From Mesorhizobium loti R88b (GTDB lineage: Bacteria; Pseudomonadota; Alphaproteobacteria; Rhizobiales; Rhizobiaceae), in NCBI RefSeq assembly GCF_013170845.1, contig NZ_CP033367.1, positions 3,287,001 through 3,351,000 of the forward strand: a stretch of DNA of 64,000 nucleotides, written 5' to 3'. How positions within the stretch are numbered: the first letter of the stretch is position 1; each line of letters starts with the position of its first letter. The notes under the pieces were generated by a model. That model saw only the letters and a list, made by a program, of their open reading frames with translations, was not told where the DNA came from and did not search any database. Below, piece by piece: positions 1-64,000 of the stretch. Made by a program: the position numbers and the translations under genes.

Positions 1-26
1 AACTGCCACCCGTAAAATCCAGCTGA

Positions 27-53
27 GGCGCTGCGCGAAAAGCGCGCTGCGCC
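27..53 (-). terminator. Possible terminator hairpin after the caspase-like gene
   Basis: An 11-base stem (GGCGCTGCGCG at 27-37, CGCGCTGCGCC at 43-53, one T-T mismatch, AAAAG loop) lies about 40 bases beyond the stop of the leftward gene that follows. Read leftwards, it is followed by a short T-rich stretch. Placement and shape fit a Rho-independent terminator, but the T tract is weak. Nothing else is visible in bases 1-92. Confidence 0.4.
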
Positions 54-92
54 AATGACACGACCGATCGGCCTGGGCTTACTTGGCTGGAC

Positions 93-2663
93 TTAATGGG
101 CCTGCGCGAGCTGCTGTTCAACCAGGCCGAGTTCTTTCTGGTAGAAACCCTCGAAGCCTGACGTGTAGTGCTGCTCGCGAAAGATATCGCGGGCGGTGAT
201 GAAGGCGTCGCGGGCGGCGAGCAGGCTGGCCTTGTCATGCGTCCTTGTGCCGATGGCGAGCAGGATTTCGCCGCGCACCGAATGGGTCTTGCCCCAGATG
301 ACCGGCGACTTGTCGCGCTTCAGTTCGGTGAGCGCCAGGTCCATCTGCTCCAGCGCCTTGCGGTAGAGCGGCACACTGTCTTCGGCATCGCCCATGAAAC
401 GGTAGGCGCGGCCTATATTGTAGGTGAGGGTCGCCCAGGTGAAGGGATCGCGCGCCCGGGTGATCACCTCCTGCGCCTTGTCGAACGCGTCAATCGACTG
501 CTTGAAGTAATCGGAGCCCTTGCCGCGCTGGCCAAGCGACAGAAGGGCCGCGCCAAGATTGTTTTGGGTGGACGCCCAATCGACGGGCTGCTTGTCGCGC
601 GTGCGAACCTCGAGGACGTCGTTGAAAGCCGCAACCGACGCTTCGAGCATCTCGGTGCCGTCCTGCAGATCGCCGAGCTGGCGCATCGAAACGGCAAGAT
701 TGGCCTCGGCCATCGCCCATTGCACCGGCACTTTTTCACGGGTCCACACCGTCAGCGCGCCATGGAACGCTTCGATCGCCTGTGTCAGGTTTTTCTTCGC
801 ATCGCCACCATCGGCCATGGCGGAGAGTTCATTGCCGATGTTGTTCTGCAGCCCTGCCCATGCATCGGGATCGAGCTGTTTGGTGTAGATCTTCAAGGCC
901 TGCCGGAACGCCTCTATCGCCTTTTTGTAATAGGTCATACCACCGGCGCGCTGGGCCATCAGGTCATAGGCATTGCCGAGATTGATCTGCACGGTTGCCC
1001 ATTCCTGCGGATAGCGCTTGCGGGTGAACACCTTGAGCGCGTCTTCATAGACGCCAATCGCCTGCTCGATGCGCGCCGTGCCGTTCTCGCGCTCGGCCAG
1101 TGCGGTGAGCGTGATGCCTTCGTTGATGGCGACGCCGGCAGGGCCGCCGAAAACGGTGACGCCGGGCAGGAGCTTCGCCGCTTCGTAGACATCGACGGCC
1201 TGCGAAAGGGCCGCGTTCTCGCCCTTGACCATGCCCTGGTCGGTCAAGGCATCGGCCTCCAAGACCTTGTAGAGGAAGGCGGCTTTCGGATCCCAGCGCT
1301 CCGTTTGCCTGAAGGCGTCCTCGTAACGCTCGGCGGCGGTGCGATAGTCGAAGTTGAGGATCGCGGTACGGGCATGGTCGGCGAAGGTGCCGGCCAGTTC
1401 CAGCCGCCTCTGCTTGATGTCAGCCTCGGCCTCGTCGAGCTCTTTGCTGATCTCCTCGGCACGGGCGCTGGCCCTGGCGCGGAAGGTCAGCGCCAGGTTG
1501 ATCGCGCCCTCCGATTGCGCGCGGTCGGCAAGGCCGGAAAGCCGAATCAATTCCGGGTCCTGCCGGGTTTCGCTGTCGTGCCGGGCGAGGATTTCGCGCA
1601 GCTTCTGCGCGCCCGCCGCGAGTTGCGCCTGCAATTCCCCGGGTCCGGCTGAGGTGTCGACCTCCAAGGCGCCGAGCATGCCGTAGAGCTGGTCCAGCGG
1701 CACTTCGTTCTGAGCCGCCACCGTCTCGACCATCGTGCGCTGCTCGGCCGGTGTCGCGGCGATGGTCAGCAGGAGCTTGCGCCGCGCCGAACGGATCGAG
1801 GCCTCGTCGCTTCCGGTCTCTTCCGGCGCCTGGCCGAAATAGAGCAGGCGCCGCAGGCTGGCATTGGTCCATGGCAGCTGCCGGCCGCCGGTCTTCACAT
1901 AGACCTCCTCGGCAACCATGGTCATGACATCGCCGAAGGCGAAGCCGCCGGCGGCGAGGTGTTTCAGCAGGGCCGCGGCATAGGGGCTGTTGCCGCCGGA
2001 CTCGCCGTCGAGCGCCGCATGGCCGGGCTCGGCGGCAAAGCCGATGACCTGGCCCAGGCTTTGCGGCGCGCCGGATGCGTCCGCGAGGGGTGCCGCGCCC
2101 TTGACGGGATCAAGGCCGGTGGCGGCCACGGGCGAGGCGCCGGACGGGGCGGCAACCATTGCACCCGGCGGAAACGGATTCGAGCGGCAGGCATCGAGCA
2201 GCACGATCGCTATGGGAACGCTGGCCTTGAGCTGTGCCAGCAACGCGGAGACGGGCACCAGCCGGTTGGTTGGATCCGTCAGCGAGGAGGCATCCGCCTC
2301 GACCGGCACCAGATAGTTTTCGCCGGCGGCCTCGATGCCGTGACCGGAATAGTAGAGCAGGGCGACGTCGGCGCCGGCCGCGTCCTCGACGAAATGCTTG
2401 AGGCCGCGCGCCAGGCGAGAGCCATCGCCATCGGGGATGGAGCTGACCTCGAAACCGAGGCTGGTCAAAAGCTGGGCGACGGCGCGCGCGTCATTGGCCG
2501 GATTGGCAAGTGCTGGCAGGGACAAATAGTGGGATTCGCCGATGACGAGTGCCACGCCACGCAACGGTTTGGCGTCATCGGCCCGTGCCGGCCATGCCAG
2601 CATCACGGCCTGCAGCGCCAGCAGCACTGCGGCGAAAACGGTGACGCGATGCCAACCCGCCAT
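93..2663 (-). CDS. Caspase-like (peptidase C14) protein with TPR repeats, secreted
   Basis: About 856 residues. A hydrophobic signal peptide (residues about 6-28, ending in an AxA-type site) is followed by a caspase/metacaspase p20-like domain at about 34-270. The catalytic pair is visible: His108 in YYSGHGIE and Cys159 in LLDACRSNPF. The C-terminal half (about 380-850) is helical with repeated A-x-x-N-L/I-G-x-A motifs typical of tetratricopeptide repeats. The open frame extends upstream to 2822, but the start at 2663 is preferred because it places the signal peptide at the N-terminus. Proteins of this type are predicted Arg/Lys-specific peptidases or scaffolds; substrate and role are unknown. 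No peptidase partner lies nearby. The gene stands alone, divergent from the ATPase gene. Confidence 0.85.
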   Translation of the reverse strand: MAGWHRVTVFAAVLLALQAVMLAWPARADDAKPLRGVALVIGESHYLSLPALANPANDARAVAQLLTSLGFEVSSIPDGDGSRLARGLKHFVEDAAGADVALLYYSGHGIEAAGENYLVPVEADASSLTDPTNRLVPVSALLAQLKASVPIAIVLLDACRSNPFPPGAMVAAPSGASPVAATGLDPVKGAAPLADASGAPQSLGQVIGFAAEPGHAALDGESGGNSPYAAALLKHLAAGGFAFGDVMTMVAEEVYVKTGGRQLPWTNASLRRLLYFGQAPEETGSDEASIRSARRKLLLTIAATPAEQRTMVETVAAQNEVPLDQLYGMLGALEVDTSAGPGELQAQLAAGAQKLREILARHDSETRQDPELIRLSGLADRAQSEGAINLALTFRARASARAEEISKELDEAEADIKQRRLELAGTFADHARTAILNFDYRTAAERYEDAFRQTERWDPKAAFLYKVLEADALTDQGMVKGENAALSQAVDVYEAAKLLPGVTVFGGPAGVAINEGITLTALAERENGTARIEQAIGVYEDALKVFTRKRYPQEWATVQINLGNAYDLMAQRAGGMTYYKKAIEAFRQALKIYTKQLDPDAWAGLQNNIGNELSAMADGGDAKKNLTQAIEAFHGALTVWTREKVPVQWAMAEANLAVSMRQLGDLQDGTEMLEASVAAFNDVLEVRTRDKQPVDWASTQNNLGAALLSLGQRGKGSDYFKQSIDAFDKAQEVITRARDPFTWATLTYNIGRAYRFMGDAEDSVPLYRKALEQMDLALTELKRDKSPVIWGKTHSVRGEILLAIGTRTHDKASLLAARDAFITARDIFREQHYTSGFEGFYQKELGLVEQQLAQAH

Positions 2664-3063
2664 GCACAACCCCGATAGACCCGGCCCCATGCTAGCCGGC
2701 ATAAAGTGGCGGCTCAATGAAGAATCGGGGTTTGCCGACTGGCGGCAAGAACTGACGACCGGCGTATACACAAAGGGAACTTGAAGACGCCGGCCGCCAT
2801 TTGGGGCGTTGGGGTGCATCACATTGGGGCGCGATGCAGGGTCAGGCTAAGCGGATGGCTGGCATCTTCAATCGGAACGCCGGCCCATGGTGAACAAGTG
2901 GTTACTATCCACAGGCCAGTTCGCCGTGGCCATTCCTGCGGGGCCAAAGCAGGCGGGCGCGTTTCGCTATTGCCGACATCTGTGCGCAACGCTGCGCGCA
3001 CGGCCATCGGTGCTCGACGGGGAGCACCCGGGTTGGTAAGCCCAAGCCGCGCAGGAGACCTTT
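2664..3063. other. Divergent intergenic region, 400 bases
   Basis: This lies between the leftward caspase-like gene and the rightward ATPase gene and should hold both promoters. I see no convincing conserved promoter pair, hairpin or small gene. The only clear signal is the AGGAG at 3053-3057 that serves the ATPase start. Confidence 0.5.
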
Positions 3064-4578
3064 TTGAGTCGAGACATGACCGTTGCGATCGAGATGGGAC
3101 ACACCACGGCGGGCGCCCCAGCCAACCTCGATCTCGAGGAGCTGCTGGCGACCCGCCTTCTGGTGCAGGGCAATTCGGGCTCCGGCAAGTCGCATCTGTT
3201 GCGCAGGCTTCTGGAGCAGAGCGCGCCCTGGGTGCAGCAGACCATCATCGATCCCGAAGGCGACTTCGTCTCGCTGGGCGACCGCTACGGCCATCTGGTG
3301 ATCGATGCCGAGGAGCACACCGAGCGCGGCCTGCAGGCGGCCGGCGAGCGGGCCCGCATCCACCGTGTCTCCACGGTGCTCAACCTCGAAGGGCTCGATG
3401 CCGAAAACCAGATGCGGCGGGCCGCCGCCTTCCTCGGCGGGCTGTTCGAGGTTGCCCGCGACCATTGGTACCCGATGCTGGTGGTGGTGGACGAGGCGCA
3501 GCTGTTCGCGCCGGCGGTGGCCGGCGAGGTTTCCGACGAGGCGCGCAAGCTCTCGCTCGGCGCCATGACCAATCTGATGTGCCGTGGCCGCAAGCGTGGG
3601 CTGGCCGGTATCATCGCCACGCAGCGTCTGGCCAAGCTTGCCAAGAATGTCGCGGCAGAAGCCTCCAATTTTCTCATGGGCCGCACCTTTCTCGACATCG
3701 ACATGGCGCGCGCCGCCGATCTGCTCGGCATGGAGCGGCGCCAGGCGGAAGCCTTTCGCGATCTGGAGCGTGGGCAGTTCATGGCGCTGGGACCAGCACT
3801 TTCGCGCCGGCCGCTCGGCCTGCGCATCGGCCCGACCGACACCAGCCCGCGCAACGGCACGCCGCGGCTGATGGCGATGCCGGAATCAGCACTGGAGGAC
3901 GCCCGCGCGATCATCCTGGCGGCGCCGCCGCCCGAGACGATGCGCGCGCCGCGCCGTGTGGCGTCGCCGGACCTGCTCGACCAGTTGATGGCGGCGAAGT
4001 CGGCGGCGCTGGAAATCCGTCCCGAACCGGCGGAGCCGCAAATCAGCGCCGAGGATCTGGCGGAGCGGCATGAGCGGGTGGACCGCGTGCTGCGCGCCAT
4101 CCTGGCGCAGCCTGACGCCGGTTTCCGCGTCATCGGCGTGCTCTACCAGGAATTCGTGGTGCGCTGCCGCATCGAGGGCCTCGCCTCGGTGGTGCCGGAC
4201 CTGGCTGAATTCCGCCGCATGCTGACGCGTGCCCGCGCCGGTCTCGGCTCCGAGACGACGCAGGATGATGCGTGGCGGGACGTTTCCGTGCGCGCCTCGC
4301 TGCTACCCGACGACATGCAGGGCGTGTTCATGATGATCGCGCGGGCGGCCAAGGAAGGCTGGCCTTGCCCGAGCGACGCCGCGATCGCGCGCGCCTATGG
4401 CTCGCACTCGCTGCGCCGCGCGCGGCGACTGCTGACCTATATCGAGGAGCAGGGCCTGATCGTCTGCCAGCTCGACGGCACGGGAAAGCGCACCGTGACG
4501 CTGGTGGAGTTAGCCTGGGCGACGGCGCCCGGTGACCCCAATGCCGAGGAGGTGGAGCAGGGGAGCCTGGCGCTTTGA
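3064..4578 (+). CDS. HerA/DUF87-type ATP-binding protein
   Basis: 504 residues. The Walker A motif GNSGSGKS is at 36-43 and the Walker B motif LVVVDEAQ ends near residue 146, with acidic pair D143/E144. A conserved ATQR stretch resembles sensor-type motifs of HerA/FtsK-like ATPases. The C-terminal third (about 330-504) is helical with no recognised domain. HerA-like proteins pump or remodel DNA with partner nucleases; no NurA-like nuclease lies next to it, so the role is unassigned. The TTG at 3064 is chosen because AGGAG lies 6 bases upstream; the ATG at 3076 would be too far from it. Its last 75 bases recur as a decayed copy at 7321-7393. Confidence 0.85.
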   Translation: MSRDMTVAIEMGHTTAGAPANLDLEELLATRLLVQGNSGSGKSHLLRRLLEQSAPWVQQTIIDPEGDFVSLGDRYGHLVIDAEEHTERGLQAAGERARIHRVSTVLNLEGLDAENQMRRAAAFLGGLFEVARDHWYPMLVVVDEAQLFAPAVAGEVSDEARKLSLGAMTNLMCRGRKRGLAGIIATQRLAKLAKNVAAEASNFLMGRTFLDIDMARAADLLGMERRQAEAFRDLERGQFMALGPALSRRPLGLRIGPTDTSPRNGTPRLMAMPESALEDARAIILAAPPPETMRAPRRVASPDLLDQLMAAKSAALEIRPEPAEPQISAEDLAERHERVDRVLRAILAQPDAGFRVIGVLYQEFVVRCRIEGLASVVPDLAEFRRMLTRARAGLGSETTQDDAWRDVSVRASLLPDDMQGVFMMIARAAKEGWPCPSDAAIARAYGSHSLRRARRLLTYIEEQGLIVCQLDGTGKRTVTLVELAWATAPGDPNAEEVEQGSLAL

Positions 4579-4615
4579 GAGAGCCTGGCTGGTATAGCGG
4601 AAGGGGTCGCAGACC

Positions 4616-5782
4616 CTACCTCCGCTCCGACGACCATGGAAAATTCACGTAGCGATCGCGCGTGTCATAGCAGATGTTGCCGTACATTTTGAGATAGCTG
4701 TTCCTGCGGGCCGGATCGGCATAGACGGGCGCCGGATCGGCCAGATCCGCCTCATACTGGGCGATGTTGCCGCTGGTAAGCGCAATGGGCAGGATGTCCA
4801 TGGCTTGCGGTATGCTCTTGCCGTCCAGCCAGTCGGCGGCAAACTGGCCCATGGCGTAGCCGAAGACGGGTGACGACAGGGAAATGCTGGCCTTGTAGGG
4901 GCTGTCGCCTTTCTTGATTTCGGCCACCGCCTCCGGCTCGCCGTCAATGCCGCCAAGAAACTGGTCAGGCCGGTCCTTCCCGGCCGCGCGAAGCGCCTGC
5001 AAAGCGCCCAACACCACCGCGTCGCCGCCCAGTACAACGTCGATTTTCGGGTTTGCCAGCAGGATCGTCTTCATGGTCTCGAAGCCGCCTTCCTTGGTCA
5101 CCGGACTGGGCGCGATGTCGGCCACGATGGTCACACCGGGCATTGCGTTGAGGCCGTCCCGCATGGCTTCGAACCGGGGCGCCAGAAACTCCATCGAGTC
5201 CTGCGTCAGCAGCACCACATTCGCCTTGCCACCCAGCCTGGCGTTGATGTGGGCGATGGCTGCGTCGGTGAGCACCTTGCCCGTCGCGTATTGTGGGGCG
5301 TTGAGCAGCAAGGTGGCCGGTGGCGGAACAATGGTGCCGACGAACGCTCCCGACCAGATCGTTTTCTGCAGGTCGTGGCTGATCGCCGCAGGATCGGACG
5401 AGGTTGCGACCAGGCCGCCGACCTTGCCCGCAAGCAGGGATTGTATCTGCTCGATGGCCTTTGCCGTATCGTTCTGGATCAGAAGCCTGCGATATTCCAG
5501 CCCGCGATCCTTGGCCGCCATGGCCAGGCCATGATCGACACCTTGCAGGAAATCGCGATCGTTTTCCTGAACGTAGGCCAGCACCTTGTTGAGCCCCGGT
5601 GGCGGCGTGCACGCCGCCGCATGCGGATCGAAGGCGGGAAAGACAGTGCGTTGCGTGATGCCGGGCGGGCCATCCTGCGCGCTGGCAAGGTCGAGGCCAC
5701 AGATCGACAGGACCACCAGGCAGAGAAAAAGGCGCAGTGACGCCGGCCAGCCTCTCCCGACATCCTTTCGATCGAAAGGCAT
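4616..5782 (-). CDS. Periplasmic sugar-binding-like protein (Peripla_BP_4 type)
   Basis: 388 residues with a signal peptide (hydrophobic segment about 17-32, likely cleavage after residue 35, ASA|Q). The rest fits a type I periplasmic binding fold of the ribose-binding family: a GLVATSSDP-like loop, a DVVLGGDAVVLGALQALRAAG strand-helix, and a GGIDGEPEAVAEI segment near the hinge. No permease or ATPase gene is adjacent; the only same-strand neighbour is the sensor kinase about 106 bases upstream. I infer that it presents a ligand to that kinase rather than feeding a transporter, although scavenging for a distant ABC system is possible. With the kinase it forms a cassette flanked by a duplicated fragment of the ATPase gene. 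Confidence 0.85.
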   Translation of the reverse strand: MPFDRKDVGRGWPASLRLFLCLVVLSICGLDLASAQDGPPGITQRTVFPAFDPHAAACTPPPGLNKVLAYVQENDRDFLQGVDHGLAMAAKDRGLEYRRLLIQNDTAKAIEQIQSLLAGKVGGLVATSSDPAAISHDLQKTIWSGAFVGTIVPPPATLLLNAPQYATGKVLTDAAIAHINARLGGKANVVLLTQDSMEFLAPRFEAMRDGLNAMPGVTIVADIAPSPVTKEGGFETMKTILLANPKIDVVLGGDAVVLGALQALRAAGKDRPDQFLGGIDGEPEAVAEIKKGDSPYKASISLSSPVFGYAMGQFAADWLDGKSIPQAMDILPIALTSGNIAQYEADLADPAPVYADPARRNSYLKMYGNICYDTRDRYVNFPWSSERR

Positions 5783-5888
5783 CCAAAATCCTCCCCGTTT
5801 CCGCCAGAGGTAAAGCAGGGAGTGGCTCTTTCCGCAAGCGGTCGCTTGAACTGGCGAGAAGGAGCGTTTTTCGCGGTATCCGACGTCT

Positions 5889-7247
5889 CTATGCCGTCCG
5901 GTCGCCCTTGCGGGGTTTGGTCGAAAACACCAGGCGGGCAGCCGTGCCGGGATGACGCTGCTGATACTCTATCTTCGCACCGAGGCTGATGCACATGGCA
6001 TTGACGATCCTGCTGCCGACGCCGGTACCCTTGGCGGGTGCGCCTTCGGCACGGCCAACCCCATCGTCTTCCACGACCAGTTCAGCCTGCTCATCCGCCA
6101 GCTTTTTGAGATGAACCCGGACTTCTCCAACCGCGTCGGGATAGGCGTATTTGAACGCGTTGGTGACAAGCTCGGTCACCACGACGCCGAGGTTGATGCT
6201 GATGTCGGTTTCGAGCTCTATCGGGTCGATGCCGTAGGACAGGTTGACGCCGTGAACCTGGCTGCGCAGCGAGGTGCGCAGATGGTCGAGGAGCCCGCTC
6301 AAATACTCGTCGAGCGCGACCGAACGCACGCCGCCCGAACCATAGAGGCGCTTGTGCACGAGTGAGATTGCGAAGATGCGATCTTGCGTTTCCGCCAGGG
6401 CATCCTTGGCGGCGGGATCGTCGAGCGCCTTCGACTGGAGTTTGACCAGCGACGAGACAAGGGCGAGGCTGTTGGCAACCCGGTGATTGACCTCGGACAA
6501 CAGCACTTCGGCACGGTCGCGGGCATGCGCAAGGTCGACGGTGCGGGTGGCGACGCGCTCTTCGAGGTCGCGGTTGAGCGTGTTGACCTCGTCACGGGTG
6601 ACGCGAAGCTCCCTGGTGTAGCGTCCCACGCCGTAGGCCGCGCCGCTGACCACAGCCACGATGACGAGTGCACCGATGGCCGACACGAGCCTGAGCAAGG
6701 CGGTGTTGGCGCGTTGTTCGGCAACGCCCGATGTCAGCCTGTCGTCGGCCCTGACGATGATGCCGGAGAAGAACACATTGGCTTCGTCTGTCAGCGCCTT
6801 GCCCTTGTTGGTGCGAAAGATGGCCACCACGTCCTCGTCGCGCTGATTGCGCTTGAGGGTTATCGTCTGGTCCATTTCGTCGAATTTGCTGGAAATGATC
6901 GTGGACAGGCGCTGCAAGGTTGCGTCGGAGTCCGAAGACGCCGGCAGAAGGGTCTCCAGCGCCAGCAGGCGCCGCTCGGCTTGAGCCTTCGCCGATTGAT
7001 AGGGCGCCAGATAGATCTCGTTTCCCGTAATGATGAAGCCTCGCTGACTGGCCTCAGCCGTCTGCAAGGCATTTCGCAGCTCGACCGCCGCTATGCGTGT
7101 GTCGCGCGCTGCGATCGCATCGTCGAAATAGGATTGCGCACGCTCGCCGAGCCAGAAGTTCATGGCGACGATGGCTGTCAGGGCAAGGAACCCGATCAGC
7201 AAGGCGGCGGAGGTAAAGCGGACAAGGCTACGACTGGACAGGGGCAT
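5889..7247 (-). CDS. Membrane sensor histidine kinase, CHASE3 and HisKA_2 type
   Basis: 452 residues. Transmembrane helix 1 is at about 12-32, an extracytoplasmic CHASE3-like helical domain (with QRGFIITGNEIYLAPY) at about 35-180, and helix 2 at about 187-207. A coiled linker and then a HisKA_2 box EVNHRVANSL follow, with the phospho-acceptor His255. The ATPase part has the N box TELVTNAFKYAYP and the G box DDGVGR with KGTGVGSR. This family is common in alphaproteobacteria and often works in general stress or light signalling. No response regulator gene is adjacent. The start at 7247 is set by AGGAG 6 bases upstream; the open frame extends further to 7532. Transcribed with the periplasmic binding protein. 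Confidence 0.9.
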   Translation of the reverse strand: MPLSSRSLVRFTSAALLIGFLALTAIVAMNFWLGERAQSYFDDAIAARDTRIAAVELRNALQTAEASQRGFIITGNEIYLAPYQSAKAQAERRLLALETLLPASSDSDATLQRLSTIISSKFDEMDQTITLKRNQRDEDVVAIFRTNKGKALTDEANVFFSGIIVRADDRLTSGVAEQRANTALLRLVSAIGALVIVAVVSGAAYGVGRYTRELRVTRDEVNTLNRDLEERVATRTVDLAHARDRAEVLLSEVNHRVANSLALVSSLVKLQSKALDDPAAKDALAETQDRIFAISLVHKRLYGSGGVRSVALDEYLSGLLDHLRTSLRSQVHGVNLSYGIDPIELETDISINLGVVVTELVTNAFKYAYPDAVGEVRVHLKKLADEQAELVVEDDGVGRAEGAPAKGTGVGSRIVNAMCISLGAKIEYQQRHPGTAARLVFSTKPRKGDRTA

Positions 7248-7320
7248 GGGATACTCCTGCCCGATTTCAGTGCGTCGCGCCATATTGTAGTGAAGGCTAA
7301 TAGATCGGGATGTTGAGACT

Positions 7321-7393
7321 CCGGTCGAACTCGCCTGGCCACCGCACCCGGCGACCCCAACGCCGAGGAGTTGGAGCAGGGGAGCCTTGGTGC
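7321..7393 (+). pseudogene. Decayed copy of the HerA-like ATPase 3' end
   Basis: This stretch matches bases about 4501-4575 closely, in the same orientation. It encodes the same tail (VELAW, then after a one-base deletion TAPGDPNAEELEQGSL). It has no upstream coding sequence and no start. With the intact gene it forms a direct repeat around the binding-protein/kinase cassette. Confidence 0.8.
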
Positions 7394-7432
7394 TGGCGAA
7401 GCGGCATGATGCCTTTGCCGCCTCGAAACCAA

Positions 7433-7933
7433 CTATTTCACCTTTCGGCCCAGCCCCATGGATTTGGCGAGTTTCGAGCGGGTGGCGGAGTAATTCGGCG
7501 CCACCATCGGGTAGCTGGACGGCAGGTTCCACTTCTTTCGATAATCGTCCGGCGTCAGGCCATAGTTGGATTCGAGGTGACGCTTCAATGATTTGAAACG
7601 CTTGCCGTCCTCCAGGCAGATGATGAAATCGGGCGTGACGGATTTTTTCACGGGCACCGCATATCTGATCTCGTCGGGTCCACCATCGACGACACCATCC
7701 GAAATGCTTCTGATCGACGCGTGGATTTTTCCTATGAATTCAGGAAGCTCGGCGGCGGGGATGGGGTTGTTCGAGACATAGGAGGACACGATATCGGCGG
7801 TTATGGAAATAACGGGATCGATATGTTTTCCATTGCCGTTGTATGTGCCGGCGGCATCGGCAATCTCGTCAGGTGTTTCTTCGACCATTCCTCCGGCCCT
7901 GACTATGGTCGGTCTAACATAAGCCTTCTTCAA
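7433..7933 (-). CDS. MucR/Ros-family regulator with a RiPP-leader-like N-terminus
   Basis: 166 residues. From about residue 44 the protein matches the MucR/Ros family: ITADIVSSYVSNN, then the pseudo zinc finger CLEDGKRFKSLKRHL, then the conserved KWNLPSSYPMVAPNYSATR tail. The second zinc Cys is Asp and the last His position is not His, as reported for some Mesorhizobium Ros homologues that fold without metal. MucR proteins bind AT-rich DNA and control exopolysaccharide, motility and their own genes. The first about 43 residues are not MucR-like; they fit the lasso-leader pattern YxxPxIxxxGxxxxxT. The start is TTG at 7933, with AAGGAG 6 bases upstream. An operator-like site lies at 7984-8009. 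Confidence 0.88.
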   Translation of the reverse strand: MKKAYVRPTIVRAGGMVEETPDEIADAAGTYNGNGKHIDPVISITADIVSSYVSNNPIPAAELPEFIGKIHASIRSISDGVVDGGPDEIRYAVPVKKSVTPDFIICLEDGKRFKSLKRHLESNYGLTPDDYRKKWNLPSSYPMVAPNYSATRSKLAKSMGLGRKVK

Positions 7934-7983
7934 AGGTGTCTCCTTGGGACAGTCTGGCTGATGTAGCCATTGGATGATGCAGG

Positions 7984-8009
7984 TTGTGGGAAAATTTCAC
8001 ACGTGTCAA
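7984..8009 (-). promoter_or_regulatory. Operator/promoter of the MucR-like gene
   Basis: On the minus strand a TTGACA -35-like hexamer (8009-8004) is followed by an imperfect palindrome around GTGTGAAATTTTCCCACA. The same palindrome and the adjoining GTCAACT occur twice at 10691-10750. The -10 box is not clear. The site is about 50-75 bases upstream of the TTG start, a position that would suit autoregulation. Confidence 0.55.
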
Positions 8010-8222
8010 CTGGTATGCAGTTGATCGTCCAAAGATGGTTTCGTTTCACCGGCCAACACGGGGCTTCGCTCGCGGTCAGGGTGTGGTAGCCGAGCCGACG
8101 AAAGCGCTGCTGGTGTCGCTTCTCAGCCGCCACCCTTGTGGAAGCATTTCCCACGCGCTACTTTCGGCAGGAATTTCCGAGGGATGGATGATCGATCTCG
8201 CGATTGAGAAGTGAAGGCGACG

Positions 8223-9092
8223 ATGAGCAAATCGGCGGGACAATATCTGGATGCCGCAGGGGTCCAGAACGCGTTGAACCGGGTTCTTCGCCCGTTGGTG
8301 CGGTTGGCCATCAAGTGCGGGGTGACGTTTCCAGCCTTCGTCGATCTGCTGCGTCAGCTCTACGTCAATGTGGCCGAGCATGAATTCGCGTTGCCCGACA
8401 AGCAGCAGACCGACTCCAGGGTCAGCCTGCTGACGGGCGTGCACAGGAAGGAAGTCAGCCGGTTGAGAGGGGCGGGCGCACCGGTGCGGGTGGTTCCCGA
8501 TTCCGTATCCAGGACGAGCGCCATCGTTGCGCGCTGGCTTGCCGATCCGTTGTTCGTCAACGCCAGGGGCACGCCCCTGCCGCTGGCGCGGACGAGCGAG
8601 GCGGGAGAGCCATCCTTTGCCGGCCTTGTGGAATCGGTGACCCGCGATCTCAGGCCGCGTGCCGTTCTGGACGACTGGCTCGACCGAAAGCTGGTTGAAA
8701 TCGACAGCAAGGACCGGATCGTTCTGATGGAAGGGGCCATGGTGCCGCGCGGCGACGGCGAGGTCCGGCTTTATTATTTTGCCCGAAATCTCGGCGACCA
8801 TGCGGCCGCTTCGGTCGAGAACGTTCTGGCCGACGCTCCGCCCTTCCTCGAGCGTGCCGTCCACTATGACGGCATCTCCGAGGACCTGGCCAGGTCGCTC
8901 GAGGCCTATAGCCGCGAGATCGCGGTCGAAACGCTTCTGCGCCTCAACAAATACGCAAACCAGGCCATTCAAAGCGATCCGGGCGGGACCAGCCGGTGGA
9001 ACTGGGGTGTCTATATCCTCACCGCCGACGGCACGTCGCTGGTTGCCGGGGAATCGCCCGAGAATAAGGATGCCGGCGGAGAGACGGCATGA
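8223..9092 (+). CDS. DUF6502 family protein
   Basis: 289 residues, soluble. The N-terminal part (LNRVLRPLVRLAIKCGVTFPAF and SLLTGVHRKEVSRLR) resembles a winged-helix-like DNA-binding fold, as seen in the DUF6502 family. No enzyme motif is visible. The ATG at 8223 is preferred over GTG at 8211 because GAAGG lies 5 bases before it. The 3' end overlaps the next gene by 4 bases (ATGA), so the two are translationally coupled. DUF6502 and DUF5666 genes are often neighbours in proteobacteria; a regulator plus exported partner is a reasonable but unproved reading. Confidence 0.8.
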   Translation: MSKSAGQYLDAAGVQNALNRVLRPLVRLAIKCGVTFPAFVDLLRQLYVNVAEHEFALPDKQQTDSRVSLLTGVHRKEVSRLRGAGAPVRVVPDSVSRTSAIVARWLADPLFVNARGTPLPLARTSEAGEPSFAGLVESVTRDLRPRAVLDDWLDRKLVEIDSKDRIVLMEGAMVPRGDGEVRLYYFARNLGDHAAASVENVLADAPPFLERAVHYDGISEDLARSLEAYSREIAVETLLRLNKYANQAIQSDPGGTSRWNWGVYILTADGTSLVAGESPENKDAGGETA

Positions 9093-10189
9093 GCGGAAGG
9101 CCGACGAGACGGGGTTTCCTGACGCTCGCAGCCGCCATGCCGGCGGTGTTTTTCAGCATCGTGGCAAGGGCGGGCGAAGCGTCGAAAGACCAGGGCATTG
9201 GCGGTACCGGCTGGACGGCGGGGACCGACGGCGACCAGGGCATTGGCGGCACCGGCATCGTGGGAACGATTCAGCGTTTCGGCAGCATTTTCGTCAATGG
9301 CGTGCGGGTTCAGTACCAGCCTGACGTGCCGGTCTGGATCGACGGCGTGCGCGTTGCCGCCAACAGGCTGAAGATCGGGCATGTCGTGCGCGTCGCGGTG
9401 GTCCAGGAGGCCGATCGCGTGGTGACCTCCTCCATCCATGTCACCAGCGAGGTGGTGGGGCCGGTCGAGCGCAAAACCGCTGGCTCGCTGCGGGTGCTGG
9501 GACAGCAAGTCGACATCAGCCAGCTCGCGGAGGCAGTGAAGGTCAAGGCGGGCGATGTCGTGGCCGTGCATGGCATTCGCCGGCCCGACGGGACAATCGT
9601 CGCCAGCCTGGTGGAGGTGAGGGCGCATGAGCAGCACTATCTGGTTCGCGGCCTGGCGGTGGTGAGATCGGGGGCGTTGCTGGTCGGGCGGCTCAAGATC
9701 GGGACCGGACCGTCGCCGCTGGCAAACCGACGCGTTCAGCTGACCCTCACCAAGGCCGTCGGCGGATACAAGATGGTCCATTTGGAAGCGGAAGCGCCGG
9801 TTCCGCAGGCCCATGTCGCTGATGTTCTCTACGAGACGTTTCTGCAGCGCCGCGGACATCGGCTGGAATCGGGTCTGGGCATTGCGATCGACGATCAGAA
9901 CGGCGATGTGAAATCGACCGGCGCCGTCAGGGCGTTTCTCAAGGTCGGCTTTGATCCGGAGGGCGATATTGTGTCGGCGTCGCGTGATCGCGGCGACGGC
10001 AGGCACCCCGGCATGCCGGGCAATCATCCCGACCAGGGCGGGCCGATGGGACCAGGTGGACTAGGTGGCCCAGGCGGCCCCGGCGGGTCGGATGGCTCCG
10101 GTGCACCCGGCGGAGAAGACGGTCCCGGCGCACCGAATGGGCCAGGTATGCCTGGTCGCCAAACCAATGGCCGCCGGGGCATGCGGTAG
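9089..10189 (+). CDS. DUF5666 exported protein with Gly-rich collagen-like tail
   Basis: 366 residues. The N-terminus has a twin-arginine-type signal (TRRGFLTLAAA), so folded export is likely. Two copies of DQGIGGTG follow, then repeated small beta domains (about 55-300) with the DUF5666 pattern of a V-x-G-x-V/I core around FVNGVRV, VRVAVVQEADRVVTS and DVVAVHGIRRPDGTIVAS. The last about 55 residues are Gly-Pro-rich with a G-x-y periodicity. Function is unknown; DUF5666 resembles OB-fold-like domains of exported proteins. Start codon overlaps the DUF6502 stop. Confidence 0.82.
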   Translation: MSGRPTRRGFLTLAAAMPAVFFSIVARAGEASKDQGIGGTGWTAGTDGDQGIGGTGIVGTIQRFGSIFVNGVRVQYQPDVPVWIDGVRVAANRLKIGHVVRVAVVQEADRVVTSSIHVTSEVVGPVERKTAGSLRVLGQQVDISQLAEAVKVKAGDVVAVHGIRRPDGTIVASLVEVRAHEQHYLVRGLAVVRSGALLVGRLKIGTGPSPLANRRVQLTLTKAVGGYKMVHLEAEAPVPQAHVADVLYETFLQRRGHRLESGLGIAIDDQNGDVKSTGAVRAFLKVGFDPEGDIVSASRDRGDGRHPGMPGNHPDQGGPMGPGGLGGPGGPGGSDGSGAPGGEDGPGAPNGPGMPGRQTNGRRGMR

Positions 10190-10281
10190 TTACTGCCTGC
10201 AACCATCCGGCTCGCCCGGAGGGGCCGGGCGGGCCTTGGTCCGATGCATATCTTGGCCGGACGCAGCAATCTCCGGCGTCA

Positions 10282-10454
10282 GCGCTGCCCCTCACTGTCC
10301 TGCCGGACATCTCTCCCCGTAAACGGGGCGAGATGGGCTAGCGGCAACGCCGGCGCCTTTCTTGCAACGCTAACAATTGGCGAAAGCAGCGGCGACAGCG
10401 TCCCTCGCCCCGTTTACGGGGAGAAGATGCCGGCAGGCAGGTGAGGGGCAGCGC
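10282..10454. repeat. Palindromic intergenic repeat element
   Basis: Long imperfect inverted repeat. The outer arms are GCGCTGCCCCTCAC (10282-10295) and GTGAGGGGCAGCGC (10441-10454). The inner arms carry CTCCCCGTAAACGGGGCGAG and its complement. A partial relative lies at 46501-46552. This is typical of rhizobial palindromic intergenic repeats; no coding capacity. Confidence 0.7.
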
Positions 10455-10502
10455 CAACGGCTGGCTGTTATTGCAACGAATTGAGCAGGAGACAGCGACA
10501 AT

Positions 10503-10680
10503 CCGGCCGGTCCCGTCCTTTGCGATGGACGGAACCGGCCGGTGCAGCCGTACGGGGGCTCGTTGTAGGGGGGGTGAGCTTTTTTCGCGTACGGCTGCTT
10601 TCCGCGGACCATGCGGGGGGCGGACGGTCCGCTGAAATCCAATGAAAATGTCCTGGTCTCTTGTCCTCGGATGTCGTTGA
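10503..10680 (-). ncRNA. Candidate structured RNA with three strong hairpins
   Basis: Three stems lie in a row. Arms 10604-10610 and 10626-10632 form a perfect 7-base stem (GCGGACC/GGTCCGC). Arms 10544-10554 and 10588-10598 form a perfect 11-base stem (GCAGCCGTACG/CGTACGGCTGC). Arms 10503-10518 and 10527-10542 form a 16-base stem with one mismatch. A minus-strand promoter-like TTGACT with the palindromic operator sits just upstream (10711-10716), which would start transcription near 10680. No U tract follows the last stem. It could instead be a leader or a small protein gene; no homologue is recognised. Confidence 0.35.
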
Positions 10681-10685
10681 CAGAC

Positions 10686-10755
10686 TCTATATGTGGGAAT
10701 TTTACCCACAAGTCAACTGCTCACCCTTGACGTGGGTAAATTTCCCACATACATG
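10686..10755. promoter_or_regulatory. Divergent promoters with paired palindromic operators
   Basis: Two copies of TGTGGGAAWTTTACCCAC face each other at 10691-10710 and 10731-10750. Plus strand: TTGACG (10727-10732), 17 bases, TACATG (10750-10755), reading to the glycosyltransferase. Minus strand: TTGACT (10716-10711), 17 bases, CATATA (10693-10688), reading to the hairpin-rich segment. Each operator fills the -35/-10 spacer, a classic repressor position. The site at 7984-8009 is a third copy. Confidence 0.6.
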
Positions 10756-10907
10756 AAATCAGCATCCCGGGAAAGCGTACACGAAGCTCCGGGGCCTCAA
10801 TCGGAACAAAGGCAGCGAAATCTGAAATGATGCGGCTTTGGCCGCCACGGATTTCTGTTGCCTCCGGACTGATTTGATTTCGGTACAGCAACGTCGAAGG
10901 TAAACCA

Positions 10908-12398
10908 TTGAAGACATTGTATATTGATGCCTCCTTGCCATTTCGCTGGGGGCCGCATCCGCCCGTCGGCATCCCGCGCGTCGAAACGGCACTCATTCGT
11001 CAGGCGCTGCGATGGAAGGCCTCGCCGGTGGGCTTCTTCATCGTCGACAAATGGGGGCAGGGCCAAAGGCTCGATGAAGCGGAACTTCGCTACCTCCGGC
11101 GGCTCGTCAACGGTGATCTGCCGCAACCGATCGGAGATGAGGGGAGCTCATACCTGGCGCGGCTGTGGAAAGTGCTGTCGATCATGCGGGAGGCACCCTT
11201 TGCCTGCGGACGCGAGTTCGATCGCGTGGCGGCGGGCTTCCTCTCGGGTTGCGAGAAGCGACGCGGGGTCAAGTTTCAGCTGTCCAAGACGGCCATTCGG
11301 CTCTTCAAGATCGTGAAGTCGGCGCTCCGCCCAAGCCGGCTCGACACCGGAGATCCGCTGCAGGACGAAAACGCCCTGTGCTTCCTGTCCAGCGCAAGCG
11401 TGCACGAACTCGCCGCCAGGAAGCCCATGGCAAAAGCCAGATGCGGCATCTTCACCTTGATGCACGACCTCATTCCGATCGACTTCCCGCAATATGTCGG
11501 TCCGCATCACGCGCGCGGTTTCGTCCGCAACACGGCATGGCAGCTGGAAAATGCGCGCCTGCTCGTCTGCGTGTCGAAATACACCGCCGACAGGGTGAAA
11601 TGCCATGCCAAGGCCTCCGGGCTTCGCCTGATGCCGCAAGTGGCCGTGGCATCGCCCGGCGCCTTCCTGCGGGAAGGCGTCGCGGATCGCGGCATGTCCA
11701 CCGAGCGGCGCAAACGCGAGCGCAAATTTGTCCTCTATTGCTCGACGATCGAGATCCGGAAAAACCACATCCTGCTGCTCAAGGTCTGGCACCGGCTTTT
11801 GCCGCTGCTGGGCGAGCGGCTGCCGACGCTTACGCTGTGCGGCCGATGGGGCTGGATGTATGAGGAACTCACCGCCTTCATGGCCGAGCATCCGGAACTC
11901 AACGACCACGTCCAGTTCCGCTCCAACCTCAGCGACCGGGAGCTGGCAGAGCTCTACCGGGATGCTGAATTCAGCGTCTACCCGTCCGCGGTCGAAGGCT
12001 GGGGCCTGGGCGCTGCCGAGTGTCTTGATTTCGGCCTGCCGGTCCTGATTTCGGACGCGCCGTCGCTGACGGAGGCGACGCAAGGGCTGATGCCGACGCT
12101 TCCCGCGAACGACGTCGAAGCCTGGTGCGCCGCGGTCACCAGGGCCTGCACCGATCCGGTCTGGCTCGCTGAATTGCGCCACACCATCGCAACGCGATAC
12201 CGCCCCATCCGCGAGCGGGAGTTTTTCGCGACCATGGTGGGCCATGTCGCGGCAATCGATGCTGTCGCGGAAGCCAACCCGGCCGCCGAGATCGCTTCAG
12301 ACGACCTCGCGCCCAGGATTTACGGGCCGCATCCGGTGGTGGCCGGGCAGGCCAGGCAGCCCAGCGTATTGGCAGCCGACGTTTTTCGGAGGGCATGA
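10908..12398 (+). CDS. Glycosyltransferase (GT4-like)
   Basis: 496 residues. The C-terminal half has the GT-B nucleotide-sugar fold: a strand with FVLYCSTIEIRKNH, then the donor-site motif EGWGLGAAECLDFGLPV followed by SDAPSLTEA, which resembles the EX7E motif of family 4 transferases. The N-terminal half is less conserved. Likely adds a sugar to a surface polysaccharide or glycan; donor and acceptor are unknown. The start is TTG at 10908, with GAAGG 7 bases upstream. A leader of about 145 bases separates it from the operator promoter at 10727-10755. The stop overlaps the next start (ATGA), so it is an operon with the sulfotransferase-like gene. Confidence 0.85.
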   Translation: MKTLYIDASLPFRWGPHPPVGIPRVETALIRQALRWKASPVGFFIVDKWGQGQRLDEAELRYLRRLVNGDLPQPIGDEGSSYLARLWKVLSIMREAPFACGREFDRVAAGFLSGCEKRRGVKFQLSKTAIRLFKIVKSALRPSRLDTGDPLQDENALCFLSSASVHELAARKPMAKARCGIFTLMHDLIPIDFPQYVGPHHARGFVRNTAWQLENARLLVCVSKYTADRVKCHAKASGLRLMPQVAVASPGAFLREGVADRGMSTERRKRERKFVLYCSTIEIRKNHILLLKVWHRLLPLLGERLPTLTLCGRWGWMYEELTAFMAEHPELNDHVQFRSNLSDRELAELYRDAEFSVYPSAVEGWGLGAAECLDFGLPVLISDAPSLTEATQGLMPTLPANDVEAWCAAVTRACTDPVWLAELRHTIATRYRPIREREFFATMVGHVAAIDAVAEANPAAEIASDDLAPRIYGPHPVVAGQARQPSVLAADVFRRA

Positions 12399-13219
12399 TG
12401 GGAAGCATTGTGGATATGTCGACGCTCAGTGGCGCGCGCGTGCAGCCTGGCATGGATGCCGTGCGGGTGATGGGAACGCCGCGATCCGGCACCAATCTGG
12501 CGAAGTATCTTCTCGAACGCTATCTCGGGGTACAGGTCGTTTTCGACCACGGTTTCTGGAAGCATGGGATCTTTCCCGCACTCATGAACGGGCGCGACAT
12601 CGACCATGGAGGCATGCCCATCGTCGTCCTGAGCAAGGATCCCGTCAGCCAGATCCTGTCGTGGTTCCGTCTGGCCCGGAACGACACCATCTTCAAGCCG
12701 AACAGGAGTCTCGGCGCGTTTCTCAGGCAGCCATTCCACGTCAGGCAGGATTTCACCGCGCCCAGGCGCATGGAATACAGGTTCCACTCGCCGGCCGATT
12801 ACTGGAACCAGTTCTATTTCGCCATGGATGCGCTTCGCCGCTCCGGCGCTCCGGTGCATTTCGTGCGCTATGAGGCGCTCGTTTCAGAACCGGCCTTGTC
12901 ACTGCATATGCTCTCTCTTTTTCTGGACCGCTCCCGCCCCTTCGACGTCCGCAGCCATGTGGAGATTCCGCGCCACACGCTCGACGCCAGCAATGACATC
13001 GACCAAGCCGCGAGCCCAAGCGATGAAAAAACCTTCGATCCCGCCCGCGCCGAACTGGCATCGGCGCTGGCCAGGATCGGATGGCGCAACGCCAACACCA
13101 TCCTTCGCGCCATCGACGATGGTGTGCTCGATGCCACCGGCCGGGCCGGGTTTCGCCAGACGTGCCGGGAGGCTGTTGGCGCCAAGGCGATGCTGCGGTC
13201 GCTGGTCGGGTTTTGGTGA
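12395..13219 (+). CDS. Sulfotransferase-like P-loop protein
   Basis: 274 residues. The N-terminal GTPRSGTN (about 27-34) matches the 5'-phosphosulfate loop of PAPS-dependent sulfotransferases, and VLSKDPVSQILSWF fits the second nucleotide-binding segment. HFVRYEALVSEP matches the RYEDL-like motif of this fold. Family enzymes transfer sulfate from PAPS to a sugar or lipid hydroxyl. Being translationally coupled to a glycosyltransferase, it may decorate the same glycan; that is inference. Two ATGs (12395, 12398) are possible starts. Confidence 0.75.
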   Translation: MMGSIVDMSTLSGARVQPGMDAVRVMGTPRSGTNLAKYLLERYLGVQVVFDHGFWKHGIFPALMNGRDIDHGGMPIVVLSKDPVSQILSWFRLARNDTIFKPNRSLGAFLRQPFHVRQDFTAPRRMEYRFHSPADYWNQFYFAMDALRRSGAPVHFVRYEALVSEPALSLHMLSLFLDRSRPFDVRSHVEIPRHTLDASNDIDQAASPSDEKTFDPARAELASALARIGWRNANTILRAIDDGVLDATGRAGFRQTCREAVGAKAMLRSLVGFW

Positions 13220-13233
13220 GGGGCGAGGGCGGG

Positions 13234-13869
13234 TCAGGCTGCCGCCGCGATGCCGGCGTGGTGGCTGCCCAAGTGCCACAAGGGCAGCGGGAACCGCCCG
13301 CGCTGCACCTCGACAACCCGGAAACCGGCCGCACGGATCAGGTGCAGCGGATCGCGGTTGAGCTGGCAGCCGCCGGCGAGCGATCCCCAGAGCCGGTTCA
13401 GGCGGTCCTGCCACAAGCGGCAGTGCGGCCGCTGGGCCTGGCCATGCTCGATGAAGATTAGCTGGCCGGTAGGTTTGAGGATGCGTCTGATTTCGCTCAG
13501 CGCTGCTTGAGGGTCCGGAATGGTGCAGAAGGCGTAGGTGACGACCACCGTGTCGGCGCAGCCATCGGCCAAGGGCAGGCTTTCGCCGCCGGCCCGGATG
13601 CATTCGACCGGGAATGGCAAGGCGCGGCTCTTCGGCCCGGCGAGGCCAAGCATTGCGCCGTCCGGATCGACGCCGATCAGCTGCCTGACCCTGGCGGCAT
13701 CGTAATAGGGCAGGTTGAGGCCGGAGCCGAAGCCGACCTCGACGACGACACCTTCCGCCAGCGGGATGACGCACCTGCGCATCCGGGAAAAGGCGCCAGC
13801 CGAACAGCCGGCGTGGACGAGATAGGGGGCGACGCAGCGCGCATACCAGGAGAGGCAGGTCTGGCACAT
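13234..13869 (-). CDS. Class I SAM-dependent methyltransferase
   Basis: 211 residues. The SAM-binding motif I is VVVEVGFGSGLNLPYY (about 42-57), then GVDPDG (motif II), the ADTVVVTYAFCTIPD strand, and LKPTGQLIFIEHG. This matches the methyltransferase-11 group; substrate unknown, possibly a small molecule or lipid. GGAGG lies 7 bases before the ATG at 13869. It converges on the sulfotransferase-like gene, leaving only 14 bases between stops. Confidence 0.88.
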   Translation of the reverse strand: MCQTCLSWYARCVAPYLVHAGCSAGAFSRMRRCVIPLAEGVVVEVGFGSGLNLPYYDAARVRQLIGVDPDGAMLGLAGPKSRALPFPVECIRAGGESLPLADGCADTVVVTYAFCTIPDPQAALSEIRRILKPTGQLIFIEHGQAQRPHCRLWQDRLNRLWGSLAGGCQLNRDPLHLIRAAGFRVVEVQRGRFPLPLWHLGSHHAGIAAAA

Positions 13870-14053
13870 GGCTCAGCCTCCATGTCTGGCGGCAGGGCCG
13901 CCGGCTAGCGGTTCTGCTGTGCGGTGGCGTGATGTATTGACCGGTGACATTTCTCGCTCCAAGGGAGTTGATCGGGCCGGATCGGCTCGAAACCGGGGAT
14001 AGAAGGCCGGCGTCCCCTCAACGTCCTCTCGCTGGGCGGCCGCGTGCGGATCG

Positions 14054-15586
14054 ATGGAGCTGATACAACTCAGGCTTCTGGGTTTTCCGGAGTTCCGTCT
14101 GGACGGGCGGCCGATAGAGCTTGCCTTGCGCAAGGCGGCGGCGCTCGTCATCTACCTCGCCGAGGCCCGCGGGCCGGTGGCGCGCGACGTCGCCGCCACG
14201 CTGCTGTGGCCCGAAGCCGACGCGCAAGCCGCCCGTGCCCGCCTGCGGCGCACGCTCTACAAGATCCGCATCGCCTTCGGCGAGGACATCATATCAGCCA
14301 GCGGGGCATCGCTCAGCCTGCATCCAGCGCTGTCGGTCGAGGCCGACGCAAGCGCCTTCGAACATGCCTGCGATACCGGTCGTCTCGACGAAGCCGCCGG
14401 CCTCTACACCAGTGATTATCTCGCCGGCTTCTCCCTGCCGGATTGTCCCGAATTCGAGGAATGGGTGTTCTTTCGCCGCGAGGCCTTGCGCAGCCGGCTG
14501 GTGCAGGCGCTGGAGCGGCTGGTGGAAGCCAGGATCGCCGGGGGCGAACCGCGCGGCGCTGTAGTGCACGCCACGCGCCTGGCCGCACTCGACCCCTTGA
14601 GCGAAAGCGCGCACCGCCATTTGATCCGCGCCCATCTGGCGGCCGGTGACCGCGCGGCGGCCGAGCGCCAGGGCGAAACCTCTGCGCGGCTGCTGCGCGA
14701 CGAACTGGGCGTGGCGCCGGACCCGGCCACGCTCGCTCTGCTGCGCGCGAGCGATGCCGAGGTGCCGAGAACCCGCTATGTCGCGGTGGACGGCATCCAT
14801 ATCGCCTACCAGACCGTCGGCAGCGGCCCGGCCGATATCGTGCTGGTGCCAGGCTTCATCTCGCATGTCGAGCGCATCTGGGAAGACCGGAGCTGCCGCG
14901 CCTGGCTCAATGCCGTGTCGCGGTTCGGCCGGCTGATCCTGTTTGACCGGCGCGGCATGGGCCTGTCCGACCGCGTCGGCGCCCGCCCGACCGTCGAGGC
15001 CACCGCGCGCGACATTCTGGCTGTCATGGACGCGTCCGGCAGCCGCAAAGCCGTGCTGGTCGGCGCCTCGGAGGGCGGGCCGGGCTGCATCCGCTTTGCC
15101 GTCGACCACCCCGACCGCCTGACCGGTCTCGTTCTGTGGGGCTCGCTCGCCAAGGGCAGCCACGCGCCCGACTATCCCTTCGCGCTGACATCGGCGCAAT
15201 ACGATCTCTGGCAGCAGCGCCTGCTCGCCGGCTGGGGCGGCCCGGCCGAAATCGAAACCTTTGCGCCCAGCGTTGCCGCCGACCGCCAGGCCCGCGCCTG
15301 GTGGGCCGGCCTGCTCCGGGCCGCCTCCAGCCCCGGCGCGGTCGCCGGCCTGCTGCAGGCGCTGCGCGATACCGATGTGCGGCCACTGCTGTCAAAAGTC
15401 TCGGCCAGGACGTTGGTGTTGCACCGCACCGGCGACCGCGCCGTGCGGGTCGAGGCCGGGCGGTACCTGGCGGCGAAGATTGCGGGGGCGCGGTTTGTCG
15501 AGGTGGAGGGGGAGGATCACTGGTTCTGGGTGGGCGAGCAGGGGGCGTTGCTGGAGACGATCGCGGGGATGACGAGCGGACGGTGA
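14054..15586 (+). CDS. BTAD transcriptional-activator domain fused to alpha/beta hydrolase
   Basis: 510 residues. Residues about 1-90 form an OmpR-like winged helix as in SARP regulators (IQLRLLGFPEFRLDGRP, LLWPEADAQAARARLRRTLYKIR). Residues about 95-240 form a bacterial transcriptional activator domain of TPR-like helices (ALDPLSESAHRHLIRAHLAAGDRAAAERQ). Residues about 250-510 form an alpha/beta hydrolase with the nucleophile elbow VGASEGG and a late His in GEDHWFW. The hydrolase may act as a ligand sensor, as proposed for similar SARP-like fusions, or keep enzyme activity. No obvious target operon is adjacent. A decayed copy of its 3' end lies at about 16835-17215. Confidence 0.85.
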   Translation: MELIQLRLLGFPEFRLDGRPIELALRKAAALVIYLAEARGPVARDVAATLLWPEADAQAARARLRRTLYKIRIAFGEDIISASGASLSLHPALSVEADASAFEHACDTGRLDEAAGLYTSDYLAGFSLPDCPEFEEWVFFRREALRSRLVQALERLVEARIAGGEPRGAVVHATRLAALDPLSESAHRHLIRAHLAAGDRAAAERQGETSARLLRDELGVAPDPATLALLRASDAEVPRTRYVAVDGIHIAYQTVGSGPADIVLVPGFISHVERIWEDRSCRAWLNAVSRFGRLILFDRRGMGLSDRVGARPTVEATARDILAVMDASGSRKAVLVGASEGGPGCIRFAVDHPDRLTGLVLWGSLAKGSHAPDYPFALTSAQYDLWQQRLLAGWGGPAEIETFAPSVAADRQARAWWAGLLRAASSPGAVAGLLQALRDTDVRPLLSKVSARTLVLHRTGDRAVRVEAGRYLAAKIAGARFVEVEGEDHWFWVGEQGALLETIAGMTSGR

Positions 15587-15659
15587 GGCAGGCCGTTCGC
15601 CCGCCTGTCGGCCAGAACCGGCGTTGGTCATGGCCGAGCCTGCGGGGAAGCCGTGCTCG

Positions 15660-16718
15660 TCAATCACACGTCGTCGCGTTCCTCAGTGCCTCCGCTCGGG
15701 AAGCCTGTGGCAATGCCGCGATCCGCCGAACGGAAGCATAGAACCTTGGAGAATCGCCTGAGCACAAATCATACAGCCGAAGGAACGCCGGAACCTGTTC
15801 GCCGTAGACGGACGTCGCGGCGAGCTTTGCGTTGTTGATGGGGGCGTTGAACCAGGCATCGTATCCGCTATACCCGGCCCAGCGCCTGTCGCGCATTTGC
15901 CGGTAGCGCACCCGCAGCGTTTCGATCGCGGCTGCTTTGGCGGCAGCCATCTGCTGCGAGGTGCGGGGACTCCCATAGATCTGCCCCAGCTCGTCGCGCG
16001 TTTTCGCGATCAGTCCGAGAAAGTCGGCACTGCGTTTGCGATCGGCTTCGTAGCGGCGCAATCCGGCGCGATTGCCGGTGGCGCGCAGCCATTTCCTCAC
16101 CCCGCTGGTTTCGACCGCGACCGCGAAAGCCTCGTTGAACGCGGAGTCGCCATTCACATAGATTTCCTGATGCGCCAGTTCATGGAAGATGAGGCCTGCG
16201 AGATACATGGCGTCCTGACGCAGCATGGTGCTGAGCAGCGGGTCGCTGAACCAGCCCAGCGTGGAATAGGCGGTGACGCCCGAGATGTAGACGTCCAGCC
16301 CTTGTCGCTGCAGTTCGGCAGCACTTTCAACCGCGGATTTCTGGGAAAAGTAGCCCCGGTACGGAACGCAGCCGAAGACCGGAAAGCACCATGTTATCGG
16401 CGTGAGCGAGAACTGCGGCGCGGCAAAAACGGCCAAGGTCACGTTGTCTCGACCGACGTCGACATAGCTGCGGTAGCTGCTGTTATCGGGCAGCGCCAGC
16501 TCATCCGTGGCAAAGCGACGTATGGCGCTCGCCGACGTCAACTTCGTGCGCAATGCCACGGGCGTCGAGGGATCGTGGATGAGCTTTCCGACATTTTTCC
16601 GCGCGGCCAAGATCTGTACATGGCCCTCCAGCGCCTGCGCATAGTAGGAAACGCTGGTGCACCCGGCCACGCCGGACGCCATGACCACAGCGGCAAGCAA
16701 TCGAAAAAAGCGCTTCAC
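15660..16718 (-). CDS. Lipoprotein zinc aminopeptidase-like protein (PF10023 type)
   Basis: 352 residues. The N-terminus MKRFFRLLAAVVMASGVAGC carries a lipobox ending at Cys20, so it is probably membrane-anchored in the periplasm. A zinc-peptidase HELAHQ motif sits in LAGLIFHELAHQEIYV, with a downstream NEAFAVAVE that supplies the third ligand, as in the putative aminopeptidase family. The GTG at 16718 is chosen because it starts the lipoprotein signal; the frame stays open to 17201 but runs through the decayed hydrolase copy. It lies between the BTAD-hydrolase gene and its 3' duplicate. Confidence 0.85.
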   Translation of the reverse strand: MKRFFRLLAAVVMASGVAGCTSVSYYAQALEGHVQILAARKNVGKLIHDPSTPVALRTKLTSASAIRRFATDELALPDNSSYRSYVDVGRDNVTLAVFAAPQFSLTPITWCFPVFGCVPYRGYFSQKSAVESAAELQRQGLDVYISGVTAYSTLGWFSDPLLSTMLRQDAMYLAGLIFHELAHQEIYVNGDSAFNEAFAVAVETSGVRKWLRATGNRAGLRRYEADRKRSADFLGLIAKTRDELGQIYGSPRTSQQMAAAKAAAIETLRVRYRQMRDRRWAGYSGYDAWFNAPINNAKLAATSVYGEQVPAFLRLYDLCSGDSPRFYASVRRIAALPQASRAEALRNATTCD

Positions 16719-16834
16719 AGCTTGCCCACCGCCTGCTCGTCGTCCATGGCGCGAATGCCCATTTGCCCTCGTGTCAGGCGCACCGATTTTCGTCAAGACC
16801 TGGCGGAGCGGACTTTCGAATAGGCAGGACTGGC

Positions 16835-17215
16835 AAGGCGACCATTCGCGACCTTCGCGCCGAGCCAGGCACGCGCTTGGTGGGCCGGCCGGCTCAGGGG
16901 CGCTTCCAGCCCGGCGCGGTGGCAGGCCTGCTGCAGGCGCTGCGCGACACCGATGTGCGCCGGCTGCTGTCAAAAGTCGCGGCCAAGACGACTGTGTTGC
17001 ACCGCAGGTGTGACCGGGCGGCGAGGGTTGAGGCCGGGCGGTATCTGGCCGCGAAGATTGCGGGGGCGCGGTTTGTCGAGGTCGAGGTGGAGGTGGAGGT
17101 GGAGGTGGAGGTGGAGGTGGAGGATCACTGGTTCTGGGTTGGTGAGCAGGGGATGTTGCTGGAGGCGATTGGGGGATGGTGCGAGGGGCAAGACAGGGCA
17201 TTAACCGACGCTTAG
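16835..17215 (+). pseudogene. Decayed 3' copy of the BTAD-hydrolase gene
   Basis: Matches about 15240-15580 closely in the same orientation. It encodes VAGLLQALRDTDVRRLLSK, RVEAGRYLAAKIAGARFVEV and DHWFWVGEQG in one frame, but has lost the first three quarters of the gene. An internal deletion near 16860 shifts the frame. The hexamer run at 17075-17122 lengthens a Val-Glu stretch. No start or promoter; not expected to make protein. Confidence 0.8.
17075..17122 (+). repeat. Hexanucleotide repeat GTSGAG x8
   Basis: Eight head-to-tail units (two GTCGAG, six GTGGAG) encode Val-Glu repeats inside the decayed hydrolase copy. The intact copy near 15500 has only about four related units. This fits replication slippage after loss of selection. 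Confidence 0.85.
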
Positions 17216-17701
17216 GTGACAGTGGGAGACAGGCTGCAGGCTGGGCTCAGATAAGCCAGCGGACCGACGCGTTGCGCTGCCGCTAGACGTCCGCTTTGCG
17301 CCTCATCTCGGTCAAAGAGTTCAATTTTGCAGTAGCCCGAAAGCCGACATAGCCGACGACCATTCTAGGTCCCGGCTGCGCTAGTTGCCGAAATTCGTTC
17401 GGAAGTTCCTCGATGTCTGCGCACTCTGTTGGTTGGCGCAACGAACTCTCTCAATCCGGCGCCACCGGAACTATAACCACTGCCCCGCACCGCGGGCGTC
17501 AATTTGAGCAGGATCGCTCTAACGCGTTCGCGGTGGCCATTGCCTGCGCACCTTCGCTTGAGAAGTGCTCGACGGCCCCATGCCATAGAGCAAGCACTGC
17601 TCGACCCATGCCGCAGTGGAACGATAGGGGGTCATGGGTCATGCGGCACCCGGTTCGCCCGTTATCAGGGAACGATTTCGCCTACCATGTGTTAGACACT
17701 G

Positions 17702-17929
17702 ATGGACACCATGGAACCCCACGGGCGCGGGTTGGCGGCCGATATTTTAACGTTGGAAGTTGCTAATGCCAGGGAGCGCATCGACCGGGCTGAGTTCGCG
17801 CTTGAACGCTCCCAGGAAATGCTGGCCGAGAATCTCGCACTGCGCAGCAGGATGCGGCGTTTGGTCGAGGCCACAGACAGCTTGGTGAAGATCGGTCGCC
17901 GCAGCAATAGAGAAGATCGCTCGGGTTAA
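17702..17929 (+). CDS. Doubtful small coiled-coil protein
   Basis: 75 codons with a plausible helical stretch (LEVANARERIDRAEFALERSQEMLAEN in part) of coiled-coil type. There is no ribosome binding site before either ATG (17702, 17711), and no family is recognised. It may be a remnant or a chance frame. Confidence 0.3.
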   Translation: MDTMEPHGRGLAADILTLEVANARERIDRAEFALERSQEMLAENLALRSRMRRLVEATDSLVKIGRRSNREDRSG

Positions 17930-18079
17930 CCAGGCCCACGTCTCATTCGTCGCGATCCTCGGGCCAGCCGCGACCGCCATCGGCACAGGGCGCGGGCTGG
18001 CCGAACCTGGCTGTCTCCACGCCCTCCCAGCCTCCCGCTTGAAAGTTGGACCTCGGTCCCTGAGCGCACTCGCGGATGG

Positions 18080-18375
18080 CGATCCCGCGCGCAACACCCG
18101 CAGCTTTGCCGTGTGGTTGGTGAAGCGGTTGTTATCGAGCTTGATCGGGTCGCCTGCCTTGAGCGCGAAAGTGCGCCCTGCCGCCCGTGGTATTCGGTTA
18201 ATCGCCTTGCGGCTGAACGCCGGGATGCCGTTTAGCGCAGAGATTGCTGGGCGTCACTGCTTCGACGACCGCGCTTACCGCCTTTGATCCCCGACCAGCC
18301 GCGGCTGCCGCTTTTGAAATGGCGTCGCCCCAAACTTCCATTGCTGAGTCGGCGATGCGCTCGGCTGCCTCAGGA
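18080..18375 (-). pseudogene. Frameshifted remnant, family unknown
   Basis: Two minus-strand frames read as protein-like sequence and meet at about 18236 with a one-base shift. The first includes PEAAERIADSAMEVWGDAI, the second NGIPAFSRKAINRIPRAAG and FALKAGDPIKLDNNRFT. Neither has a start with a ribosome binding site. I do not recognise the family. A prophage or accessory origin is possible but unsupported. Confidence 0.25.
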
Positions 18376-18417
18376 ATCGACTCAAGTCAAGACATACCGG
18401 CTTGCGAGCCGTGTATT

Positions 18418-18446
18418 TTGCTGACATGCTAACTTCCTTATATAGG
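18418..18446 (+). promoter_or_regulatory. Probable promoter of the GTPase operon
   Basis: TTGCTG (18418-18423), 17 bases, TATAGG (18441-18446), with an overlapping TATATA at 18439. This would start transcription near 18452, about 37 bases before the ATG at 18489. It is the only good promoter-like pair ahead of the operon. Confidence 0.45.
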
Positions 18447-18488
18447 GGTTTTGCACCGTGGCAGGTGTTCAAACGGAAGGGCGCAAGC

Positions 18489-19154
18489 ATGGCAAAGGAA
18501 TCTTCTAATTCCGTTTCTTCAGAAAAGAAAGCGGACGGAAATCTGATAGGTAACGCCGACGGAAACGGGCTGAACTTCATGGGGGTTCAGGCTCGCGAAA
18601 ACGGGGGCTCCGGCGACCCTGTAGGTGTCGACAAGATACGTGATCTGCTGTTCGGCAACCAGATGCAGGACTATGACCGCCGCTTCTCCAAGCTCGAAGA
18701 ACGGGTCTTGCAGCGCTTCAAGGATGTCGAATCCGAGGCCAAGCGCAATCTCGACATGTACGAGTCAAATGCCAAGAAGCAGGTCGATTCGCTTGCGGGG
18801 CAATTGCGGAACGAAAAAGATTCGCGAGCCGACGCCGACAAAGAGATTGATCGGAATCTTCGCGAGCAAAACCAGGCACTTGAAAAGCAGGTGCGCGCGT
18901 TGTCGGATCAATTGAGCGCGCTTGAGCGCGACGTTGCGGACCGGATAAATCGAAACGATCATTTACTGCGTGAGGAAATCAAGCAGAAGAATGAAGGCGT
19001 TCAGATGCTGATAGAGAAAATGTTTGCCGATCTCAGCAACGTCAAGACCGACCGAAATCTTTTGGCCGGCCTGTTTGTCGAGGTTGCAAAATGTCTGAAC
19101 CAGGATCCCGTCGGCAGCAAGAGCAACTCGGACCGTAGCTGGAAAGTGAGTTGA
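18489..19154 (+). CDS. Coiled-coil protein, first gene of the GTPase operon
   Basis: 221 residues, no signal or membrane segment. The N-terminal about 45 residues are Gly/Asn-rich and probably disordered. VDKIRDLLFGNQMQDYDRRFSKLEERV follows in sequence and leads into a long heptad-rich coiled coil (about 60-190), ending in DLSNVKTDRNLLAGLFVEVA. No enzyme motif. It may act as a cytoplasmic scaffold for the operon products; that is inference from position. The start is ATG at 18489 with GGAAGG 8 bases upstream; the open frame extends to 18402 but that part is unlike protein. It lies 7 bases before the OmpA-domain gene. Confidence 0.8.
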   Translation: MAKESSNSVSSEKKADGNLIGNADGNGLNFMGVQARENGGSGDPVGVDKIRDLLFGNQMQDYDRRFSKLEERVLQRFKDVESEAKRNLDMYESNAKKQVDSLAGQLRNEKDSRADADKEIDRNLREQNQALEKQVRALSDQLSALERDVADRINRNDHLLREEIKQKNEGVQMLIEKMFADLSNVKTDRNLLAGLFVEVAKCLNQDPVGSKSNSDRSWKVS

Positions 19155-19161
19155 TGGGACC

Positions 19162-22100
19162 TTGACGTCGACCGTCGACCCAATCAGCCTTCCGCAAAGA
19201 ACAGCCTCGAACGATACAGAGATTGATCGCGAGGCTCTGGCTCGTCTTTTGATCGAAATTGCCCGGAACGTTGATCCGGACTATCGTGCGCGTTTTGACG
19301 GAGTTCCAACCGCCGATCCTCGCATGGAAACACTGCGCCAGTTGCTGGTCAGCCGCGAAATTTCGGAGCTTTCACGAGTTACGCATCTGCTGGACGAACC
19401 GGAGCAGCTCGCGGCAGCCGTGGGCGACGTTCTTCCCAGTGCGGCCGCACGAGCGCCTCATGCGCAACTCGGCGAGGCCCTTGCGCCAGCTGTCGAAAGG
19501 GCTGTGCAACGGTCGATCCAGAGGAGCCCGCGCACGCTGACGGATATATTATACCCGGTGTTTCTTCCGGCAATTCGCAAGTCGATCGGGGAAAAGATCG
19601 ACCAGACCTTTCAGTCGTTGAATGAAACTTTACGACATATATTTACTTGGCACGGTCTCAAGTGGCGATTTGAATCTTGGAGAACCGGCGCCAGCTTTTC
19701 TGAAGTTGTTCTTAAGCATTCTCTCGTATATCGTGTAGAACATGTATTTCTCATTAGCCGATCCTCTGGACTACTGATATCTCATTTAGCTGCCGATAAC
19801 GTAACGAGTGAGGATCCTCAGCTTATTTCTTCGATGCTTAGTGCAATTCAAGATTTTGTGAAGGACTCATTTAACGAGAAAGAACAGAGCAGTCTGGACA
19901 CTATCCGCCTTGGTGACCTTCGTCTCTGGTCAGAAGTTGGACAGTTTGCGACCTTGGTTTCGGTGATCCGAGGAAATCCACCAGAGGAATTACATGAAAT
20001 AGTTCGCGATGTGTTGCTTCGCATCCATGAGGAGTGCTCACAGGCTCTAGCGGAGTTTGACGGCGACAGTTCGCAGTTGGCCGGCGTAGAGGCACAATTG
20101 CAGACGTGCGTTGAGCTGAAACAAGAGGAATCAAACCAGGGGTTTCCCTGGCTGGTAGTGGTTGCAGCCCTGCTGCTTTTGGTTGTGGCAGGCGGCTGGT
20201 TCTTCCTTTCTTGGCAATCCGGGCAGCGCTGGCAGGCCTATGTGGCGCGACTGGAGACCCAGCCGGGCATCATCGTTGCCGAACAAAAGGTAAGCTATGG
20301 CCAATTCTATATTGCCGGACTGAGAGACCCGCTTGCCGCCGACCCGCAGTCGCTGTTGTCCGGAACGCAGGTCGATCCCGCCCGCGTTCATTCGCAGTGG
20401 CAATCCTATCAGAGCCTTGAGCCGGAGTTCGTGTTGAAGCGGCTGACGGCGTCGCTGGCTCCGCCGGATACAGTGCGACTTTCGATCGTCAAGGATCGCA
20501 TCGTCGCCGAGGGTGAGGCCCCCGACACCTGGATAGATCAGGCGCGCGCAGCGGCCCGACAGCTTTCCGCAGGCGGACCGGAATTCGACATCTCCAAGGT
20601 TCGTGATGTGAGCCCCGAAGCGCGCGCGGCCGAGCATTGGCAGTATTATGTTTCGCGACTGGGGAGCCAGCCGGGCATCATCGTTGCAGAGCAAAAGATA
20701 CGCGATGGCCAATTCTATATTGCCGGCCTGAGAGACCCGCTTGCCGCCGACCCGCAGTCGCTGTTGTCTGGAACGCAGGTCGATCCCGCCCGGGTTCATT
20801 CGCAGTGGCGGTTGTATCAGAGCCTTGAGCCGGAGTTCGTGTTGAAGCGGCTGACGGCGTCGCTGGCTCCGCCGGATACAGTACGACTTTCGATCGCCAA
20901 TGATCGCATCGTTGCCGAAGGCGAGGCTCCTGCCACGTGGATCGACCGGGCGCAGGCCGCCGCCCAGCAGCTTTCGGCAGGCGGGCCGGTATTCGATATC
21001 TCCAAGGTTCGCGATGTAAGCCTCGAAGAACGCGAGGCGGATCGCTGGCAGGCCTATGTGTCGCGACTGGGGAGCCAGCCGGGCATCATCGTTGCAGAAC
21101 AGAAGATACGCGACGGCCAATTCTATGTTGCCGGCCTGAGAGACCCGCTTGCCGCCGACCCGCAGTCGCTGTTGTCTGGAACGCAGGTCGATCCCGCCCG
21201 GGTTCATTCGCAGTGGCGGTTGTATCAGAGCCTTGAGCCGGAGTTCGTGTTGAAGCGGCTGACGGTGTCGCTGTATCCGCTGGATTCAGTACGACTTTCG
21301 ATCGTCAATGATCGCATCGTTGCCGAGGGCGAGGCTCCCGACACCTGGATAGATCGGGCGCGCGCAGCGGCCCGACAGCTTTCGGCAGGGGGACCGGAAT
21401 TCGATATCTCCAAGGTTCGCGATGTGAGCCCCGAAGCGCGCGCGGCGGAGCATTGGCAGTATTATGTCTCGCGACTTGAGGCCCAACCTGGAATCATCGT
21501 CGCCCAGCAAACGGAGAGGGGCGGACATTTCTACATTTCCGGCCTGAGAGACCCGCTTGCCGCCGACCCGCAAGTTCTGCTGCACGGAACGCAGGTTGAT
21601 CCTGCCCGCGTTCATTCACAATGGCAATTCTATCAGAGCCTTGATCCGAAGTTCGTGGTGAAGCGGCTGGTGGCTTCGCTGACCCCGCCGAAATCGGTTA
21701 TGCTTTCGATCATCCAGGGTCGCATCGTTGTCGTGGGTGAGGCTCCTGCCAACTGGATCAACCGGGCGCGGGCCGCCGCCGAACAACTTTCGGCGGACGG
21801 AGTGGTTCTGGATGTCTCGCAACTGCATGAGTTGGACCTTGCAGAACTCAATCATTTGAGAGAGGCCATCCAGACGACCGATATTTTCTTCTCTTCCGGC
21901 AAAGTTGTGCCGGGACCAGAGCAGATGCCGGTTCTCGACAGATTGGCGGATCAAATAAAGGAATTCGCCCAAAAAGCCCGCGAGTCAGGCGTAACGGCCC
22001 GGTTCATGTTGACCGGCCATTCGGACGGCACGGGCCGTGAGACGGCCAACGCATCGATCAGCGCCGCCCGCGCGGAGACAGTTCGTGCGCTTCTCAACAA

Positions 22101-22227
22101 GCGCGGCGTCGCCCCGGAACTGCTGCTGGTTCGGGGCGCGGGCACCTTTGAACCGGCTGTGCCAGAAAATAGTCAAACAGGTAGCTCCACCAATCGCCGG
22201 GTTTCGGTTACGGTAAACCTGGACTAG
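19162..22227 (+). CDS. Transmembrane protein with BON-like repeats and C-terminal OmpA domain
   Basis: 1021 residues. About 1-328 should be cytoplasmic; one transmembrane helix is at 329-351. Four tandem repeats of about 136 residues begin near 356, 492, 628 and 764, each with FYIAGLRDPLAADPQ and a BON-like GEAPxxWIxxAR part. The OmpA-like peptidoglycan-binding domain is at about 890-1021 (IFFSSGKV, TGHSDGTG, ISAARAETV, NRRVSV). Within the cytoplasmic part, about 190-300 (VEHVFLISRSSGLLISHL, then LRLWSEVGQFATLVSVIRG) looks like a longin/roadblock-type fold; this is tentative. It could link peptidoglycan to the GTPase encoded next. The start is TTG at 19162 with a poor ribosome binding site. 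The 19600-19900 segment is less GC-rich than its surroundings. Confidence 0.85.
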   Translation: MTSTVDPISLPQRTASNDTEIDREALARLLIEIARNVDPDYRARFDGVPTADPRMETLRQLLVSREISELSRVTHLLDEPEQLAAAVGDVLPSAAARAPHAQLGEALAPAVERAVQRSIQRSPRTLTDILYPVFLPAIRKSIGEKIDQTFQSLNETLRHIFTWHGLKWRFESWRTGASFSEVVLKHSLVYRVEHVFLISRSSGLLISHLAADNVTSEDPQLISSMLSAIQDFVKDSFNEKEQSSLDTIRLGDLRLWSEVGQFATLVSVIRGNPPEELHEIVRDVLLRIHEECSQALAEFDGDSSQLAGVEAQLQTCVELKQEESNQGFPWLVVVAALLLLVVAGGWFFLSWQSGQRWQAYVARLETQPGIIVAEQKVSYGQFYIAGLRDPLAADPQSLLSGTQVDPARVHSQWQSYQSLEPEFVLKRLTASLAPPDTVRLSIVKDRIVAEGEAPDTWIDQARAAARQLSAGGPEFDISKVRDVSPEARAAEHWQYYVSRLGSQPGIIVAEQKIRDGQFYIAGLRDPLAADPQSLLSGTQVDPARVHSQWRLYQSLEPEFVLKRLTASLAPPDTVRLSIANDRIVAEGEAPATWIDRAQAAAQQLSAGGPVFDISKVRDVSLEEREADRWQAYVSRLGSQPGIIVAEQKIRDGQFYVAGLRDPLAADPQSLLSGTQVDPARVHSQWRLYQSLEPEFVLKRLTVSLYPLDSVRLSIVNDRIVAEGEAPDTWIDRARAAARQLSAGGPEFDISKVRDVSPEARAAEHWQYYVSRLEAQPGIIVAQQTERGGHFYISGLRDPLAADPQVLLHGTQVDPARVHSQWQFYQSLDPKFVVKRLVASLTPPKSVMLSIIQGRIVVVGEAPANWINRARAAAEQLSADGVVLDVSQLHELDLAELNHLREAIQTTDIFFSSGKVVPGPEQMPVLDRLADQIKEFAQKARESGVTARFMLTGHSDGTGRETANASISAARAETVRALLNKRGVAPELLLVRGAGTFEPAVPENSQTGSSTNRRVSVTVNLD
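20227..21831 (+). repeat. Four tandem ~408-base repeats in the OmpA-domain gene
   Basis: In-frame units of about 136 codons. Units 2 and 3 are nearly identical at DNA level over long stretches (for example about 20690-20860 and 21098-21270), while unit 4 is the most diverged. This indicates recent amplification by unequal recombination. Confidence 0.85.
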
Positions 22228-22240
22228 GGCGGGGCCCAAG

Positions 22241-22735
22241 ATGTTGCAAAAAAAGATCTGCATGCTGGGCGGGTTCTCTGTCGGCAAGACGAGCCTGGTC
22301 CGCAGGTTTGTGCAAAGCATCTTTTCAGAAACCTACCTGACCACGGTGGGCGTGAAAATCGACAAGAAGAGTGTCGCACTACCGGACAAAACCGTGGATC
22401 TGATTTTGTGGGATTTGGCCGGCGAAGATGATATCGGCTCATTCCGCGTCAGCCATGTGCGAGGTGCGACAGGGCTCGTGCTTGTCGTCGATGGAACCCG
22501 CGCCGCCACTCTTGTCGCCGCACTCACGCTGCGCGAGCGGGTCGAGGCCGAATTCGGTGCCATGCCGTTTGTATTGCTGTTCAACAAATCCGATCTGGCC
22601 GATAAGTGGGTGATACCGGATGGTGAGATTGACGAACTGAGGCAACGTGGATGGCAAATCTATCTGACAAGTGCGCTTACGGGTGAACATGTCGATGATG
22701 CGTTTCGTCAACTTGCCTCGATAGTTACCAAATAG
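22241..22735 (+). CDS. Ras/Rab-like small GTPase
   Basis: 164 residues, a single compact G domain. G1 is GGFSVGKTS (10-18), the switch I Thr is T34/T35 in TTVGVKI, G3 is WDLAGED (57-63), G4 is NKSD (115-118), and G5 is TSA (143-145). No lipidation tail or extra domain. The residue matching the catalytic Gln of Ras (DTAGQ) is Glu62, so intrinsic hydrolysis may be slow or need a partner. It belongs among prokaryotic Ras-superfamily proteins (MglA/Rup-like), which switch cytoplasmic polarity or signalling machines. It starts 13 bases after the OmpA-domain gene and ends 3 bases before the cyclase gene, so co-function is likely. Confidence 0.92.
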   Translation: MLQKKICMLGGFSVGKTSLVRRFVQSIFSETYLTTVGVKIDKKSVALPDKTVDLILWDLAGEDDIGSFRVSHVRGATGLVLVVDGTRAATLVAALTLRERVEAEFGAMPFVLLFNKSDLADKWVIPDGEIDELRQRGWQIYLTSALTGEHVDDAFRQLASIVTK

Positions 22736-22738
22736 ACC

Positions 22739-23809
22739 ATGCATAGATTGCCAAGAGAAGTCGGAAACTGGACTTACAATTTCTTCTACAACGAGCGTTC
22801 TATCGCATATGTGAAAATCGACGCCCAGCTTTGCATAGCTGGGAAGGGCGGTAACGTTAAACATTACGGGCTCTCATCGCTTCGCATCGGCAAGCCAGTT
22901 GCCGATCAGCTTGAATTCATGGAAGGTTTGCTGCCTTGCCCCGAGCTTCCATATCATATGCCTATGGTCGAACTGCCCAGCGGGCGTGTCGCGGATCTTC
23001 ATCTTTTTGCTGACGATGACTGCGTGTGGCTGCTCTTTCTCGACGTCACTGCCGAACGAGACAATAAGCAGCGGCTTCAACAGAAGGCTTACGAAATGAC
23101 GCTCCTGCAAGAGAGGGAGCGTCAACTCAACGAGAAATTACAATCGATGAACGAGGCGTTGAGGGAGAGCCAAGAGGGATTGCAGCGTGAATACCAGCGC
23201 GCCGAAACCCTGCTCCTCAACATTCTTCCGGCGTCGATCGCGGAGCGGTTAAAGTCAGACGAACAAATTGCCGACAACCACGCAGAGGTAAGTGTGCTTT
23301 TTGCCGACATCGTCGGTTTTACGGAAAGAGCGCGGAGCGTCGGAGCCGTGACGACGCTCGCTATTTTAAATTACTTCTTCAAGGCGGCGGATCGGCTGTC
23401 GGACCAATACGGCTGCGAAAAGATCAAGACAATCGGTGACTGCGTGATGGTGGTCGCTGGCATGCCCGCCGCGCGATCCGATCATGCAGAAGCCCTCGCG
23501 CGCTATGCACTTGAGCTGCGGGAGGCGGTTCAGCACGAACGCTTCGCCGGAGAACGGCTAAGGCTCAGAATTGGAATTAACTCGGGACCAATCGTCGCGG
23601 GCGTCATAGGCAAAAAGCGGTTTGCCTATGACCTGTGGGGCGAGACCGTTAATCTCGCCGCACGTATTCAAACGTCCGCGGAGCCCGATGAAATCCGTAT
23701 TTCGGATGCAACCCGCAGACTGCTTGGGCCAAATTTTGCTTGTGACCCACTCGCGGAAACAGAACTGCGTGGTACAGGTAGAGTGCGAATGTGGCGCCTC
23801 CCGGCTTGA
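22739..23809 (+). CDS. Class III adenylate cyclase with PAS-like N-terminus
   Basis: 356 residues, cytoplasmic. About 12-105 is a PAS-like sensor region, about 105-160 a coiled coil, then an LLNILPASIAERL linker and a class III cyclase catalytic domain at about 180-356. Metal ligands are Asp190 (FADIVGF) and Asp234 (TIGD). Adenine selectors are Lys230 (KIKTIGD) and Asp298 (YDLWG). Asn305 and Arg309 (NLAAR) complete the active site. The Lys/Asp pair predicts ATP as substrate, hence cAMP. All key residues are present, so it should be active as a homodimer. The gene is tightly coupled to the GTPase gene, suggesting GTPase or envelope control of cAMP output (inference). Confidence 0.92.
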   Translation: MHRLPREVGNWTYNFFYNERSIAYVKIDAQLCIAGKGGNVKHYGLSSLRIGKPVADQLEFMEGLLPCPELPYHMPMVELPSGRVADLHLFADDDCVWLLFLDVTAERDNKQRLQQKAYEMTLLQERERQLNEKLQSMNEALRESQEGLQREYQRAETLLLNILPASIAERLKSDEQIADNHAEVSVLFADIVGFTERARSVGAVTTLAILNYFFKAADRLSDQYGCEKIKTIGDCVMVVAGMPAARSDHAEALARYALELREAVQHERFAGERLRLRIGINSGPIVAGVIGKKRFAYDLWGETVNLAARIQTSAEPDEIRISDATRRLLGPNFACDPLAETELRGTGRVRMWRLPA

Positions 23810-24101
23810 TTTGCCGCTTGGCGGTGCGATACGCATTGGATCTTGTGGCCTGTCCGTTGACGTCCGGTCACAATGCGATCCCGGAGATCTGCGTTCACCG
23901 TTGGTAAAGCACATCGCAGCGACATCAAGCCAGGGGCTTCATCGCTTCCGCCGGCCTCCAAACGCTCCAACCTCCCGTCCGGACAACTATGAGGCGCTAT
24001 GCCATCGGTTCGAAGGCTCAAGGCAAAGGTCGGCTTTCTGGCTCGAACACCCTAACAGCAGCCGGTTCGCTCCCGGCCCAACTGCGGCCAGTCAACTCCC
24101 C

Positions 24102-25088
24102 CTACCGCTCCTCCACAATCCGCAAATAAGCGGCCGTGACAAACAGCACGATCAGCCCGAACAAGATCCGCCTTGCTCCCTCCGGCATCTGCAGGATCGT
24201 CAGCAGCGTCGTCAGCACGGTCAGGATCAGCGCGCCGATGATGGTGCCGGTGTAGCCGCCGCGGCCGCCGAAGATGGAGGTGCCGCCGATCACGGCGGCG
24301 GCCACCGAGGGCAGCACCAGGGGTTCGGCCAGCGACAGGGACGGGGCCTTGATCAGGCCGATATAGAGCAGGCCGGTGATGCCGGCAAGCACGCTTGATG
24401 TGATGTAGAGCGCGGTGATGACCTGCCAGTATTGCACGCCGGAGAGGCGGGTTGCGCGCTCATTGTCGCCGACGGCGTAGAGCAGGCGGCCGAAGCCGGT
24501 GCGGGCGAGCGTGAAGACGATGAGGGCGGCCAGCGGTATGAACAACAGCAGCGCGTTGGGGAAGCCGTAGGTGACGCCGGTGCCGAGCCAGCCGAGGAAG
24601 TCGGGGATTTTCGTGCCTGATGCGATCACCGTGCGCTGGTAGACCTGCAGGCAGCCGGTGCCGATCAGGCTGGTGCCCAGCGTCATGATCAGCGGGTGGA
24701 CGCGGAAGACGCCGACGCCGATGCCGTTGACGAGGCCGATCAGCACCGCCGGCATCATCGCCAGGAGGAAGGCCACCGCCGGGTCCTGGTTGACCACTTG
24801 CGTGGCCATGATGAAGGCGCTCATCGTTGCCACCGTGCCGACCGACAGGTCGATGCCGCCGGTCAGCATGGTCATGGTCTGGCAGCCGGCGAGGATCGCC
24901 AGCGGAATGGCGAATTTGATGGTGTTGCCGATCCAGCGCTCGTTGACGATGCCGGGGCGCAGGATCTGCAGGATCACCACCAGGATGATGAGCAGGATGA
25001 TGAGCGGGACGAATGGCCGGTCGGCCATGAAGCGTTTTACGCGACGGCCGAGGGGGATGGGGGGAGGCGTGATCGCTGATGTGCTCAT
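24102..25088 (-). CDS. Sugar ABC transporter permease (RbsC-like), second
   Basis: 328 residues with about 8-10 hydrophobic helices and the family signature TGGIDLSVGTV near the middle, plus AAAVIGGTSIFGGRGGYTGT near the C-terminus. It is one of two inner-membrane permeases of a ribose-type importer, forming the channel with the other permease. The start at 25088 is preferred; the frame runs upstream to 25256 through a palindromic repeat. Last gene of the operon. About 290 bases to its left (23810-24101) hold no visible gene or signal. Confidence 0.88.
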   Translation of the reverse strand: MSTSAITPPPIPLGRRVKRFMADRPFVPLIILLIILVVILQILRPGIVNERWIGNTIKFAIPLAILAGCQTMTMLTGGIDLSVGTVATMSAFIMATQVVNQDPAVAFLLAMMPAVLIGLVNGIGVGVFRVHPLIMTLGTSLIGTGCLQVYQRTVIASGTKIPDFLGWLGTGVTYGFPNALLLFIPLAALIVFTLARTGFGRLLYAVGDNERATRLSGVQYWQVITALYITSSVLAGITGLLYIGLIKAPSLSLAEPLVLPSVAAAVIGGTSIFGGRGGYTGTIIGALILTVLTTLLTILQMPEGARRILFGLIVLFVTAAYLRIVEER

Positions 25089-25119
25089 GGGGTGGCTCGC
25101 GATAGGGTTGGCGCGACGC

Positions 25120-25325
25120 ATCTTTCCCTTCTCCCCTTGTGGGGTCCGAAGGACGGGGCGAGACCGTTGGCTCGCCCCGGGGTGGATCGGCGCGATAGCG
25201 CCGAGACGGATGAGGGGTGCTTCAGCGGAGTGAGACGTTGGTGTTTCCTGGAACACCCCTCATCGGTCTTGCCGCTGCGCGGCAATCCACCTTCCCCCAC
25301 AAGGGGGGAAGGAAGAAGCGCGCTC
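25120..25325. repeat. Palindromic intergenic repeat inside the ABC operon
   Basis: Imperfect inverted repeat with outer arms of the type CTTCTCCCCTTGTGGG / CCCACAAGGGGGGAAG and inner arms around GATGAGGGGTG / CACCCCTCATC. A second copy lies at 27930-28095. It separates the two permease genes and may form a large hairpin in the transcript. Confidence 0.75.
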
Positions 25326-25338
25326 CGATGCGCTCCCA

Positions 25339-26310
25339 TCACTGCCGCCCTCGCATGGTAATAAACGCGCCGAACATCACCACCGCCACCATGATCAGGC
25401 CTTCGATGATAGCGGTGACGTTGGGGTCGATGGCGAGCAGGGTGAGATCCGTGCGCACCAGGCGCAGCACGAAGACGGCGACGATGGGGCCGAGCAGGCC
25501 GCCCTTGCCGCCGCCGAGCGCCACGCCGCCCAGCACCACGGCGGCGACGCTGGCCAGCAGATAGGGGCCGGGGATGGGGGCGCCGATGCCGGTGCTGAGC
25601 GTCAGCGCCAGCCCGCCGAAGGCGGCGAACAGGCCAGACAGCGCATAGGCGATGATGCGGGTGCGCTTGACCGGCACGCCTGAGCGGAACGCCGCCAGTT
25701 CGCTCGAGCCGATGGCGTAGATGGAGAGGCCAAGCCGCGAGCGCCGGAGCGGTATCCAGATGATGCAGAGGCAGACGATCAGCACCAGCAGCGCCTTGGG
25801 CAGCCAGGCGTCGATGGCTTCGGGCAGGCCGGGGATTGGCACGGTGCCCGAGATCAGCGCTTTCAGCCATTCGGCGGCACCGCCGCCCGGCGCGTCGAGC
25901 ACCAACAGGGCAGCGCCCTGCAGCACGAACAGCATGGCCAGCGTCACGACGATGTCGGGCACGCGGGTGACGACGATCAAGAGGCCGTTGAGCGCGCCGA
26001 GGGCAAAGCCCATGGCAAGCACGAAGGGCACCACGAACAGCGCGTATTCCTCGGACGCGCCCGCCATCATCGAGGCAGCGGTGACGCTGGTCAGCGCCAT
26101 CATGGCGGCGACCGACAGGTCGATGCCGCCGGCGATGACCACGACCGTCTGCGCGGCGACGGCGAAGGCGTAGGGCAAGACGGCGCGCGCGAGCGAGCCG
26201 AAATCATTGCTGCCATAGGCCGGCTGGATGATCCTGGTGGCGACGAACAGCACGATGAGCAGGGCGAACAGGCCAACCACCCAGCCCTGGCGGCGCAGGA
26301 AATGGGTCAT
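25339..26310 (-). CDS. Sugar ABC transporter permease (RbsC-like), first
   Basis: 323 residues, hydrophobic throughout, with the family signature AGGIDLSVAAM and VAAVVLGGVALGGGKGG near the C-terminus. It pairs with the other permease as a heterodimeric membrane channel. The start overlaps the ATPase stop by 4 bases (ATGA), so translation is coupled. Confidence 0.9.
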   Translation of the reverse strand: MTHFLRRQGWVVGLFALLIVLFVATRIIQPAYGSNDFGSLARAVLPYAFAVAAQTVVVIAGGIDLSVAAMMALTSVTAASMMAGASEEYALFVVPFVLAMGFALGALNGLLIVVTRVPDIVVTLAMLFVLQGAALLVLDAPGGGAAEWLKALISGTVPIPGLPEAIDAWLPKALLVLIVCLCIIWIPLRRSRLGLSIYAIGSSELAAFRSGVPVKRTRIIAYALSGLFAAFGGLALTLSTGIGAPIPGPYLLASVAAVVLGGVALGGGKGGLLGPIVAVFVLRLVRTDLTLLAIDPNVTAIIEGLIMVAVVMFGAFITMRGRQ

Positions 26311-27884
26311 GGCGTCGCCCCCGGTTCGGAAGCACTCGCTGTGGGATCAGCCAGGATACCGATATCGGCCTTGGCACCGCGCGGCAGGCCGTAGGCGGCG
26401 CGCATCAGCGCCGGCTCATCGGCCTCCTCGACCGGAAAGATGTCGACCAGTCTGCCGCCGAAGATGACGATGACGCGGTCGCAGACGCGCTGCACCTCTT
26501 CGAGTTCAGAGGTGTAGAACAACACCGACTTGCCGTGGCCGGCGAGCTCGCGCAGCAGTTTATAGATCTCCTGCTTGGTGCCGACATCGATGCCGCGCGT
26601 CGGGTCGAAGCACAGGATGGTGCGGGCGTCCGCCGCGATCCAGCGGGCGATGGTCACCTTCTGCTGGTTGCCGCCGGACAGGCGCTGCACCTCGCCCTGC
26701 GCGCGGGTGTCGATCTGCAACCGCTCGATGGCGCTGAGCACTGTCGCGCGCTCCCGGCGCATGGGAATGGGCCCCCAGTTGCGCAGGGCGGCACTGAAGG
26801 GCAGCGCGATGTTCTCGCGCACCGAGCGCTGCATGGCGAGCGCCTCGGACCGGTCGCCCGGCACATAGGCAATGCCGGCGCGGATGGCATCGATCGGGTG
26901 CGAGAATTTCACCGGCTGGCCATCGACCTCGACGGTGCCGCCGGATGGCCGGATCGAGCCGGCAAGGGCGGCGAACAGCCCATCCTGGCCCTGGCCTTCG
27001 AGCGCGACGACGCCGGCGACCTCGCCGTCGGCGAGATCGAAGGAGACATCGCTGAGCTTGGTGCCGACGCGCAGGTTTCGCACCGAAAGCCGCGGCCGTG
27101 TGGATGCGGGCGCTGCCTTCTGGGCGGCGCTGCGCGCAGCGACATGGGTCTTGACGATGCGGGTGCCCAGCATCAGTTCGACGATCTTCTCCTCGACGCC
27201 GGGCACGATGTCGACGACGCCGACGGTCTCGCCGTCGCGCAGCACGGTGGCGCGGTCGCACAGTGCGGAAATTTCGACGAAGCGGTGCGAGATGAAGATC
27301 ACGGCGCGGCCGGCGTCGCCCTGGCGGCGCACCACTTCCAGCACCTTTTCGGCGAGGTTGGCGGGGAGCGCCGCCGTCATCTCGTCGAGCAGCAGCACGT
27401 CGGGCTCGACCGCCAGCGCGCGGGCCAGGTCGAGCACGCGCAGCACGGCCAGCGGGATGTCGCGCGCGGTGTCGCGCAGGTCGAGATCGGTGATGCCGAG
27501 TTCGCGCACCCAGGCGCGGAACGGCTCGACCGGCGTGCCGGTGAGCCGCAGATTGGACAGAATGTCGAGATCGGGGATCAGCGACGGTTCCTGGTAGACG
27601 GGCAAAAGACCGGCGCGGCGCGCGGCGGCGGGCGAGCGTATGTCGCGCGCCTCGCCCCGGATCAGGATGCGGCCGGCATTGGCTGATATTGCCCCGGTCA
27701 GGATTTTCACCAGCGTCGACTTGCCGGCGCCATTGGCGCCCATCAGCGCATGCACCTCGCCGGGCAAGACGGACAGCGACGCGTTGCGGAGCGCTGCAAC
27801 CGCACCGTAGTTCTTGGCGACGCCGGTGGCGTCCAGGAGGGGGCTGGTGGTCAAATCGGGTTGTTCTCGGGTCAAGCTGTTCAA
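26307..27884 (-). CDS. Sugar ABC transporter ATPase with two nucleotide-binding domains
   Basis: 525 residues, RbsA/MglA-type double ATPase. The first domain has an intact Walker A (GANGAGKST) and Walker B (VLLLDEMTAAL) but a weak ABC signature. The second has a degenerate Walker A (ALEGQGQDG) and an intact signature LSGGNQQKV, the usual asymmetry in this family. It powers uptake through the two permeases. The start is TTG at 27884, uncertain; in-frame TTG codons also occur at 27875 and 27854. A palindromic repeat separates it from the binding-protein gene upstream. Confidence 0.9.
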   Translation of the reverse strand: MNSLTREQPDLTTSPLLDATGVAKNYGAVAALRNASLSVLPGEVHALMGANGAGKSTLVKILTGAISANAGRILIRGEARDIRSPAAARRAGLLPVYQEPSLIPDLDILSNLRLTGTPVEPFRAWVRELGITDLDLRDTARDIPLAVLRVLDLARALAVEPDVLLLDEMTAALPANLAEKVLEVVRRQGDAGRAVIFISHRFVEISALCDRATVLRDGETVGVVDIVPGVEEKIVELMLGTRIVKTHVAARSAAQKAAPASTRPRLSVRNLRVGTKLSDVSFDLADGEVAGVVALEGQGQDGLFAALAGSIRPSGGTVEVDGQPVKFSHPIDAIRAGIAYVPGDRSEALAMQRSVRENIALPFSAALRNWGPIPMRRERATVLSAIERLQIDTRAQGEVQRLSGGNQQKVTIARWIAADARTILCFDPTRGIDVGTKQEIYKLLRELAGHGKSVLFYTSELEEVQRVCDRVIVIFGGRLVDIFPVEEADEPALMRAAYGLPRGAKADIGILADPTASASEPGATP

Positions 27885-27929
27885 ATGTTATGTAGCCAAT
27901 TGTTTTGGCGGTGCCGGCTGCAGCGCTGA

Positions 27930-28095
27930 TCTTCCCTTCTCCCCTTGTGGGAGAAGGTGGCCTCGCGAAGCGAGGTCGGATGAGGGGTGCTCCAGAAAGC
28001 ACCAACGCCTCACTCCGTAACGCACCCCTCATCCGTCTCGGCGCTGCGCGCCGATCCACCTTCTCCCACAAGGGGAGAAGGCAGAAGGGCGCCTC
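27930..28095. repeat. Palindromic intergenic repeat inside the ABC operon
   Basis: Arms CTTCTCCCCTTGTGGGAGAA (near 27932) and its complement near 28065-28083, with inner arms around GATGAGGGGTGC / GCACCCCTCATC. Same family as the element at 25120-25325. It lies between the binding-protein and ATPase genes, where an mRNA hairpin could keep the binding-protein message more abundant. Confidence 0.75.
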
Positions 28096-28101
28096 GTCAG
28101 C

Positions 28102-29136
28102 TTACTCTCCCGGTCCCTTACACGCCACGATCTGGTCCTTCGTGTACGTCGTCCAGCCGGGGATCGAGATCGAGACCGGCCATTCGGGGCTGAGCGACGG
28201 GTCGGCGGCGGCTTTCAGCTTGGCCTTGCCTTCGTCGGTGGCGTTGTCCCACAGCTGCGGGTCGACCAGCACGGTCTGCTGAGCCGGCTTCTTGCCGTCG
28301 AGGATCTGCAGCGCCAGCGTCACGCCGGCACCGCCGATCGAGCCGGGGTTGGTGACGGCGGCGCCGACAAGGCCCTTGACCGAGCTCAACTGGCCGACGA
28401 AGCCGGCATTGTCGGCGCCGACCACCGGCACCAGCGGGGCCTGCGATTCTGTCAGCGCGTCGACGATGACGTTGTCGATGCCGGACGTCCAGACGCCGTT
28501 GAACGGCGTGCCAGTGGCCAGGAATGACAGCATCTGCTGCTTGGCCTGGTCCTGCTGCCAGCCGGTGAAGACTTCCTGCGCGACCTTCACATTGGGGAAT
28601 TCGGCCAGCGCCTTCTTGAAGCCTTTGTCGCGGTCGCTGTCGGCCGAAGCACCGGCGGCGCCGCGCATGTAAAACACTTCGCCCTTGCCGCCCATCTGGC
28701 CGAACAGCCATTTGGCGCCGAGATAGGCGTATTGCTCCTGGTTGTTGGAGATGATGTAGGCCGACGGTTCGGTGACCGCCTGGTCGACGGCAACGACGAC
28801 GATGCCGGCCTTGGTGGCTTCTTCGAGGCCCGCCTTGATGCCCGCCGGATCAGCGGGGTTGACGACGATGGCGTCGACCTTGGCGCTTATCAAATTGCGG
28901 ATGTCCTCGAGCTGGCCGGCGGCATCAGTGTTGCGATGAGCGATGTTGAGCTTGGTGACTTCGCCCGAAGCCAGCGCCTGCGCCTTCATGGCGCAGACCA
29001 TTTCCTCGCGCCAGCCATTGCCCTGGACGGTGTTGGAAATGCCGATCGTGTATTTGCCGGCAGCGGCCGAGACGCCCACCGAGGCCAGCAAGGCAGCACC
29101 CGCAAGCAGCGGGACCATGGTCAGTATTTTCTTCAT
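28102..29136 (-). CDS. Sugar ABC transporter substrate-binding protein
   Basis: 344 residues. Signal peptide at about 1-25 (MKKILTMVPLLAGAALLASV, ending in ASA/AAA sites). Type I periplasmic binding fold: YTIGISNTVQGNGWREEM at the start of the mature part, VDAIVVNPADPAGIKAGLEEA, GTPFNGVWTSGIDNVIVDAL. It captures the sugar for the permease/ATPase genes downstream. The start at 29136 has GGAGGA about 8 bases upstream. Neighbouring polyol and sugar enzymes suggest a sugar alcohol or rare sugar as substrate, but the ligand cannot be named. Confidence 0.9.
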   Translation of the reverse strand: MKKILTMVPLLAGAALLASVGVSAAAGKYTIGISNTVQGNGWREEMVCAMKAQALASGEVTKLNIAHRNTDAAGQLEDIRNLISAKVDAIVVNPADPAGIKAGLEEATKAGIVVVAVDQAVTEPSAYIISNNQEQYAYLGAKWLFGQMGGKGEVFYMRGAAGASADSDRDKGFKKALAEFPNVKVAQEVFTGWQQDQAKQQMLSFLATGTPFNGVWTSGIDNVIVDALTESQAPLVPVVGADNAGFVGQLSSVKGLVGAAVTNPGSIGGAGVTLALQILDGKKPAQQTVLVDPQLWDNATDEGKAKLKAAADPSLSPEWPVSISIPGWTTYTKDQIVACKGPGE

Positions 29137-29224
29137 TTCAGACTTCCTCCACATTGTTTTTCAGTTTCAGTTCCAACCCGTTAAAGCGTGCCGCTGACAG
29201 ACTGACTCAGCGACGCGCTCTAAT

Positions 29225-30139
29225 TCATTTGACGAAGGGACGCAGCACGTCGCGGGCGAGCAGAAAGCCCCGCTTGACCTGATCGTCGCTGCCTTCAAAT
29301 CGCCTGTCCTCGTGTTCGATGATGACCGATCCATCATAGCCGGCGCGGTAGAGGCCGGAGAAGAAGCCGCTCCAGTCGACATCGCCCAGCCCCGGCATGC
29401 GCGGCACCTGCCAGCCTATGCCAGAAGACAGGACCCCGCGCTCATAAAGTCCATCATGATCAATCATCAGGTCCTTGGCGTGGACATGCAGCATGTAGGA
29501 GCCGAATTCCCGGATGAATCGGGCCTGGTCGATCATCTGCCAGACCAGATGCGAGGGGTCGAAATTCATGCCGACCTCGCCGCCCCAGGCTTCCAGGATG
29601 CGGCGCCAGACAACAGGCGAATAGGCGATGTTGTGCCCGCCCGGCCACTCGTCATAGCTGAAGATCATCGGGCAATTTTCGAAGGCGAGTTTTACGCCGT
29701 GGCCGCGCGCGAAGGCGACGATCTCGGGCCAGACTTTCAGCGCATCCTGCCAGTTGACGTCAACGGTCTTCGAGGCATCGCCGCCGCAGAAGGTGTTGAC
29801 CACGGGCACGCCCATATTGGCGGCCAGCACGATCACCTTTTTCAGATGGCCAATGACCGCCTCGCGATGCGCGGCGTCCGGATGCAGCGGGTTGGGATAG
29901 TAGCCGAGGCCGGAAACGCTGAGGTTCTTTTCCGCCAACTCGGCGACGATTTCCTTGGCCTGGGCGGGCGAGGTGGAACCCGCGTCGATATGGCTGGTGC
30001 CGGCATAGCGGCGGGTCGCGCCAGATGTTTTCGGCCAGCAGGCGATTTCCAGCGCCTCGAAGCCGACCGAGCTTGCCCAGCCGGCGACATCGGCAAGCGG
30101 CGTCTCCGCGAAAGGTGCGGTGAGCAGTCCAAGTTTCAT
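29225..30139 (-). CDS. Sugar phosphate isomerase/epimerase (AP endonuclease 2 fold)
   Basis: 304 residues, TIM-barrel of the xylose-isomerase-like group. Visible metal/substrate residues include FENCPM (Glu), NFDPSHLVWQ (Asp/His), LHVHAKD (His) and IIEHED (Glu). It likely interconverts a sugar or ketose imported by the ABC system. It lies 35 bases after the mannitol dehydrogenase-like gene in the same operon. Confidence 0.88.
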   Translation of the reverse strand: MKLGLLTAPFAETPLADVAGWASSVGFEALEIACWPKTSGATRRYAGTSHIDAGSTSPAQAKEIVAELAEKNLSVSGLGYYPNPLHPDAAHREAVIGHLKKVIVLAANMGVPVVNTFCGGDASKTVDVNWQDALKVWPEIVAFARGHGVKLAFENCPMIFSYDEWPGGHNIAYSPVVWRRILEAWGGEVGMNFDPSHLVWQMIDQARFIREFGSYMLHVHAKDLMIDHDGLYERGVLSSGIGWQVPRMPGLGDVDWSGFFSGLYRAGYDGSVIIEHEDRRFEGSDDQVKRGFLLARDVLRPFVK

Positions 30140-30174
30140 AGTGCCTCCCCTGATCGTGGCTTCACGATCAAATC

Positions 30175-31719
30175 CTATAATGCCGATTGTTTGGATCGCT
30201 TCAACCGTGCGACCTCATCTTGTTCGAGACTGTGTCGGACGGCTGCCATCGGATCATCCGAAAGCAACTCGTTCAATGCCGAAGTGACGGCCTCGCGAAA
30301 CGCGCCGTTCGCGGCAAGGCCGGGGTCGAAAATCGTATCGATGGCGAGGATGGCCGAAGCCAGCGCCCGCGCATCGTGGCCGGTCGCGTCGGCGATCCCG
30401 GCGACCTTCGCGGCATAGGGATCCGACACCGGCCAGCGCTTGCCGAAACGTGACGAGGCCTGGATGAGATAGGCCATCCAGCCGGCAACCGGTACAGAAA
30501 GCAAGCCGATGCTGGCTCCCTGGCCCAGCCGGTCGCGGATCGGGTTGAGCAGACGCTGGACGATCTTCTGCGAGCCATCGGTGGCGATCTGGTGGTTGCG
30601 GTGGCGGATCGCGGTGTTCTTCAGTCGCCCGAGGCTTTGCTCGACGTAAGCCAGCGGCTCCATGCCGGGCACCGGCAACAGCGTCGGCAGCGTTTCCTCG
30701 ATCAGCATACGCCTGATAAAGGCCGACAGCAGCGGGTCGGCGATGGCATCGGATGTGTGCTCCAGCCCGGCTAGCACGCCCAGCGTGGCGAGCGTTGTCT
30801 GGGCGCCGTTCAGCACCCGCATCTTGAGATGCTCGAACGGCGTGACATCGTCGACGAAGGTCGCACCGACAAGGTCCCAGCGCGGCATGCGGCCGGCGAA
30901 TTTCTGCTCGATCACCCACTGCCGGAACGGCTCGCCAACGGCAACGGCGCCATCGTGGTAGCCGAACCATTGTTCGACGCTGTCGAAATCATCGCGCGTC
31001 ACCGCCGGTGCGATGCGGTCGACCATGGCGCAGGGGAAGGCGGCATTGCCCGCGATCCAGTCGGCAAGACCATTGCCGCGCCGTTCGGCGAACGTCCGCA
31101 CGACATTTTCCAGGATGACGCCGTTGGTCGGTATGTTGTCGCAGGAGAGCAGTGTCAGCGGCCTGCCATGCGTGGCCCGGCGCCGTTCCAGCGCCCGCGC
31201 CAATATGCCGGGTACGCTGCGCGGTGTTTCCGGGTTGGCGAGGTCATGGACGATGTCGGGATGATCGAGATCGAGCGCGCCGCTTGACGGAATGTGGCAA
31301 TAACCTTTCTCGGTCACCGTCATCGTCACCAGTTCGATGTCGGGTGACGAGAGCACATCGAGCGCGGGTGCGGCACTTTCCTGGCTGTCGACGACCTCGA
31401 CGATGCTGCCGATGACGCGCGCGTCGACATGGCTGTTTTCGCGGATCAGCCTGGTATAGAGGCCGCCCTGCCGGCCGAGCGTGTCGGCAAGGGTGGGCGG
31501 GCGGATGTTGATGCCGACAATGCCCCAGCGGTCGACCCGGAGCGCCAGCAGATCGTCGGTGTATTCGGCCTGATGGCAGCGGTGGAAGGCGCCGACGCCG
31601 AGATGCGCCATGCCGGGTTGAAGAGCTGTGCGGTCATAGGCCGGTGTCTGGACAAGGGCCGGAAGCCGACCAAGCAAGGCTGGCCCCAGTGTTTCCAGCG
31701 ATGTCGAACCAGCGTTCAC
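30175..31719 (-). CDS. Mannitol dehydrogenase family oxidoreductase
   Basis: 514 residues. The N-terminal Rossmann part begins HLGVGAFHRCHQAEY; the family signature LLSCDNIPTNGVILENVV is intact, as is FPCAMVDRIAP. The C-terminal domain has LKMRVLNGAQT with the conserved catalytic Lys in KMR. The family covers NAD-dependent mannitol 2-dehydrogenase, fructuronate reductase and related polyol or uronate oxidoreductases; the exact substrate cannot be chosen. Its start overlaps the SDR stop by 4 bases. Confidence 0.9.
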   Translation of the reverse strand: MNAGSTSLETLGPALLGRLPALVQTPAYDRTALQPGMAHLGVGAFHRCHQAEYTDDLLALRVDRWGIVGINIRPPTLADTLGRQGGLYTRLIRENSHVDARVIGSIVEVVDSQESAAPALDVLSSPDIELVTMTVTEKGYCHIPSSGALDLDHPDIVHDLANPETPRSVPGILARALERRRATHGRPLTLLSCDNIPTNGVILENVVRTFAERRGNGLADWIAGNAAFPCAMVDRIAPAVTRDDFDSVEQWFGYHDGAVAVGEPFRQWVIEQKFAGRMPRWDLVGATFVDDVTPFEHLKMRVLNGAQTTLATLGVLAGLEHTSDAIADPLLSAFIRRMLIEETLPTLLPVPGMEPLAYVEQSLGRLKNTAIRHRNHQIATDGSQKIVQRLLNPIRDRLGQGASIGLLSVPVAGWMAYLIQASSRFGKRWPVSDPYAAKVAGIADATGHDARALASAILAIDTIFDPGLAANGAFREAVTSALNELLSDDPMAAVRHSLEQDEVARLKRSKQSAL

Positions 31720-32498
31720 CGGTTCGCTCCGATCACCGACTGTTCCTGGTCGATCACGGCGCCGGTCATCGGGCCGGCTGCGTCGGACAGCAGGAAGACG
31801 GCGAGGTTGGCGATATCGTTTGGCGTCAGCAGCCTGCCGAAAGGCTGCGCGGCGTTGGCGGCATCAAGCCAGCCGGGGCCATGGCCCAATGTCTCGGCCT
31901 GCATGAGGCGTTCGGCCGGCGTGTCGGTCCAGCCGACATTGATGCCGTTGACACGGATGCGGTCGAAGCGGTGGGCGTTGGCGGCGTTCTTGGTCAGCGT
32001 CGCCAGCGCGCCCTTGGTCGCGGAATAGACGGCGAGTTCCGGCGAGCCGCAATGGGCGTTGATCGACAGGATGTTGAGAATAGCGCCGCCCTGGCCGCGT
32101 GTCCTCATGTCGGCGATGGCAGCTTGCATCAGGAAGAACGGCGCGCGCGCGTTGACGGCGAACAGCGCGGCCCAATCGTCGAGGCCGGCATCGAGGAAGG
32201 AGGCGCGGTCGGTCAGGCCGGCGGCGTTGACCAAGCCATCGATGCGGCCGAAGCGCTCGATGCAGGCCTGCGCCAAAAGGGCAGGGGTTTGCGGGTCTCC
32301 GAGATCGGCGGCGACGAAGATGGTCGGCGTGCCCAATTGCGCAAGCTCCGCCGCCACGGCGTCGCCGCGCGTCTTGTCGCGGCCGGTGACCACAAGGCCA
32401 GCCGCACCGGAGCGCGCCAAGGTCTCGGCAATGGCACGGCCGATGCCTTGCGTCGAGCCGGTGACGAGCACCACCTTGCCGTCGAGCCTGATCTCCAT
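31716..32498 (-). CDS. SDR-family NAD(P)-dependent oxidoreductase
   Basis: About 260 residues, classical short-chain dehydrogenase. Cofactor motif TGSTQGIGRA, NAAG, catalytic Ser upstream of YSATKGAL with the Tyr-x3-Lys. Probably oxidises a sugar or polyol in the same pathway as the mannitol-type enzyme. The start at 32498 follows a strong GGAGGAGG; the frame extends to 32546. First structural gene of the operon after the RpiR gene. Confidence 0.9.
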   Translation of the reverse strand: MEIRLDGKVVLVTGSTQGIGRAIAETLARSGAAGLVVTGRDKTRGDAVAAELAQLGTPTIFVAADLGDPQTPALLAQACIERFGRIDGLVNAAGLTDRASFLDAGLDDWAALFAVNARAPFFLMQAAIADMRTRGQGGAILNILSINAHCGSPELAVYSATKGALATLTKNAANAHRFDRIRVNGINVGWTDTPAERLMQAETLGHGPGWLDAANAAQPFGRLLTPNDIANLAVFLLSDAAGPMTGAVIDQEQSVIGANR

Positions 32499-32576
32499 TC
32501 CTCCTCCCGGAACAAAGTTTCTATTTTTCAAAATATGGAACGTCAATTCCCGATAGTCAATTGTGCCAGCAACACC

Positions 32577-33470
32577 TCATGCGCCGCGCTTTGCCGCGAC
32601 GCTTTGGACCAGCGCCATGCCGACCGCCAGCGACGCGGCGAGCGAGCGGAAACCGCCGAAGTCGGATTCCACCACTTCCAGCCAGCTGTCCGACAAAGGG
32701 ATGAGCGGGCTGAAGGTGCTGTCCGTGAGGGTGACAATGCGGGCCTTGCGCTCATGCGCCACGGCGACCAGGTCGGGCGTGATTGAATTGTAGGGGCTGA
32801 AGGAAACCGCCAGCACGGCGTCGCGCGCGCCGATGCAGCCGACCTGGTCGAGTGCCGATGAGCCGACATTGTCGACCAGCACGTTGCGCACGCCTTGTTG
32901 CGACAAGGTCAGCGACAGATAGGCGGTGACGGGGAAGGCACGCTTGGAGCCGATGACATAGATCAGGTCAGCGTCGGCCAGCAGCGCCACCATCGTCTCG
33001 AAGCTCTCGACATCGAAGCCGGCCTCTATGCGGCCGAGCGAGGCCTGCGAGGCGCCGACCATGCCGTGCAGGAAATGCGTGGCGGCGTTGGGCTCGGCCT
33101 CGGCACGCGGCTCGCCGCGCCCGTCCGGCCACGATCCCTTGATGTGTTCCTTGAACAGGCCCTGGAAATCCGAAAAGCCGGAATAGCCGAAAATCTGGGC
33201 AAAGCGCACCAGCGTCGAGGGCTGCACGCCGGCCTGCGTGGCCACCTGGGCGATGGTGCCGAGCGCGACGTCGCTCGGATGTTGCCACAGAAAAATCGCC
33301 ACCTGCCGAAGCCGCTTGGGGAAATGCACGGTGCCGGACGACAGCACTGCGCGCAGCTCCTCATAGGTCTGTGGCTGGATGTAGCCCAGCGCGGCAAGAG
33401 AGCGCCCACGCTTGCGCGTCGCTGCCTCGTCGGTGCTGGATCGTCCGGATGATTTGCTTGCCCCACTCAT
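32577..33470 (-). CDS. RpiR/MurR-family transcriptional regulator
   Basis: 297 residues. The N-terminal helix-turn-helix has TIAQVATQAGVQPSTLVRFAQIFGYSGFSDF. The C-terminal SIS domain has LIYVIGSKRAFPVTAYLSL, which binds phosphosugars in this family. It likely controls the downstream catabolic operon and the divergent Gfo/Idh/MocA gene. The start at 33470 has GAGG close before it; the frame extends to 33599. Possible operators lie in 33494-33520. Confidence 0.9.
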   Translation of the reverse strand: MSGASKSSGRSSTDEAATRKRGRSLAALGYIQPQTYEELRAVLSSGTVHFPKRLRQVAIFLWQHPSDVALGTIAQVATQAGVQPSTLVRFAQIFGYSGFSDFQGLFKEHIKGSWPDGRGEPRAEAEPNAATHFLHGMVGASQASLGRIEAGFDVESFETMVALLADADLIYVIGSKRAFPVTAYLSLTLSQQGVRNVLVDNVGSSALDQVGCIGARDAVLAVSFSPYNSITPDLVAVAHERKARIVTLTDSTFSPLIPLSDSWLEVVESDFGGFRSLAASLAVGMALVQSVAAKRGA

Positions 33471-33493
33471 GAGCCTCAGGCTAGCGTGGCACA

Positions 33494-33520
33494 ATTGTAT
33501 TACAATATGAAATTTGGAAA
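33494..33520. promoter_or_regulatory. Candidate RpiR operator between divergent genes
   Basis: A perfect palindrome ATTGTA-T-TACAAT (33494-33506) is followed by TATGAAATTTGG (33507-33518). This lies in the only AT-rich stretch between the RpiR gene and the Gfo/Idh/MocA gene. A related AAAATATGGAA lies upstream of the SDR gene near 32530. Confidence 0.4.
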
Positions 33521-33583
33521 TCTTGTTCGAAAGTGCTAGCCGCGTCCTGGCACTGGCGCTCGCACGTGGTTGGAGGAGAAAAC

Positions 33584-34771
33584 ATGGTCTACGCAACATC
33601 GGACGGGACGGCGGGCAAGCGGCTGAGGGTCGGCATGGTTGGCGGCGGCCGCAATGCCTTCATCGGCGCCGTGCACCGCCTCGCCATGCGCCTTGACGAC
33701 CAGATCGCGCTGGTCGCCGGCGCGCTGTCCTCCGATCCGGAGAATGCCGCGGCTTCCGCCGCTGAGATCGGCATCGCGCCGGAGCGCAGCTATGCCGATT
33801 ACCATGCCATGGCACTGGCCGAGGCCGCGCGGCCTGATGGCATCGAGGCCGTCGTCATCGTCACCCCCAACCATCTGCACGCGCCGATCGCCACCGCTTT
33901 TCTCGAGGCCGGCATCGACGTGATCTGCGACAAGCCGCTGTCGACGACGCTCAGCGACGCCGAGGCATTGGTGGCGCTGGCCAAGGCGAAGAAGCGCCGC
34001 TTCGTCGTCACCCTCAACAACACCGGCTACGCCATGGTGCGTCAGGCGCGCGAGATGGTGGCCGCGGGCGCGCTCGGGCGCATCGTGTCGGTGCACGGCG
34101 CCTATATCCAGGACTGGCTGACCAGGCCAATCGACGCCGAAGGCCAGAAGCAGGCGGAATGGCGCACCGATCCGGCCAGGGCAGGGCAGTCGGCGGTGCT
34201 GGCCGATATCGGCGTGCATGCCTTCAATCTGGCGAGCTACATTTCGGGCCGCGAGGCCGAGGCGGTGTCGGCCGACCTGTTCACCGCCGTGCCGGGACGC
34301 CGGCTCGACGACAATGCGCATGTGCTGGTGCGCTGGACGGGCGGGGCGCGCGGCACGATCCTGGCCAGCCAGACCTCGCCCGGCCATTACAATGATCTGT
34401 CCGTGCGCCTCTATGGCGACAAGGCCGGGCTCGAATGGTCGGGCGGCCGGCCGGAGGAACTGCGCTTTTCGCCCTATGGCGAGGAAACCCGCACGCTGGT
34501 GCGCGGCGGTCATGGTTCGACGGCGGAAGCTCAGCGCGTGTCGCGCATGCCGGCAGCCCACCCCGAGGGTTACATCGAGGCCTTCGCCAATTTCTACCGC
34601 GACGCCGCCGACATCATCCGCGCGCATCGGTCAGGTGGCGTGGTCGATCCGGAACGCGCGGCGCAGGTGCCGGATGTTGTCGATGGCGCGCGGGGTGTGA
34701 AGTTTGTCGCGGCGGCGGTGGAGTCGAACGCGGCGGGTGGGGCTTGGACGGCGGCAAGGTTTGCGGGGTAA
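33584..34771 (+). CDS. Gfo/Idh/MocA-family oxidoreductase
   Basis: About 395 residues. Rossmann start GMVGGGRNAFIGAVHR, then VTPNHLHAPI and DKPLSTTLSDA (the family EKP-like motif), then the substrate domain with VLADIGVHAFNL. These enzymes oxidise sugars, inositols or amino-sugar derivatives with NAD(P). It is divergent from the RpiR gene and probably part of the same catabolic regulon. ATG at 33584 follows GGAGGAG; the frame opens at 33533. Confidence 0.9.
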   Translation: MVYATSDGTAGKRLRVGMVGGGRNAFIGAVHRLAMRLDDQIALVAGALSSDPENAAASAAEIGIAPERSYADYHAMALAEAARPDGIEAVVIVTPNHLHAPIATAFLEAGIDVICDKPLSTTLSDAEALVALAKAKKRRFVVTLNNTGYAMVRQAREMVAAGALGRIVSVHGAYIQDWLTRPIDAEGQKQAEWRTDPARAGQSAVLADIGVHAFNLASYISGREAEAVSADLFTAVPGRRLDDNAHVLVRWTGGARGTILASQTSPGHYNDLSVRLYGDKAGLEWSGGRPEELRFSPYGEETRTLVRGGHGSTAEAQRVSRMPAAHPEGYIEAFANFYRDAADIIRAHRSGGVVDPERAAQVPDVVDGARGVKFVAAAVESNAAGGAWTAARFAG

Positions 34772-34831
34772 TTGCTCGACGGCCCACACGCAGTGAATAT
34801 GAAAACGCGCGATTCGCGCCACGGTCTGCGG

Positions 34832-35539
34832 TTAATGCCCTGCCTTTGTTTTCCGCCATTCTAAATCGCGTTCCCGACGGGTTTCCCAGAAGAGAAAATT
34901 GTCGAGGACAAAGCTGTCTTCTTCTAGAAAGTCCTCCCTGATCTCCTTGATTTTCTGCCCCGCGCGCAAGCGGCGAATGATATCCAACCCGCGAGTTGCG
35001 CGCTTCAAGGTCGACCTGTTCCAGAAATCATTGCTGAGTGGATTCGGAAACCTGGGCTTGCGGCCGCCGTCTCCGGACTCAACCAGTAGGGAAAACTGTT
35101 CGAATATCTCGTCGGATGTCGCGATCGCCCATTTCATCGTCGTCACTCTGACGTAAAGGTCGATATCCAGCAGGCATTTTGCCAAGCCATCGGCAATCGT
35201 GCCGTCGTAGCATCCGGAACTTCTCACGTAGTCGACGAAAGCGCGCCGGCAACTGGAAAGCACGTCGTCGGCCAGCTCTATCGCCGGACCCTTCAATCCG
35301 TCTATCCCTCCCACTTCGCCGAGGTAGTAAGCGCCAAGAAGCCGCTCACCGGATTTTTCAGATCGCAGCAGGTCGACGAGAAACTCCAGATCGGATCCTC
35401 GTCTCCATCTCTCGATGAGCTCTTCCCCGAGTCTGTAGTTCAATTCGGCATCGTCGTTGCCGTCATTCACCTGTTGCATCTCGTGTTTTACCTTCTGCAT
35501 CAGGATGGCGGTCGGTTCGTTCGATATGTCTCTCTCCAT
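34832..35539 (-). CDS. Uncharacterised helical protein, HEAT-like
   Basis: 235 residues, no signal or membrane segment. Helical repeats such as FLVDLLRSEKSGERLLGAYYLGEVGG and LAKCLLDIDLYVRVTTMKWA suggest HEAT/armadillo-type folding. The C-terminus is charged (FLFWETRRERDLEWRKTK). No family recognised with confidence. The start at 35539 is the first ATG after the NUDIX stop, 17 bases away. Lower GC than its neighbours, so possibly acquired. Confidence 0.6.
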   Translation of the reverse strand: MERDISNEPTAILMQKVKHEMQQVNDGNDDAELNYRLGEELIERWRRGSDLEFLVDLLRSEKSGERLLGAYYLGEVGGIDGLKGPAIELADDVLSSCRRAFVDYVRSSGCYDGTIADGLAKCLLDIDLYVRVTTMKWAIATSDEIFEQFSLLVESGDGGRKPRFPNPLSNDFWNRSTLKRATRGLDIIRRLRAGQKIKEIREDFLEEDSFVLDNFLFWETRRERDLEWRKTKAGH

Positions 35540-35556
35540 TTTGTTGGTTACCTCGT

Positions 35557-36027
35557 TTATTCGGCATCCAGTTGCTTCGACAGATCCTTTAACATCGGGC
35601 GTTGCCCTTGGACAATTTTGACCCCTGCCTCGAGTAGGCTGAACCAGCCGGCTCTGTCGACTTCCGGAAATTCCTTCATCGACCCGGAGCGTGGCGGCCA
35701 ATCCATGGTGAAGCTGTTGCTCTTGATCGCGGCGACATCGATCTCGGCTCTGGCTTCCACCGACCAGGCGATGACGATCTTGCCGCCCGGCTGTTTGTAG
35801 TCGCCGAGGCGCGTGAAAGGGCCATCGACCGCGACGCCGAGCTCTTCCCCGGTCTCGCGCCGTGCGGCCGCCAGTTCGTCCTCGTTTTCCTCGACGAGGC
35901 CTTTCGGGATCGACCAGGCGCCATCGTCCTTCTTCGCCCAGAACGGGCCGCCGGGATGAACCAGAAGCACCCTGATTTCCCTGTCGCTTCGACGATAAAT
36001 CAGCAAGCCCGCACTGCGTTTTGCCAT
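35557..36027 (-). CDS. NUDIX hydrolase
   Basis: 156 residues. The NUDIX box is complete: GLVEENEDELAAARRETGEE with the REtxEEtG core. The N-terminus MAKRSAGLLIYRR is typical of the group that hydrolyses nucleoside diphosphates linked to another moiety, including diadenosine polyphosphates. Exact substrate unknown. Same strand and close to the HEAT-like gene. Confidence 0.9.
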   Translation of the reverse strand: MAKRSAGLLIYRRSDREIRVLLVHPGGPFWAKKDDGAWSIPKGLVEENEDELAAARRETGEELGVAVDGPFTRLGDYKQPGGKIVIAWSVEARAEIDVAAIKSNSFTMDWPPRSGSMKEFPEVDRAGWFSLLEAGVKIVQGQRPMLKDLSKQLDAE

Positions 36028-36215
36028 TTTTGCATGTCCATTGCGGCGCTGATGCGAAGTCGGCCGCGCCTGATTCTTCCGGGATCACAGCGCCGATCTT
36101 GCACCAAAAAATTGCGACGCTATGTCTGATGCATCCGCATTGCACCTCACCACAGAGTTCGGCAATCTGATAGAATCGTTTTGGGGCGGCGTCGAAAGCC
36201 AGTTGGGGCGTCCGA

Positions 36216-36746
36216 ATGCAACTCAGTCTGATCGGCTACTACAGCGACTTCGTGGTCTATCCGCTGGTGATCGCCATATTGGGGGTGGCCGGGCTGATCG
36301 AGGCCGGAGAAGAGGGGACGCCGGGCTGGATCGGCACGGTGCTTGTTTGTCTCGGCCTGTGGACGCTGATCGAATATGCGCTCCACCGCTACGTCCTTCA
36401 CCACGTTCCCTACATCAAGGATCTGCACGACCGCCACCATGTCGAGGAGCGCAGTCCGGTGGGTACGCCGACCTGGCTTAGCCTGGGCGTGCATGCGCTG
36501 ATCGTAGTATCCGTTTGGCTGATCTCGGATTTCGCGATCGCGAGTGCGGTTGGCTGCGGCCTGATGCTGGGATATCTCTGGTACGTCAGCGTCCACCACA
36601 TGATCCACCACTGGCACCCCAGCCATCCCAGCTATCTCTACACGCTCAAGCGCCGCCACGCCGTGCACCACCATATCGACGACGACGCCAATTTCGGCGT
36701 GACGTCGATATTCTGGGACCGGGTTTTCCGCACGGCGCGGCTTTGA
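36216..36746 (+). CDS. Membrane fatty-acid hydroxylase / sterol desaturase-like
   Basis: 176 residues, about four transmembrane helices. Histidine clusters that bind the di-iron centre are visible: HRYVLHH, HDRHH, HHMIHH and HAVHHH. Enzymes of this family hydroxylate fatty acids, sterols or carotenoids. No lipid A or carotenoid gene is adjacent, so substrate is unknown. Stands alone. Confidence 0.85.
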   Translation: MQLSLIGYYSDFVVYPLVIAILGVAGLIEAGEEGTPGWIGTVLVCLGLWTLIEYALHRYVLHHVPYIKDLHDRHHVEERSPVGTPTWLSLGVHALIVVSVWLISDFAIASAVGCGLMLGYLWYVSVHHMIHHWHPSHPSYLYTLKRRHAVHHHIDDDANFGVTSIFWDRVFRTARL

Positions 36747-36779
36747 GGCGATGCGGCAGTAGGGCGATAGGGCAGTGGT

Positions 36780-37826
36780 TCAGCGCCGCTTGCCGCGCCC
36801 GCCGGGTGACTTGCTGCCGCGCGGCCCGCTCACCACCGGCGTGTTGTGCTGGTTTTCTTCGGACAGTTTGCGCCAGCGGGCCAGGCGTTCGGGATCGAGC
36901 GTGCCGGCCTTGATGGCAGCCTGCACCGCGCAGCCCGGTTCGTGCACGTGGGTGCAGTCGCGGAATTTGCACAGCGGGGCAAGCTCGGTGATCTCTGCAA
37001 ACAGCGTGTCGATGCCATAGCCGACGTCGCTGACCTGCAAAGTGCGCATGCCCGGCGTGTCGATCACCCAGCCGCCGCCGGCAACGGCATGCAGCGAGCG
37101 CGCCGTGGTGGTGTGGCGCCCCTTGGCGTCGTGTTCGCGGATGGCGCCGGTCTGCTGTGGCGATTGCTGGCCTGACCCGGCAAGCGTGTTGACCAGCGTC
37201 GATTTGCCGACGCCGGAGGAACCGATCAGCGCCACCGTCTGGCCAGCACCGCACCAGGCGGCAAGCATGGTCGCGGCATCTGATGTGCGCGGGTTCAGCA
37301 TCACCACGGCCAGTCCGCGCTGCAGGGCGGTTGCCTGCTTCTGGTATGTCTCGGCGTCTTCGGCCGTATCGGCCTTGGTCAGCAGGATAACCGGTGTCGT
37401 GCCGGCTTCGTTGGCCAGCGCCAGATAGCGCTCGAGCCGAGCGATGTTGAAGTCGGCATTGCAGGAGGTGACGATGAACAGCGTGTCGACATTGGCCGCG
37501 GCCAGCTGCGGCACCCGGCCGCCCTGGGTGCGGCGTTCCAGCACCGTCTTGCGGGTCAGGCGGCGCTTCACAAGCTGATCATGCGGCTCGACCAGCACCC
37601 AGTCGCCGACGGCGTAGTCACCGGTGTTGGCATTCGGCGGCAATGTCAGGTCGATCTGGCCGGACTGGGACAGGCCACTCAGGCGATCGCGATGCACCAT
37701 GGCAATGCGCGTCGGGATCAGGCCTGCGTCATCGGGCTCAAGCTGATCGCCGAAGAAATCCGTCCAGCCAAGGCTTGCAAGCGATGGTGACGGAGCGGGG
37801 GAGGAGGCCGTCAAGGCTTCGACCAA
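36780..37826 (-). CDS. rsgA: Ribosome small-subunit GTPase A
   Basis: About 348 residues from this start. OB-fold region with GDYAVGDWVLVEP, circularly permuted GTPase with TKAD (G4) before GSSGVGKSTLVN (G1) and DTPGMRTL (G3), and a zinc knuckle CKFRDCTHVHEPGC. It releases RbfA and tests the 30S subunit late in assembly. The open frame reaches 38036, but about 350 residues is usual and the longer version would overlap the divergent gene at 38006. The TTG at 37826 (or 37814) is therefore chosen; it lacks a clear ribosome binding site, so the start is uncertain. Confidence 0.88.
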   Translation of the reverse strand: MVEALTASSPAPSPSLASLGWTDFFGDQLEPDDAGLIPTRIAMVHRDRLSGLSQSGQIDLTLPPNANTGDYAVGDWVLVEPHDQLVKRRLTRKTVLERRTQGGRVPQLAAANVDTLFIVTSCNADFNIARLERYLALANEAGTTPVILLTKADTAEDAETYQKQATALQRGLAVVMLNPRTSDAATMLAAWCGAGQTVALIGSSGVGKSTLVNTLAGSGQQSPQQTGAIREHDAKGRHTTTARSLHAVAGGGWVIDTPGMRTLQVSDVGYGIDTLFAEITELAPLCKFRDCTHVHEPGCAVQAAIKAGTLDPERLARWRKLSEENQHNTPVVSGPRGSKSPGGRGKRR

Positions 37827-38005
37827 GGGTACGGCGTCGCAGGCATCGGTCAGTATCCCGGCAAGATGGGCGAGGCGCGGACCTCTCGGATCCACCCAAG
37901 CCGCTGTATGGGCGGCATGGCGGGATTTGGCAAGCAGTCCCGGTTGTCGCGACAGCCCACTGAAGATAGATTGTGTCGAGGTCCTGAAGCCGGGGGGCGC
38001 CGGGA

Positions 38006-38338
38006 ATGCTTCTGCCATTCTTGCATTGGCCTGCAACTCGTCGCCACGGCAGGCTGAAATGGCTGGCGCTTTTCGCGCCGTTCATTCTTGTGTCCGGCTA
38101 CATCGCCTATGGTTTTGTCGGCATCGAGATTGACTCGCCTCTCGACGCCTTAAGGCACTTTGCCGCGTTCCCGAACTGTGCGGCTGCCCGCGCCGTCGGG
38201 CTTGCCCCCGCGCACAGGGGCCAGCCTGGCTATTGGCCGACGCATGATGCCGACAATGACGGCATCGCTTGCGAGTCCTGGCACGGGGGAAGCGGCAGCG
38301 GCGTCAAGGTGCATCGCTATTGGCGCAGCGGCAGATAG
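38006..38338 (+). CDS. Excalibur calcium-binding domain protein
   Basis: 110 residues. A hydrophobic segment at about 19-40 anchors or exports it. The C-terminal excalibur motif is FPNCAAARAVG ... DADNDGIACE, a DxDxDGxxCE loop like an EF hand. Such domains occur in extracellular proteins; the role here is unknown. It converges on dinB with no gap to speak of (1 base). Confidence 0.82.
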   Translation: MLLPFLHWPATRRHGRLKWLALFAPFILVSGYIAYGFVGIEIDSPLDALRHFAAFPNCAAARAVGLAPAHRGQPGYWPTHDADNDGIACESWHGGSGSGVKVHRYWRSGR

Positions 38339-38339
38339 C

Positions 38340-39587
38340 TCACAACTCCTTCTCCGCCAGTTCCCTGAATTCGTCAGGCACGGAGCGCGCCGCTTCCAGC
38401 GCCACCGTGCCGTAGCCGACGGCCTGTTTGCCGAAGCGCTCGCGGATCTTGTCGATGGCGCGGTCGGCGCCGAAGCGGGCGAGGCCTTTTTGGCTACCGG
38501 GCCGGTGTTTCTCGTCGGCGAGGCCAAGCGGCAGGTCGAGCTGCAGTTCGGCGCTTTCCTCGAGATGCGAGACCGAGATCGCCAGCAGCGAGATGGTTCT
38601 CTCATGCGGGTTATCGGCAAGCACGCCGCGCACGAGGTCTTGCGCGATTTCGGCCAGCATGGTGGTCGCCGAGATCGGCTGGTCGAGGGTGATGGAACGG
38701 GTGACGGCGCTGAGATCGGCAAAGCGAACGCGCACGGTCACTGTGCGGCCGGGCCGCGCCTTGGCGCGCAGGCGGCTGGCGACGCGGTCGGCCAGATGCA
38801 GCAGCGTCGGCACTATGACATCAGCCACGGCGGGTTTCTGGCCGAGCGCCGACTGGGCGCCGGCCGAGTGCGCCCGGCGGTTGGTCTCCAGTTTGCGCGG
38901 GTCGCGATTCCACGACAGCGCCGACAGCTTTTCGCCGGCGGCCGGGCCGAGCAGACGGGTCAGCGCGCCACTGTGCGTCCTGGCCAACTGGCCGATGGTC
39001 TCGATGCCGATTTCGGCCAGCCGCGCCTTGGTTGCCGGGCCGACGCCCCACATCAGCCCGACCGGCAAATCGTGCAGGAAGGCAAGCTCGGTGCCGGGTT
39101 CGACCACCACCAGCCCGTCGGGCTTGGCGACCTGCGAGGCGATCTTGGCCAGATGCTTGGTGCGGGCAACGCCGATCGAGATCGGCAGGCCGAGTTCGGC
39201 CCGCACGCGGTGGCGGATGGTCATGGCAATTTCGCGCGGTGACCCGAAAAGATGCGTGCAGCCGGCGACATCGGCGAATGCCTCGTCGATGGAGATGCGC
39301 TCGACCACCGGCGTGAAATCGTCGAGCACCTTGATCGCCGCGTCGCCCAGCCGCTGATAGTGGCTGAAATTGCCGCCGACGAAGATCAGTTGCGGGCAAA
39401 GCTCGCGTGCCTTGCGCCCCGGCATGCCGCCGCGCACGCCGAAGGCACGTGCTTCATAGGAGGCCGCCAGCACCACACCGCCGCCGACTGCGATCGGCTT
39501 GCCGCGCAGCGATGGGTCGAGCAGCTGCTCGACCGAGGCATAGAAGGCGTCGAGATCGGCATGCAGGATGGTGGCTGTCGTTTCCAT
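38340..39587 (-). CDS. dinB: DNA polymerase IV
   Basis: 415 residues, Y-family translesion polymerase. Catalytic motifs are HADLDAFYASVEQ and SIDEAFADV; the helix-hairpin-helix is near GLMWGVGPATKARLAEIGI, with the little-finger domain after about 240. It copies damaged DNA at stalled forks. A LexA box lies 34 bases upstream, so it is SOS-regulated. Confidence 0.95.
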   Translation of the reverse strand: METTATILHADLDAFYASVEQLLDPSLRGKPIAVGGGVVLAASYEARAFGVRGGMPGRKARELCPQLIFVGGNFSHYQRLGDAAIKVLDDFTPVVERISIDEAFADVAGCTHLFGSPREIAMTIRHRVRAELGLPISIGVARTKHLAKIASQVAKPDGLVVVEPGTELAFLHDLPVGLMWGVGPATKARLAEIGIETIGQLARTHSGALTRLLGPAAGEKLSALSWNRDPRKLETNRRAHSAGAQSALGQKPAVADVIVPTLLHLADRVASRLRAKARPGRTVTVRVRFADLSAVTRSITLDQPISATTMLAEIAQDLVRGVLADNPHERTISLLAISVSHLEESAELQLDLPLGLADEKHRPGSQKGLARFGADRAIDKIRERFGKQAVGYGTVALEAARSVPDEFRELAEKEL

Positions 39588-39620
39588 CCCGACCGCTCAT
39601 CCGCAGTTGCTGATAGATGG

Positions 39621-39635
39621 GAACGAATAGAGAAC
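39621..39635 (-). promoter_or_regulatory. LexA (SOS) box of dinB
   Basis: On the minus strand GTTC-N7-GTTC, the alphaproteobacterial LexA direct-repeat operator, 34 bases upstream of the dinB start. Match is exact. Confidence 0.85.
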
Positions 39636-39650
39636 AAAGAGTGAAAGTTG

Positions 39651-40085
39651 TCAAGCAGGCGCAGTCGCCTGAATAACATGTTCCGCCCGCAGCGCCGCCT
39701 TCATCAGTTCCAGTACCGGCTCGCCGCCGGCTGCCAGTTGGTCGGCGATGCGCGCGAGCCTGTCGTCGGCCTTGCGGTGCTTGCTGCCCCAGGCGCCGAG
39801 CGTGGCCAGCACCGGCAACAGGTCGATGCCGGCCTCGGTCAGCCGGTAGATCGCCTTCAGCCCGTGGCTCGGGTCGCCGCTGCGGGTAAGGATGCCTTCG
39901 TCCTGCAGCGTCTGCAGCCGCTCGGCCAGCGTGCGCGAGGAGATGCCTTCGTCAGACTGCAGGAATTCGCGAAAATGCTTTTTCCCGGCGAAGGCCAGGT
40001 CGCGGATGATGAGCAGCGTCCACCGGTCGCCGAGCAATTCCAGCGACAGGCTGATCGGGCAGCCGGATCTTTCGCGTGTCGACAT
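39651..40085 (-). CDS. HxlR-family transcriptional regulator
   Basis: 144 residues, winged helix. GCPISLSLELLGDRWTLLII at the N-terminus is the family signature, with the conserved Cys as a possible redox or aldehyde sensor; then ISSRTLAERLQTLQDEGIL as recognition region. It is divergent from the RibD-like reductase gene and probably controls it. The region between (40086-40194) is AT-rich and holds TTGACA-like boxes on both strands. Confidence 0.9.
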   Translation of the reverse strand: MSTRERSGCPISLSLELLGDRWTLLIIRDLAFAGKKHFREFLQSDEGISSRTLAERLQTLQDEGILTRSGDPSHGLKAIYRLTEAGIDLLPVLATLGAWGSKHRKADDRLARIADQLAAGGEPVLELMKAALRAEHVIQATAPA

Positions 40086-40194
40086 GTCTACAGTTCCATT
40101 TTTAAATCACTTTACTATTGACATCGTTTTTGCCTTGCGTCAACGGTTCCAAAAGTAAACCAATTTTCTTTGAGCCAGGGAAACGAGGAACCGC

Positions 40195-40782
40195 ATGAAA
40201 AAGCTGATCCTTCAGATGCAGATGTCGGTCGACGGCTTTGTCGGCGCCAATGACGACCATGCCTGGCAGCTCTGGGAGTGGGGCGACGACATCGGCTGGG
40301 ACGAGGAACTGAAGCGGGATTTCAACGCGGTTTTTGCCGGCATCGACACCATCCTGCTCAGCCGCAAGATGGCCGAGGAGGGGTATCTGACCCACTGGGG
40401 CAATGCGGCGAAGAAGTTTCCGCGCGATCCCTTCTATGCCTTTGCCCAGCGCATCGTCGACGCGAAGAAGGTGGTGCCGAGCGACAGGCTGAAGGTCTCG
40501 CGCTGGGAGCGCACGACGGTGGTGAGCGGCGACCTGCCGCGCGAGGTCGCCGCGCTGAAGGCGGGTGAGGGGGCTGACATGGTCGTCTTCGGCGGCGCCG
40601 GCTTTGCCTCGGCGCTGATCGCCGCCGGGCTGGTCGACGAATTCCAGCTGTTCATCAACCCGGCCGTGCTGGGCGCGGGACGCCGGATCTTCGACCAGGG
40701 CGGTTTTGGCAAACTGCGGCTGCTCGGCTCGAAGGCGTATGCCTGCGGCATGGTGGTCAACCGCTACGCGCCGGCGGGTTGA
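40195..40782 (+). CDS. Dihydrofolate reductase-family (RibD C-terminal-like) protein
   Basis: 195 residues. N-terminal LILQMQMSVDGFVG and later MVVFGGAGFASALIAAGLVDEFQLFINPAVLGAG are hallmarks of the RibD C-terminal/DHFR-like fold. Predicted NADPH-dependent reductase of unknown substrate, often regulated by a neighbouring HxlR or TetR gene. Confidence 0.9.
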   Translation: MKKLILQMQMSVDGFVGANDDHAWQLWEWGDDIGWDEELKRDFNAVFAGIDTILLSRKMAEEGYLTHWGNAAKKFPRDPFYAFAQRIVDAKKVVPSDRLKVSRWERTTVVSGDLPREVAALKAGEGADMVVFGGAGFASALIAAGLVDEFQLFINPAVLGAGRRIFDQGGFGKLRLLGSKAYACGMVVNRYAPAG

Positions 40783-40883
40783 GGGGGAGAAAAATCCTGG
40801 TCTGACGTATCCTTTTTCTCAGCCCGTCCGTCCTTGGCTCTGGAAGGTCGCGCAACCGCGATCCGCAAACCCAGGAGAGCATC

Positions 40884-41825
40884 ATGGCGAGCATCGAGAG
40901 CGAGGCAAACAGGAACCACTATGCGGCGATCACCGCCAATACCGGCACGTTCGCCAGCCCGCAGGCGATGATCGATTTCAGCGACACCAGCTGGACGGCG
41001 CTGACCGGCGAACCCGGCGGCGTCGACTATATCGAGGTGGATGCCGGCGGCGTTCCGGCGCTGTGGGTCGTGCCGAAGGGCGCGGATGAACAGCGGGTGC
41101 TGCTTTACGCGCATGGCGGCGGCTTCCTCGGCGGCTCGATCTACACCCACCGCAAGCTGGTCGGCCATCTGGCCAAGGCCGTCGGTTGCCGGGCCTTGCT
41201 CTATAACTATCCGCTGGCGCACCAGGCGAAGCACCCGGCCCAGACCGAGGCGGCGATGGCGGCCTGGAACTGGCTCGTCGACCAGGGTTTTGACGCCAAG
41301 GCGATCGCGCTTGCCGGCGATTCCTGCGGCGCGGTGCTGACCTATGGCGTGCTTCAACGGCTGCGCGCACAAGGTCGGCCGCTGCCGGCCGCCACGCTGA
41401 TCATCTCCGGCTGGTTCGACATGGCGCTGACCGGCGCCAGCTACGAGACCAACCGCGAGAAGGACCCGGCCTTCGCCCGGGAGTCCGTCGACTGGCTGGT
41501 GACCAACTTCATCGGCGATGCCGACCGGCTCGATCCGGAAGTCAGCGCGCTCTATGCCGATCTGAGCGGCTTTCCACCCGTCTTCCTGCAGGCCGGTGCC
41601 GACGAAGCGCTGGTCGACGAAAGCCGCATGTTCGCCGAGCGTGCCAGACAGGCCGGCGTCGAGACGCGGCTCGAAATCTTCGACGGCATGCTGCACTCCT
41701 TCCAGATGATGGCCGGCCGGGCGCCGGAGGCTGATGATGCGATCGGCCGTCTCGCCGTGTGGGTGCGGCCGAAGCTTGGGCTGGCAAGCGCGAGCGCCAA
41801 GGCTGTCGGCGACAGGGCGGCCTGA
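40884..41825 (+). CDS. Alpha/beta hydrolase, hormone-sensitive lipase group
   Basis: 313 residues. Oxyanion motif HGGGF, nucleophile GDSCGA, and later acid and His in GADEALVDE and GMLHSFQ complete the triad. Family members are esterases of short acyl chains. About 100 bases after the reductase gene; possibly co-regulated. Confidence 0.9.
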   Translation: MASIESEANRNHYAAITANTGTFASPQAMIDFSDTSWTALTGEPGGVDYIEVDAGGVPALWVVPKGADEQRVLLYAHGGGFLGGSIYTHRKLVGHLAKAVGCRALLYNYPLAHQAKHPAQTEAAMAAWNWLVDQGFDAKAIALAGDSCGAVLTYGVLQRLRAQGRPLPAATLIISGWFDMALTGASYETNREKDPAFARESVDWLVTNFIGDADRLDPEVSALYADLSGFPPVFLQAGADEALVDESRMFAERARQAGVETRLEIFDGMLHSFQMMAGRAPEADDAIGRLAVWVRPKLGLASASAKAVGDRAA

Positions 41826-41899
41826 GCATGGGCCGGCTCATCGTGTCGCGCTTTGTGCTTGTGGATGGGGCGTGCTTGCGCGATGCTGGGACGACGCTT

Positions 41900-42000
41900 G
41901 AACAGTTCACCGTTTCACGGAAACGGCGAACTGCTCTAGCTCTTTGTTTTGACGCAATTCCGAAGGGAAAACCGCTACACACTTTTCCTGGAATTGCTCT
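41900..42000. repeat. Rhizobial intergenic palindromic repeat
   Basis: A hairpin GAACAGTTCACCGTTTC / GAAACGGCGAACTGCTC (41900-41936) is followed by a conserved tail with AAAACCGCTACACACTTTTC and GGAATTGCTC. This type of element occurs in many copies in Mesorhizobium and related genomes. A 63-codon frame across it is not a gene. Confidence 0.75.
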
Positions 42001-42015
42001 AAGCGACGTGCCGCG

Positions 42016-42948
42016 ATGAACCAGCAGATCCGCAAATTCCGTGAAACGAGGCAAGGCGTTGAGCCACGCCTCGATCCCGAAGGCCTGTTCGACCTCCGCT
42101 ACAGGGCGTTCCTGGAGACGGTCTCGCATCTGCGCGTCCGGCTGCACCGCTATTGCGCGCGCATGACCGGCTCGGCTCTCGACGGCGAGGACATCATGCA
42201 GGAGGCGCTGTTCGAGGCCTATCGCAAGATCGGGCTGCTCGACGATGCGCAGGCGCTGCGGCCGTGGCTGTTTCGCATCGCCCATAACAGGTGCATCGAT
42301 TTCATCCGCAACCGTCGCACGCGGCTCAGGGCCGAAGCGGGCTATGCCAGCGACGAGATCGTGCTGCCCATTGAGCCCGCCGGTCCGGGTGCCGGCCGCG
42401 CCATCGAGCGGCTGGTGGTGCACCTGCCGCCGAAGGAGCGTGCCTGCGTGCTGCTCAAGGATGTCTTCGACCATTCGCTGGACGAGATCGCCGAGCTGGT
42501 CGGCTCGACATCAGGCGGCGTCAAGTCGGCGCTCAATCGTGGCCGGGCCAAGCTCGCCGCTCTGCCAGCGCAACCGGTCACGGCGCCCGTGCATGACCCG
42601 GACCTGGAGCGGCTGCTCAGCCGCTATGTCGAACTCTTCAATGCCAGGGACTGGGACGGGGTGCGGGCGCTGACCAGCGCCGATGCCCGGCTGCGGGTTT
42701 CGGATTGCTACAATGGTCTGCTCTCCAGCTCGCCCTATTTCGTCGAATATGAGCGTGGCGAGCCCTGGCGCATGCGGCCGGACGTGGTCGAAGGCGAGGA
42801 CGTTCTGGTTGTCGACAGGCGGAGAGACGAGGTCTGGCGGCCGGCCTATCTGGTGCGTATCCATGCCGAGCGCGGCGTCATCGACCGCATCGCCGATTAT
42901 TATGCGTGTCCGTGGATCCTGGAGATGGTTTCCGATGACGCGGAATGA
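42016..42948 (+). CDS. ECF-type RNA polymerase sigma factor with SnoaL-like C-terminus
   Basis: 310 residues. Region 2 (about 28-100) has DGEDIMQEALFEAYRKI and FRIAHNRCIDFIR; region 4 (about 130-185) has LPPKERACVLLKDVFDHSLDEIAELV. Residues about 195-310 form a SnoaL/NTF2-like domain (YVELFNARDWDGVRALTSADARL), as in SigJ/ECF41-like factors, where it tunes sigma activity. No anti-sigma gene is adjacent. It probably reads a stress or redox regulon. Confidence 0.88.
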   Translation: MNQQIRKFRETRQGVEPRLDPEGLFDLRYRAFLETVSHLRVRLHRYCARMTGSALDGEDIMQEALFEAYRKIGLLDDAQALRPWLFRIAHNRCIDFIRNRRTRLRAEAGYASDEIVLPIEPAGPGAGRAIERLVVHLPPKERACVLLKDVFDHSLDEIAELVGSTSGGVKSALNRGRAKLAALPAQPVTAPVHDPDLERLLSRYVELFNARDWDGVRALTSADARLRVSDCYNGLLSSSPYFVEYERGEPWRMRPDVVEGEDVLVVDRRRDEVWRPAYLVRIHAERGVIDRIADYYACPWILEMVSDDAE

Positions 42949-42955
42949 AGCGCGG

Positions 42956-42988
42956 CTTTCCCTTCTCCCCCAGGGGGAGAAGGGAAAG
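42956..42988. terminator. Perfect palindrome after the sigma-factor gene
   Basis: CTTTCCCTTCTCCCCC (42956-42971), one base, then its exact complement (42973-42988). It may end transcription, and it resembles the outer arm of the palindromic repeats at 25120 and 27930, so it may be a fragment of that family. Confidence 0.5.
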
Positions 42989-43002
42989 CCCCCATCAACA
43001 CT

Positions 43003-43057
43003 TACTTCGCATCCTGAAAAATAGTACCGACCGTATGGCGCATACCTGAGCGCAGGC
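43003..43057 (-). pseudogene. Decayed 3' end of a 2OG-Fe(II) oxygenase gene
   Basis: On the minus strand it encodes SLRSGMRHTVGTIFQDAK and a stop, nearly the same as the last residues of the oxygenase at 45051-45794 (RLRSGMRHTVGIIFHDAK). No upstream coding sequence remains. With the intact gene it forms a direct repeat around the hydrolase/LysR cassette. Confidence 0.8.
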
Positions 43058-43105
43058 TCACAAGATCGGTTTCAGCAAGCCCGACGTGGCCGCGTCGCGC
43101 GGTCG

Positions 43106-44020
43106 TCACTTCGAGAGGAAATCGGTGATGAGCTTGACCGTGGCATCCGGGTTTTCTTCCATGATCCAGTGGCCCGATGCAGGCACGATGTCTCCCGTCA
43201 CGTCCGTCGCGACGAACCGCAATATGTCGGCCTGTGTCGTGCCTGCCGATTTCTCAGCGCCGGCTGCCAGCACCGGCATGGGCAGTTTGCCGCCGGTGGA
43301 AAGCATCGCCTGGTTGTCGATGGCGTCCTGGTCGAATGCCTTGAACTGCTCGAACGCGTCATGCATGGCATGCGGCCGCGCATAGAGTTTCGCATAGTGG
43401 GCGCGCGTCGCCTCGTCGATCTTCTTCGGATCGGCCGACAGTTCATTGTAGAAGCGGTCGAGATAGATGCGCTCGCGGCCCGCGACCAGCCGCTCCATAT
43501 CGGGCCCTCGGAAGTTGAAGTGCCAGAGCAGCGGGCTTTGCTTGATCTTGTCCCAATCGCCTATGCCCGGCAGCGGGGCGTCGATGACGACCCATTTCGT
43601 GATGCGCTTGGGGTATTGCGCGGCCAGCGCATAGCCGACCATGTTGCCGATGTCGTGCGTGACCAGGTCGGCCTTGTCGATCTTCAGCGCATCCATCACG
43701 CCGGCGATGTCGACCGCCTGGTTTTTCTTGGTGTAGCCGCTGTCGGGATGCGCCGACAGGCCCATGCCGCGCAGGTCCGGCACAATGACGGTGTGGTCCT
43801 TCATCAGCGTTATCGCGGCCGGCGCCCACATGTCGCCGGTGTCGGCGAAGCCGTGCAGCAGCACGACCGCGGGCCCCTGTCCGCCGACACGCACATAAAG
43901 CTTGGTGCCGTTGGTCTCGATCGACTGCGTCTTGAAGCCAGCCGGAAACGGGATCACGCGTGCTGAGGCCGGAGCGGCGAGTGACAGCAGACCAAGAACG
44001 ATGACCAAAGGACGAAACAT
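43106..44020 (-). CDS. Secreted alpha/beta hydrolase, epoxide-hydrolase-like
   Basis: 304 residues with a signal peptide (MFRPLVIVLGLLSLAAPASA). Oxyanion HGF motif in VVLLHGFADTGDMW, an Asp nucleophile in THDIGN, as in epoxide hydrolases and haloalkane dehalogenases, and a late His in SGHWIMEE. Predicted periplasmic hydrolase of epoxides or similar small compounds. Divergent from the LysR gene, which probably regulates it. Confidence 0.88.
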   Translation of the reverse strand: MFRPLVIVLGLLSLAAPASARVIPFPAGFKTQSIETNGTKLYVRVGGQGPAVVLLHGFADTGDMWAPAAITLMKDHTVIVPDLRGMGLSAHPDSGYTKKNQAVDIAGVMDALKIDKADLVTHDIGNMVGYALAAQYPKRITKWVVIDAPLPGIGDWDKIKQSPLLWHFNFRGPDMERLVAGRERIYLDRFYNELSADPKKIDEATRAHYAKLYARPHAMHDAFEQFKAFDQDAIDNQAMLSTGGKLPMPVLAAGAEKSAGTTQADILRFVATDVTGDIVPASGHWIMEENPDATVKLITDFLSK

Positions 44021-44141
44021 GATGCATTACCCCCGCGCTTTATTCTGTCGCCGCCGTATCGCGGTCCTTCCAACTATGGCACTATGTCGTTGATTTCGTT
44101 AGGCGTCGGTTGCCTGATTGTGAATTCGGGAAAGCCGAACA

Positions 44142-45044
44142 ATGCTGAAGCTCGAATCCGCCGCCGCCTTTGTCGCCGTCGCGGAATCCGGTTCGATCAC
44201 CGAAGCGGCCAGGCGCATGGGCCTGTCCAAGTCCGTTATCAGCGAGCGGCTGTCGGAGCTTGAACGCAGCCTCGGCACAAGGCTGCTGGACCGCACCACC
44301 CGCAAACTTTCCATCACCGAAGCCGGGCGCGGTTTTTACGAGCGCGCCAAGCGCATCATGCAGGAGGTGGCCGATGCCAGCGCCGAAATCGCCGAACATC
44401 GCGGCGAACTCACTGGTCCGCTCAGGATATCGGCGCCGACCAGTTTCGGCATCCTTCATCTCGGCCCGGCGCTGTATGGCTTCCTGGCCAGGCACCCGGG
44501 AATCGAACTGACGCTTGATCTCGACGATCGTTTCGTCAGCATGGTGGCCAATGGCTATGATGCCATTGTGCGTCATGGGCCGGTCGTCGACGACGGACCT
44601 GTCATCATCAGGAAGCTGGCTTCCAGCCGCCGCTTCCTGGTGGCCTCACCGGACTATATCGAGCGATCCGGACGGCCCGCGACAACAGATGATTTGAGGC
44701 GCCACAAGGGCATCATCTATTCCATCCGGGGTGCCGCCGACTGGCGGTTCAAGATCTCGCGGCGGCTGGTGACGATCCGCCCGGAAACCGCGCTGCGCGT
44801 CAACAATGGGATTTTGATGCGTGACGCAGCACTTGCCGGCCTCGGCCTGGCACTGCTCCCCGCCTATTTCATCCGCACCGAGATCGCCGACAAGCGATTG
44901 ACGCTCGTCGATGTCGGTGCCGAGCCTGAAGGGGCGACCATCTATATCGCCTGTCCCGAGGATCGGCGCGGATCCGCCAAACTGCGCGCGCTCACCGCAT
45001 GGCTGCGCAATGCCTTTGGCGATCCGCCCTATTGGGAGGCGTGA
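44142..45044 (+). CDS. LysR-family transcriptional regulator
   Basis: 300 residues. Winged helix at about 1-60 (FVAVAESGSITEAARRMGLSKSVISERLSELE), then a LysR substrate-binding domain at about 88-295 (GPLRISAPTSFG, LGLALLPAYFI). Divergent from the hydrolase gene with about 120 bases between, the usual arrangement for a LysR regulator and its target. Converges on the oxygenase gene with a gap of 6 bases. Confidence 0.92.
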   Translation: MLKLESAAAFVAVAESGSITEAARRMGLSKSVISERLSELERSLGTRLLDRTTRKLSITEAGRGFYERAKRIMQEVADASAEIAEHRGELTGPLRISAPTSFGILHLGPALYGFLARHPGIELTLDLDDRFVSMVANGYDAIVRHGPVVDDGPVIIRKLASSRRFLVASPDYIERSGRPATTDDLRRHKGIIYSIRGAADWRFKISRRLVTIRPETALRVNNGILMRDAALAGLGLALLPAYFIRTEIADKRLTLVDVGAEPEGATIYIACPEDRRGSAKLRALTAWLRNAFGDPPYWEA

Positions 45045-45050
45045 GCTGGC

Positions 45051-45794
45051 TCACTTCGCATCGTGAAAAATGATGCCGACCGTGTGGCGCATGCCGGAGC
45101 GCAGGCGGCTGACGCCGTGGCGCAGATTGACGCGGTAGTTGCCCTTGGTTCCCTGTACCGGCCGGTTGTGGACGGCGAAGGCTACCGCGTCGCCCTGGCG
45201 CAGCGGCACCACTTCGACCCGGCTCTGCATGCGCGGCCGCTGCTCGGTCAGCGCGAATTCGCCGCCGGTGAAATCCTTGCCCGGTTCGGAGAGCAGGATC
45301 GCCACCTGCAGGGGAAAGGCGAGGTCGCCGTAGAGGTCCTGGTGCAGGCAGTTGAAGTCGCCCGGCACATATTGCAGCAGAAGCGGCGTCGGCCTGACCT
45401 GGCCGGCGCCATGGCACTGGTCGAGAAACGCCGCATGTGTGCCGGGGTAGCGCAGGGCGATTCCCATGCGCTCGTTCCACCGGTTGGCGACTTCGGCAAG
45501 CCTCGGATAGAGGGCGCTGCGCAGCCCACCGATGAGGTCAGGCAAGGGATAGCGGAAATAGCGGTATTCGCCCTTGCCGAAGCCGTGCCTGGCCATGTGG
45601 ATGTGGCTGCGGAAATGTTTTTCCTCGGGGTAGAGGCCGGCGATCTGCCGGCACTCTTCAGGCGAGAGCAGCTTTTGCATCACCGCGCAGCCGAAACCGT
45701 CGAGCTCGGCGGCAAGCGCCGGCCAGTCGTAAGCGGTGATGCGTGTCTCGGCGGCTTCCACCGCCGCCGTGGCTACCTTGGCGTGGGCGTTCAT
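45051..45794 (-). CDS. 2OG-Fe(II) oxygenase
   Basis: 247 residues. The double-stranded beta helix has the iron ligands HQD (in NCLHQDLYGD) and a distal His in NLRHGVSRL, with an Arg for 2-oxoglutarate nearby. It is coupled by a 4-base overlap to the methyltransferase gene upstream and near Ada, so a role in alkylation repair or tolerance is a reasonable inference, though it is not a close AlkB look-alike by eye. Its 3' end is duplicated at 43003-43057. Confidence 0.85.
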   Translation of the reverse strand: MNAHAKVATAAVEAAETRITAYDWPALAAELDGFGCAVMQKLLSPEECRQIAGLYPEEKHFRSHIHMARHGFGKGEYRYFRYPLPDLIGGLRSALYPRLAEVANRWNERMGIALRYPGTHAAFLDQCHGAGQVRPTPLLLQYVPGDFNCLHQDLYGDLAFPLQVAILLSEPGKDFTGGEFALTEQRPRMQSRVEVVPLRQGDAVAFAVHNRPVQGTKGNYRVNLRHGVSRLRSGMRHTVGIIFHDAK

Positions 45795-46354
45795 ATCGCG
45801 GCCTCCCGATCCAGCAGCGCGCGCTTGCGTTCGATGCCCCAGCGGTAGCCCGACAGCGTGCCGTCGGCGCGCACGACACGATGGCAGGGAATGCCGAGCG
45901 CGATCGCGTTGGCGGCACAGGCGGTCGCCACGGCGCGGGCGCCGTTCGGTTCACCAAGGCGGCGGGCCAGCGCGGTATAGGTGATGGTGGCGCCGCAGGG
46001 GATGGTGCGCAGCACGTCCCACACACGTTGCTGGAACGGCGTGCCGTGGCGCATGTCGAGCGCCAGGTCGAGGCCGGCGCCGGGCGTTTCGATGAAGCGC
46101 GCTATGGCCGCGAGATCGTCGCGCAAGGCGGCCTCGTCTTCGACCAGCACCTTGCCGGGGAAGCGATCGGCGAGGTTCTGCGCCAGCGCGTCGGCGTCGG
46201 AGCCGATCAGGATGGCGCAGACGCCGATATGGCTGCGCGCAGCCAGGATGTTGCCGATCGCGGATTGGCCAATGGCGTAGGCGAGGGTGTCGAGGGTGAC
46301 AGCGCCGGAGGCTGTCGCCGGGCTGTTGATTTGCATGAGGTTCATTGCCTTCAC
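45791..46354 (-). CDS. Methylated-DNA-protein-cysteine methyltransferase
   Basis: 187 residues. The active site IPCHRVV and the following GTLSGYRWGIERKRALLDRE are characteristic; the N-terminal part resembles the RNase-H-like domain of Ogt. It removes alkyl groups from O6 of guanine to its own Cys. Upstream of, and overlapping, the oxygenase gene. Confidence 0.93.
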   Translation of the reverse strand: MKAMNLMQINSPATASGAVTLDTLAYAIGQSAIGNILAARSHIGVCAILIGSDADALAQNLADRFPGKVLVEDEAALRDDLAAIARFIETPGAGLDLALDMRHGTPFQQRVWDVLRTIPCGATITYTALARRLGEPNGARAVATACAANAIALGIPCHRVVRADGTLSGYRWGIERKRALLDREAAI

Positions 46355-46500
46355 TCCTTGTGTGCCTGAACCCTAACCGCGCGCCGGTTGGCGCTCACTC
46401 CGATGCTTGCTTTCAAATTCAAATTGCCGCGTTCGATTTGGCCGTCATCGCCGCTTTCGCCAATCTCCAACGTTGCGAGAATGAGCGAGGCGCCAAAACT

Positions 46501-46552
46501 GCCAATCTCCCAACAAGTGGGGGAGATGTCCGGCAGGACAGAGGGGGGCGCC
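46501..46552. repeat. Partial copy of a palindromic intergenic repeat
   Basis: GGGGAGATGTCCGGCAGGAC and the following GAGGGGGGCGCC match, as reverse complement, the left arm of the element at 10282-10454. Only a half-element is present. No gene. Confidence 0.6.
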
Positions 46553-46570
46553 ATAGAGCGCTGAGTGTGC

Positions 46571-46798
46571 CTATGCGACACGCGTGACGGACACTTTACC
46601 GAGCAGGAAAACTTCGCCGCTCAACAGCCGCAGCTCAACCTCGCCGGTCGCGGTGCGGCTCAACTTGGCTCGACCGGCATCGACCAACTCGCCAATGGCA
46701 GCCATCACCATCAACTTCGCGTCCTCTCGGCTGACGGTAGCGTTGTTGGCGTTCTGGACATTCGCACCGGCGGTGGAGAACCTTGCCATGGTGCGCAT
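46571..46798 (-). CDS. Small conserved-looking protein, unknown
   Basis: 75 residues. GAGGA lies about 6 bases before the ATG at 46798, and the gene starts 12 bases after the Ada stop, so it is probably co-transcribed with ada. The sequence (AAIGELVDAGRAKLSRTATGEVELRLLSGEVF) suggests a small alpha/beta fold. No family recognised. Confidence 0.6.
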   Translation of the reverse strand: MRTMARFSTAGANVQNANNATVSREDAKLMVMAAIGELVDAGRAKLSRTATGEVELRLLSGEVFLLGKVSVTRVA

Positions 46799-46810
46799 CG
46801 CCGGTCCTCG

Positions 46811-47923
46811 TCAGGTCCGCGAAGACCGGTTGGCCTCGCCGGATACCGCCTCGCGGTCGAGCAGCGCGCGCTTGCGCTCGGCGCCCCAGGCATAGCCGGA
46901 CAAAGCGCCGTCTTTCCTGATCACGCGGTGGCAGGGAATCGCGACCGCATGCGCGTTGGCGGCGCAGGCGGCGGCGATGGCGCGCGTCGCCTTGGGCGCG
47001 CCGATGCGCCCGGCGATCTCGGCGTAGGAAACCGTGCTGCCGGCCGGGATGTCGCGCAAGGCCTGCCAGACGCGCTGCTGGAAGGCGGTGCCGCGCACGT
47101 CGAGCGGCAGGTCGAGACCGAGCCGCGGGGCCTCGACGAGGCCGACGACGCGGGCGACCAGCGCCTCGTAGTCGCGGTCGCCGCCGATCAGCCGCGCCTT
47201 GGGGAAACGGTCCTGCAGGTCGCGCACCAGCGCGTCCGGATCGTCGCCGAGCAGGATCGAGGCGACTCCCTTGCGGCTCGATGCGACCAGTATGGCGCCG
47301 AGCGAGGTCTCGCCGACGGCGAAGCGGATGTCCTCGTTGGCGCCGCCAGCGCGGTAGCGCGTCGGTGTCATGCCGAGCATGCCGGTGGCTTTCTCGTAAA
47401 AGCGTCCGCTCGAATTGAAGCCGGCATCGTAGATCGCCACGGTCACGCTGGCGCCGTCCTCCAGGCCCTGGCGGACCCGGGCGGCGCGGTGTGCGGTGGC
47501 ATAGTCCTTCGGCGTCAGCCCAGTGATCGCCTTGAAGACGCGATGGAAGTAGCCGGCGCTGCGGCCGGCGGCGGCGGCCAATTCGGCGAGCGAGGGTTCC
47601 GCCTCGCTCTGCTCGATGAACCGGCAGGCCTCGGCGACCATTGCCGCATTGCCGGCCTCCAGCGAGGGGCCATCCGGGTTGCAGCGCCGGCAGGCGCGGT
47701 AGCCGGTCGCCTTGGCCTGAGCCAGCGTATCGTGCAGTTGCACATTCCCGGGGTTGGCGCGCCGCGACGGGCAGGAGGGCCGGCAATAGACGCCGGTCGT
47801 CGCCACCGAATACCAGAATTGCCCGTCCGCCGATTTGTCGCGGGCTACGATGCGCGCCCAGCGCGGATCGTCAGCCACCGGCAGCGGCGTCGATTTCAGA
47901 TCTCTTTGCAGCGTGATGAACAT
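46811..47923 (-). CDS. ada: Bifunctional Ada protein: regulator and O6-methylguanine methyltransferase
   Basis: About 370 residues. N-terminal zinc domain with GVYCRPSCPSRRANPGNV and YRACRRC (the methylphosphotriester acceptor Cys), an AraC-type helix-turn-helix at about 95-180 (LAELAAAAGRSAGYFHRVFKAITG), and the C-terminal transferase with VAIPCHRVI. Methylation turns it into an activator of alkylation-repair genes, probably including its neighbours. The start at 47923 is preferred by homology (MFITLQRD); the frame extends to 47959. Confidence 0.93.
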   Translation of the reverse strand: MFITLQRDLKSTPLPVADDPRWARIVARDKSADGQFWYSVATTGVYCRPSCPSRRANPGNVQLHDTLAQAKATGYRACRRCNPDGPSLEAGNAAMVAEACRFIEQSEAEPSLAELAAAAGRSAGYFHRVFKAITGLTPKDYATAHRAARVRQGLEDGASVTVAIYDAGFNSSGRFYEKATGMLGMTPTRYRAGGANEDIRFAVGETSLGAILVASSRKGVASILLGDDPDALVRDLQDRFPKARLIGGDRDYEALVARVVGLVEAPRLGLDLPLDVRGTAFQQRVWQALRDIPAGSTVSYAEIAGRIGAPKATRAIAAACAANAHAVAIPCHRVIRKDGALSGYAWGAERKRALLDREAVSGEANRSSRT

Positions 47924-47989
47924 GGCGGCATTGAAGCCGCCTGGGGCCGCCCCCGCCACCCGTTTCCTGACAAGCGGCTCTCGGTTCTC

Positions 47990-48682
47990 CTACGCCGCGC
48001 GCTTGGGCTCGACCGCGAACGGGCTGAGCCCAAGCCAGGTCTGCATCTGCTTGCCGATCGCCTGATCGCCGGTCAGGGAAACCTTCGCGCCGGCCTTCTC
48101 GACCGTGAGCAATCCCATCCAGATCGCCGTCATCGTGTGCAGGTCGGTCGCCACGTAGAGGTCGACGTCGAAGCCCGGATCATACCAGCACAGATCGACC
48201 TCACCGTGCTTTTCGACGATCAGCCACCAGGACCGTTTGGATGCCGGAAGCTCCTGATACAGAAATTGTATCACGGTGCGTCCCTCGGGCAGCGGCGAGG
48301 GATTCAGATTGCGCCGCATGTCCCACATCAGCAGCGACGGATCGAGGTTCTTGAGCGACAGCCGGGACTCGACCCATTTCTGCCCCCAAAAACCCATCGC
48401 CTCGACCACGGGGCGCAAATCGCGGCCGGCTTCCGTCAGCCGATAGTCGAAGATTCCCTTCTCCCCCTGGATCTCCTTGCGTTCGACGATCCCCGCCAGC
48501 TCGAGCTCCTTCAGCCGTTGCGACAGAAGGGTTGGCGACATCTTTGGCACGCCGCGGCGCAGGTCGTTAAAGCGGGTCGAGCCCGCCACCAATTCGCGCA
48601 TCAGCACCATCGTCCAGCGGGTGCACAGCACCTCGGCGGCCATCGATAGCGGGCAGAACTGCTTGTATCCGTGCTGGGTCAT
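47990..48682 (-). CDS. HxlR-family regulator with an SCP2-like C-terminal part
   Basis: 230 residues. The N-terminal winged helix has FCPLSMAAEVLCTRWTMVLM and MSPTLLSQRLKELELAGIV, the HxlR pattern. The last about 120 residues look like a sterol-carrier-protein-2-like fold, seen in some long HxlR proteins. It is divergent from the DUF1330 gene, with a strong palindromic operator between them. Confidence 0.88.
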   Translation of the reverse strand: MTQHGYKQFCPLSMAAEVLCTRWTMVLMRELVAGSTRFNDLRRGVPKMSPTLLSQRLKELELAGIVERKEIQGEKGIFDYRLTEAGRDLRPVVEAMGFWGQKWVESRLSLKNLDPSLLMWDMRRNLNPSPLPEGRTVIQFLYQELPASKRSWWLIVEKHGEVDLCWYDPGFDVDLYVATDLHTMTAIWMGLLTVEKAGAKVSLTGDQAIGKQMQTWLGLSPFAVEPKRAA

Positions 48683-48742
48683 GATTGGTGTCCCTCCTTC
48701 GAAGCTGGGATGAATATTAGCCCTTCATGATTGAGGCGGCGA

Positions 48743-48770
48743 GTACAGAAACTGTACCGGCCCGGTACAG
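48743..48770. promoter_or_regulatory. Overlapping palindromic operators between HxlR and DUF1330 genes
   Basis: GTACAG-AAA-CTGTAC (48743-48757) and CTGTACCGG-C-CCGGTACAG (48752-48770) share a half site, giving three GTACAG half-sites in 28 bases. The position between divergent genes suggests binding by the adjacent HxlR protein, which could repress both. Confidence 0.65.
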
Positions 48771-48858
48771 ATCGCGGACTGGTTGGCGAGAGCCCTGCCA
48801 TGCGAGCCCTTTGGCCGGTGCACGGGATACCCCTGTGCGCCGCAACCAGGAGAATAGC

Positions 48859-49185
48859 ATGACCGTTTACGTTATCGCAGACATCAAGATGAAGGAGCCG
48901 AACTGGGTGCCGGCCTACGCGGCTTCGGTGCACGACATCGTCCACAAGCACGGCGGCAGGTATCTAGCGCGCAGCGGCAATGTGAAGACGCTTGAAGGCA
49001 AGCCGCTCGACACCACCCTGATTGCCTTGATGGCGTTCCCGTCGGAAACGGCGGCGCGCGCCTTTACCAATGACCCGGAATACGCGCCTTTCGTTTCGGC
49101 ACGCCAGGGCGGCAGCGACAGCCGTTTCCAGCTGATCGACAACACCGATCTGGCTGGAACGATCCCTTATCTGCCGAAGGGATGA
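48859..49185 (+). CDS. DUF1330 family protein
   Basis: 108 residues of the ferredoxin-like alpha/beta barrel fold used by DUF1330: TVYVIADIKMKEPNW, HGGRYLARSG, FPSETAARAFTNDPEY. Proteins of this family are small cytoplasmic dimers of unknown activity. The ATG at 48859 follows AGGAG; the frame is open from 48727 but that part is operator DNA. Confidence 0.9.
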   Translation: MTVYVIADIKMKEPNWVPAYAASVHDIVHKHGGRYLARSGNVKTLEGKPLDTTLIALMAFPSETAARAFTNDPEYAPFVSARQGGSDSRFQLIDNTDLAGTIPYLPKG

Positions 49186-49300
49186 CCCTTCCACGATACA
49201 TCGAATTCGGGATCACCAAGCAACAACAGTCACGGCGCTTGCCTGCCGGGCCTCCGTATTTTCGGCGGCCGGCCAGCCGTGCTTTTTCAAGAAGAATGGA

Positions 49301-49837
49301 ATGGATATGAAATCAAATCTTCGCAACAGGCTCGTCATGGCGGGGGCCATGCTGGCCGTCTGCACCAGCTTCGCATGGGCGCATCAGGAAGCGCCTGAAG
49401 CGGCATCCGGCCCCAACCCGCTGGCCGACAAGGTACGGGCCGCGAACAGCCGGTTCCTTGACGTCAAGGCGGCGACGGCCGAGGGCTATGCGCCCATTCC
49501 CTGCGCCAGCGGCATCACCGGCGGAGCCATGGGCATCCACTACGTCAACGGCCAGTATCTGAAGGATGACAAGATCGACATCGCCCGTCCTGAGGCCGTG
49601 ATGTACGAGCCGATGGCCGATGGCACGCTTAAGCTGGTGGCGGTCGAGTACATCACCTCGAAGGGACCGGCCTCGCTCGACGGGCAGCTGTTCAACTTCA
49701 ACAGCGCCCCCAATCGCTACGGCCTGGGTGAATTCTACGAGCTGCATGTCTGGGCCTGGAAGGGCAACCCGACGGGCACTTTCGCCGACGTGAACCCGAA
49801 AGTGTCATGCGAACACGCAATGGCGCCGAGCCAGTAA
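49301..49837 (+). CDS. Secreted uncharacterised protein
   Basis: 178 residues with a signal peptide (LVMAGAMLAVCTSFAWA|H). The mature part has conserved-looking PCASGITGGAMGIHYVN, RPEAVMYEPMADGTLKLVAVEYI and YELHVWAWKGNPTGTFADVNPKVSC, with two Cys that could pair. Such proteins are annotated as hypothetical in proteobacteria; function unknown. Two starts possible (49301, 49307). A strong hairpin follows the stop. Confidence 0.8.
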   Translation: MDMKSNLRNRLVMAGAMLAVCTSFAWAHQEAPEAASGPNPLADKVRAANSRFLDVKAATAEGYAPIPCASGITGGAMGIHYVNGQYLKDDKIDIARPEAVMYEPMADGTLKLVAVEYITSKGPASLDGQLFNFNSAPNRYGLGEFYELHVWAWKGNPTGTFADVNPKVSCEHAMAPSQ

Positions 49838-49852
49838 GCTCAGCAAGCAATG

Positions 49853-49883
49853 GGGCCAGGCGGTGCTTTATACCGCCTGGCCC
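49853..49883. terminator. Hairpin terminator between convergent genes
   Basis: GGGCCAGGCGGT (49853-49864) pairs perfectly with ACCGCCTGGCCC (49872-49883) over a 7-base loop. It lies between two convergent genes and can act on both strands, though no long T run follows. Confidence 0.65.
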
Positions 49884-49907
49884 TGACGTCGTTTCGCGTG
49901 ACCTGCC

Positions 49908-50357
49908 TCAGGTGGCCTTGATCAGGCCGAGCTGGGTGAGTGCGGCGACGCCGTCGTCGAGGCCGATCTCCTCGACGATCCGGCCGTCGATCACTTTCAG
50001 CACCGTGGTGCCGGTGAAGCGCATCGTGCGGCCGGTGGCGGCGGGCAGCGAACCGGCCAGGAAATCGCTGAAGGCCGGGCCGGTGTGGGTGCCGCCGCCT
50101 TCCCACTGACCGACGACATAGTCGCCCTCGGCGATCAGATCGGCGGTCGCCCAGAAGTTGAGGTCCGGGAAGGCGGCGCGGAAATCGGTCATGAAGGTCT
50201 TGATGTCGTCGCGGCCGCTGCGCGGCTCATGCAAGGAATATCTAAGCAGCATGTCGGGCGCGGCAATGTCGTCGACGACGCTGAGATCGCAGGTTTCACC
50301 CCAGAAGTCGGTGAACCATCTGACGACGACGGCCTTATTGTCTTCTTGCTTGGTCAT
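49908..50357 (-). CDS. Ester cyclase / SnoaL-like protein
   Basis: 149 residues, NTF2-like fold of the SnoaL polyketide-cyclase group: VVVRWFTDFWGETCDLSVVDDIAAPDML, FRAAFPDLNF, GTHTGPAFSDF and GRIVEEIGLDD. Enzyme substrate unknown; many are general stress or metabolite enzymes. The start at 50357 has GAGG about 8 bases upstream; the frame stays open into the 27-base repeats to 50468 but those would add a low-complexity leader. Confidence 0.85.
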   Translation of the reverse strand: MTKQEDNKAVVVRWFTDFWGETCDLSVVDDIAAPDMLLRYSLHEPRSGRDDIKTFMTDFRAAFPDLNFWATADLIAEGDYVVGQWEGGGTHTGPAFSDFLAGSLPAATGRTMRFTGTTVLKVIDGRIVEEIGLDDGVAALTQLGLIKAT

Positions 50358-50400
50358 TGGGAGGTCCTCTTCCTGTTTGCTAGGGATCATCGGCGCTGCC

Positions 50401-50465
50401 GATGACCCGGGATCACCGGTCTTCGCCGATGACCTGGGATCACCGGTCTTCGCCGATGACCTGGG
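50401..50465. repeat. 27-base tandem repeat, 2.4 copies
   Basis: Units at 50401-50427 and 50428-50454 differ by one base, with 11 bases of a third. They lie between the ester cyclase start and the TetR gene, upstream of both. Each unit contains GGGATCACCGG. Confidence 0.85.
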
Positions 50466-50672
50466 CAAGCACTAGGAGGATCCGGCGGGACCAAAACTCC
50501 GGTTCTTGCCGGCCAATCGAAAGTGGGGGAGGGCACCAGTGGTTGGGTCAGGGCATAAAACAGACCGTGCGGATTGTTTTTGCCGTGCTTCAGGTCTATC
50601 TGATGAAAGCGGATGCCACATCACCGCGTCAGCGGTCGTTGCGTGTCGGCCGCAGGTTTGTTGGAAATCGCC

Positions 50673-51278
50673 ATGGACAATGTCTCCCGTTCCGAACGCT
50701 CCCGAAACGCCATCATCCAGGCGGCGCTCGCCATCATCGCGCGGGATGGGCCGGGCCGGCTGACGCTGGATGCCATCGCCCGCGAGGGCGGCCTCTCGAA
50801 GGGCGGCGTGATGCATCAATTTCGTACCAAGGAAGCGGTGCTGAAGACGCTGCTGGAGAACCAGGTCGAGTTCTTCGAGAATTTTTCCCGGGATTTTCTG
50901 GCAGAGGCCGGCACCGGAACGAAGGAACCCCAACTCTCGGCGCAGATCGCGGTGCAGCGCAAGGTCGTCGCCGAACCGCATTCGGTGGCCTTCGGCCTGC
51001 TCGGTGCCTTGGCGGAGAACCCGGCATTGCTGTCCGGCCTGCGTGAGACGGATGCCAGCAAGGTCGAAGCCATTCGATCCGAAGCCGCCGATCCCGATCT
51101 GGCGACACTTCGCCTGTTCGCGGCCAAGGGCCTCGCCCTGACGACAATGATAGGCATCTGCTCGCTGTCGGAAGAGGATCTGGAGCGGCTGTTCGACCGG
51201 CTTCTCGACAACACCCAGTGGCCTGCCACCGGGGACCGCTCCGCTTCCAGCAGGGTTGTGAATAAAAAAACCGACTAG
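50673..51278 (+). CDS. TetR/AcrR-family transcriptional regulator
   Basis: 201 residues. N-terminal helix-turn-helix LTLDAIAREGGLSKGGVMHQFRTKEAVL. The C-terminal part is helical, for ligand binding, and ends with a TetR_C-like GICSLSEEDLERLFDRLL. Start at ATG 50673 with GGAAA before it; the frame is open from 50613. It may control the divergent ester cyclase gene or the downstream membrane protein gene. Confidence 0.9.
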   Translation: MDNVSRSERSRNAIIQAALAIIARDGPGRLTLDAIAREGGLSKGGVMHQFRTKEAVLKTLLENQVEFFENFSRDFLAEAGTGTKEPQLSAQIAVQRKVVAEPHSVAFGLLGALAENPALLSGLRETDASKVEAIRSEAADPDLATLRLFAAKGLALTTMIGICSLSEEDLERLFDRLLDNTQWPATGDRSASSRVVNKKTD

Positions 51279-51342
51279 ATGGTTTGCAAATCTATTTTTG
51301 GCTGTTATACGAACACCCAACGCAGAAGCGAAGGGTGCAGGC

Positions 51343-51870
51343 ATGTTTCAGCCAGGGACGAAGAGCAGCGGTGGCGGATGGCCCGCAAAAAGCGGGCAAC
51401 TGGCCAGGCTGAAGGCTTCCGGCGGATCGTTTCCCGCTCACGGACACATGGCCGGGGCGGTGGCTGTCGCCGACGAAACCCGGCATGGCACGCGGCGCCC
51501 GATCTCCAGGCGGCTCCTCTTCCGTCAGCTCGTCGCATCCGTTTCCACGCCGCTGGTGGCCACCGGCCTTGCTTTATGTCTCGTCGACCTGATGACGGCC
51601 CTGCTGGCAGTGCTGCTGTTCGGCCGCGTCCACACTGTTGTCCCTGGGTCCGAGGCACTGTTGGCTGACCGGCCACAGACGCTGCTGCTGGTGCTGGCGG
51701 CGATCCTCGCCTTGCTGCCGCTGCTGCACCTCGCCTCGAAGGTCTTCGCTCATGTGGCGCGCAGGTCGCGCCGGCACGCATGGCTCGGCACCGCGCGCGT
51801 GATGCTGTGCGCACCGGCGAGCCTTTGCCCGGTCACCGTCATTACGCTTTTGCTCGCAACAGGACATTGA
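51343..51870 (+). CDS. Small membrane protein, unknown
   Basis: 175 residues. Two hydrophobic segments at about 80-110 (VASVSTPLVATGLALCLVDL) and 125-150 (LLLVLAAILALLPLLHLAS), a Gly/Ser-rich start and a basic loop (RRSRRHAW). No family recognised. It ends 2 bases before the next gene, so both are probably in one operon. Confidence 0.6.
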   Translation: MFQPGTKSSGGGWPAKSGQLARLKASGGSFPAHGHMAGAVAVADETRHGTRRPISRRLLFRQLVASVSTPLVATGLALCLVDLMTALLAVLLFGRVHTVVPGSEALLADRPQTLLLVLAAILALLPLLHLASKVFAHVARRSRRHAWLGTARVMLCAPASLCPVTVITLLLATGH

Positions 51871-51872
51871 AG

Positions 51873-52532
51873 ATGAACAGGATCTTGAGGAACTCCCTTA
51901 CTATGGCCGGGCTCTGCCTGGCTCTCCAGGGCTGCGTCAGTGCCGACCCGATCGCCTATTCGGGATTGTCGTCGTCGGCTGAGCTTGCTCCCAATCCACG
52001 CGATGCAACCGGGCGGGTGCCTTACGCCTATTCGACCGCCGTCGACTGGCGACAGTACAGCAGCGTCATCGTCGATCCCGTCGTCATCTATCGTGGCGCC
52101 GACGGGCAGTTCGGCAAGATGCCGGCAAGCGACAAGGCCGCGATCGCCAGCTATATGCAGGCTCGCTTCACCGAAAGGCTGAAGAGCCGGTTCACCCTCG
52201 CCGGCAAGGCGGGGCCGAACACCTTGCGCGTGCGGCTGACGCTGACCGGTGCCAAGGCCAACACGCCGGTTCTTGGCACGCTGTCGCGCTTTGACATTGC
52301 CGGCGGCGTCTACAACACCGTGCAGACCGCGCGCGACCGGGAAGGGTCGCTGACCGGCTCGGTCCTCTACGCCGTTGAGATCTTCGACGCCGGGACCAAC
52401 CGCCTGCTGAAGGCCTTCGTCACCAAGCAATATCCGAGCCCGATCAACATCAAGGCCAGCATGGAGCCGCTGGCCGCCGCGCAGGCCGGTGTCGACAAGG
52501 GAGCGGATGCGCTTCTCGCCCAGTTAAAGTGA
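51873..52532 (+). CDS. DUF3313-type lipoprotein
   Basis: 219 residues. The lipobox LALQGC at about 17-22 makes it a membrane-anchored lipoprotein. The mature part has VDWRQYSSVIVDPVVIYRG, RVRLTLTGAKANTP and AGGVYNTVQTARDREGSLTGSVLYAVEIFDA, typical of DUF3313. Function unknown, envelope-associated. AGGA lies 8 bases before the ATG. Confidence 0.85.
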   Translation: MNRILRNSLTMAGLCLALQGCVSADPIAYSGLSSSAELAPNPRDATGRVPYAYSTAVDWRQYSSVIVDPVVIYRGADGQFGKMPASDKAAIASYMQARFTERLKSRFTLAGKAGPNTLRVRLTLTGAKANTPVLGTLSRFDIAGGVYNTVQTARDREGSLTGSVLYAVEIFDAGTNRLLKAFVTKQYPSPINIKASMEPLAAAQAGVDKGADALLAQLK

Positions 52533-52670
52533 CGGCCCTCAGGCCCTCAACCGGCGATTTGCCGGAACCCAAACCACCAGGAGCGTTCGGCCATGGAGGC
52601 CATATCAATCGCCTGGTTTTTTAGCTGGCAGCTCTGGCTGACGGCCTTGAGCCTGATCGAAGGACATCCC

Positions 52671-52802
52671 ATGCATCGTGTGATTTTTCGGACAATTATC
52701 CTCCTGGGCGCGCTGGCGCTGCTCGGCTGCGAACGAAACAGCCCCTTCGCCAAGCCCGAACAGCCGGCGAAGTCCTCGGCTGAGTCCATGTGGTCGCCGT
52801 GA
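52671..52802 (+). CDS. Very small lipoprotein
   Basis: 43 residues: MHRVIFRTIILLGALALLGC is a lipoprotein signal with lipobox, followed by a short polar tail rich in Pro/Ser/Glu. AAGGA lies about 6 bases upstream. Similar to small entericidin-like or unknown lipoproteins; function not assigned. Confidence 0.6.
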   Translation: MHRVIFRTIILLGALALLGCERNSPFAKPEQPAKSSAESMWSP

Positions 52803-52903
52803 CTGGCAGGGCGCGGTGGAGCCGCCCATGCCGCGTGCGGTAACTGTTTATTCTCTGGTTTTGCCGCAGATTGCCCCTGGGGTGGGGCAAACGAAATCAG
52901 AAG

Positions 52904-54997
52904 ATGGCGCGTCAGGGCAAGAAAAGTCGCAATGAAGAGTTTTGGGCGCTGGCGCTTGAACGCGCTCATCTTGGCGTCTGGGACTGGGATATTGCAAACG
53001 GTAGCTGCTTCTATTCGCCGACATGGTGGCGCATGCTCGGCTATGAGGAGGGCGAGCTTGCCGATACGGCCGATCTCTGGCTGCAACTGACGCATCCCGA
53101 CGACCGTGAGCGGGCGCTGGCCAGCGGCGACGCCCACATTGCCGGCTTGACCCCGTCGATCGAGACCGAAATCAGGCTGAAGCACAAGCAGGGCCACTGG
53201 GTCTGGGTGCTCGACCGCGGCGGCGTTGTCGAGCGCGACGCGCTGGGAAAGCCGGTCAGGCTGATGGGCGTGCAGACGGACATTTCGAAGCAGAAGGCAG
53301 CCGAAGCCGCGCTTGAACAGGTCAATGTGCGCTTCCGCCTGGCGCTCGCCGCCAGCGGCACCGGCATCTGGCACTATGACATGGCCACCAACAAGAGCTA
53401 TTGGGACGCCCGTACCAGGGACATATTCGGCCTCGTTGCCGACACCGACGAGGTGACAGGCGACCTCTGGCACAGTTTTCTGCATCCCGACGACAAGGAA
53501 GCCACCGAGCGCGCCCACCAGCCGTCACCCGGCTCGGATGCGGTTACCGCCTCGCAATACCGCATCATCAAACGCGACGGCGAGATCCGCCATGTCGAAT
53601 CGCTGGTGCGCTTCGTCGCCGCCGCCGGCACCGCGGGCCAGGTCCTCGGCACTGTGCGCGACATCACCGAGGACAAGCTGCGCGAACAGGAACTGGCCTT
53701 CGCTGCCCGCCACGACGCGCTGACCGGCCTGTGGAACCGCTCCGCCTTCGACAGGCTCCTTGCCGACCATATCGCAACGGGCGTGCCGTTGGCGGTGTTC
53801 TATGTCGATCTCGACTACTTCAAGGCGCTCAACGATTTCGCCGGCCATGCCGCCGGCGATCTGGCGCTGAAGAGCGTGGCGGCGGGCATTGGCCGCTGTC
53901 TGCCGCCATCGGCGCATGCGGCGCGGCTGGGCGGCGACGAGTTTGCCCTGCTGGTGCCGCATTGCGACGCGGCACAGGCCGAGCGGCTGGCCAGCGCCAT
54001 CCTGGCGGCCGTGCGCGGGGCGGATCTCGGCCTAGCCGCGACCTCGCGGCGGCTCGCGGCAAGCATCGGTATCGCCATGGTGCATGACCATACCACCACG
54101 GTCGCCGACGCGTTGGCCTGCGCCGACGACGCCTGCTACGCGGCCAAGGCCGCCGGGCGCGACCGTTTCGCGGTGTTTTCGGCCGAGGCCAATTCCGGCG
54201 GGCTCAATGCGGCGCGGCTCGCCGCCGACACGGTCGACGCCATGGAGGACGGAAGGCTGAAACTGTTCGGCCAGGAGATCCACCGGCTGGGTCGGCCCTG
54301 GGACGAAAGCCGCCACGTCGAGGTGCTGGCGCGGCTTGTCGGGCGCGGCGGCCGGCTGATCCCGCCCGGCGAATTCATACCGGCAGCGGAGCGCTTCGGC
54401 ATTGCAGCCCGGCTCGATCGCTGGATCATCCGCACCGCGCTCTCGCTGCACGGCGCGGCGATGAAGTCGGGTGCGATCACGCTCGGCTTCAACCTGTCGG
54501 CGCAGACGCTGAGCGATCCCGCTCTGTGGGACTTCGTCGACAGCATCATCGAGGAAACAGGGGCGCCGCATTCCGGCATCGGCTTCGAGATCACCGAAAC
54601 CGCCGCCGTCACCAATTTCGACGCCGCCGAGACGTTCGTGCGCAAGGCGCGCGAGCGGCGCTGCCGGGTCAGCCTCGACGATTTCGGCGCCGGCATGAGC
54701 TCATTTGAATATCTCAGGCGCTTTCCGGTCGATGCCATCAAGATCGACGGTTCCTTCATCGAGCACATCACCGAAAGCCGCTTCGACCGCGAGATCGTGC
54801 TGGCCATCACAAGCATCGGCCGCAGCCTCGGCTGCGACGTGGTCGGCGAGAAGATCGAGCGTCAGGATACGCTTGGCATGCTCAGCGACATGGGCGTCGC
54901 CTTCGGCCAGGGGTTCCTGCTGCATCGGCCGGAACCGCTGGAGCAGGTTGTCACCCGCGCCACCATAATGGCTGGCGCGGTCCGCAAGGCATCGTAA
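52904..54997 (+). CDS. PAS-PAS-GGDEF-EAL cyclic-di-GMP protein
   Basis: About 697 residues, cytoplasmic. Two PAS domains (about 15-125 with GVWDWDIANGS, and 130-260 with GTGIWHYDMATNKSYWDARTR), then GGDEF at about 270-435 with the intact RLGGDEFALL signature, then EAL at about 440-680 (EVLARL in place of EALLR, GFNLSAQ, EITETA, LDDFGAG, VGEKIE). It may both make and break c-di-GMP. The RxxD inhibitory site is not seen before GGDEF. The TTG at 52871 is also possible; the ATG at 52904 is preferred. Confidence 0.92.
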   Translation: MARQGKKSRNEEFWALALERAHLGVWDWDIANGSCFYSPTWWRMLGYEEGELADTADLWLQLTHPDDRERALASGDAHIAGLTPSIETEIRLKHKQGHWVWVLDRGGVVERDALGKPVRLMGVQTDISKQKAAEAALEQVNVRFRLALAASGTGIWHYDMATNKSYWDARTRDIFGLVADTDEVTGDLWHSFLHPDDKEATERAHQPSPGSDAVTASQYRIIKRDGEIRHVESLVRFVAAAGTAGQVLGTVRDITEDKLREQELAFAARHDALTGLWNRSAFDRLLADHIATGVPLAVFYVDLDYFKALNDFAGHAAGDLALKSVAAGIGRCLPPSAHAARLGGDEFALLVPHCDAAQAERLASAILAAVRGADLGLAATSRRLAASIGIAMVHDHTTTVADALACADDACYAAKAAGRDRFAVFSAEANSGGLNAARLAADTVDAMEDGRLKLFGQEIHRLGRPWDESRHVEVLARLVGRGGRLIPPGEFIPAAERFGIAARLDRWIIRTALSLHGAAMKSGAITLGFNLSAQTLSDPALWDFVDSIIEETGAPHSGIGFEITETAAVTNFDAAETFVRKARERRCRVSLDDFGAGMSSFEYLRRFPVDAIKIDGSFIEHITESRFDREIVLAITSIGRSLGCDVVGEKIERQDTLGMLSDMGVAFGQGFLLHRPEPLEQVVTRATIMAGAVRKAS

Positions 54998-55011
54998 TCA
55001 AGGCATCGTCA

Positions 55012-55212
55012 TCATTGCCGCGCGGCCGAGCGCGGAAACTCCAGCACCCCGGCCTCGGGCCGCCTGTGCTGGGCCTCCACCACGGTTTCGATCAACTGGT
55101 CGAGGACCTCGCATGCAGAGCGGCTGGCCTCGTCATTGCCGCGCAGATGGTGGTAGGCGCGCTCAAGATGGATGCGGGCAGCTGAAAAATCGCTGGTCAA
55201 TGGTCCCTCCAT
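55012..55212 (-). CDS. Small helical protein, unknown
   Basis: 66 residues, mostly helical: SDFSAARIHLERAYHHLRGNDEASRSACEVLDQLIETVV. No signal peptide. It resembles small conserved Mesorhizobium proteins of unknown role. Convergent with the c-di-GMP gene. Confidence 0.6.
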   Translation of the reverse strand: MEGPLTSDFSAARIHLERAYHHLRGNDEASRSACEVLDQLIETVVEAQHRRPEAGVLEFPRSAARQ

Positions 55213-55413
55213 GATCCCGCCCTAATGTATCTTGGCCTGCCTGGTGGAACGCGGGGTAAATATCCACAGTCGGGTTTTATTCAAATGCCGCTGAAGTTTG
55301 CCAGAATATGGACCGGGGCCAGAATATCGACCGGGACAGGCGCGCAGGAGCAGGAGAGGCATGCGGGATCGCGAGGGCGGTGGCTGCCGGTGCTGTCCGG
55401 CTGGCCACAACGG

Positions 55414-55442
55414 GCGGCCGATCGAGCCTGTCGATCGGCCGC
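55414..55442 (-). terminator. Hairpin after the autotransporter gene
   Basis: GCGGCCGATCGA pairs perfectly with TCGATCGGCCGC over a 5-base loop, 12 bases beyond the autotransporter stop. No T run follows, so it may only slow polymerase or protect the 3' end. Confidence 0.55.
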
Positions 55443-55454
55443 CGGTTCGTGTCG

Positions 55455-58400
55455 TCAGAACTTGACGCTGAGCGTGCCCTTGAGGGTGTGCTCCAGCGCG
55501 CCGGATCCAAGCTGCCCGCTATAGGTGAGGTCGAGGCTGCTCTTTTCCGCCAGGCGCCAGTCCGCACCCGCTTCCAGCACCAGTGCGTCGCGGGCGATCG
55601 GCACGCCGCTCACCGCAAACGCATCGCTGCCGGCGAAGGCAAAGGTTTCCGTTGGCACCACGTCCGAATAGGCGTGCTGCCAGCCCACCAGGCCGTGCAC
55701 GCGCAGCAGGCTGTCTCCAGCCGTGATGTCGGTCGCGGCCCTCAGGCCGAGCGTGGTGTAGGGGACATCGCGGGTGATGCCATCGCTGGTCAGCGCCGCG
55801 GGGCCGCCGGTCTCGGTGAAGCCGTCGGCATTCAGATGGACATAGGCGGCGTTGACGAAGGGCTCGAAGTCGATGCCGTTGGCGGTCATGGCGTAGCCCA
55901 TCTCGCCGAACAGATAGGTCGTCGAGGCATCGTAGTCGGCGCTCAGCCTGTCGGCGAAGCCCGGGAATGCGACGGTGCGGTCGGTCTTGACCTGATACCA
56001 GTCATGACCGACGCCGAAGCGCAGGCCGATATGGTCGAGCTGCGTGCCGGCATAGGCCATGATGTGATAATTGTTGCTGGACCCCGACGACTGGCGCGCA
56101 TCGACGTCGAACGACGAATGCGAATAGCCGGCCGCCGCGCCCACCAGCCAGTTGTCGCCAACCGGCCCGTCGACGCCGATCAGAAGACCGCCAAGCGAGT
56201 GCGTGAGCTCGGCGGCATTGCCGTCGCCGCTGAATTTTCCCCAGCTGCCGATGGCCTGCGACCAGACGGTGAAACGCTCGCGCTCGGGCGTGGCCGCCGA
56301 ACAGCTCATCAGCGGATCCTTGAGATCGACATAGGAGCCGGGATCGGATGGCTCGGCTGCAAGCCCTGATATGATGCGGTCGGCCATGGTCTTGCGCATG
56401 AAGCGCGTTTCGTCGATCAGGGCGCTGGTCACGCTCGGGTGGATCTCGCCCGAAAGCTGGTCCAATGCCGCTTGCGCCTGGGCTTCCGAGCCGTTGAGGA
56501 TGGCGGTCACGATCGGGTTGGACGGATCGAGCGTCTCGACCGCGTTGCCGACGCTTTGCTGGTTGGGCGTCTGGCCGACATCGCCGATGGAGGTGCCGTT
56601 GCGGTTGACCTCAACCTCGACCGCGTCCGGCTGGTAGATCAGCGTCGGCGTCAGGAAGGCCGAGCCGCCGGCCGCCGCAACCGTGGTGAAGGTTCCGCCG
56701 ACGCCGCTGCCCGAGGTGATGATCACATAGGTGGTGCCGGCGATCATCATGCCGCCGACATTGACCGTGCCGCCGGTAAGCGTGGTGGCGCCGGACGCGG
56801 CGATGAGGTCGCTGGTACCGCCCGCGCCGACATCGACCGCCAGCGTCGAACCCGCCGCAAAGGCGACATCGCCGGCAACATTCAGCGTGCCGACCGGATT
56901 GCCGCCGGTCGGGCTGCCCGGCGCAACGGTCCCGCCGGCGGCGGCATCGATTCCGCCGACGGTGCCGGTCCCCGCCAGCGTTCCACCAGTGTCGACGGCG
57001 ACCGTGGAATTGGCGATCGAGCCGGTGATGTCGAGCGTGCCGCGGAGCACGTTGGTCGGACCGGTATAGGTGCTGGTGCCCGACAGCGTCAGAAGGCCCG
57101 TATCGATCTTGTCGAGGCCGAGGCCGCCCGCGCCATCCTCGATGGTGCCGGCGAAGCTGCCGGCGCCGGCGCTGAGCACAGCCGCGGCACCGCCGTCATT
57201 GGTGATGGTGGCGCCGGCCGATCCGGTCAGGTTGGTGGCCGTCGCGCCAAAGCCGTTGAGGTCGAGCGTGCCTTGCGCGCCGATATTGAGCGTTGCGCCG
57301 GTTCCCGCCGTCAGCGTGCCGGCGGCCGCGTCGCCAAGCCGTAAGGTGCCGAAATCAGCCGAAAGCGTCACTCCGTTGCCCACCGAGGCGCCGGCGCCGT
57401 CCAGGGCCACGATGCCCGTGTTGCCGGCCGAGCCGATGTGCAGATCCGCCCCGGCTTCAAACCCGAGCGGTCCGCGAAGTTCGGCGGCGATGCCGGTCTG
57501 GGCCGACAGCGTCGCAGCGGTGCCCGCCGCCAGGTCGAGCCCGTTGTTGAAGGTGCCGTTGGCGGCGAGGATCAGCTGTGTTCCAGCGCCGAGCGTCGCG
57601 TCACCAGTACCGAGCGCGCCGGTGTTGCCGGCGATGACAACCCCGGCAGTGATATCGAGGCCGCCGCCGAAAGTGTTGGCGCCGTTGAGCGCCAGCGTGC
57701 CGGCACCGGTCTTGATCAGGCCGTTGGCGGCGCCACCCGAGATGATGCCGCCCAGAGTGCCGGTCCCGGCGGCGACGTCGAGCGAGGCATCGCCGCTGCC
57801 GGTCAGGGCGATGTTGTTGCCGAGCGAAATCCCGGCGCCAAGGCCGAGCGTGGCGCCTCCGGCAAGCGAAGCATCACCGCTGCCGAGCGCGAGATTGTTG
57901 CCGGCGATGACGGTGCCGACGCCGATGACGAGACCGCCGGCAAAGGTGTTGGCGCCGTTCAGCACCAGCGTGCCGGTTCCAGTCTTGGTCAGGCTGTCGC
58001 CTGCTGCGCCCGAGATGATGCCGGCAAGCGTTCCGGTGCCGAGCGTGACGTCGAGCGAGGCATCGCCGGTCAAGGCGATGTTGTTGGCAAGTGCGATGCC
58101 GGCGCCGAGGCCGAGCGTGGTGCCGCTGGCCAGGGTGGCCGCTCCGCTGCCCAGTGCTGTGTTGTTGCCGGCAATGACAGTGCCGGCATTGATCGCGAGG
58201 CCGCCGGCGAACGTGTTGGCGCCGTCGAGCGCCAGCGTGCCGGCGCCGGTCTTAATCAGGCCGTTGGCGCCGGAGATGACGCCGGTCAAGGTGCCGATGC
58301 CGAGCGCGACGCCGAGCGAGGCGTCGCCGGCGCCGGTCAGGCCGATATTGTTGTCAAGCGTGATGCCGGCGCCGAGGCCGAGCGTAGCGCCACCGGACAG

Positions 58401-61400
58401 GGTGGCCGCTCCGGTGCCCAGTGCGCTGTTGTTGCCGGCAAGAACGGTGCCGGCAGTGATGTCGATGCCGCCGGCGAATGTGTTGGCGCCGGTCAGCGCC
58501 AGCGTGCCGGCGCCGGTCTTGATCAGGCCGTTGGCGGCGCCGCCAGAGATGATGCCAGTCGATGTGCCCGTGCCGAGCGCCACGTCGAGTGAGGCGTCGC
58601 CGGTGCCTGTCAGGCCGATATTGTTGCCGAGCGTGATGCCGGCGCCGAGGCCGAGGGCAGCGCCGCCGGCAAGGCTGGCCGCGCCGGTGCCGAGAGCCTG
58701 ATTGTTGCCGGCAAGGACGGTGCCGGCATTGATGTCGATGCCGCCGGCGAAAGTGTTGGCGCCGTTGAGCGCCAGCGTGCCGGCGCCGGTCTTGATGAGA
58801 CCGTTGGCAGCGCCGCCTGAGATGATGCCGGTCAAAGTCCCGGTGCCGAGCGCCACATCAAGCGAAGCGCTGCCGGTGCCGGTCAGACCGATATTGTTGC
58901 CGAGCGTGATGCCGGCGCCAAGCCCAAGCGTGGCACCGCCGGCGAGTGAAGCCGCACCGCTGCCGAGAGCCGTGTCGTTGCCGGCGACGACGGTGCCGGC
59001 GCTGATGTCGATGCCGCCGGCAAACGTGTTGGCGCCGTTCAGCACCAGCGTTCCGGTGCCGGTCTTGATCAGGCCGTTGCCAGCTCCGCCGCCGGAAATG
59101 ATGCCGGTCAAGGTGCCGGTGCCGAGCGCCACGTCGAGCGAGGCGCCGCCGGCGCCGGTCAGGCCGATGTTGTTGCCGAGGGTGACGCCGGCGCCCAGGC
59201 CAAGCGTGGCGCCGCCGGCCAGCGACACCGGATTGGCGGCGAGGCCGAGGGCCGTGTTGCTGCCGGCGACCAGCGTGCCGCCGCCAATGGTGACGGCGCC
59301 GGTAAAACTGTTGTTGCCGGTCAGCGTCAGCGTGCCCGCACCGGTCTTATCGAGCGCGATGTTGCCGGTGATCGTGCCGGCGAAATTGCCGGCGGCGATG
59401 CCGAGCGTCGCCGCGGCGCCGGCATTGCCGATGGTGCCGCCGGCGACGCCGGTCAGGTTGCCGATCGTCGCGCCGAAACCGTTGAGGTCGACCGCGCCGG
59501 TGGCGGCGACATTGAGCGTCGCATTGGCCAGTGTCGCGCCGATCGCCGCGTCGTCCAGCTGCAACGTGCCGAAATCGGCTGACAGCGTGGCGCCGGCGCC
59601 GATCGTGCCGGCACCGGCGAGGCCGACAATGCCATTGTTGGTCACTGTCCCGATGCCGAGCGTGGCGCCGGCGCCGAGATTGAGCCCGCCGCCAAGCGTG
59701 GCGGTGAGGCCGGCGCCCGCCGACAGCGTACCGCCGAGCCCGGCGCCGAGATTGAGTGCATTGTTGAAGGTGCCGGTGGCGCCGAGCGTTAGTTCGGTGC
59801 CGGCGCCAAGCGTGACCTGGCCGATGCCGCCAGGGCCGCTGCCCAGCGCATTGACATTGGTCGCCAGCACCGAGCCGGCGCCGATGGTCAGCCCGCCGGT
59901 GAGGCCGATATTGTTGCCGCCAAGCGTCAGTTGCCCGGCACCGGTCTTGATCAGCGCATTGCCACCGCTGATCGCGCCGGTCAGCGTTCCAACGCCGAGC
60001 GAGACATCGAGCGTGGCATTGCCGGCGCCGGTCAGGCCGATATCGTTGCCAAGCGTGATGCTGGCGCCGAGGCCGAGCGTGGCGCCGCCGGCGAGCGAAG
60101 CCGCGCCGCTGCCGAGCGCGAGGTTGTTGCCGGCGATGACGGTGCCGGCGCCGATGGTGAGACCGCCGGCAAAAGTGTTGGCGCCGTTGAGCGCCAGCGT
60201 GCCTGCGCCGGTCTTGATGAGGCCGTTGGCGCCGGAGATGATGCCGGTCAAGGTGCCGATGCCGGCCGAAACGTCGAGCGAGGCACTGCCGGCGCCGGTC
60301 AGGCCGATATTGTTGCCAAGCGTGATGCCGGCGCCGAGGCCGAGCGTGGCGCCACCGGCCAGCGAAGCTGCGCCGCTGCCGAGCGCGAGATTGTTGCCGG
60401 CGATGACGGTGCCGGCGCCCATGGTGAGACCCCCAGCAAAGGTATTGGCGCCGTTGAGCGCCAGCGTGCCGAGGCCGGTCTTGATCAGGCCATTGGCGGC
60501 GCCGCCGGAGATGATGCCGTTCAGCGTGCCGATGCCGGCGGAGACGTCGAGCGAGGCGCTGCCGGCACCGGTCAGGCCGATATCGTTGCCAAGCGTGATG
60601 CCGGCGCCGAGGCCGAGCGTGGCGCCACCGGCGAGCGAAGCCGCGCCGCTGCCGAGCGCGAGATTGTTGCCGGCGATGACGGTGCCGGCGCCGATGGTGA
60701 GACCCCCAGCAAAGGTGTTGGCGCCGTTGAGCGCCAGCGTGCCGGTGCCGGTCTTGATGAGGCCGTTGGTGCCGGAGATGATTCCGGTCAAGGTGCCGAT
60801 GCCGGCGGAGACGTCGAGCGAGGCATTGCCGGCACCGGTCAGGCCGATATCGTTGCCGAGCGTGATGCCGGCGCCCAGCCCAAGTGTCGCGCCGCCGGCG
60901 AGCGAGGCCGCTCCGCTGCCAAGCGCAAGGTTGTTGCCGGCGATGACGGTGCCGGCGCCGATGATGAGACCGCCGGCAAAGGTGTTGGCGCCGTTCAGCG
61001 CCAGCGTGCCGAGGCCGGTCTTGATCAGGCCATTGGCGGCGCCACCGGAGATGATGCCGTTCAGCGTGCCGGTGCCGAGCGCTACGTCAAGCGTGGCGGC
61101 GCCGCTGCCGGTCAGGCCGATGTCGTTGCCGAGCGTGATGCCGGCGCCGAGCCCCAGCGTCGCGCCGCCGGCGAGGTCGGTAGCCCCGGTGCCGAGCGCG
61201 CTGTTATTGCCGGCGATGACGATGCCGGCATTGATATCGATGCCGCCGGCGAAGGTGTTGGCGCCGTTGAGTACCAGCGTTCCGGTGCCGGTTTTGATCA
61301 GGCCATTGGCAGCGCCGCCTGAGATGACGCCGTTCAGCGTGCCGATGCCGGCCGCGACATCGAGCGAGGCGTTGCCGCTTCCGGTCAGGCCGATGCCGTT

Positions 61401-64000
61401 GCCGAACGTGACGCCGGCGCTGAGCCCAAGCGTGGCGCCGCCGGCTAGGGAGACGGCGTTGGCGGCGAGACCAAGCGCCGTGTTGCTGCCAGCAATCAGC
61501 GTGCCGCCACCAATGGTGATGCCGCCGGCAAAACTGTTGTTGCCGGTCAGCGTCAGCGTGCCCGCGCCGGTCTTGTCGAGCGAGATGTTGCCGGTGATGG
61601 AGCCGCCGAAATTACCGGCGCCAATGCCCAGGGTTGCCGCAGCGCCCAAATTACCGATGGTGCCGCCGGCAAGGCCGGTGAGGGTGCCGACCGTCGCGCC
61701 GAAGCCATTGAGGTCGACGGCGCCGACCGCGCCGACATTGAGCGTTGCATTGCCGAGCGCGGCGCCGATCGCGGCGTCACCCAATTGCAGCGTGCCGAAA
61801 TTGGCCGACAGCGTCGCGCCCGCGCCGATCGTCGTGCCGCCGCCGAGCAGCGCCACGGTGCCATTGTTTATGGCGGTGCCGATGCCGAGCGTCGCGCCGG
61901 CGCCGAGATTGATGCCGCCGCCGAGCGTGGCGGTAAGACCGGTGCCCGCCGACAGCGTGCCGCCAAGGCCCGCGCCAAGATTGAGCTGGTTGTTGAAGGT
62001 GCCGTTCGCATCCAGTGTCAGCTCGGTGCCGCCGCCGAGCGTGACTTGGCCGATGCCGCCAACGCCGCTGCCCAGCGCATTGACGTTGGTCGCCAGCACC
62101 GAGCCGGCGCCGATGGTCAGCCCGCCGGTGAAGCCGGTGTTGATGCCGCCGAGCGTCAATTGTCCCGCGCCGGTCTTGGTCAGGCCCGCGGTGCCGGTGA
62201 TGTTGCCGTTAAGCGTGCCGATGCCGCCGGAGACGTCGAGAGAGGTGGCGCCGGTTACGTCGAGATCGTTGGTCAGCGTCGTGCCGGCGCCGATGCCGAA
62301 AGACGAGCCGGCGCCAAGGCTTATGCCACCCAACCCCAGCGCCAGATTGTTGGCCACCACCAGCGAGCCGCCGCCGCTGATCGACACGCCGCCGGTGAAG
62401 GTGTTGACGCCCGACAGCGTCAGCGTGCCGGCGCCGATCTTGTTCAGCCCGAGGTTGCCGGAGATCACGCCGGCGAAATTTCCGGCGTCGATGTTGAGGG
62501 TGGCAGCACCCCCGGTATTGGTGAGGCTGCCGCCGATGGCGCCGGTCAGATTGCCGATTGTGGCGCCGAAGCCGTTGATGTCGACGGTGCCGGCCGCACC
62601 GATGTTGAGCGTCGCGTTGCTGAGCTGCGCGCCGATCGAGGCATCGCCAAACTTCACCGAGCCGAAGTCGGCGGAGAGGGTTGCCCCAGCGCCGATGGTC
62701 GAGGTGCCGGCTAGCGTCAGGCTGCCCAGCGAAGCCGCCGTGCCCAGGCCGAGCGTGGCGCCGGCGCCGATGTTCAAACCGCCGCCCAGCGTCACGTTGA
62801 GGCCGGTGCCGGCCGAGAGCGTGCCGCCGAGCCCGGCGCCGAGATTGAGAGCGTTGTTGAAGGTGCCTGCCGCACCGAGCGTGAGGGCGGCGCCACCGCC
62901 GAGCGTCACCTGGCCGATGCCGCCGGCGCCGCTGCCCAGCGCATCGACATTGGTTGCCAGCACCGAGCCGGTGGCGATGGTGAGCCCGCCGGTGAGGCCG
63001 GTGTTGACGCCGCCCAGCGTCAGCTGTCCGGCGCCCGTCTTGGTCAGGCCGATCGTGCCGCTTATTGCACCGTTCAATGTTCCGGTGCCGAGCGCCACGT
63101 CTAGCGTGGCGCTGCCGGCGCCGGTCAGGCTGACGGCGTTGCCGAGCGTGACACCGGCGCCGAGGCCGAGCGTGGCGCCGCCGGAAAGGCTGGCAGCGCC
63201 AGTGCCAAGCGCCGTGTTGGAGCCAGCGACCAGCGTTCCAGCGCCGATGCTGACGCCGCCGGTGAAAGTGTTGGCGCCGGTGAGCGTCAAGGACCCGGTG
63301 CCGGTCTTAATCAGCGAACCGCCCGCGCCGCCAATGGTGCCGTTGAAAATCGTGTCGCCGCCGATGCCGCCAAGCGTCAGCGCCTTGGCGCCGAGATCGA
63401 CAGAACCCGTGCCGGACAGCGAGCCGATGCTCATTCCGCCCGATGTCAGGCCGGAAAGGCCGAGGCTGCCGCCGGCAAGAGTGATGGCGGCGTTGCCGCC
63501 GGTGCTGGTTCCCGTGAAGTTCGCGGCGCCCCCGAGAGCGACGGAAACGGCGGCGTTGCCGCCAGTGCTGGTCCCCGTGAAATTCGCGACGCCGCCGAGA
63601 TTGACCGATATGCCGGCATTGTCGGCGCTGCTCGATCCGTTGAAATTGAGGGTGCTGCCAGCCCCGCCAACGGCGATCTGCGCGGCTCCGGCGAGACTGT
63701 TGCCGGCGAAATTTATATCGCCGCCAAGGGTAGCGGTGATGGTGGCATTGGCGCCCGTGCTGGTGCCGGCGAAATTGACGGTACCGTTGGCGGTGGCATT
63801 GATCAGGGCATTGCCGGCGCTGGTGCCAGTGCCGTTGAAGGTCAACGCCCCGCTACCGCCAAGCGTGCCGCCCACGGCGAAGGTCGGCGTTGTCAGCGTG
63901 GAATTGTTCTGAATGCCGGCGCCGCCCAACGTCAGGGAACTGGCCAGGCCCACACCGCCGACACTAAAAGTATAGGGCACCGCCCCGGCCGTGAACGATA
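55455..64000 (-). CDS. Giant autotransporter adhesin-like protein, partial (N-terminus beyond window)
   Basis: At least 2848 codons are open up to the window edge, so the start and signal peptide lie beyond 64000. The passenger is an array of autotransporter-associated repeats (GAGTLxLxGANTFxGG followed by GAGTLVAGSNxALG and GGATLGLGAGITLGN) that should form a long beta helix. The last about 270 residues are the autotransporter beta-barrel (FTVWSQAIGSWGKFSGDG, GLRFGVGHDWYQVKTDRT, LEAGADWRLAEKSSLDLTYSG) and end in a terminal Phe (LSVKF), the usual outer-membrane assembly signal. Likely role: surface adhesion or biofilm. No subtilase or other catalytic motif is visible in the part seen. Confidence 0.92.
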   Translation of the reverse strand, partial: SFTAGAVPYTFSVGGVGLASSLTLGGAGIQNNSTLTTPTFAVGGTLGGSGALTFNGTGTSAGNALINATANGTVNFAGTSTGANATITATLGGDINFAGNSLAGAAQIAVGGAGSTLNFNGSSSADNAGISVNLGGVANFTGTSTGGNAAVSVALGGAANFTGTSTGGNAAITLAGGSLGLSGLTSGGMSIGSLSGTGSVDLGAKALTLGGIGGDTIFNGTIGGAGGSLIKTGTGSLTLTGANTFTGGVSIGAGTLVAGSNTALGTGAASLSGGATLGLGAGVTLGNAVSLTGAGSATLDVALGTGTLNGAISGTIGLTKTGAGQLTLGGVNTGLTGGLTIATGSVLATNVDALGSGAGGIGQVTLGGGAALTLGAAGTFNNALNLGAGLGGTLSAGTGLNVTLGGGLNIGAGATLGLGTAASLGSLTLAGTSTIGAGATLSADFGSVKFGDASIGAQLSNATLNIGAAGTVDINGFGATIGNLTGAIGGSLTNTGGAATLNIDAGNFAGVISGNLGLNKIGAGTLTLSGVNTFTGGVSISGGGSLVVANNLALGLGGISLGAGSSFGIGAGTTLTNDLDVTGATSLDVSGGIGTLNGNITGTAGLTKTGAGQLTLGGINTGFTGGLTIGAGSVLATNVNALGSGVGGIGQVTLGGGTELTLDANGTFNNQLNLGAGLGGTLSAGTGLTATLGGGINLGAGATLGIGTAINNGTVALLGGGTTIGAGATLSANFGTLQLGDAAIGAALGNATLNVGAVGAVDLNGFGATVGTLTGLAGGTIGNLGAAATLGIGAGNFGGSITGNISLDKTGAGTLTLTGNNSFAGGITIGGGTLIAGSNTALGLAANAVSLAGGATLGLSAGVTFGNGIGLTGSGNASLDVAAGIGTLNGVISGGAANGLIKTGTGTLVLNGANTFAGGIDINAGIVIAGNNSALGTGATDLAGGATLGLGAGITLGNDIGLTGSGAATLDVALGTGTLNGIISGGAANGLIKTGLGTLALNGANTFAGGLIIGAGTVIAGNNLALGSGAASLAGGATLGLGAGITLGNDIGLTGAGNASLDVSAGIGTLTGIISGTNGLIKTGTGTLALNGANTFAGGLTIGAGTVIAGNNLALGSGAASLAGGATLGLGAGITLGNDIGLTGAGSASLDVSAGIGTLNGIISGGAANGLIKTGLGTLALNGANTFAGGLTMGAGTVIAGNNLALGSGAASLAGGATLGLGAGITLGNNIGLTGAGSASLDVSAGIGTLTGIISGANGLIKTGAGTLALNGANTFAGGLTIGAGTVIAGNNLALGSGAASLAGGATLGLGASITLGNDIGLTGAGNATLDVSLGVGTLTGAISGGNALIKTGAGQLTLGGNNIGLTGGLTIGAGSVLATNVNALGSGPGGIGQVTLGAGTELTLGATGTFNNALNLGAGLGGTLSAGAGLTATLGGGLNLGAGATLGIGTVTNNGIVGLAGAGTIGAGATLSADFGTLQLDDAAIGATLANATLNVAATGAVDLNGFGATIGNLTGVAGGTIGNAGAAATLGIAAGNFAGTITGNIALDKTGAGTLTLTGNNSFTGAVTIGGGTLVAGSNTALGLAANPVSLAGGATLGLGAGVTLGNNIGLTGAGGASLDVALGTGTLTGIISGGGAGNGLIKTGTGTLVLNGANTFAGGIDISAGTVVAGNDTALGSGAASLAGGATLGLGAGITLGNNIGLTGTGSASLDVALGTGTLTGIISGGAANGLIKTGAGTLALNGANTFAGGIDINAGTVLAGNNQALGTGAASLAGGAALGLGAGITLGNNIGLTGTGDASLDVALGTGTSTGIISGGAANGLIKTGAGTLALTGANTFAGGIDITAGTVLAGNNSALGTGAATLSGGATLGLGAGITLDNNIGLTGAGDASLGVALGIGTLTGVISGANGLIKTGAGTLALDGANTFAGGLAINAGTVIAGNNTALGSGAATLASGTTLGLGAGIALANNIALTGDASLDVTLGTGTLAGIISGAAGDSLTKTGTGTLVLNGANTFAGGLVIGVGTVIAGNNLALGSGDASLAGGATLGLGAGISLGNNIALTGSGDASLDVAAGTGTLGGIISGGAANGLIKTGAGTLALNGANTFGGGLDITAGVVIAGNTGALGTGDATLGAGTQLILAANGTFNNGLDLAAGTAATLSAQTGIAAELRGPLGFEAGADLHIGSAGNTGIVALDGAGASVGNGVTLSADFGTLRLGDAAAGTLTAGTGATLNIGAQGTLDLNGFGATATNLTGSAGATITNDGGAAAVLSAGAGSFAGTIEDGAGGLGLDKIDTGLLTLSGTSTYTGPTNVLRGTLDITGSIANSTVAVDTGGTLAGTGTVGGIDAAAGGTVAPGSPTGGNPVGTLNVAGDVAFAAGSTLAVDVGAGGTSDLIAASGATTLTGGTVNVGGMMIAGTTYVIITSGSGVGGTFTTVAAAGGSAFLTPTLIYQPDAVEVEVNRNGTSIGDVGQTPNQQSVGNAVETLDPSNPIVTAILNGSEAQAQAALDQLSGEIHPSVTSALIDETRFMRKTMADRIISGLAAEPSDPGSYVDLKDPLMSCSAATPERERFTVWSQAIGSWGKFSGDGNAAELTHSLGGLLIGVDGPVGDNWLVGAAAGYSHSSFDVDARQSSGSSNNYHIMAYAGTQLDHIGLRFGVGHDWYQVKTDRTVAFPGFADRLSADYDASTTYLFGEMGYAMTANGIDFEPFVNAAYVHLNADGFTETGGPAALTSDGITRDVPYTTLGLRAATDITAGDSLLRVHGLVGWQHAYSDVVPTETFAFAGSDAFAVSGVPIARDALVLEAGADWRLAEKSSLDLTYSGQLGSGALEHTLKGTLSVKF
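57600..61320 (-). repeat. Tandem ~260-276-base repeats in the autotransporter passenger
   Basis: Units of about 87-92 codons, nearly identical in places; recurring starts are at about 60139, 60409, 60685 and 60946. They sit inside a larger repeat in which blocks with VLATNVNALGSG and NATLNVGAVGAVDLNGFGAT recur near 59500, 61750 and 62600. High identity allows copy-number change by recombination. Confidence 0.85.

Follow-up and report, generated by a model that had tools for sequence, protein, structure and literature searches.

Layout of the four-gene cassette

The window, the 64,000-nucleotide stretch of Mesorhizobium loti R88b DNA that was analysed, contains a cassette of four forward-strand genes whose features are listed in Table 1. 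The open reading frames are separated by only 7, 13 and 3 bases, and their coordinates bear out the co-directional operon described in an earlier sequence-only reading of this DNA. All Pfam matches of gene 1 fall under every curated cut-off, and many of them are to coiled-coil families. Gene 2 has one hydrophobic peak, beginning at residue 331. Its first three repeats are 85-89% identical to one another and 62-68% identical to the fourth; the repeats were missed in the sequence-only reading, and their number differs among relatives without loss of the system. A promoter scan returned a single weak site, inside gene 2, and shuffled sequences gave more.

Table 1. Genes and features of the cassette (positions in the window)
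Feature	Position	Strand	Description
Gene 1	18489..19154	+	221 aa, putative cytoplasmic coiled-coil protein
Gene 2	19162..22227	+	1021 aa, TTG start; predicted single-pass: cytoplasmic part, TM, four periplasmic repeats, OmpA domain
Gene 2 cytoplasmic domain	19687..20127	+	aa 176-322, proposed roadblock/longin-like fold
Gene 2 TM segment	20152..20208	+	about aa 331-349, hydropathy
Gene 2 tandem repeats	20230..21861	+	aa 357-900, four of 136 aa, predicted periplasmic
Gene 2 OmpA domain	21916..22197	+	aa 919-1012, peptidoglycan-binding, Pfam OmpA 7.5e-11
Gene 3	22241..22735	+	164 aa, Ras-like GTPase of Group 1 Rup type
Gene 4	22739..23809	+	356 aa, class III nucleotide cyclase, adenylate-type motifs
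Gene 4 N-terminal domain	22739..23128	+	aa 1-130, common to phosphatase, kinase and GGDEF outputs
Gln115 codon	23081..23083	+	best-kept residue of the shared N-terminal domain

Conservation and probable mobility of the cassette

Eight of 80 surveyed loci had no membrane-protein region and were dropped. The complete four-gene order is present in 65 of 72 loci seeded with the GTPase and 44 of 57 seeded with the membrane protein (the 57 exclude L171, a GTPase-seeded locus, and include L179, a duplicate of locus L101). The co-occurrence search proposed in the sequence-only reading therefore does not find the genes mostly apart, and because the same order recurs in distant bacteria, the arrangement is more than chance. 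Of the 57 membrane-protein-seeded loci, 56 have a relative of gene 1 immediately before gene 2, and two loci (L156 and L184) have the membrane protein with no adjoining GTPase. A natural fusion suspected in L196, from a frame of 3116 aa, proved to be a run of 7,500 N.

Of 67 Mesorhizobium-type loci, 57 showed no match in the flanking DNA, a count that includes loci with flanks cut by contig ends, and similarity stops sharply at the cassette edges. Both results support the suggestion, made earlier from base composition and neighbouring debris, that the region was horizontally acquired. The two original signs also hold: GC content is 0.53-0.58 in the cassette genes against 0.71 in the gene at 14054-15586, and the decayed DNA on the left includes a partial copy (16858-17178) of 15277-15571, 79% identical. 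The Mesorhizobium relatives are 88-97% identical.

The GTPase and its exchangeable output enzymes

Gene 3 is a single-domain protein (Pfam Ras, 4.6e-27) inside the Group 1 Rup size range of 150-240 aa. It contains G1 (GGFSVGKTS), G2 (LTTVGVKID), G4 (NKSD) and G5 (TSAL) motifs, while its G3 motif reads WDLAGED, with Glu62 in the place of the Ras catalytic Gln. The statement that all active-site motifs are intact thus holds for the cyclase and for G1, G2, G4 and G5 of the GTPase, and fails at G3. The G3 Gln is missing from all 68 window-type GTPases (the window and 67 close relatives, WDLAGED) and from all but three of 66 further GTPase rows, one of the three being truncated there.

Gene 4 matches Pfam Guanylate_cyc (7.1e-49) over aa 179-354. 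Its motifs, FADIVGFT from aa 188, EKIKTIGD from 227 and YDLWGETVNLAAR from 297, we take to hold the metal-binding, adenine-specifying and transition-state residues; with these presumed roles, the catalytic domain and motifs place the protein among the class III adenylate cyclases. The fourth gene varies between loci, encoding a class III cyclase, SpoIIE-type phosphatase, histidine kinase or GGDEF enzyme, all behind one N-terminal domain (output assigned in all but 12 of 66 non-Mesorhizobium loci). On a GTPase tree of 72 rows (the window, at most nine Mesorhizobium/Rhizobium-type sequences and others of at least 140 aa, excluding L179), the adenylate cyclase label requires five changes, four of them forced by well-supported branches. 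Because other enzyme classes can take the place of the cyclase, the cAMP link, put forward earlier as part of a new type of device, is not what defines the system.

Gln115 of the shared N-terminal domain is conserved in 34 of 36 aligned outputs in a chosen set (A9). In a wider list of 65 N-termini, a text pattern matched 59, of which one (L198) is not at the aligned place. The domain matches no Pfam family, only two unrelated proteins were listed in a PDB profile search, and its resemblance to PAS domains is by eye only. Two GGDEF outputs (L197 and L198) have Arg or Gly at the Gln115 place. We considered whether a G3 Gln compensates for the lost output Gln; this was not supported, since the GTPases of both loci have Arg in G3. 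L193 carries both the output Gln and the G3 Gln.

These features correspond to a published kind of system, the Group 1 Rups (Wuichet and Sogaard-Andersen 2014, PMC4316618). As described in that paper's passages on the group, a coiled-coil protein, an "unknown domain"-TM-OmpA protein, the GTPase and an output enzyme are neighbours, G3 without the catalytic Gln is a mark of the GTPase, and an M. loti member (mll3243) is named. The window shares the GTPase size, the G3 motif without Gln, the putative coiled-coil gene, the membrane protein and an output with the invariant N-terminal Gln, here Gln115. The "new type of envelope-signalling device" of the sequence-only reading is thus real as a conserved four-gene unit, but its kind was already set out in 2014 in the passages cited. 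The usual outputs given there are c-di-GMP enzymes and histidine kinases. The output in the window is instead a class III cyclase, and the words "adenylate" and "guanylate" are absent from the paper's main text. Compared with those passages, our set also adds SpoIIE-type outputs and the window adds the four periplasmic repeats.

The same parts could serve as a positioning device, with the GTPase placing the complex at cell-wall sites, like MglA at the poles, so that cAMP or another messenger is produced locally and the wall is an address, not a signal. The outputs are exchangeable while the anchor and GTPase stay constant, and the system persists as repeat number changes, both of which would suit such a role. 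Sequence does nothing to separate positioning from wall sensing, however, and we regard this alternative as possible, at clearly less than even chances.

A candidate roadblock/longin domain in the membrane protein

Roadblock/longin domains, such as those of MglB and TRAPP, are regulators of small GTPases. The cytoplasmic domain of gene 2 matches no Pfam family. Using a profile of 12 divergent homologues, all four PDB sequences listed belong to the roadblock/longin superfamily (best E 0.027), and two further profiles of the aa 176-322 region gave roadblock/longin proteins as three of five and three of seven PDB sequences listed. None of the PDB matches is better than E 0.01. Roadblock proteins are absent among the PDB sequences listed for profiles A4, A6, A7 and A8 of the same region, and A8 listed five ATP synthase delta chains (A6, A7 and A8 are subset profiles; A8 has four loci in common with A10 and a fifth under another locus number). 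A first comparison with MglB was null. A profile-profile comparison of nine divergent rows with MglB-type domains gave P 0.0012, with none of 400 column shuffles scoring as high, and in the MglB comparison that used 92 rows, four of 400 shuffles equalled or beat the real score. No Robl_LC7 match at E 0.001 was found in the M. loti genome or 20 relatives (0 of 21), which leaves no separate MglB available, and the coupling to an MglB gene that marks the MglA family was not found.

Taken together, we consider it probable that the membrane protein of Group 1 Rup systems carries a diverged roadblock/longin domain as its unknown part, so that a regulator of small GTPases would be joined in one chain to an anchor that crosses the membrane and binds peptidoglycan. 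The passages of PMC4316618 on Group 1 Rups do not contain this assignment and offer no explanation for the domain. The model of 2014 has no such regulator: the output N-terminal domain and its Gln would be the sole GTPase-activating part and the OmpA protein merely an anchor or sensor. The supply of Gln in trans was put forward by those authors, and the absence of the G3 Gln, the conservation of Gln115 above all other residues of its domain and the lack of significance of the roadblock matches taken one by one are consistent with it. Nevertheless, three overlapping profiles agree on one superfamily and one match withstands 400 shuffles. In addition, the cytoplasmic domain is conserved in 17 of 18 lines (alignment A4), which a mere anchor would seem not to need. 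We think the regulator-free version rather unlikely and favour the roadblock/longin assignment as the more probable.

Working model and comparison with other systems

We interpret the four genes as a transferable unit that encodes a Group 1 Rup system whose output is a class III adenylate cyclase, and rate the whole working model somewhat better than an even bet. Gene 2 would cross the inner membrane and grip peptidoglycan through its OmpA domain, and the repeats would form a spacer whose length can be adjusted. The roadblock/longin-like domain of this protein would hold the Ras-like GTPase and regulate it in the way that MglB regulates MglA, and the coiled-coil protein may keep the parts together. 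The GTP-loaded GTPase would dock on the N-terminal domain common to the output enzymes, where Gln115 could supply the missing catalytic Gln and so couple docking to GTP hydrolysis. Cyclase activity, and with it cAMP, would shift along with docking and hydrolysis. The order of the genes, their conservation, the exchange of outputs, the kept Gln, the absent G3 Gln and the edges of the cassette are observations, and from these we infer the fold of the cytoplasmic domain, all of the contacts, the direction of signalling, the change in cAMP and the stimulus. The idea that the genes form a mobile defence cassette built on a Pycsar-like cyclase is very improbable and was set aside after a PADLOC check: neighbourhoods shift, edges are sharp and gene 4 matches PycC models (9.2e-14), but most of that match covers the common cyclase domain, the cyclase is not followed by an effector gene, the GTPase has no PADLOC match, and the outputs of relatives include kinases and GGDEF enzymes.

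The preferred Group 1 Rup model shares with the MglA/MglB polarity module a small GTPase and, as proposed here, a roadblock-type regulator. In contrast to that module, the G3 motif sets the GTPase apart from the MglA kind, and the proposed regulator would be part of a protein anchored in membrane and wall, in a genome with no stand-alone Robl_LC7. Actinobacterial conservons (CvnA-D) also have four genes, described in PMC4316618 as encoding a GTPase, a roadblock protein, a membrane signalling protein and a further small protein. Unlike in conservons, the window GTPase is from a different family, the roadblock-like domain would be on the same chain as the membrane anchor, and a separate enzyme, open to exchange, serves as output.

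If the roadblock/longin assignment is correct, MglA/MglB, conservons, eukaryotic TRAPP and Rup systems would have a regulator architecture in common. Both prokaryotic families of small GTPases would then be paired with a roadblock/longin domain, a point of relevance to how eukaryotic GTPase control arose. The two proposed contacts, with the regulator domain and with the output Gln, make a concrete model that is testable in mesorhizobia, which are harmless and culturable. It would describe a Rab/Ras-like bacterial GTPase wired directly to the cell wall and, on its other side, to interchangeable messenger enzymes.

A Group 1 Rup cassette in the window

The four genes of the window cassette lie on the forward strand with gaps of 7, 13 and 3 bases, as the sequence-only reading had described, and gene 2 has a single strong hydrophobic segment near residues 331-349. 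The host genome is 7.2 Mb in one contig; its genus is taken to be Mesorhizobium, since the cassette's GTPase and its counterpart in Mesorhizobium carmichaelinearum share 97% identity.

Features of the four-gene cassette
Feature	Position	Strand	Evidence
Gene 1, coiled-coil protein	18489-19154	+	ORF
Gene 2, membrane protein	19162-22227	+	ORF; OmpA domain aa 919-1012 by Pfam, 7.5e-11
Gene 3, Ras-type GTPase	22241-22735	+	ORF; Pfam 4.6e-27
Gene 4, class III cyclase domain	22739-23809	+	ORF; Pfam 7.1e-49

The arrangement had been proposed as a new type of envelope-signalling device, a claim that stands only partly because the four-gene system is already published as Group 1 Rup. PMC4316618, which defined the Rup family, describes a Group 1 neighbourhood that comprises the rup gene, a gene for a coiled-coil protein, one for a membrane protein that combines an unknown domain with an inner-membrane helix and an OmpA domain, and one for a signalling output whose N-terminal part has an invariant Gln. 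The window cassette shares each of these parts, and a Mesorhizobium loti member is among the Group 1 Rups named there; the cassette almost certainly belongs to this group. The typical published outputs are a diguanylate cyclase/phosphodiesterase fusion or a histidine kinase (PMC4316618), whereas the window output is a class III cyclase, and the words "adenylate" and "guanylate" are absent from that main text. A search of the open-licence literature found no experimental work on any Rup system.

Conservation and joint transfer of the four genes

The four genes are a conserved unit, found together rather than mostly apart. Searching genome contigs with the GTPase yielded 343 relatives, and the analysis went on with the 80 best. 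The gene 2 cytoplasmic region was present in 72 of these 80 loci (L-numbers), and 65 of the 72 have the full order of coiled-coil gene, gene 2, GTPase and output on one strand, counting only output genes that carry the shared N-terminal domain. The seven others include four in which gene 2 is broken into two frames (L034, L048, L076, L085) and one with a GTPase frame called too long (L103). With the gene 2 cytoplasmic region as seed, 44 of 57 loci have the full order and 56 the coiled-coil gene. Among the remaining 13, contig ends cut L148, L162 and L192, L196 contains 7,500 N, L195 has its GTPase on the opposite strand, L156 and L184 show no GTPase adjoining gene 2, and L164, L165, L166, L189, L190 and L194 have a GTPase with no recognised output domain adjoining. 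The gene 2 cytoplasmic region occurs in 47/349 genomes sampled from the window's phylum, 19/146 from that of Scytonema and 5/148 from that of Desulfonema.

The four genes also travel together, since their flanks are mostly unshared and similarity ends at the cassette borders, which supports the earlier guess of horizontal acquisition. At 57 of 67 Mesorhizobium-type loci there was no flank match with the window of more than 150 nt at E 1e-10; five others share an aminopeptidase gene at 15.7-16.8 kb, two a rearranged transporter block and three a piece of about 160 nt. On the left, similarity stops at 18360-18499 in 48 of the 59 loci that extend that far; on the right, it stops at 23800-23849 in 63 of 67. 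Further left, 16858-17178 is a decayed duplicate, a partial copy (79% identical to 15277-15571) of the 3' part of a BTAD/alpha-beta hydrolase gene; it lies antisense within the 5' region of the aminopeptidase ORF and includes a Val-Glu codon run.

The membrane protein

The cytoplasmic domain of gene 2 (residues 176-322) likely has a fold of the roadblock/longin superfamily, which includes the small-GTPase regulators MglB and TRAPP, as judged from sequence comparison. By eye its elements run helix-strand-strand-helix-strand-strand-strand-helix, which is the element order of the roadblock domain. With few sequences, an initial comparison with MglB-type domains gave no signal, and the PDB sequences listed for profile A4 of this domain were three unrelated chains. 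With 92 rows, 82 columns aligned to MglB-type domains in register (P 0.0098); column shuffles scored as high in 1/60 and 4/400 cases, and 0/400 reached at least 80 aligned columns. Nine divergent rows, eight absent from profile A5 and the ninth (L262) being the same locus as L162, gave P 0.0012 against MglB-type domains, with 0/400 shuffles as high.

Among PDB sequences listed, roadblock/longin members made up three of five for profile A5 (71 rows; TRAPP Bet5, E 0.16 and 0.99; a Roadblock/LC7 protein, 0.32), three of seven for A11 (77 rows) and four of four for A10 (9jue, 0.027; 7f8f, 0.14; Bet5, 0.47 and 2.1), none of the gene 2 matches passing E 0.01. A10 comprises 12 divergent alphaproteobacterial homologues, whose kinship with the window's domain is based on profile searches, and its match spans residues 11-92 of the 94 in 7f8f. 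Profiles A6, A7 and A8 found no roadblock protein; as a rough base rate, these three, A4 and the output profile A9 gave 12 PDB sequences, none roadblock/longin by name. Pfam scans of 71 single members gave weak matches that included DUF6831 (the best, 0.00088), Fuz_longin_1 (0.0018; 3/71) and Robl_LC7 (0.024; 2/71). The window's genome and 20 relatives contain no Robl_LC7 match.

A second, more divergent gene 2 lineage occurs in Alphaproteobacteria (L162-L166, L171, L262-L270); the adjoining GTPases that were read (L163-L166, L171) have WDTDGD or WDIDGD as their G3 motif.

Four 136-residue repeats precede the OmpA domain, the first three 85-89% identical to one another and 62-68% identical to the fourth. 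Across 59 Mesorhizobium/Rhizobium-type ORFs there are three repeats in 27, four in 25, two in 3, one in 3 and none in 1; the lowest of these counts belong to split frames (L034, L048, L076, L085). Among 71 other ORFs, 45 have one, four have two and 22 none recognised. The repeats may serve as a membrane-to-wall spacer of changeable length.

Exchangeable outputs and the shared N-terminal domain

Outputs are exchangeable. Pfam identified class III cyclases (window, L092, L096, L104, L135, L136, L140, L145, L150, L155, second output of L183), SpoIIE-type phosphatases (L094, L097, L098, L099, L103, second of L104), histidine kinases (second of L101, L102, third of L104, L157, L163, L171, L180, first of L183, L186, L193), GGDEF-EAL proteins (L158, L159) and GGDEF proteins (L197, L198), and the remaining outputs were classed by similarity to these. 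A cyclase is present at every one of the 59 Mesorhizobium/Rhizobium-type loci whose call was complete, and one of them has an additional cyclase-like gene downstream. The 66 other loci divide into 26 with cyclase only, 13 with kinase (two being the same locus), 6 with phosphatase, 6 with GGDEF, 3 with more than one type and 12 without an assigned class. On a 72-row GTPase tree, which has long branches and gives rows without an assigned output their own label, the cyclase label requires five changes, at least four of these forced by well-supported branches.

In family f76 of the window's phylum (e.g. L136-L155; genomes mostly 1.2-3.1 Mb), nearly all sampled matches are the cyclase version. L104 (Desulfonema magnum) carries a cyclase, SpoIIE phosphatase and histidine kinase consecutively after the GTPase (L104:10501-14817), which suggests one GTPase serving several outputs. 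Stand-alone N-terminal domains of 123-133 residues with no enzyme occur at L101:10502-10870, L181:4252-4650 and L182:8197-8592, with a histidine kinase gene next in L101 and L182, and in L189 output-type domains lie beside the GTPase on both strands (4043-5578, minus; 5842-8298, plus).

When 36 output N-termini are aligned (A9; mean column identity 25%), Gln115 is more strongly conserved than any other aligned position of the window cyclase (34/36; Arg in L197, Gly in L198). It opens a helix-like stretch, QQKAYEMTLLQ, preceded by a DVT-type motif. The window GTPase and 67 close relatives share the G3 motif WDLAGED, and among 66 other GTPase rows, one truncated there, only L189, L190 and L193 have the G3 Gln. 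Group 1 Rups are described as lacking this Gln, and PMC4316618 suggests that a Gln is given in trans; the kept output Gln and the missing G3 Gln agree with that idea. Counter to it, L193 has both residues, and L197 and L198 have neither.

A proposed wall-anchored switch

We favour a GTPase switch anchored to the cell wall, in which the membrane protein is the predicted GTPase regulator and the GTPase would act on the cyclase through a putative contact with the shared docking domain. The system itself is already in print; its long-standing unknown domain may now get a name, and the model of a wall-anchored GTPase switch is directly testable.
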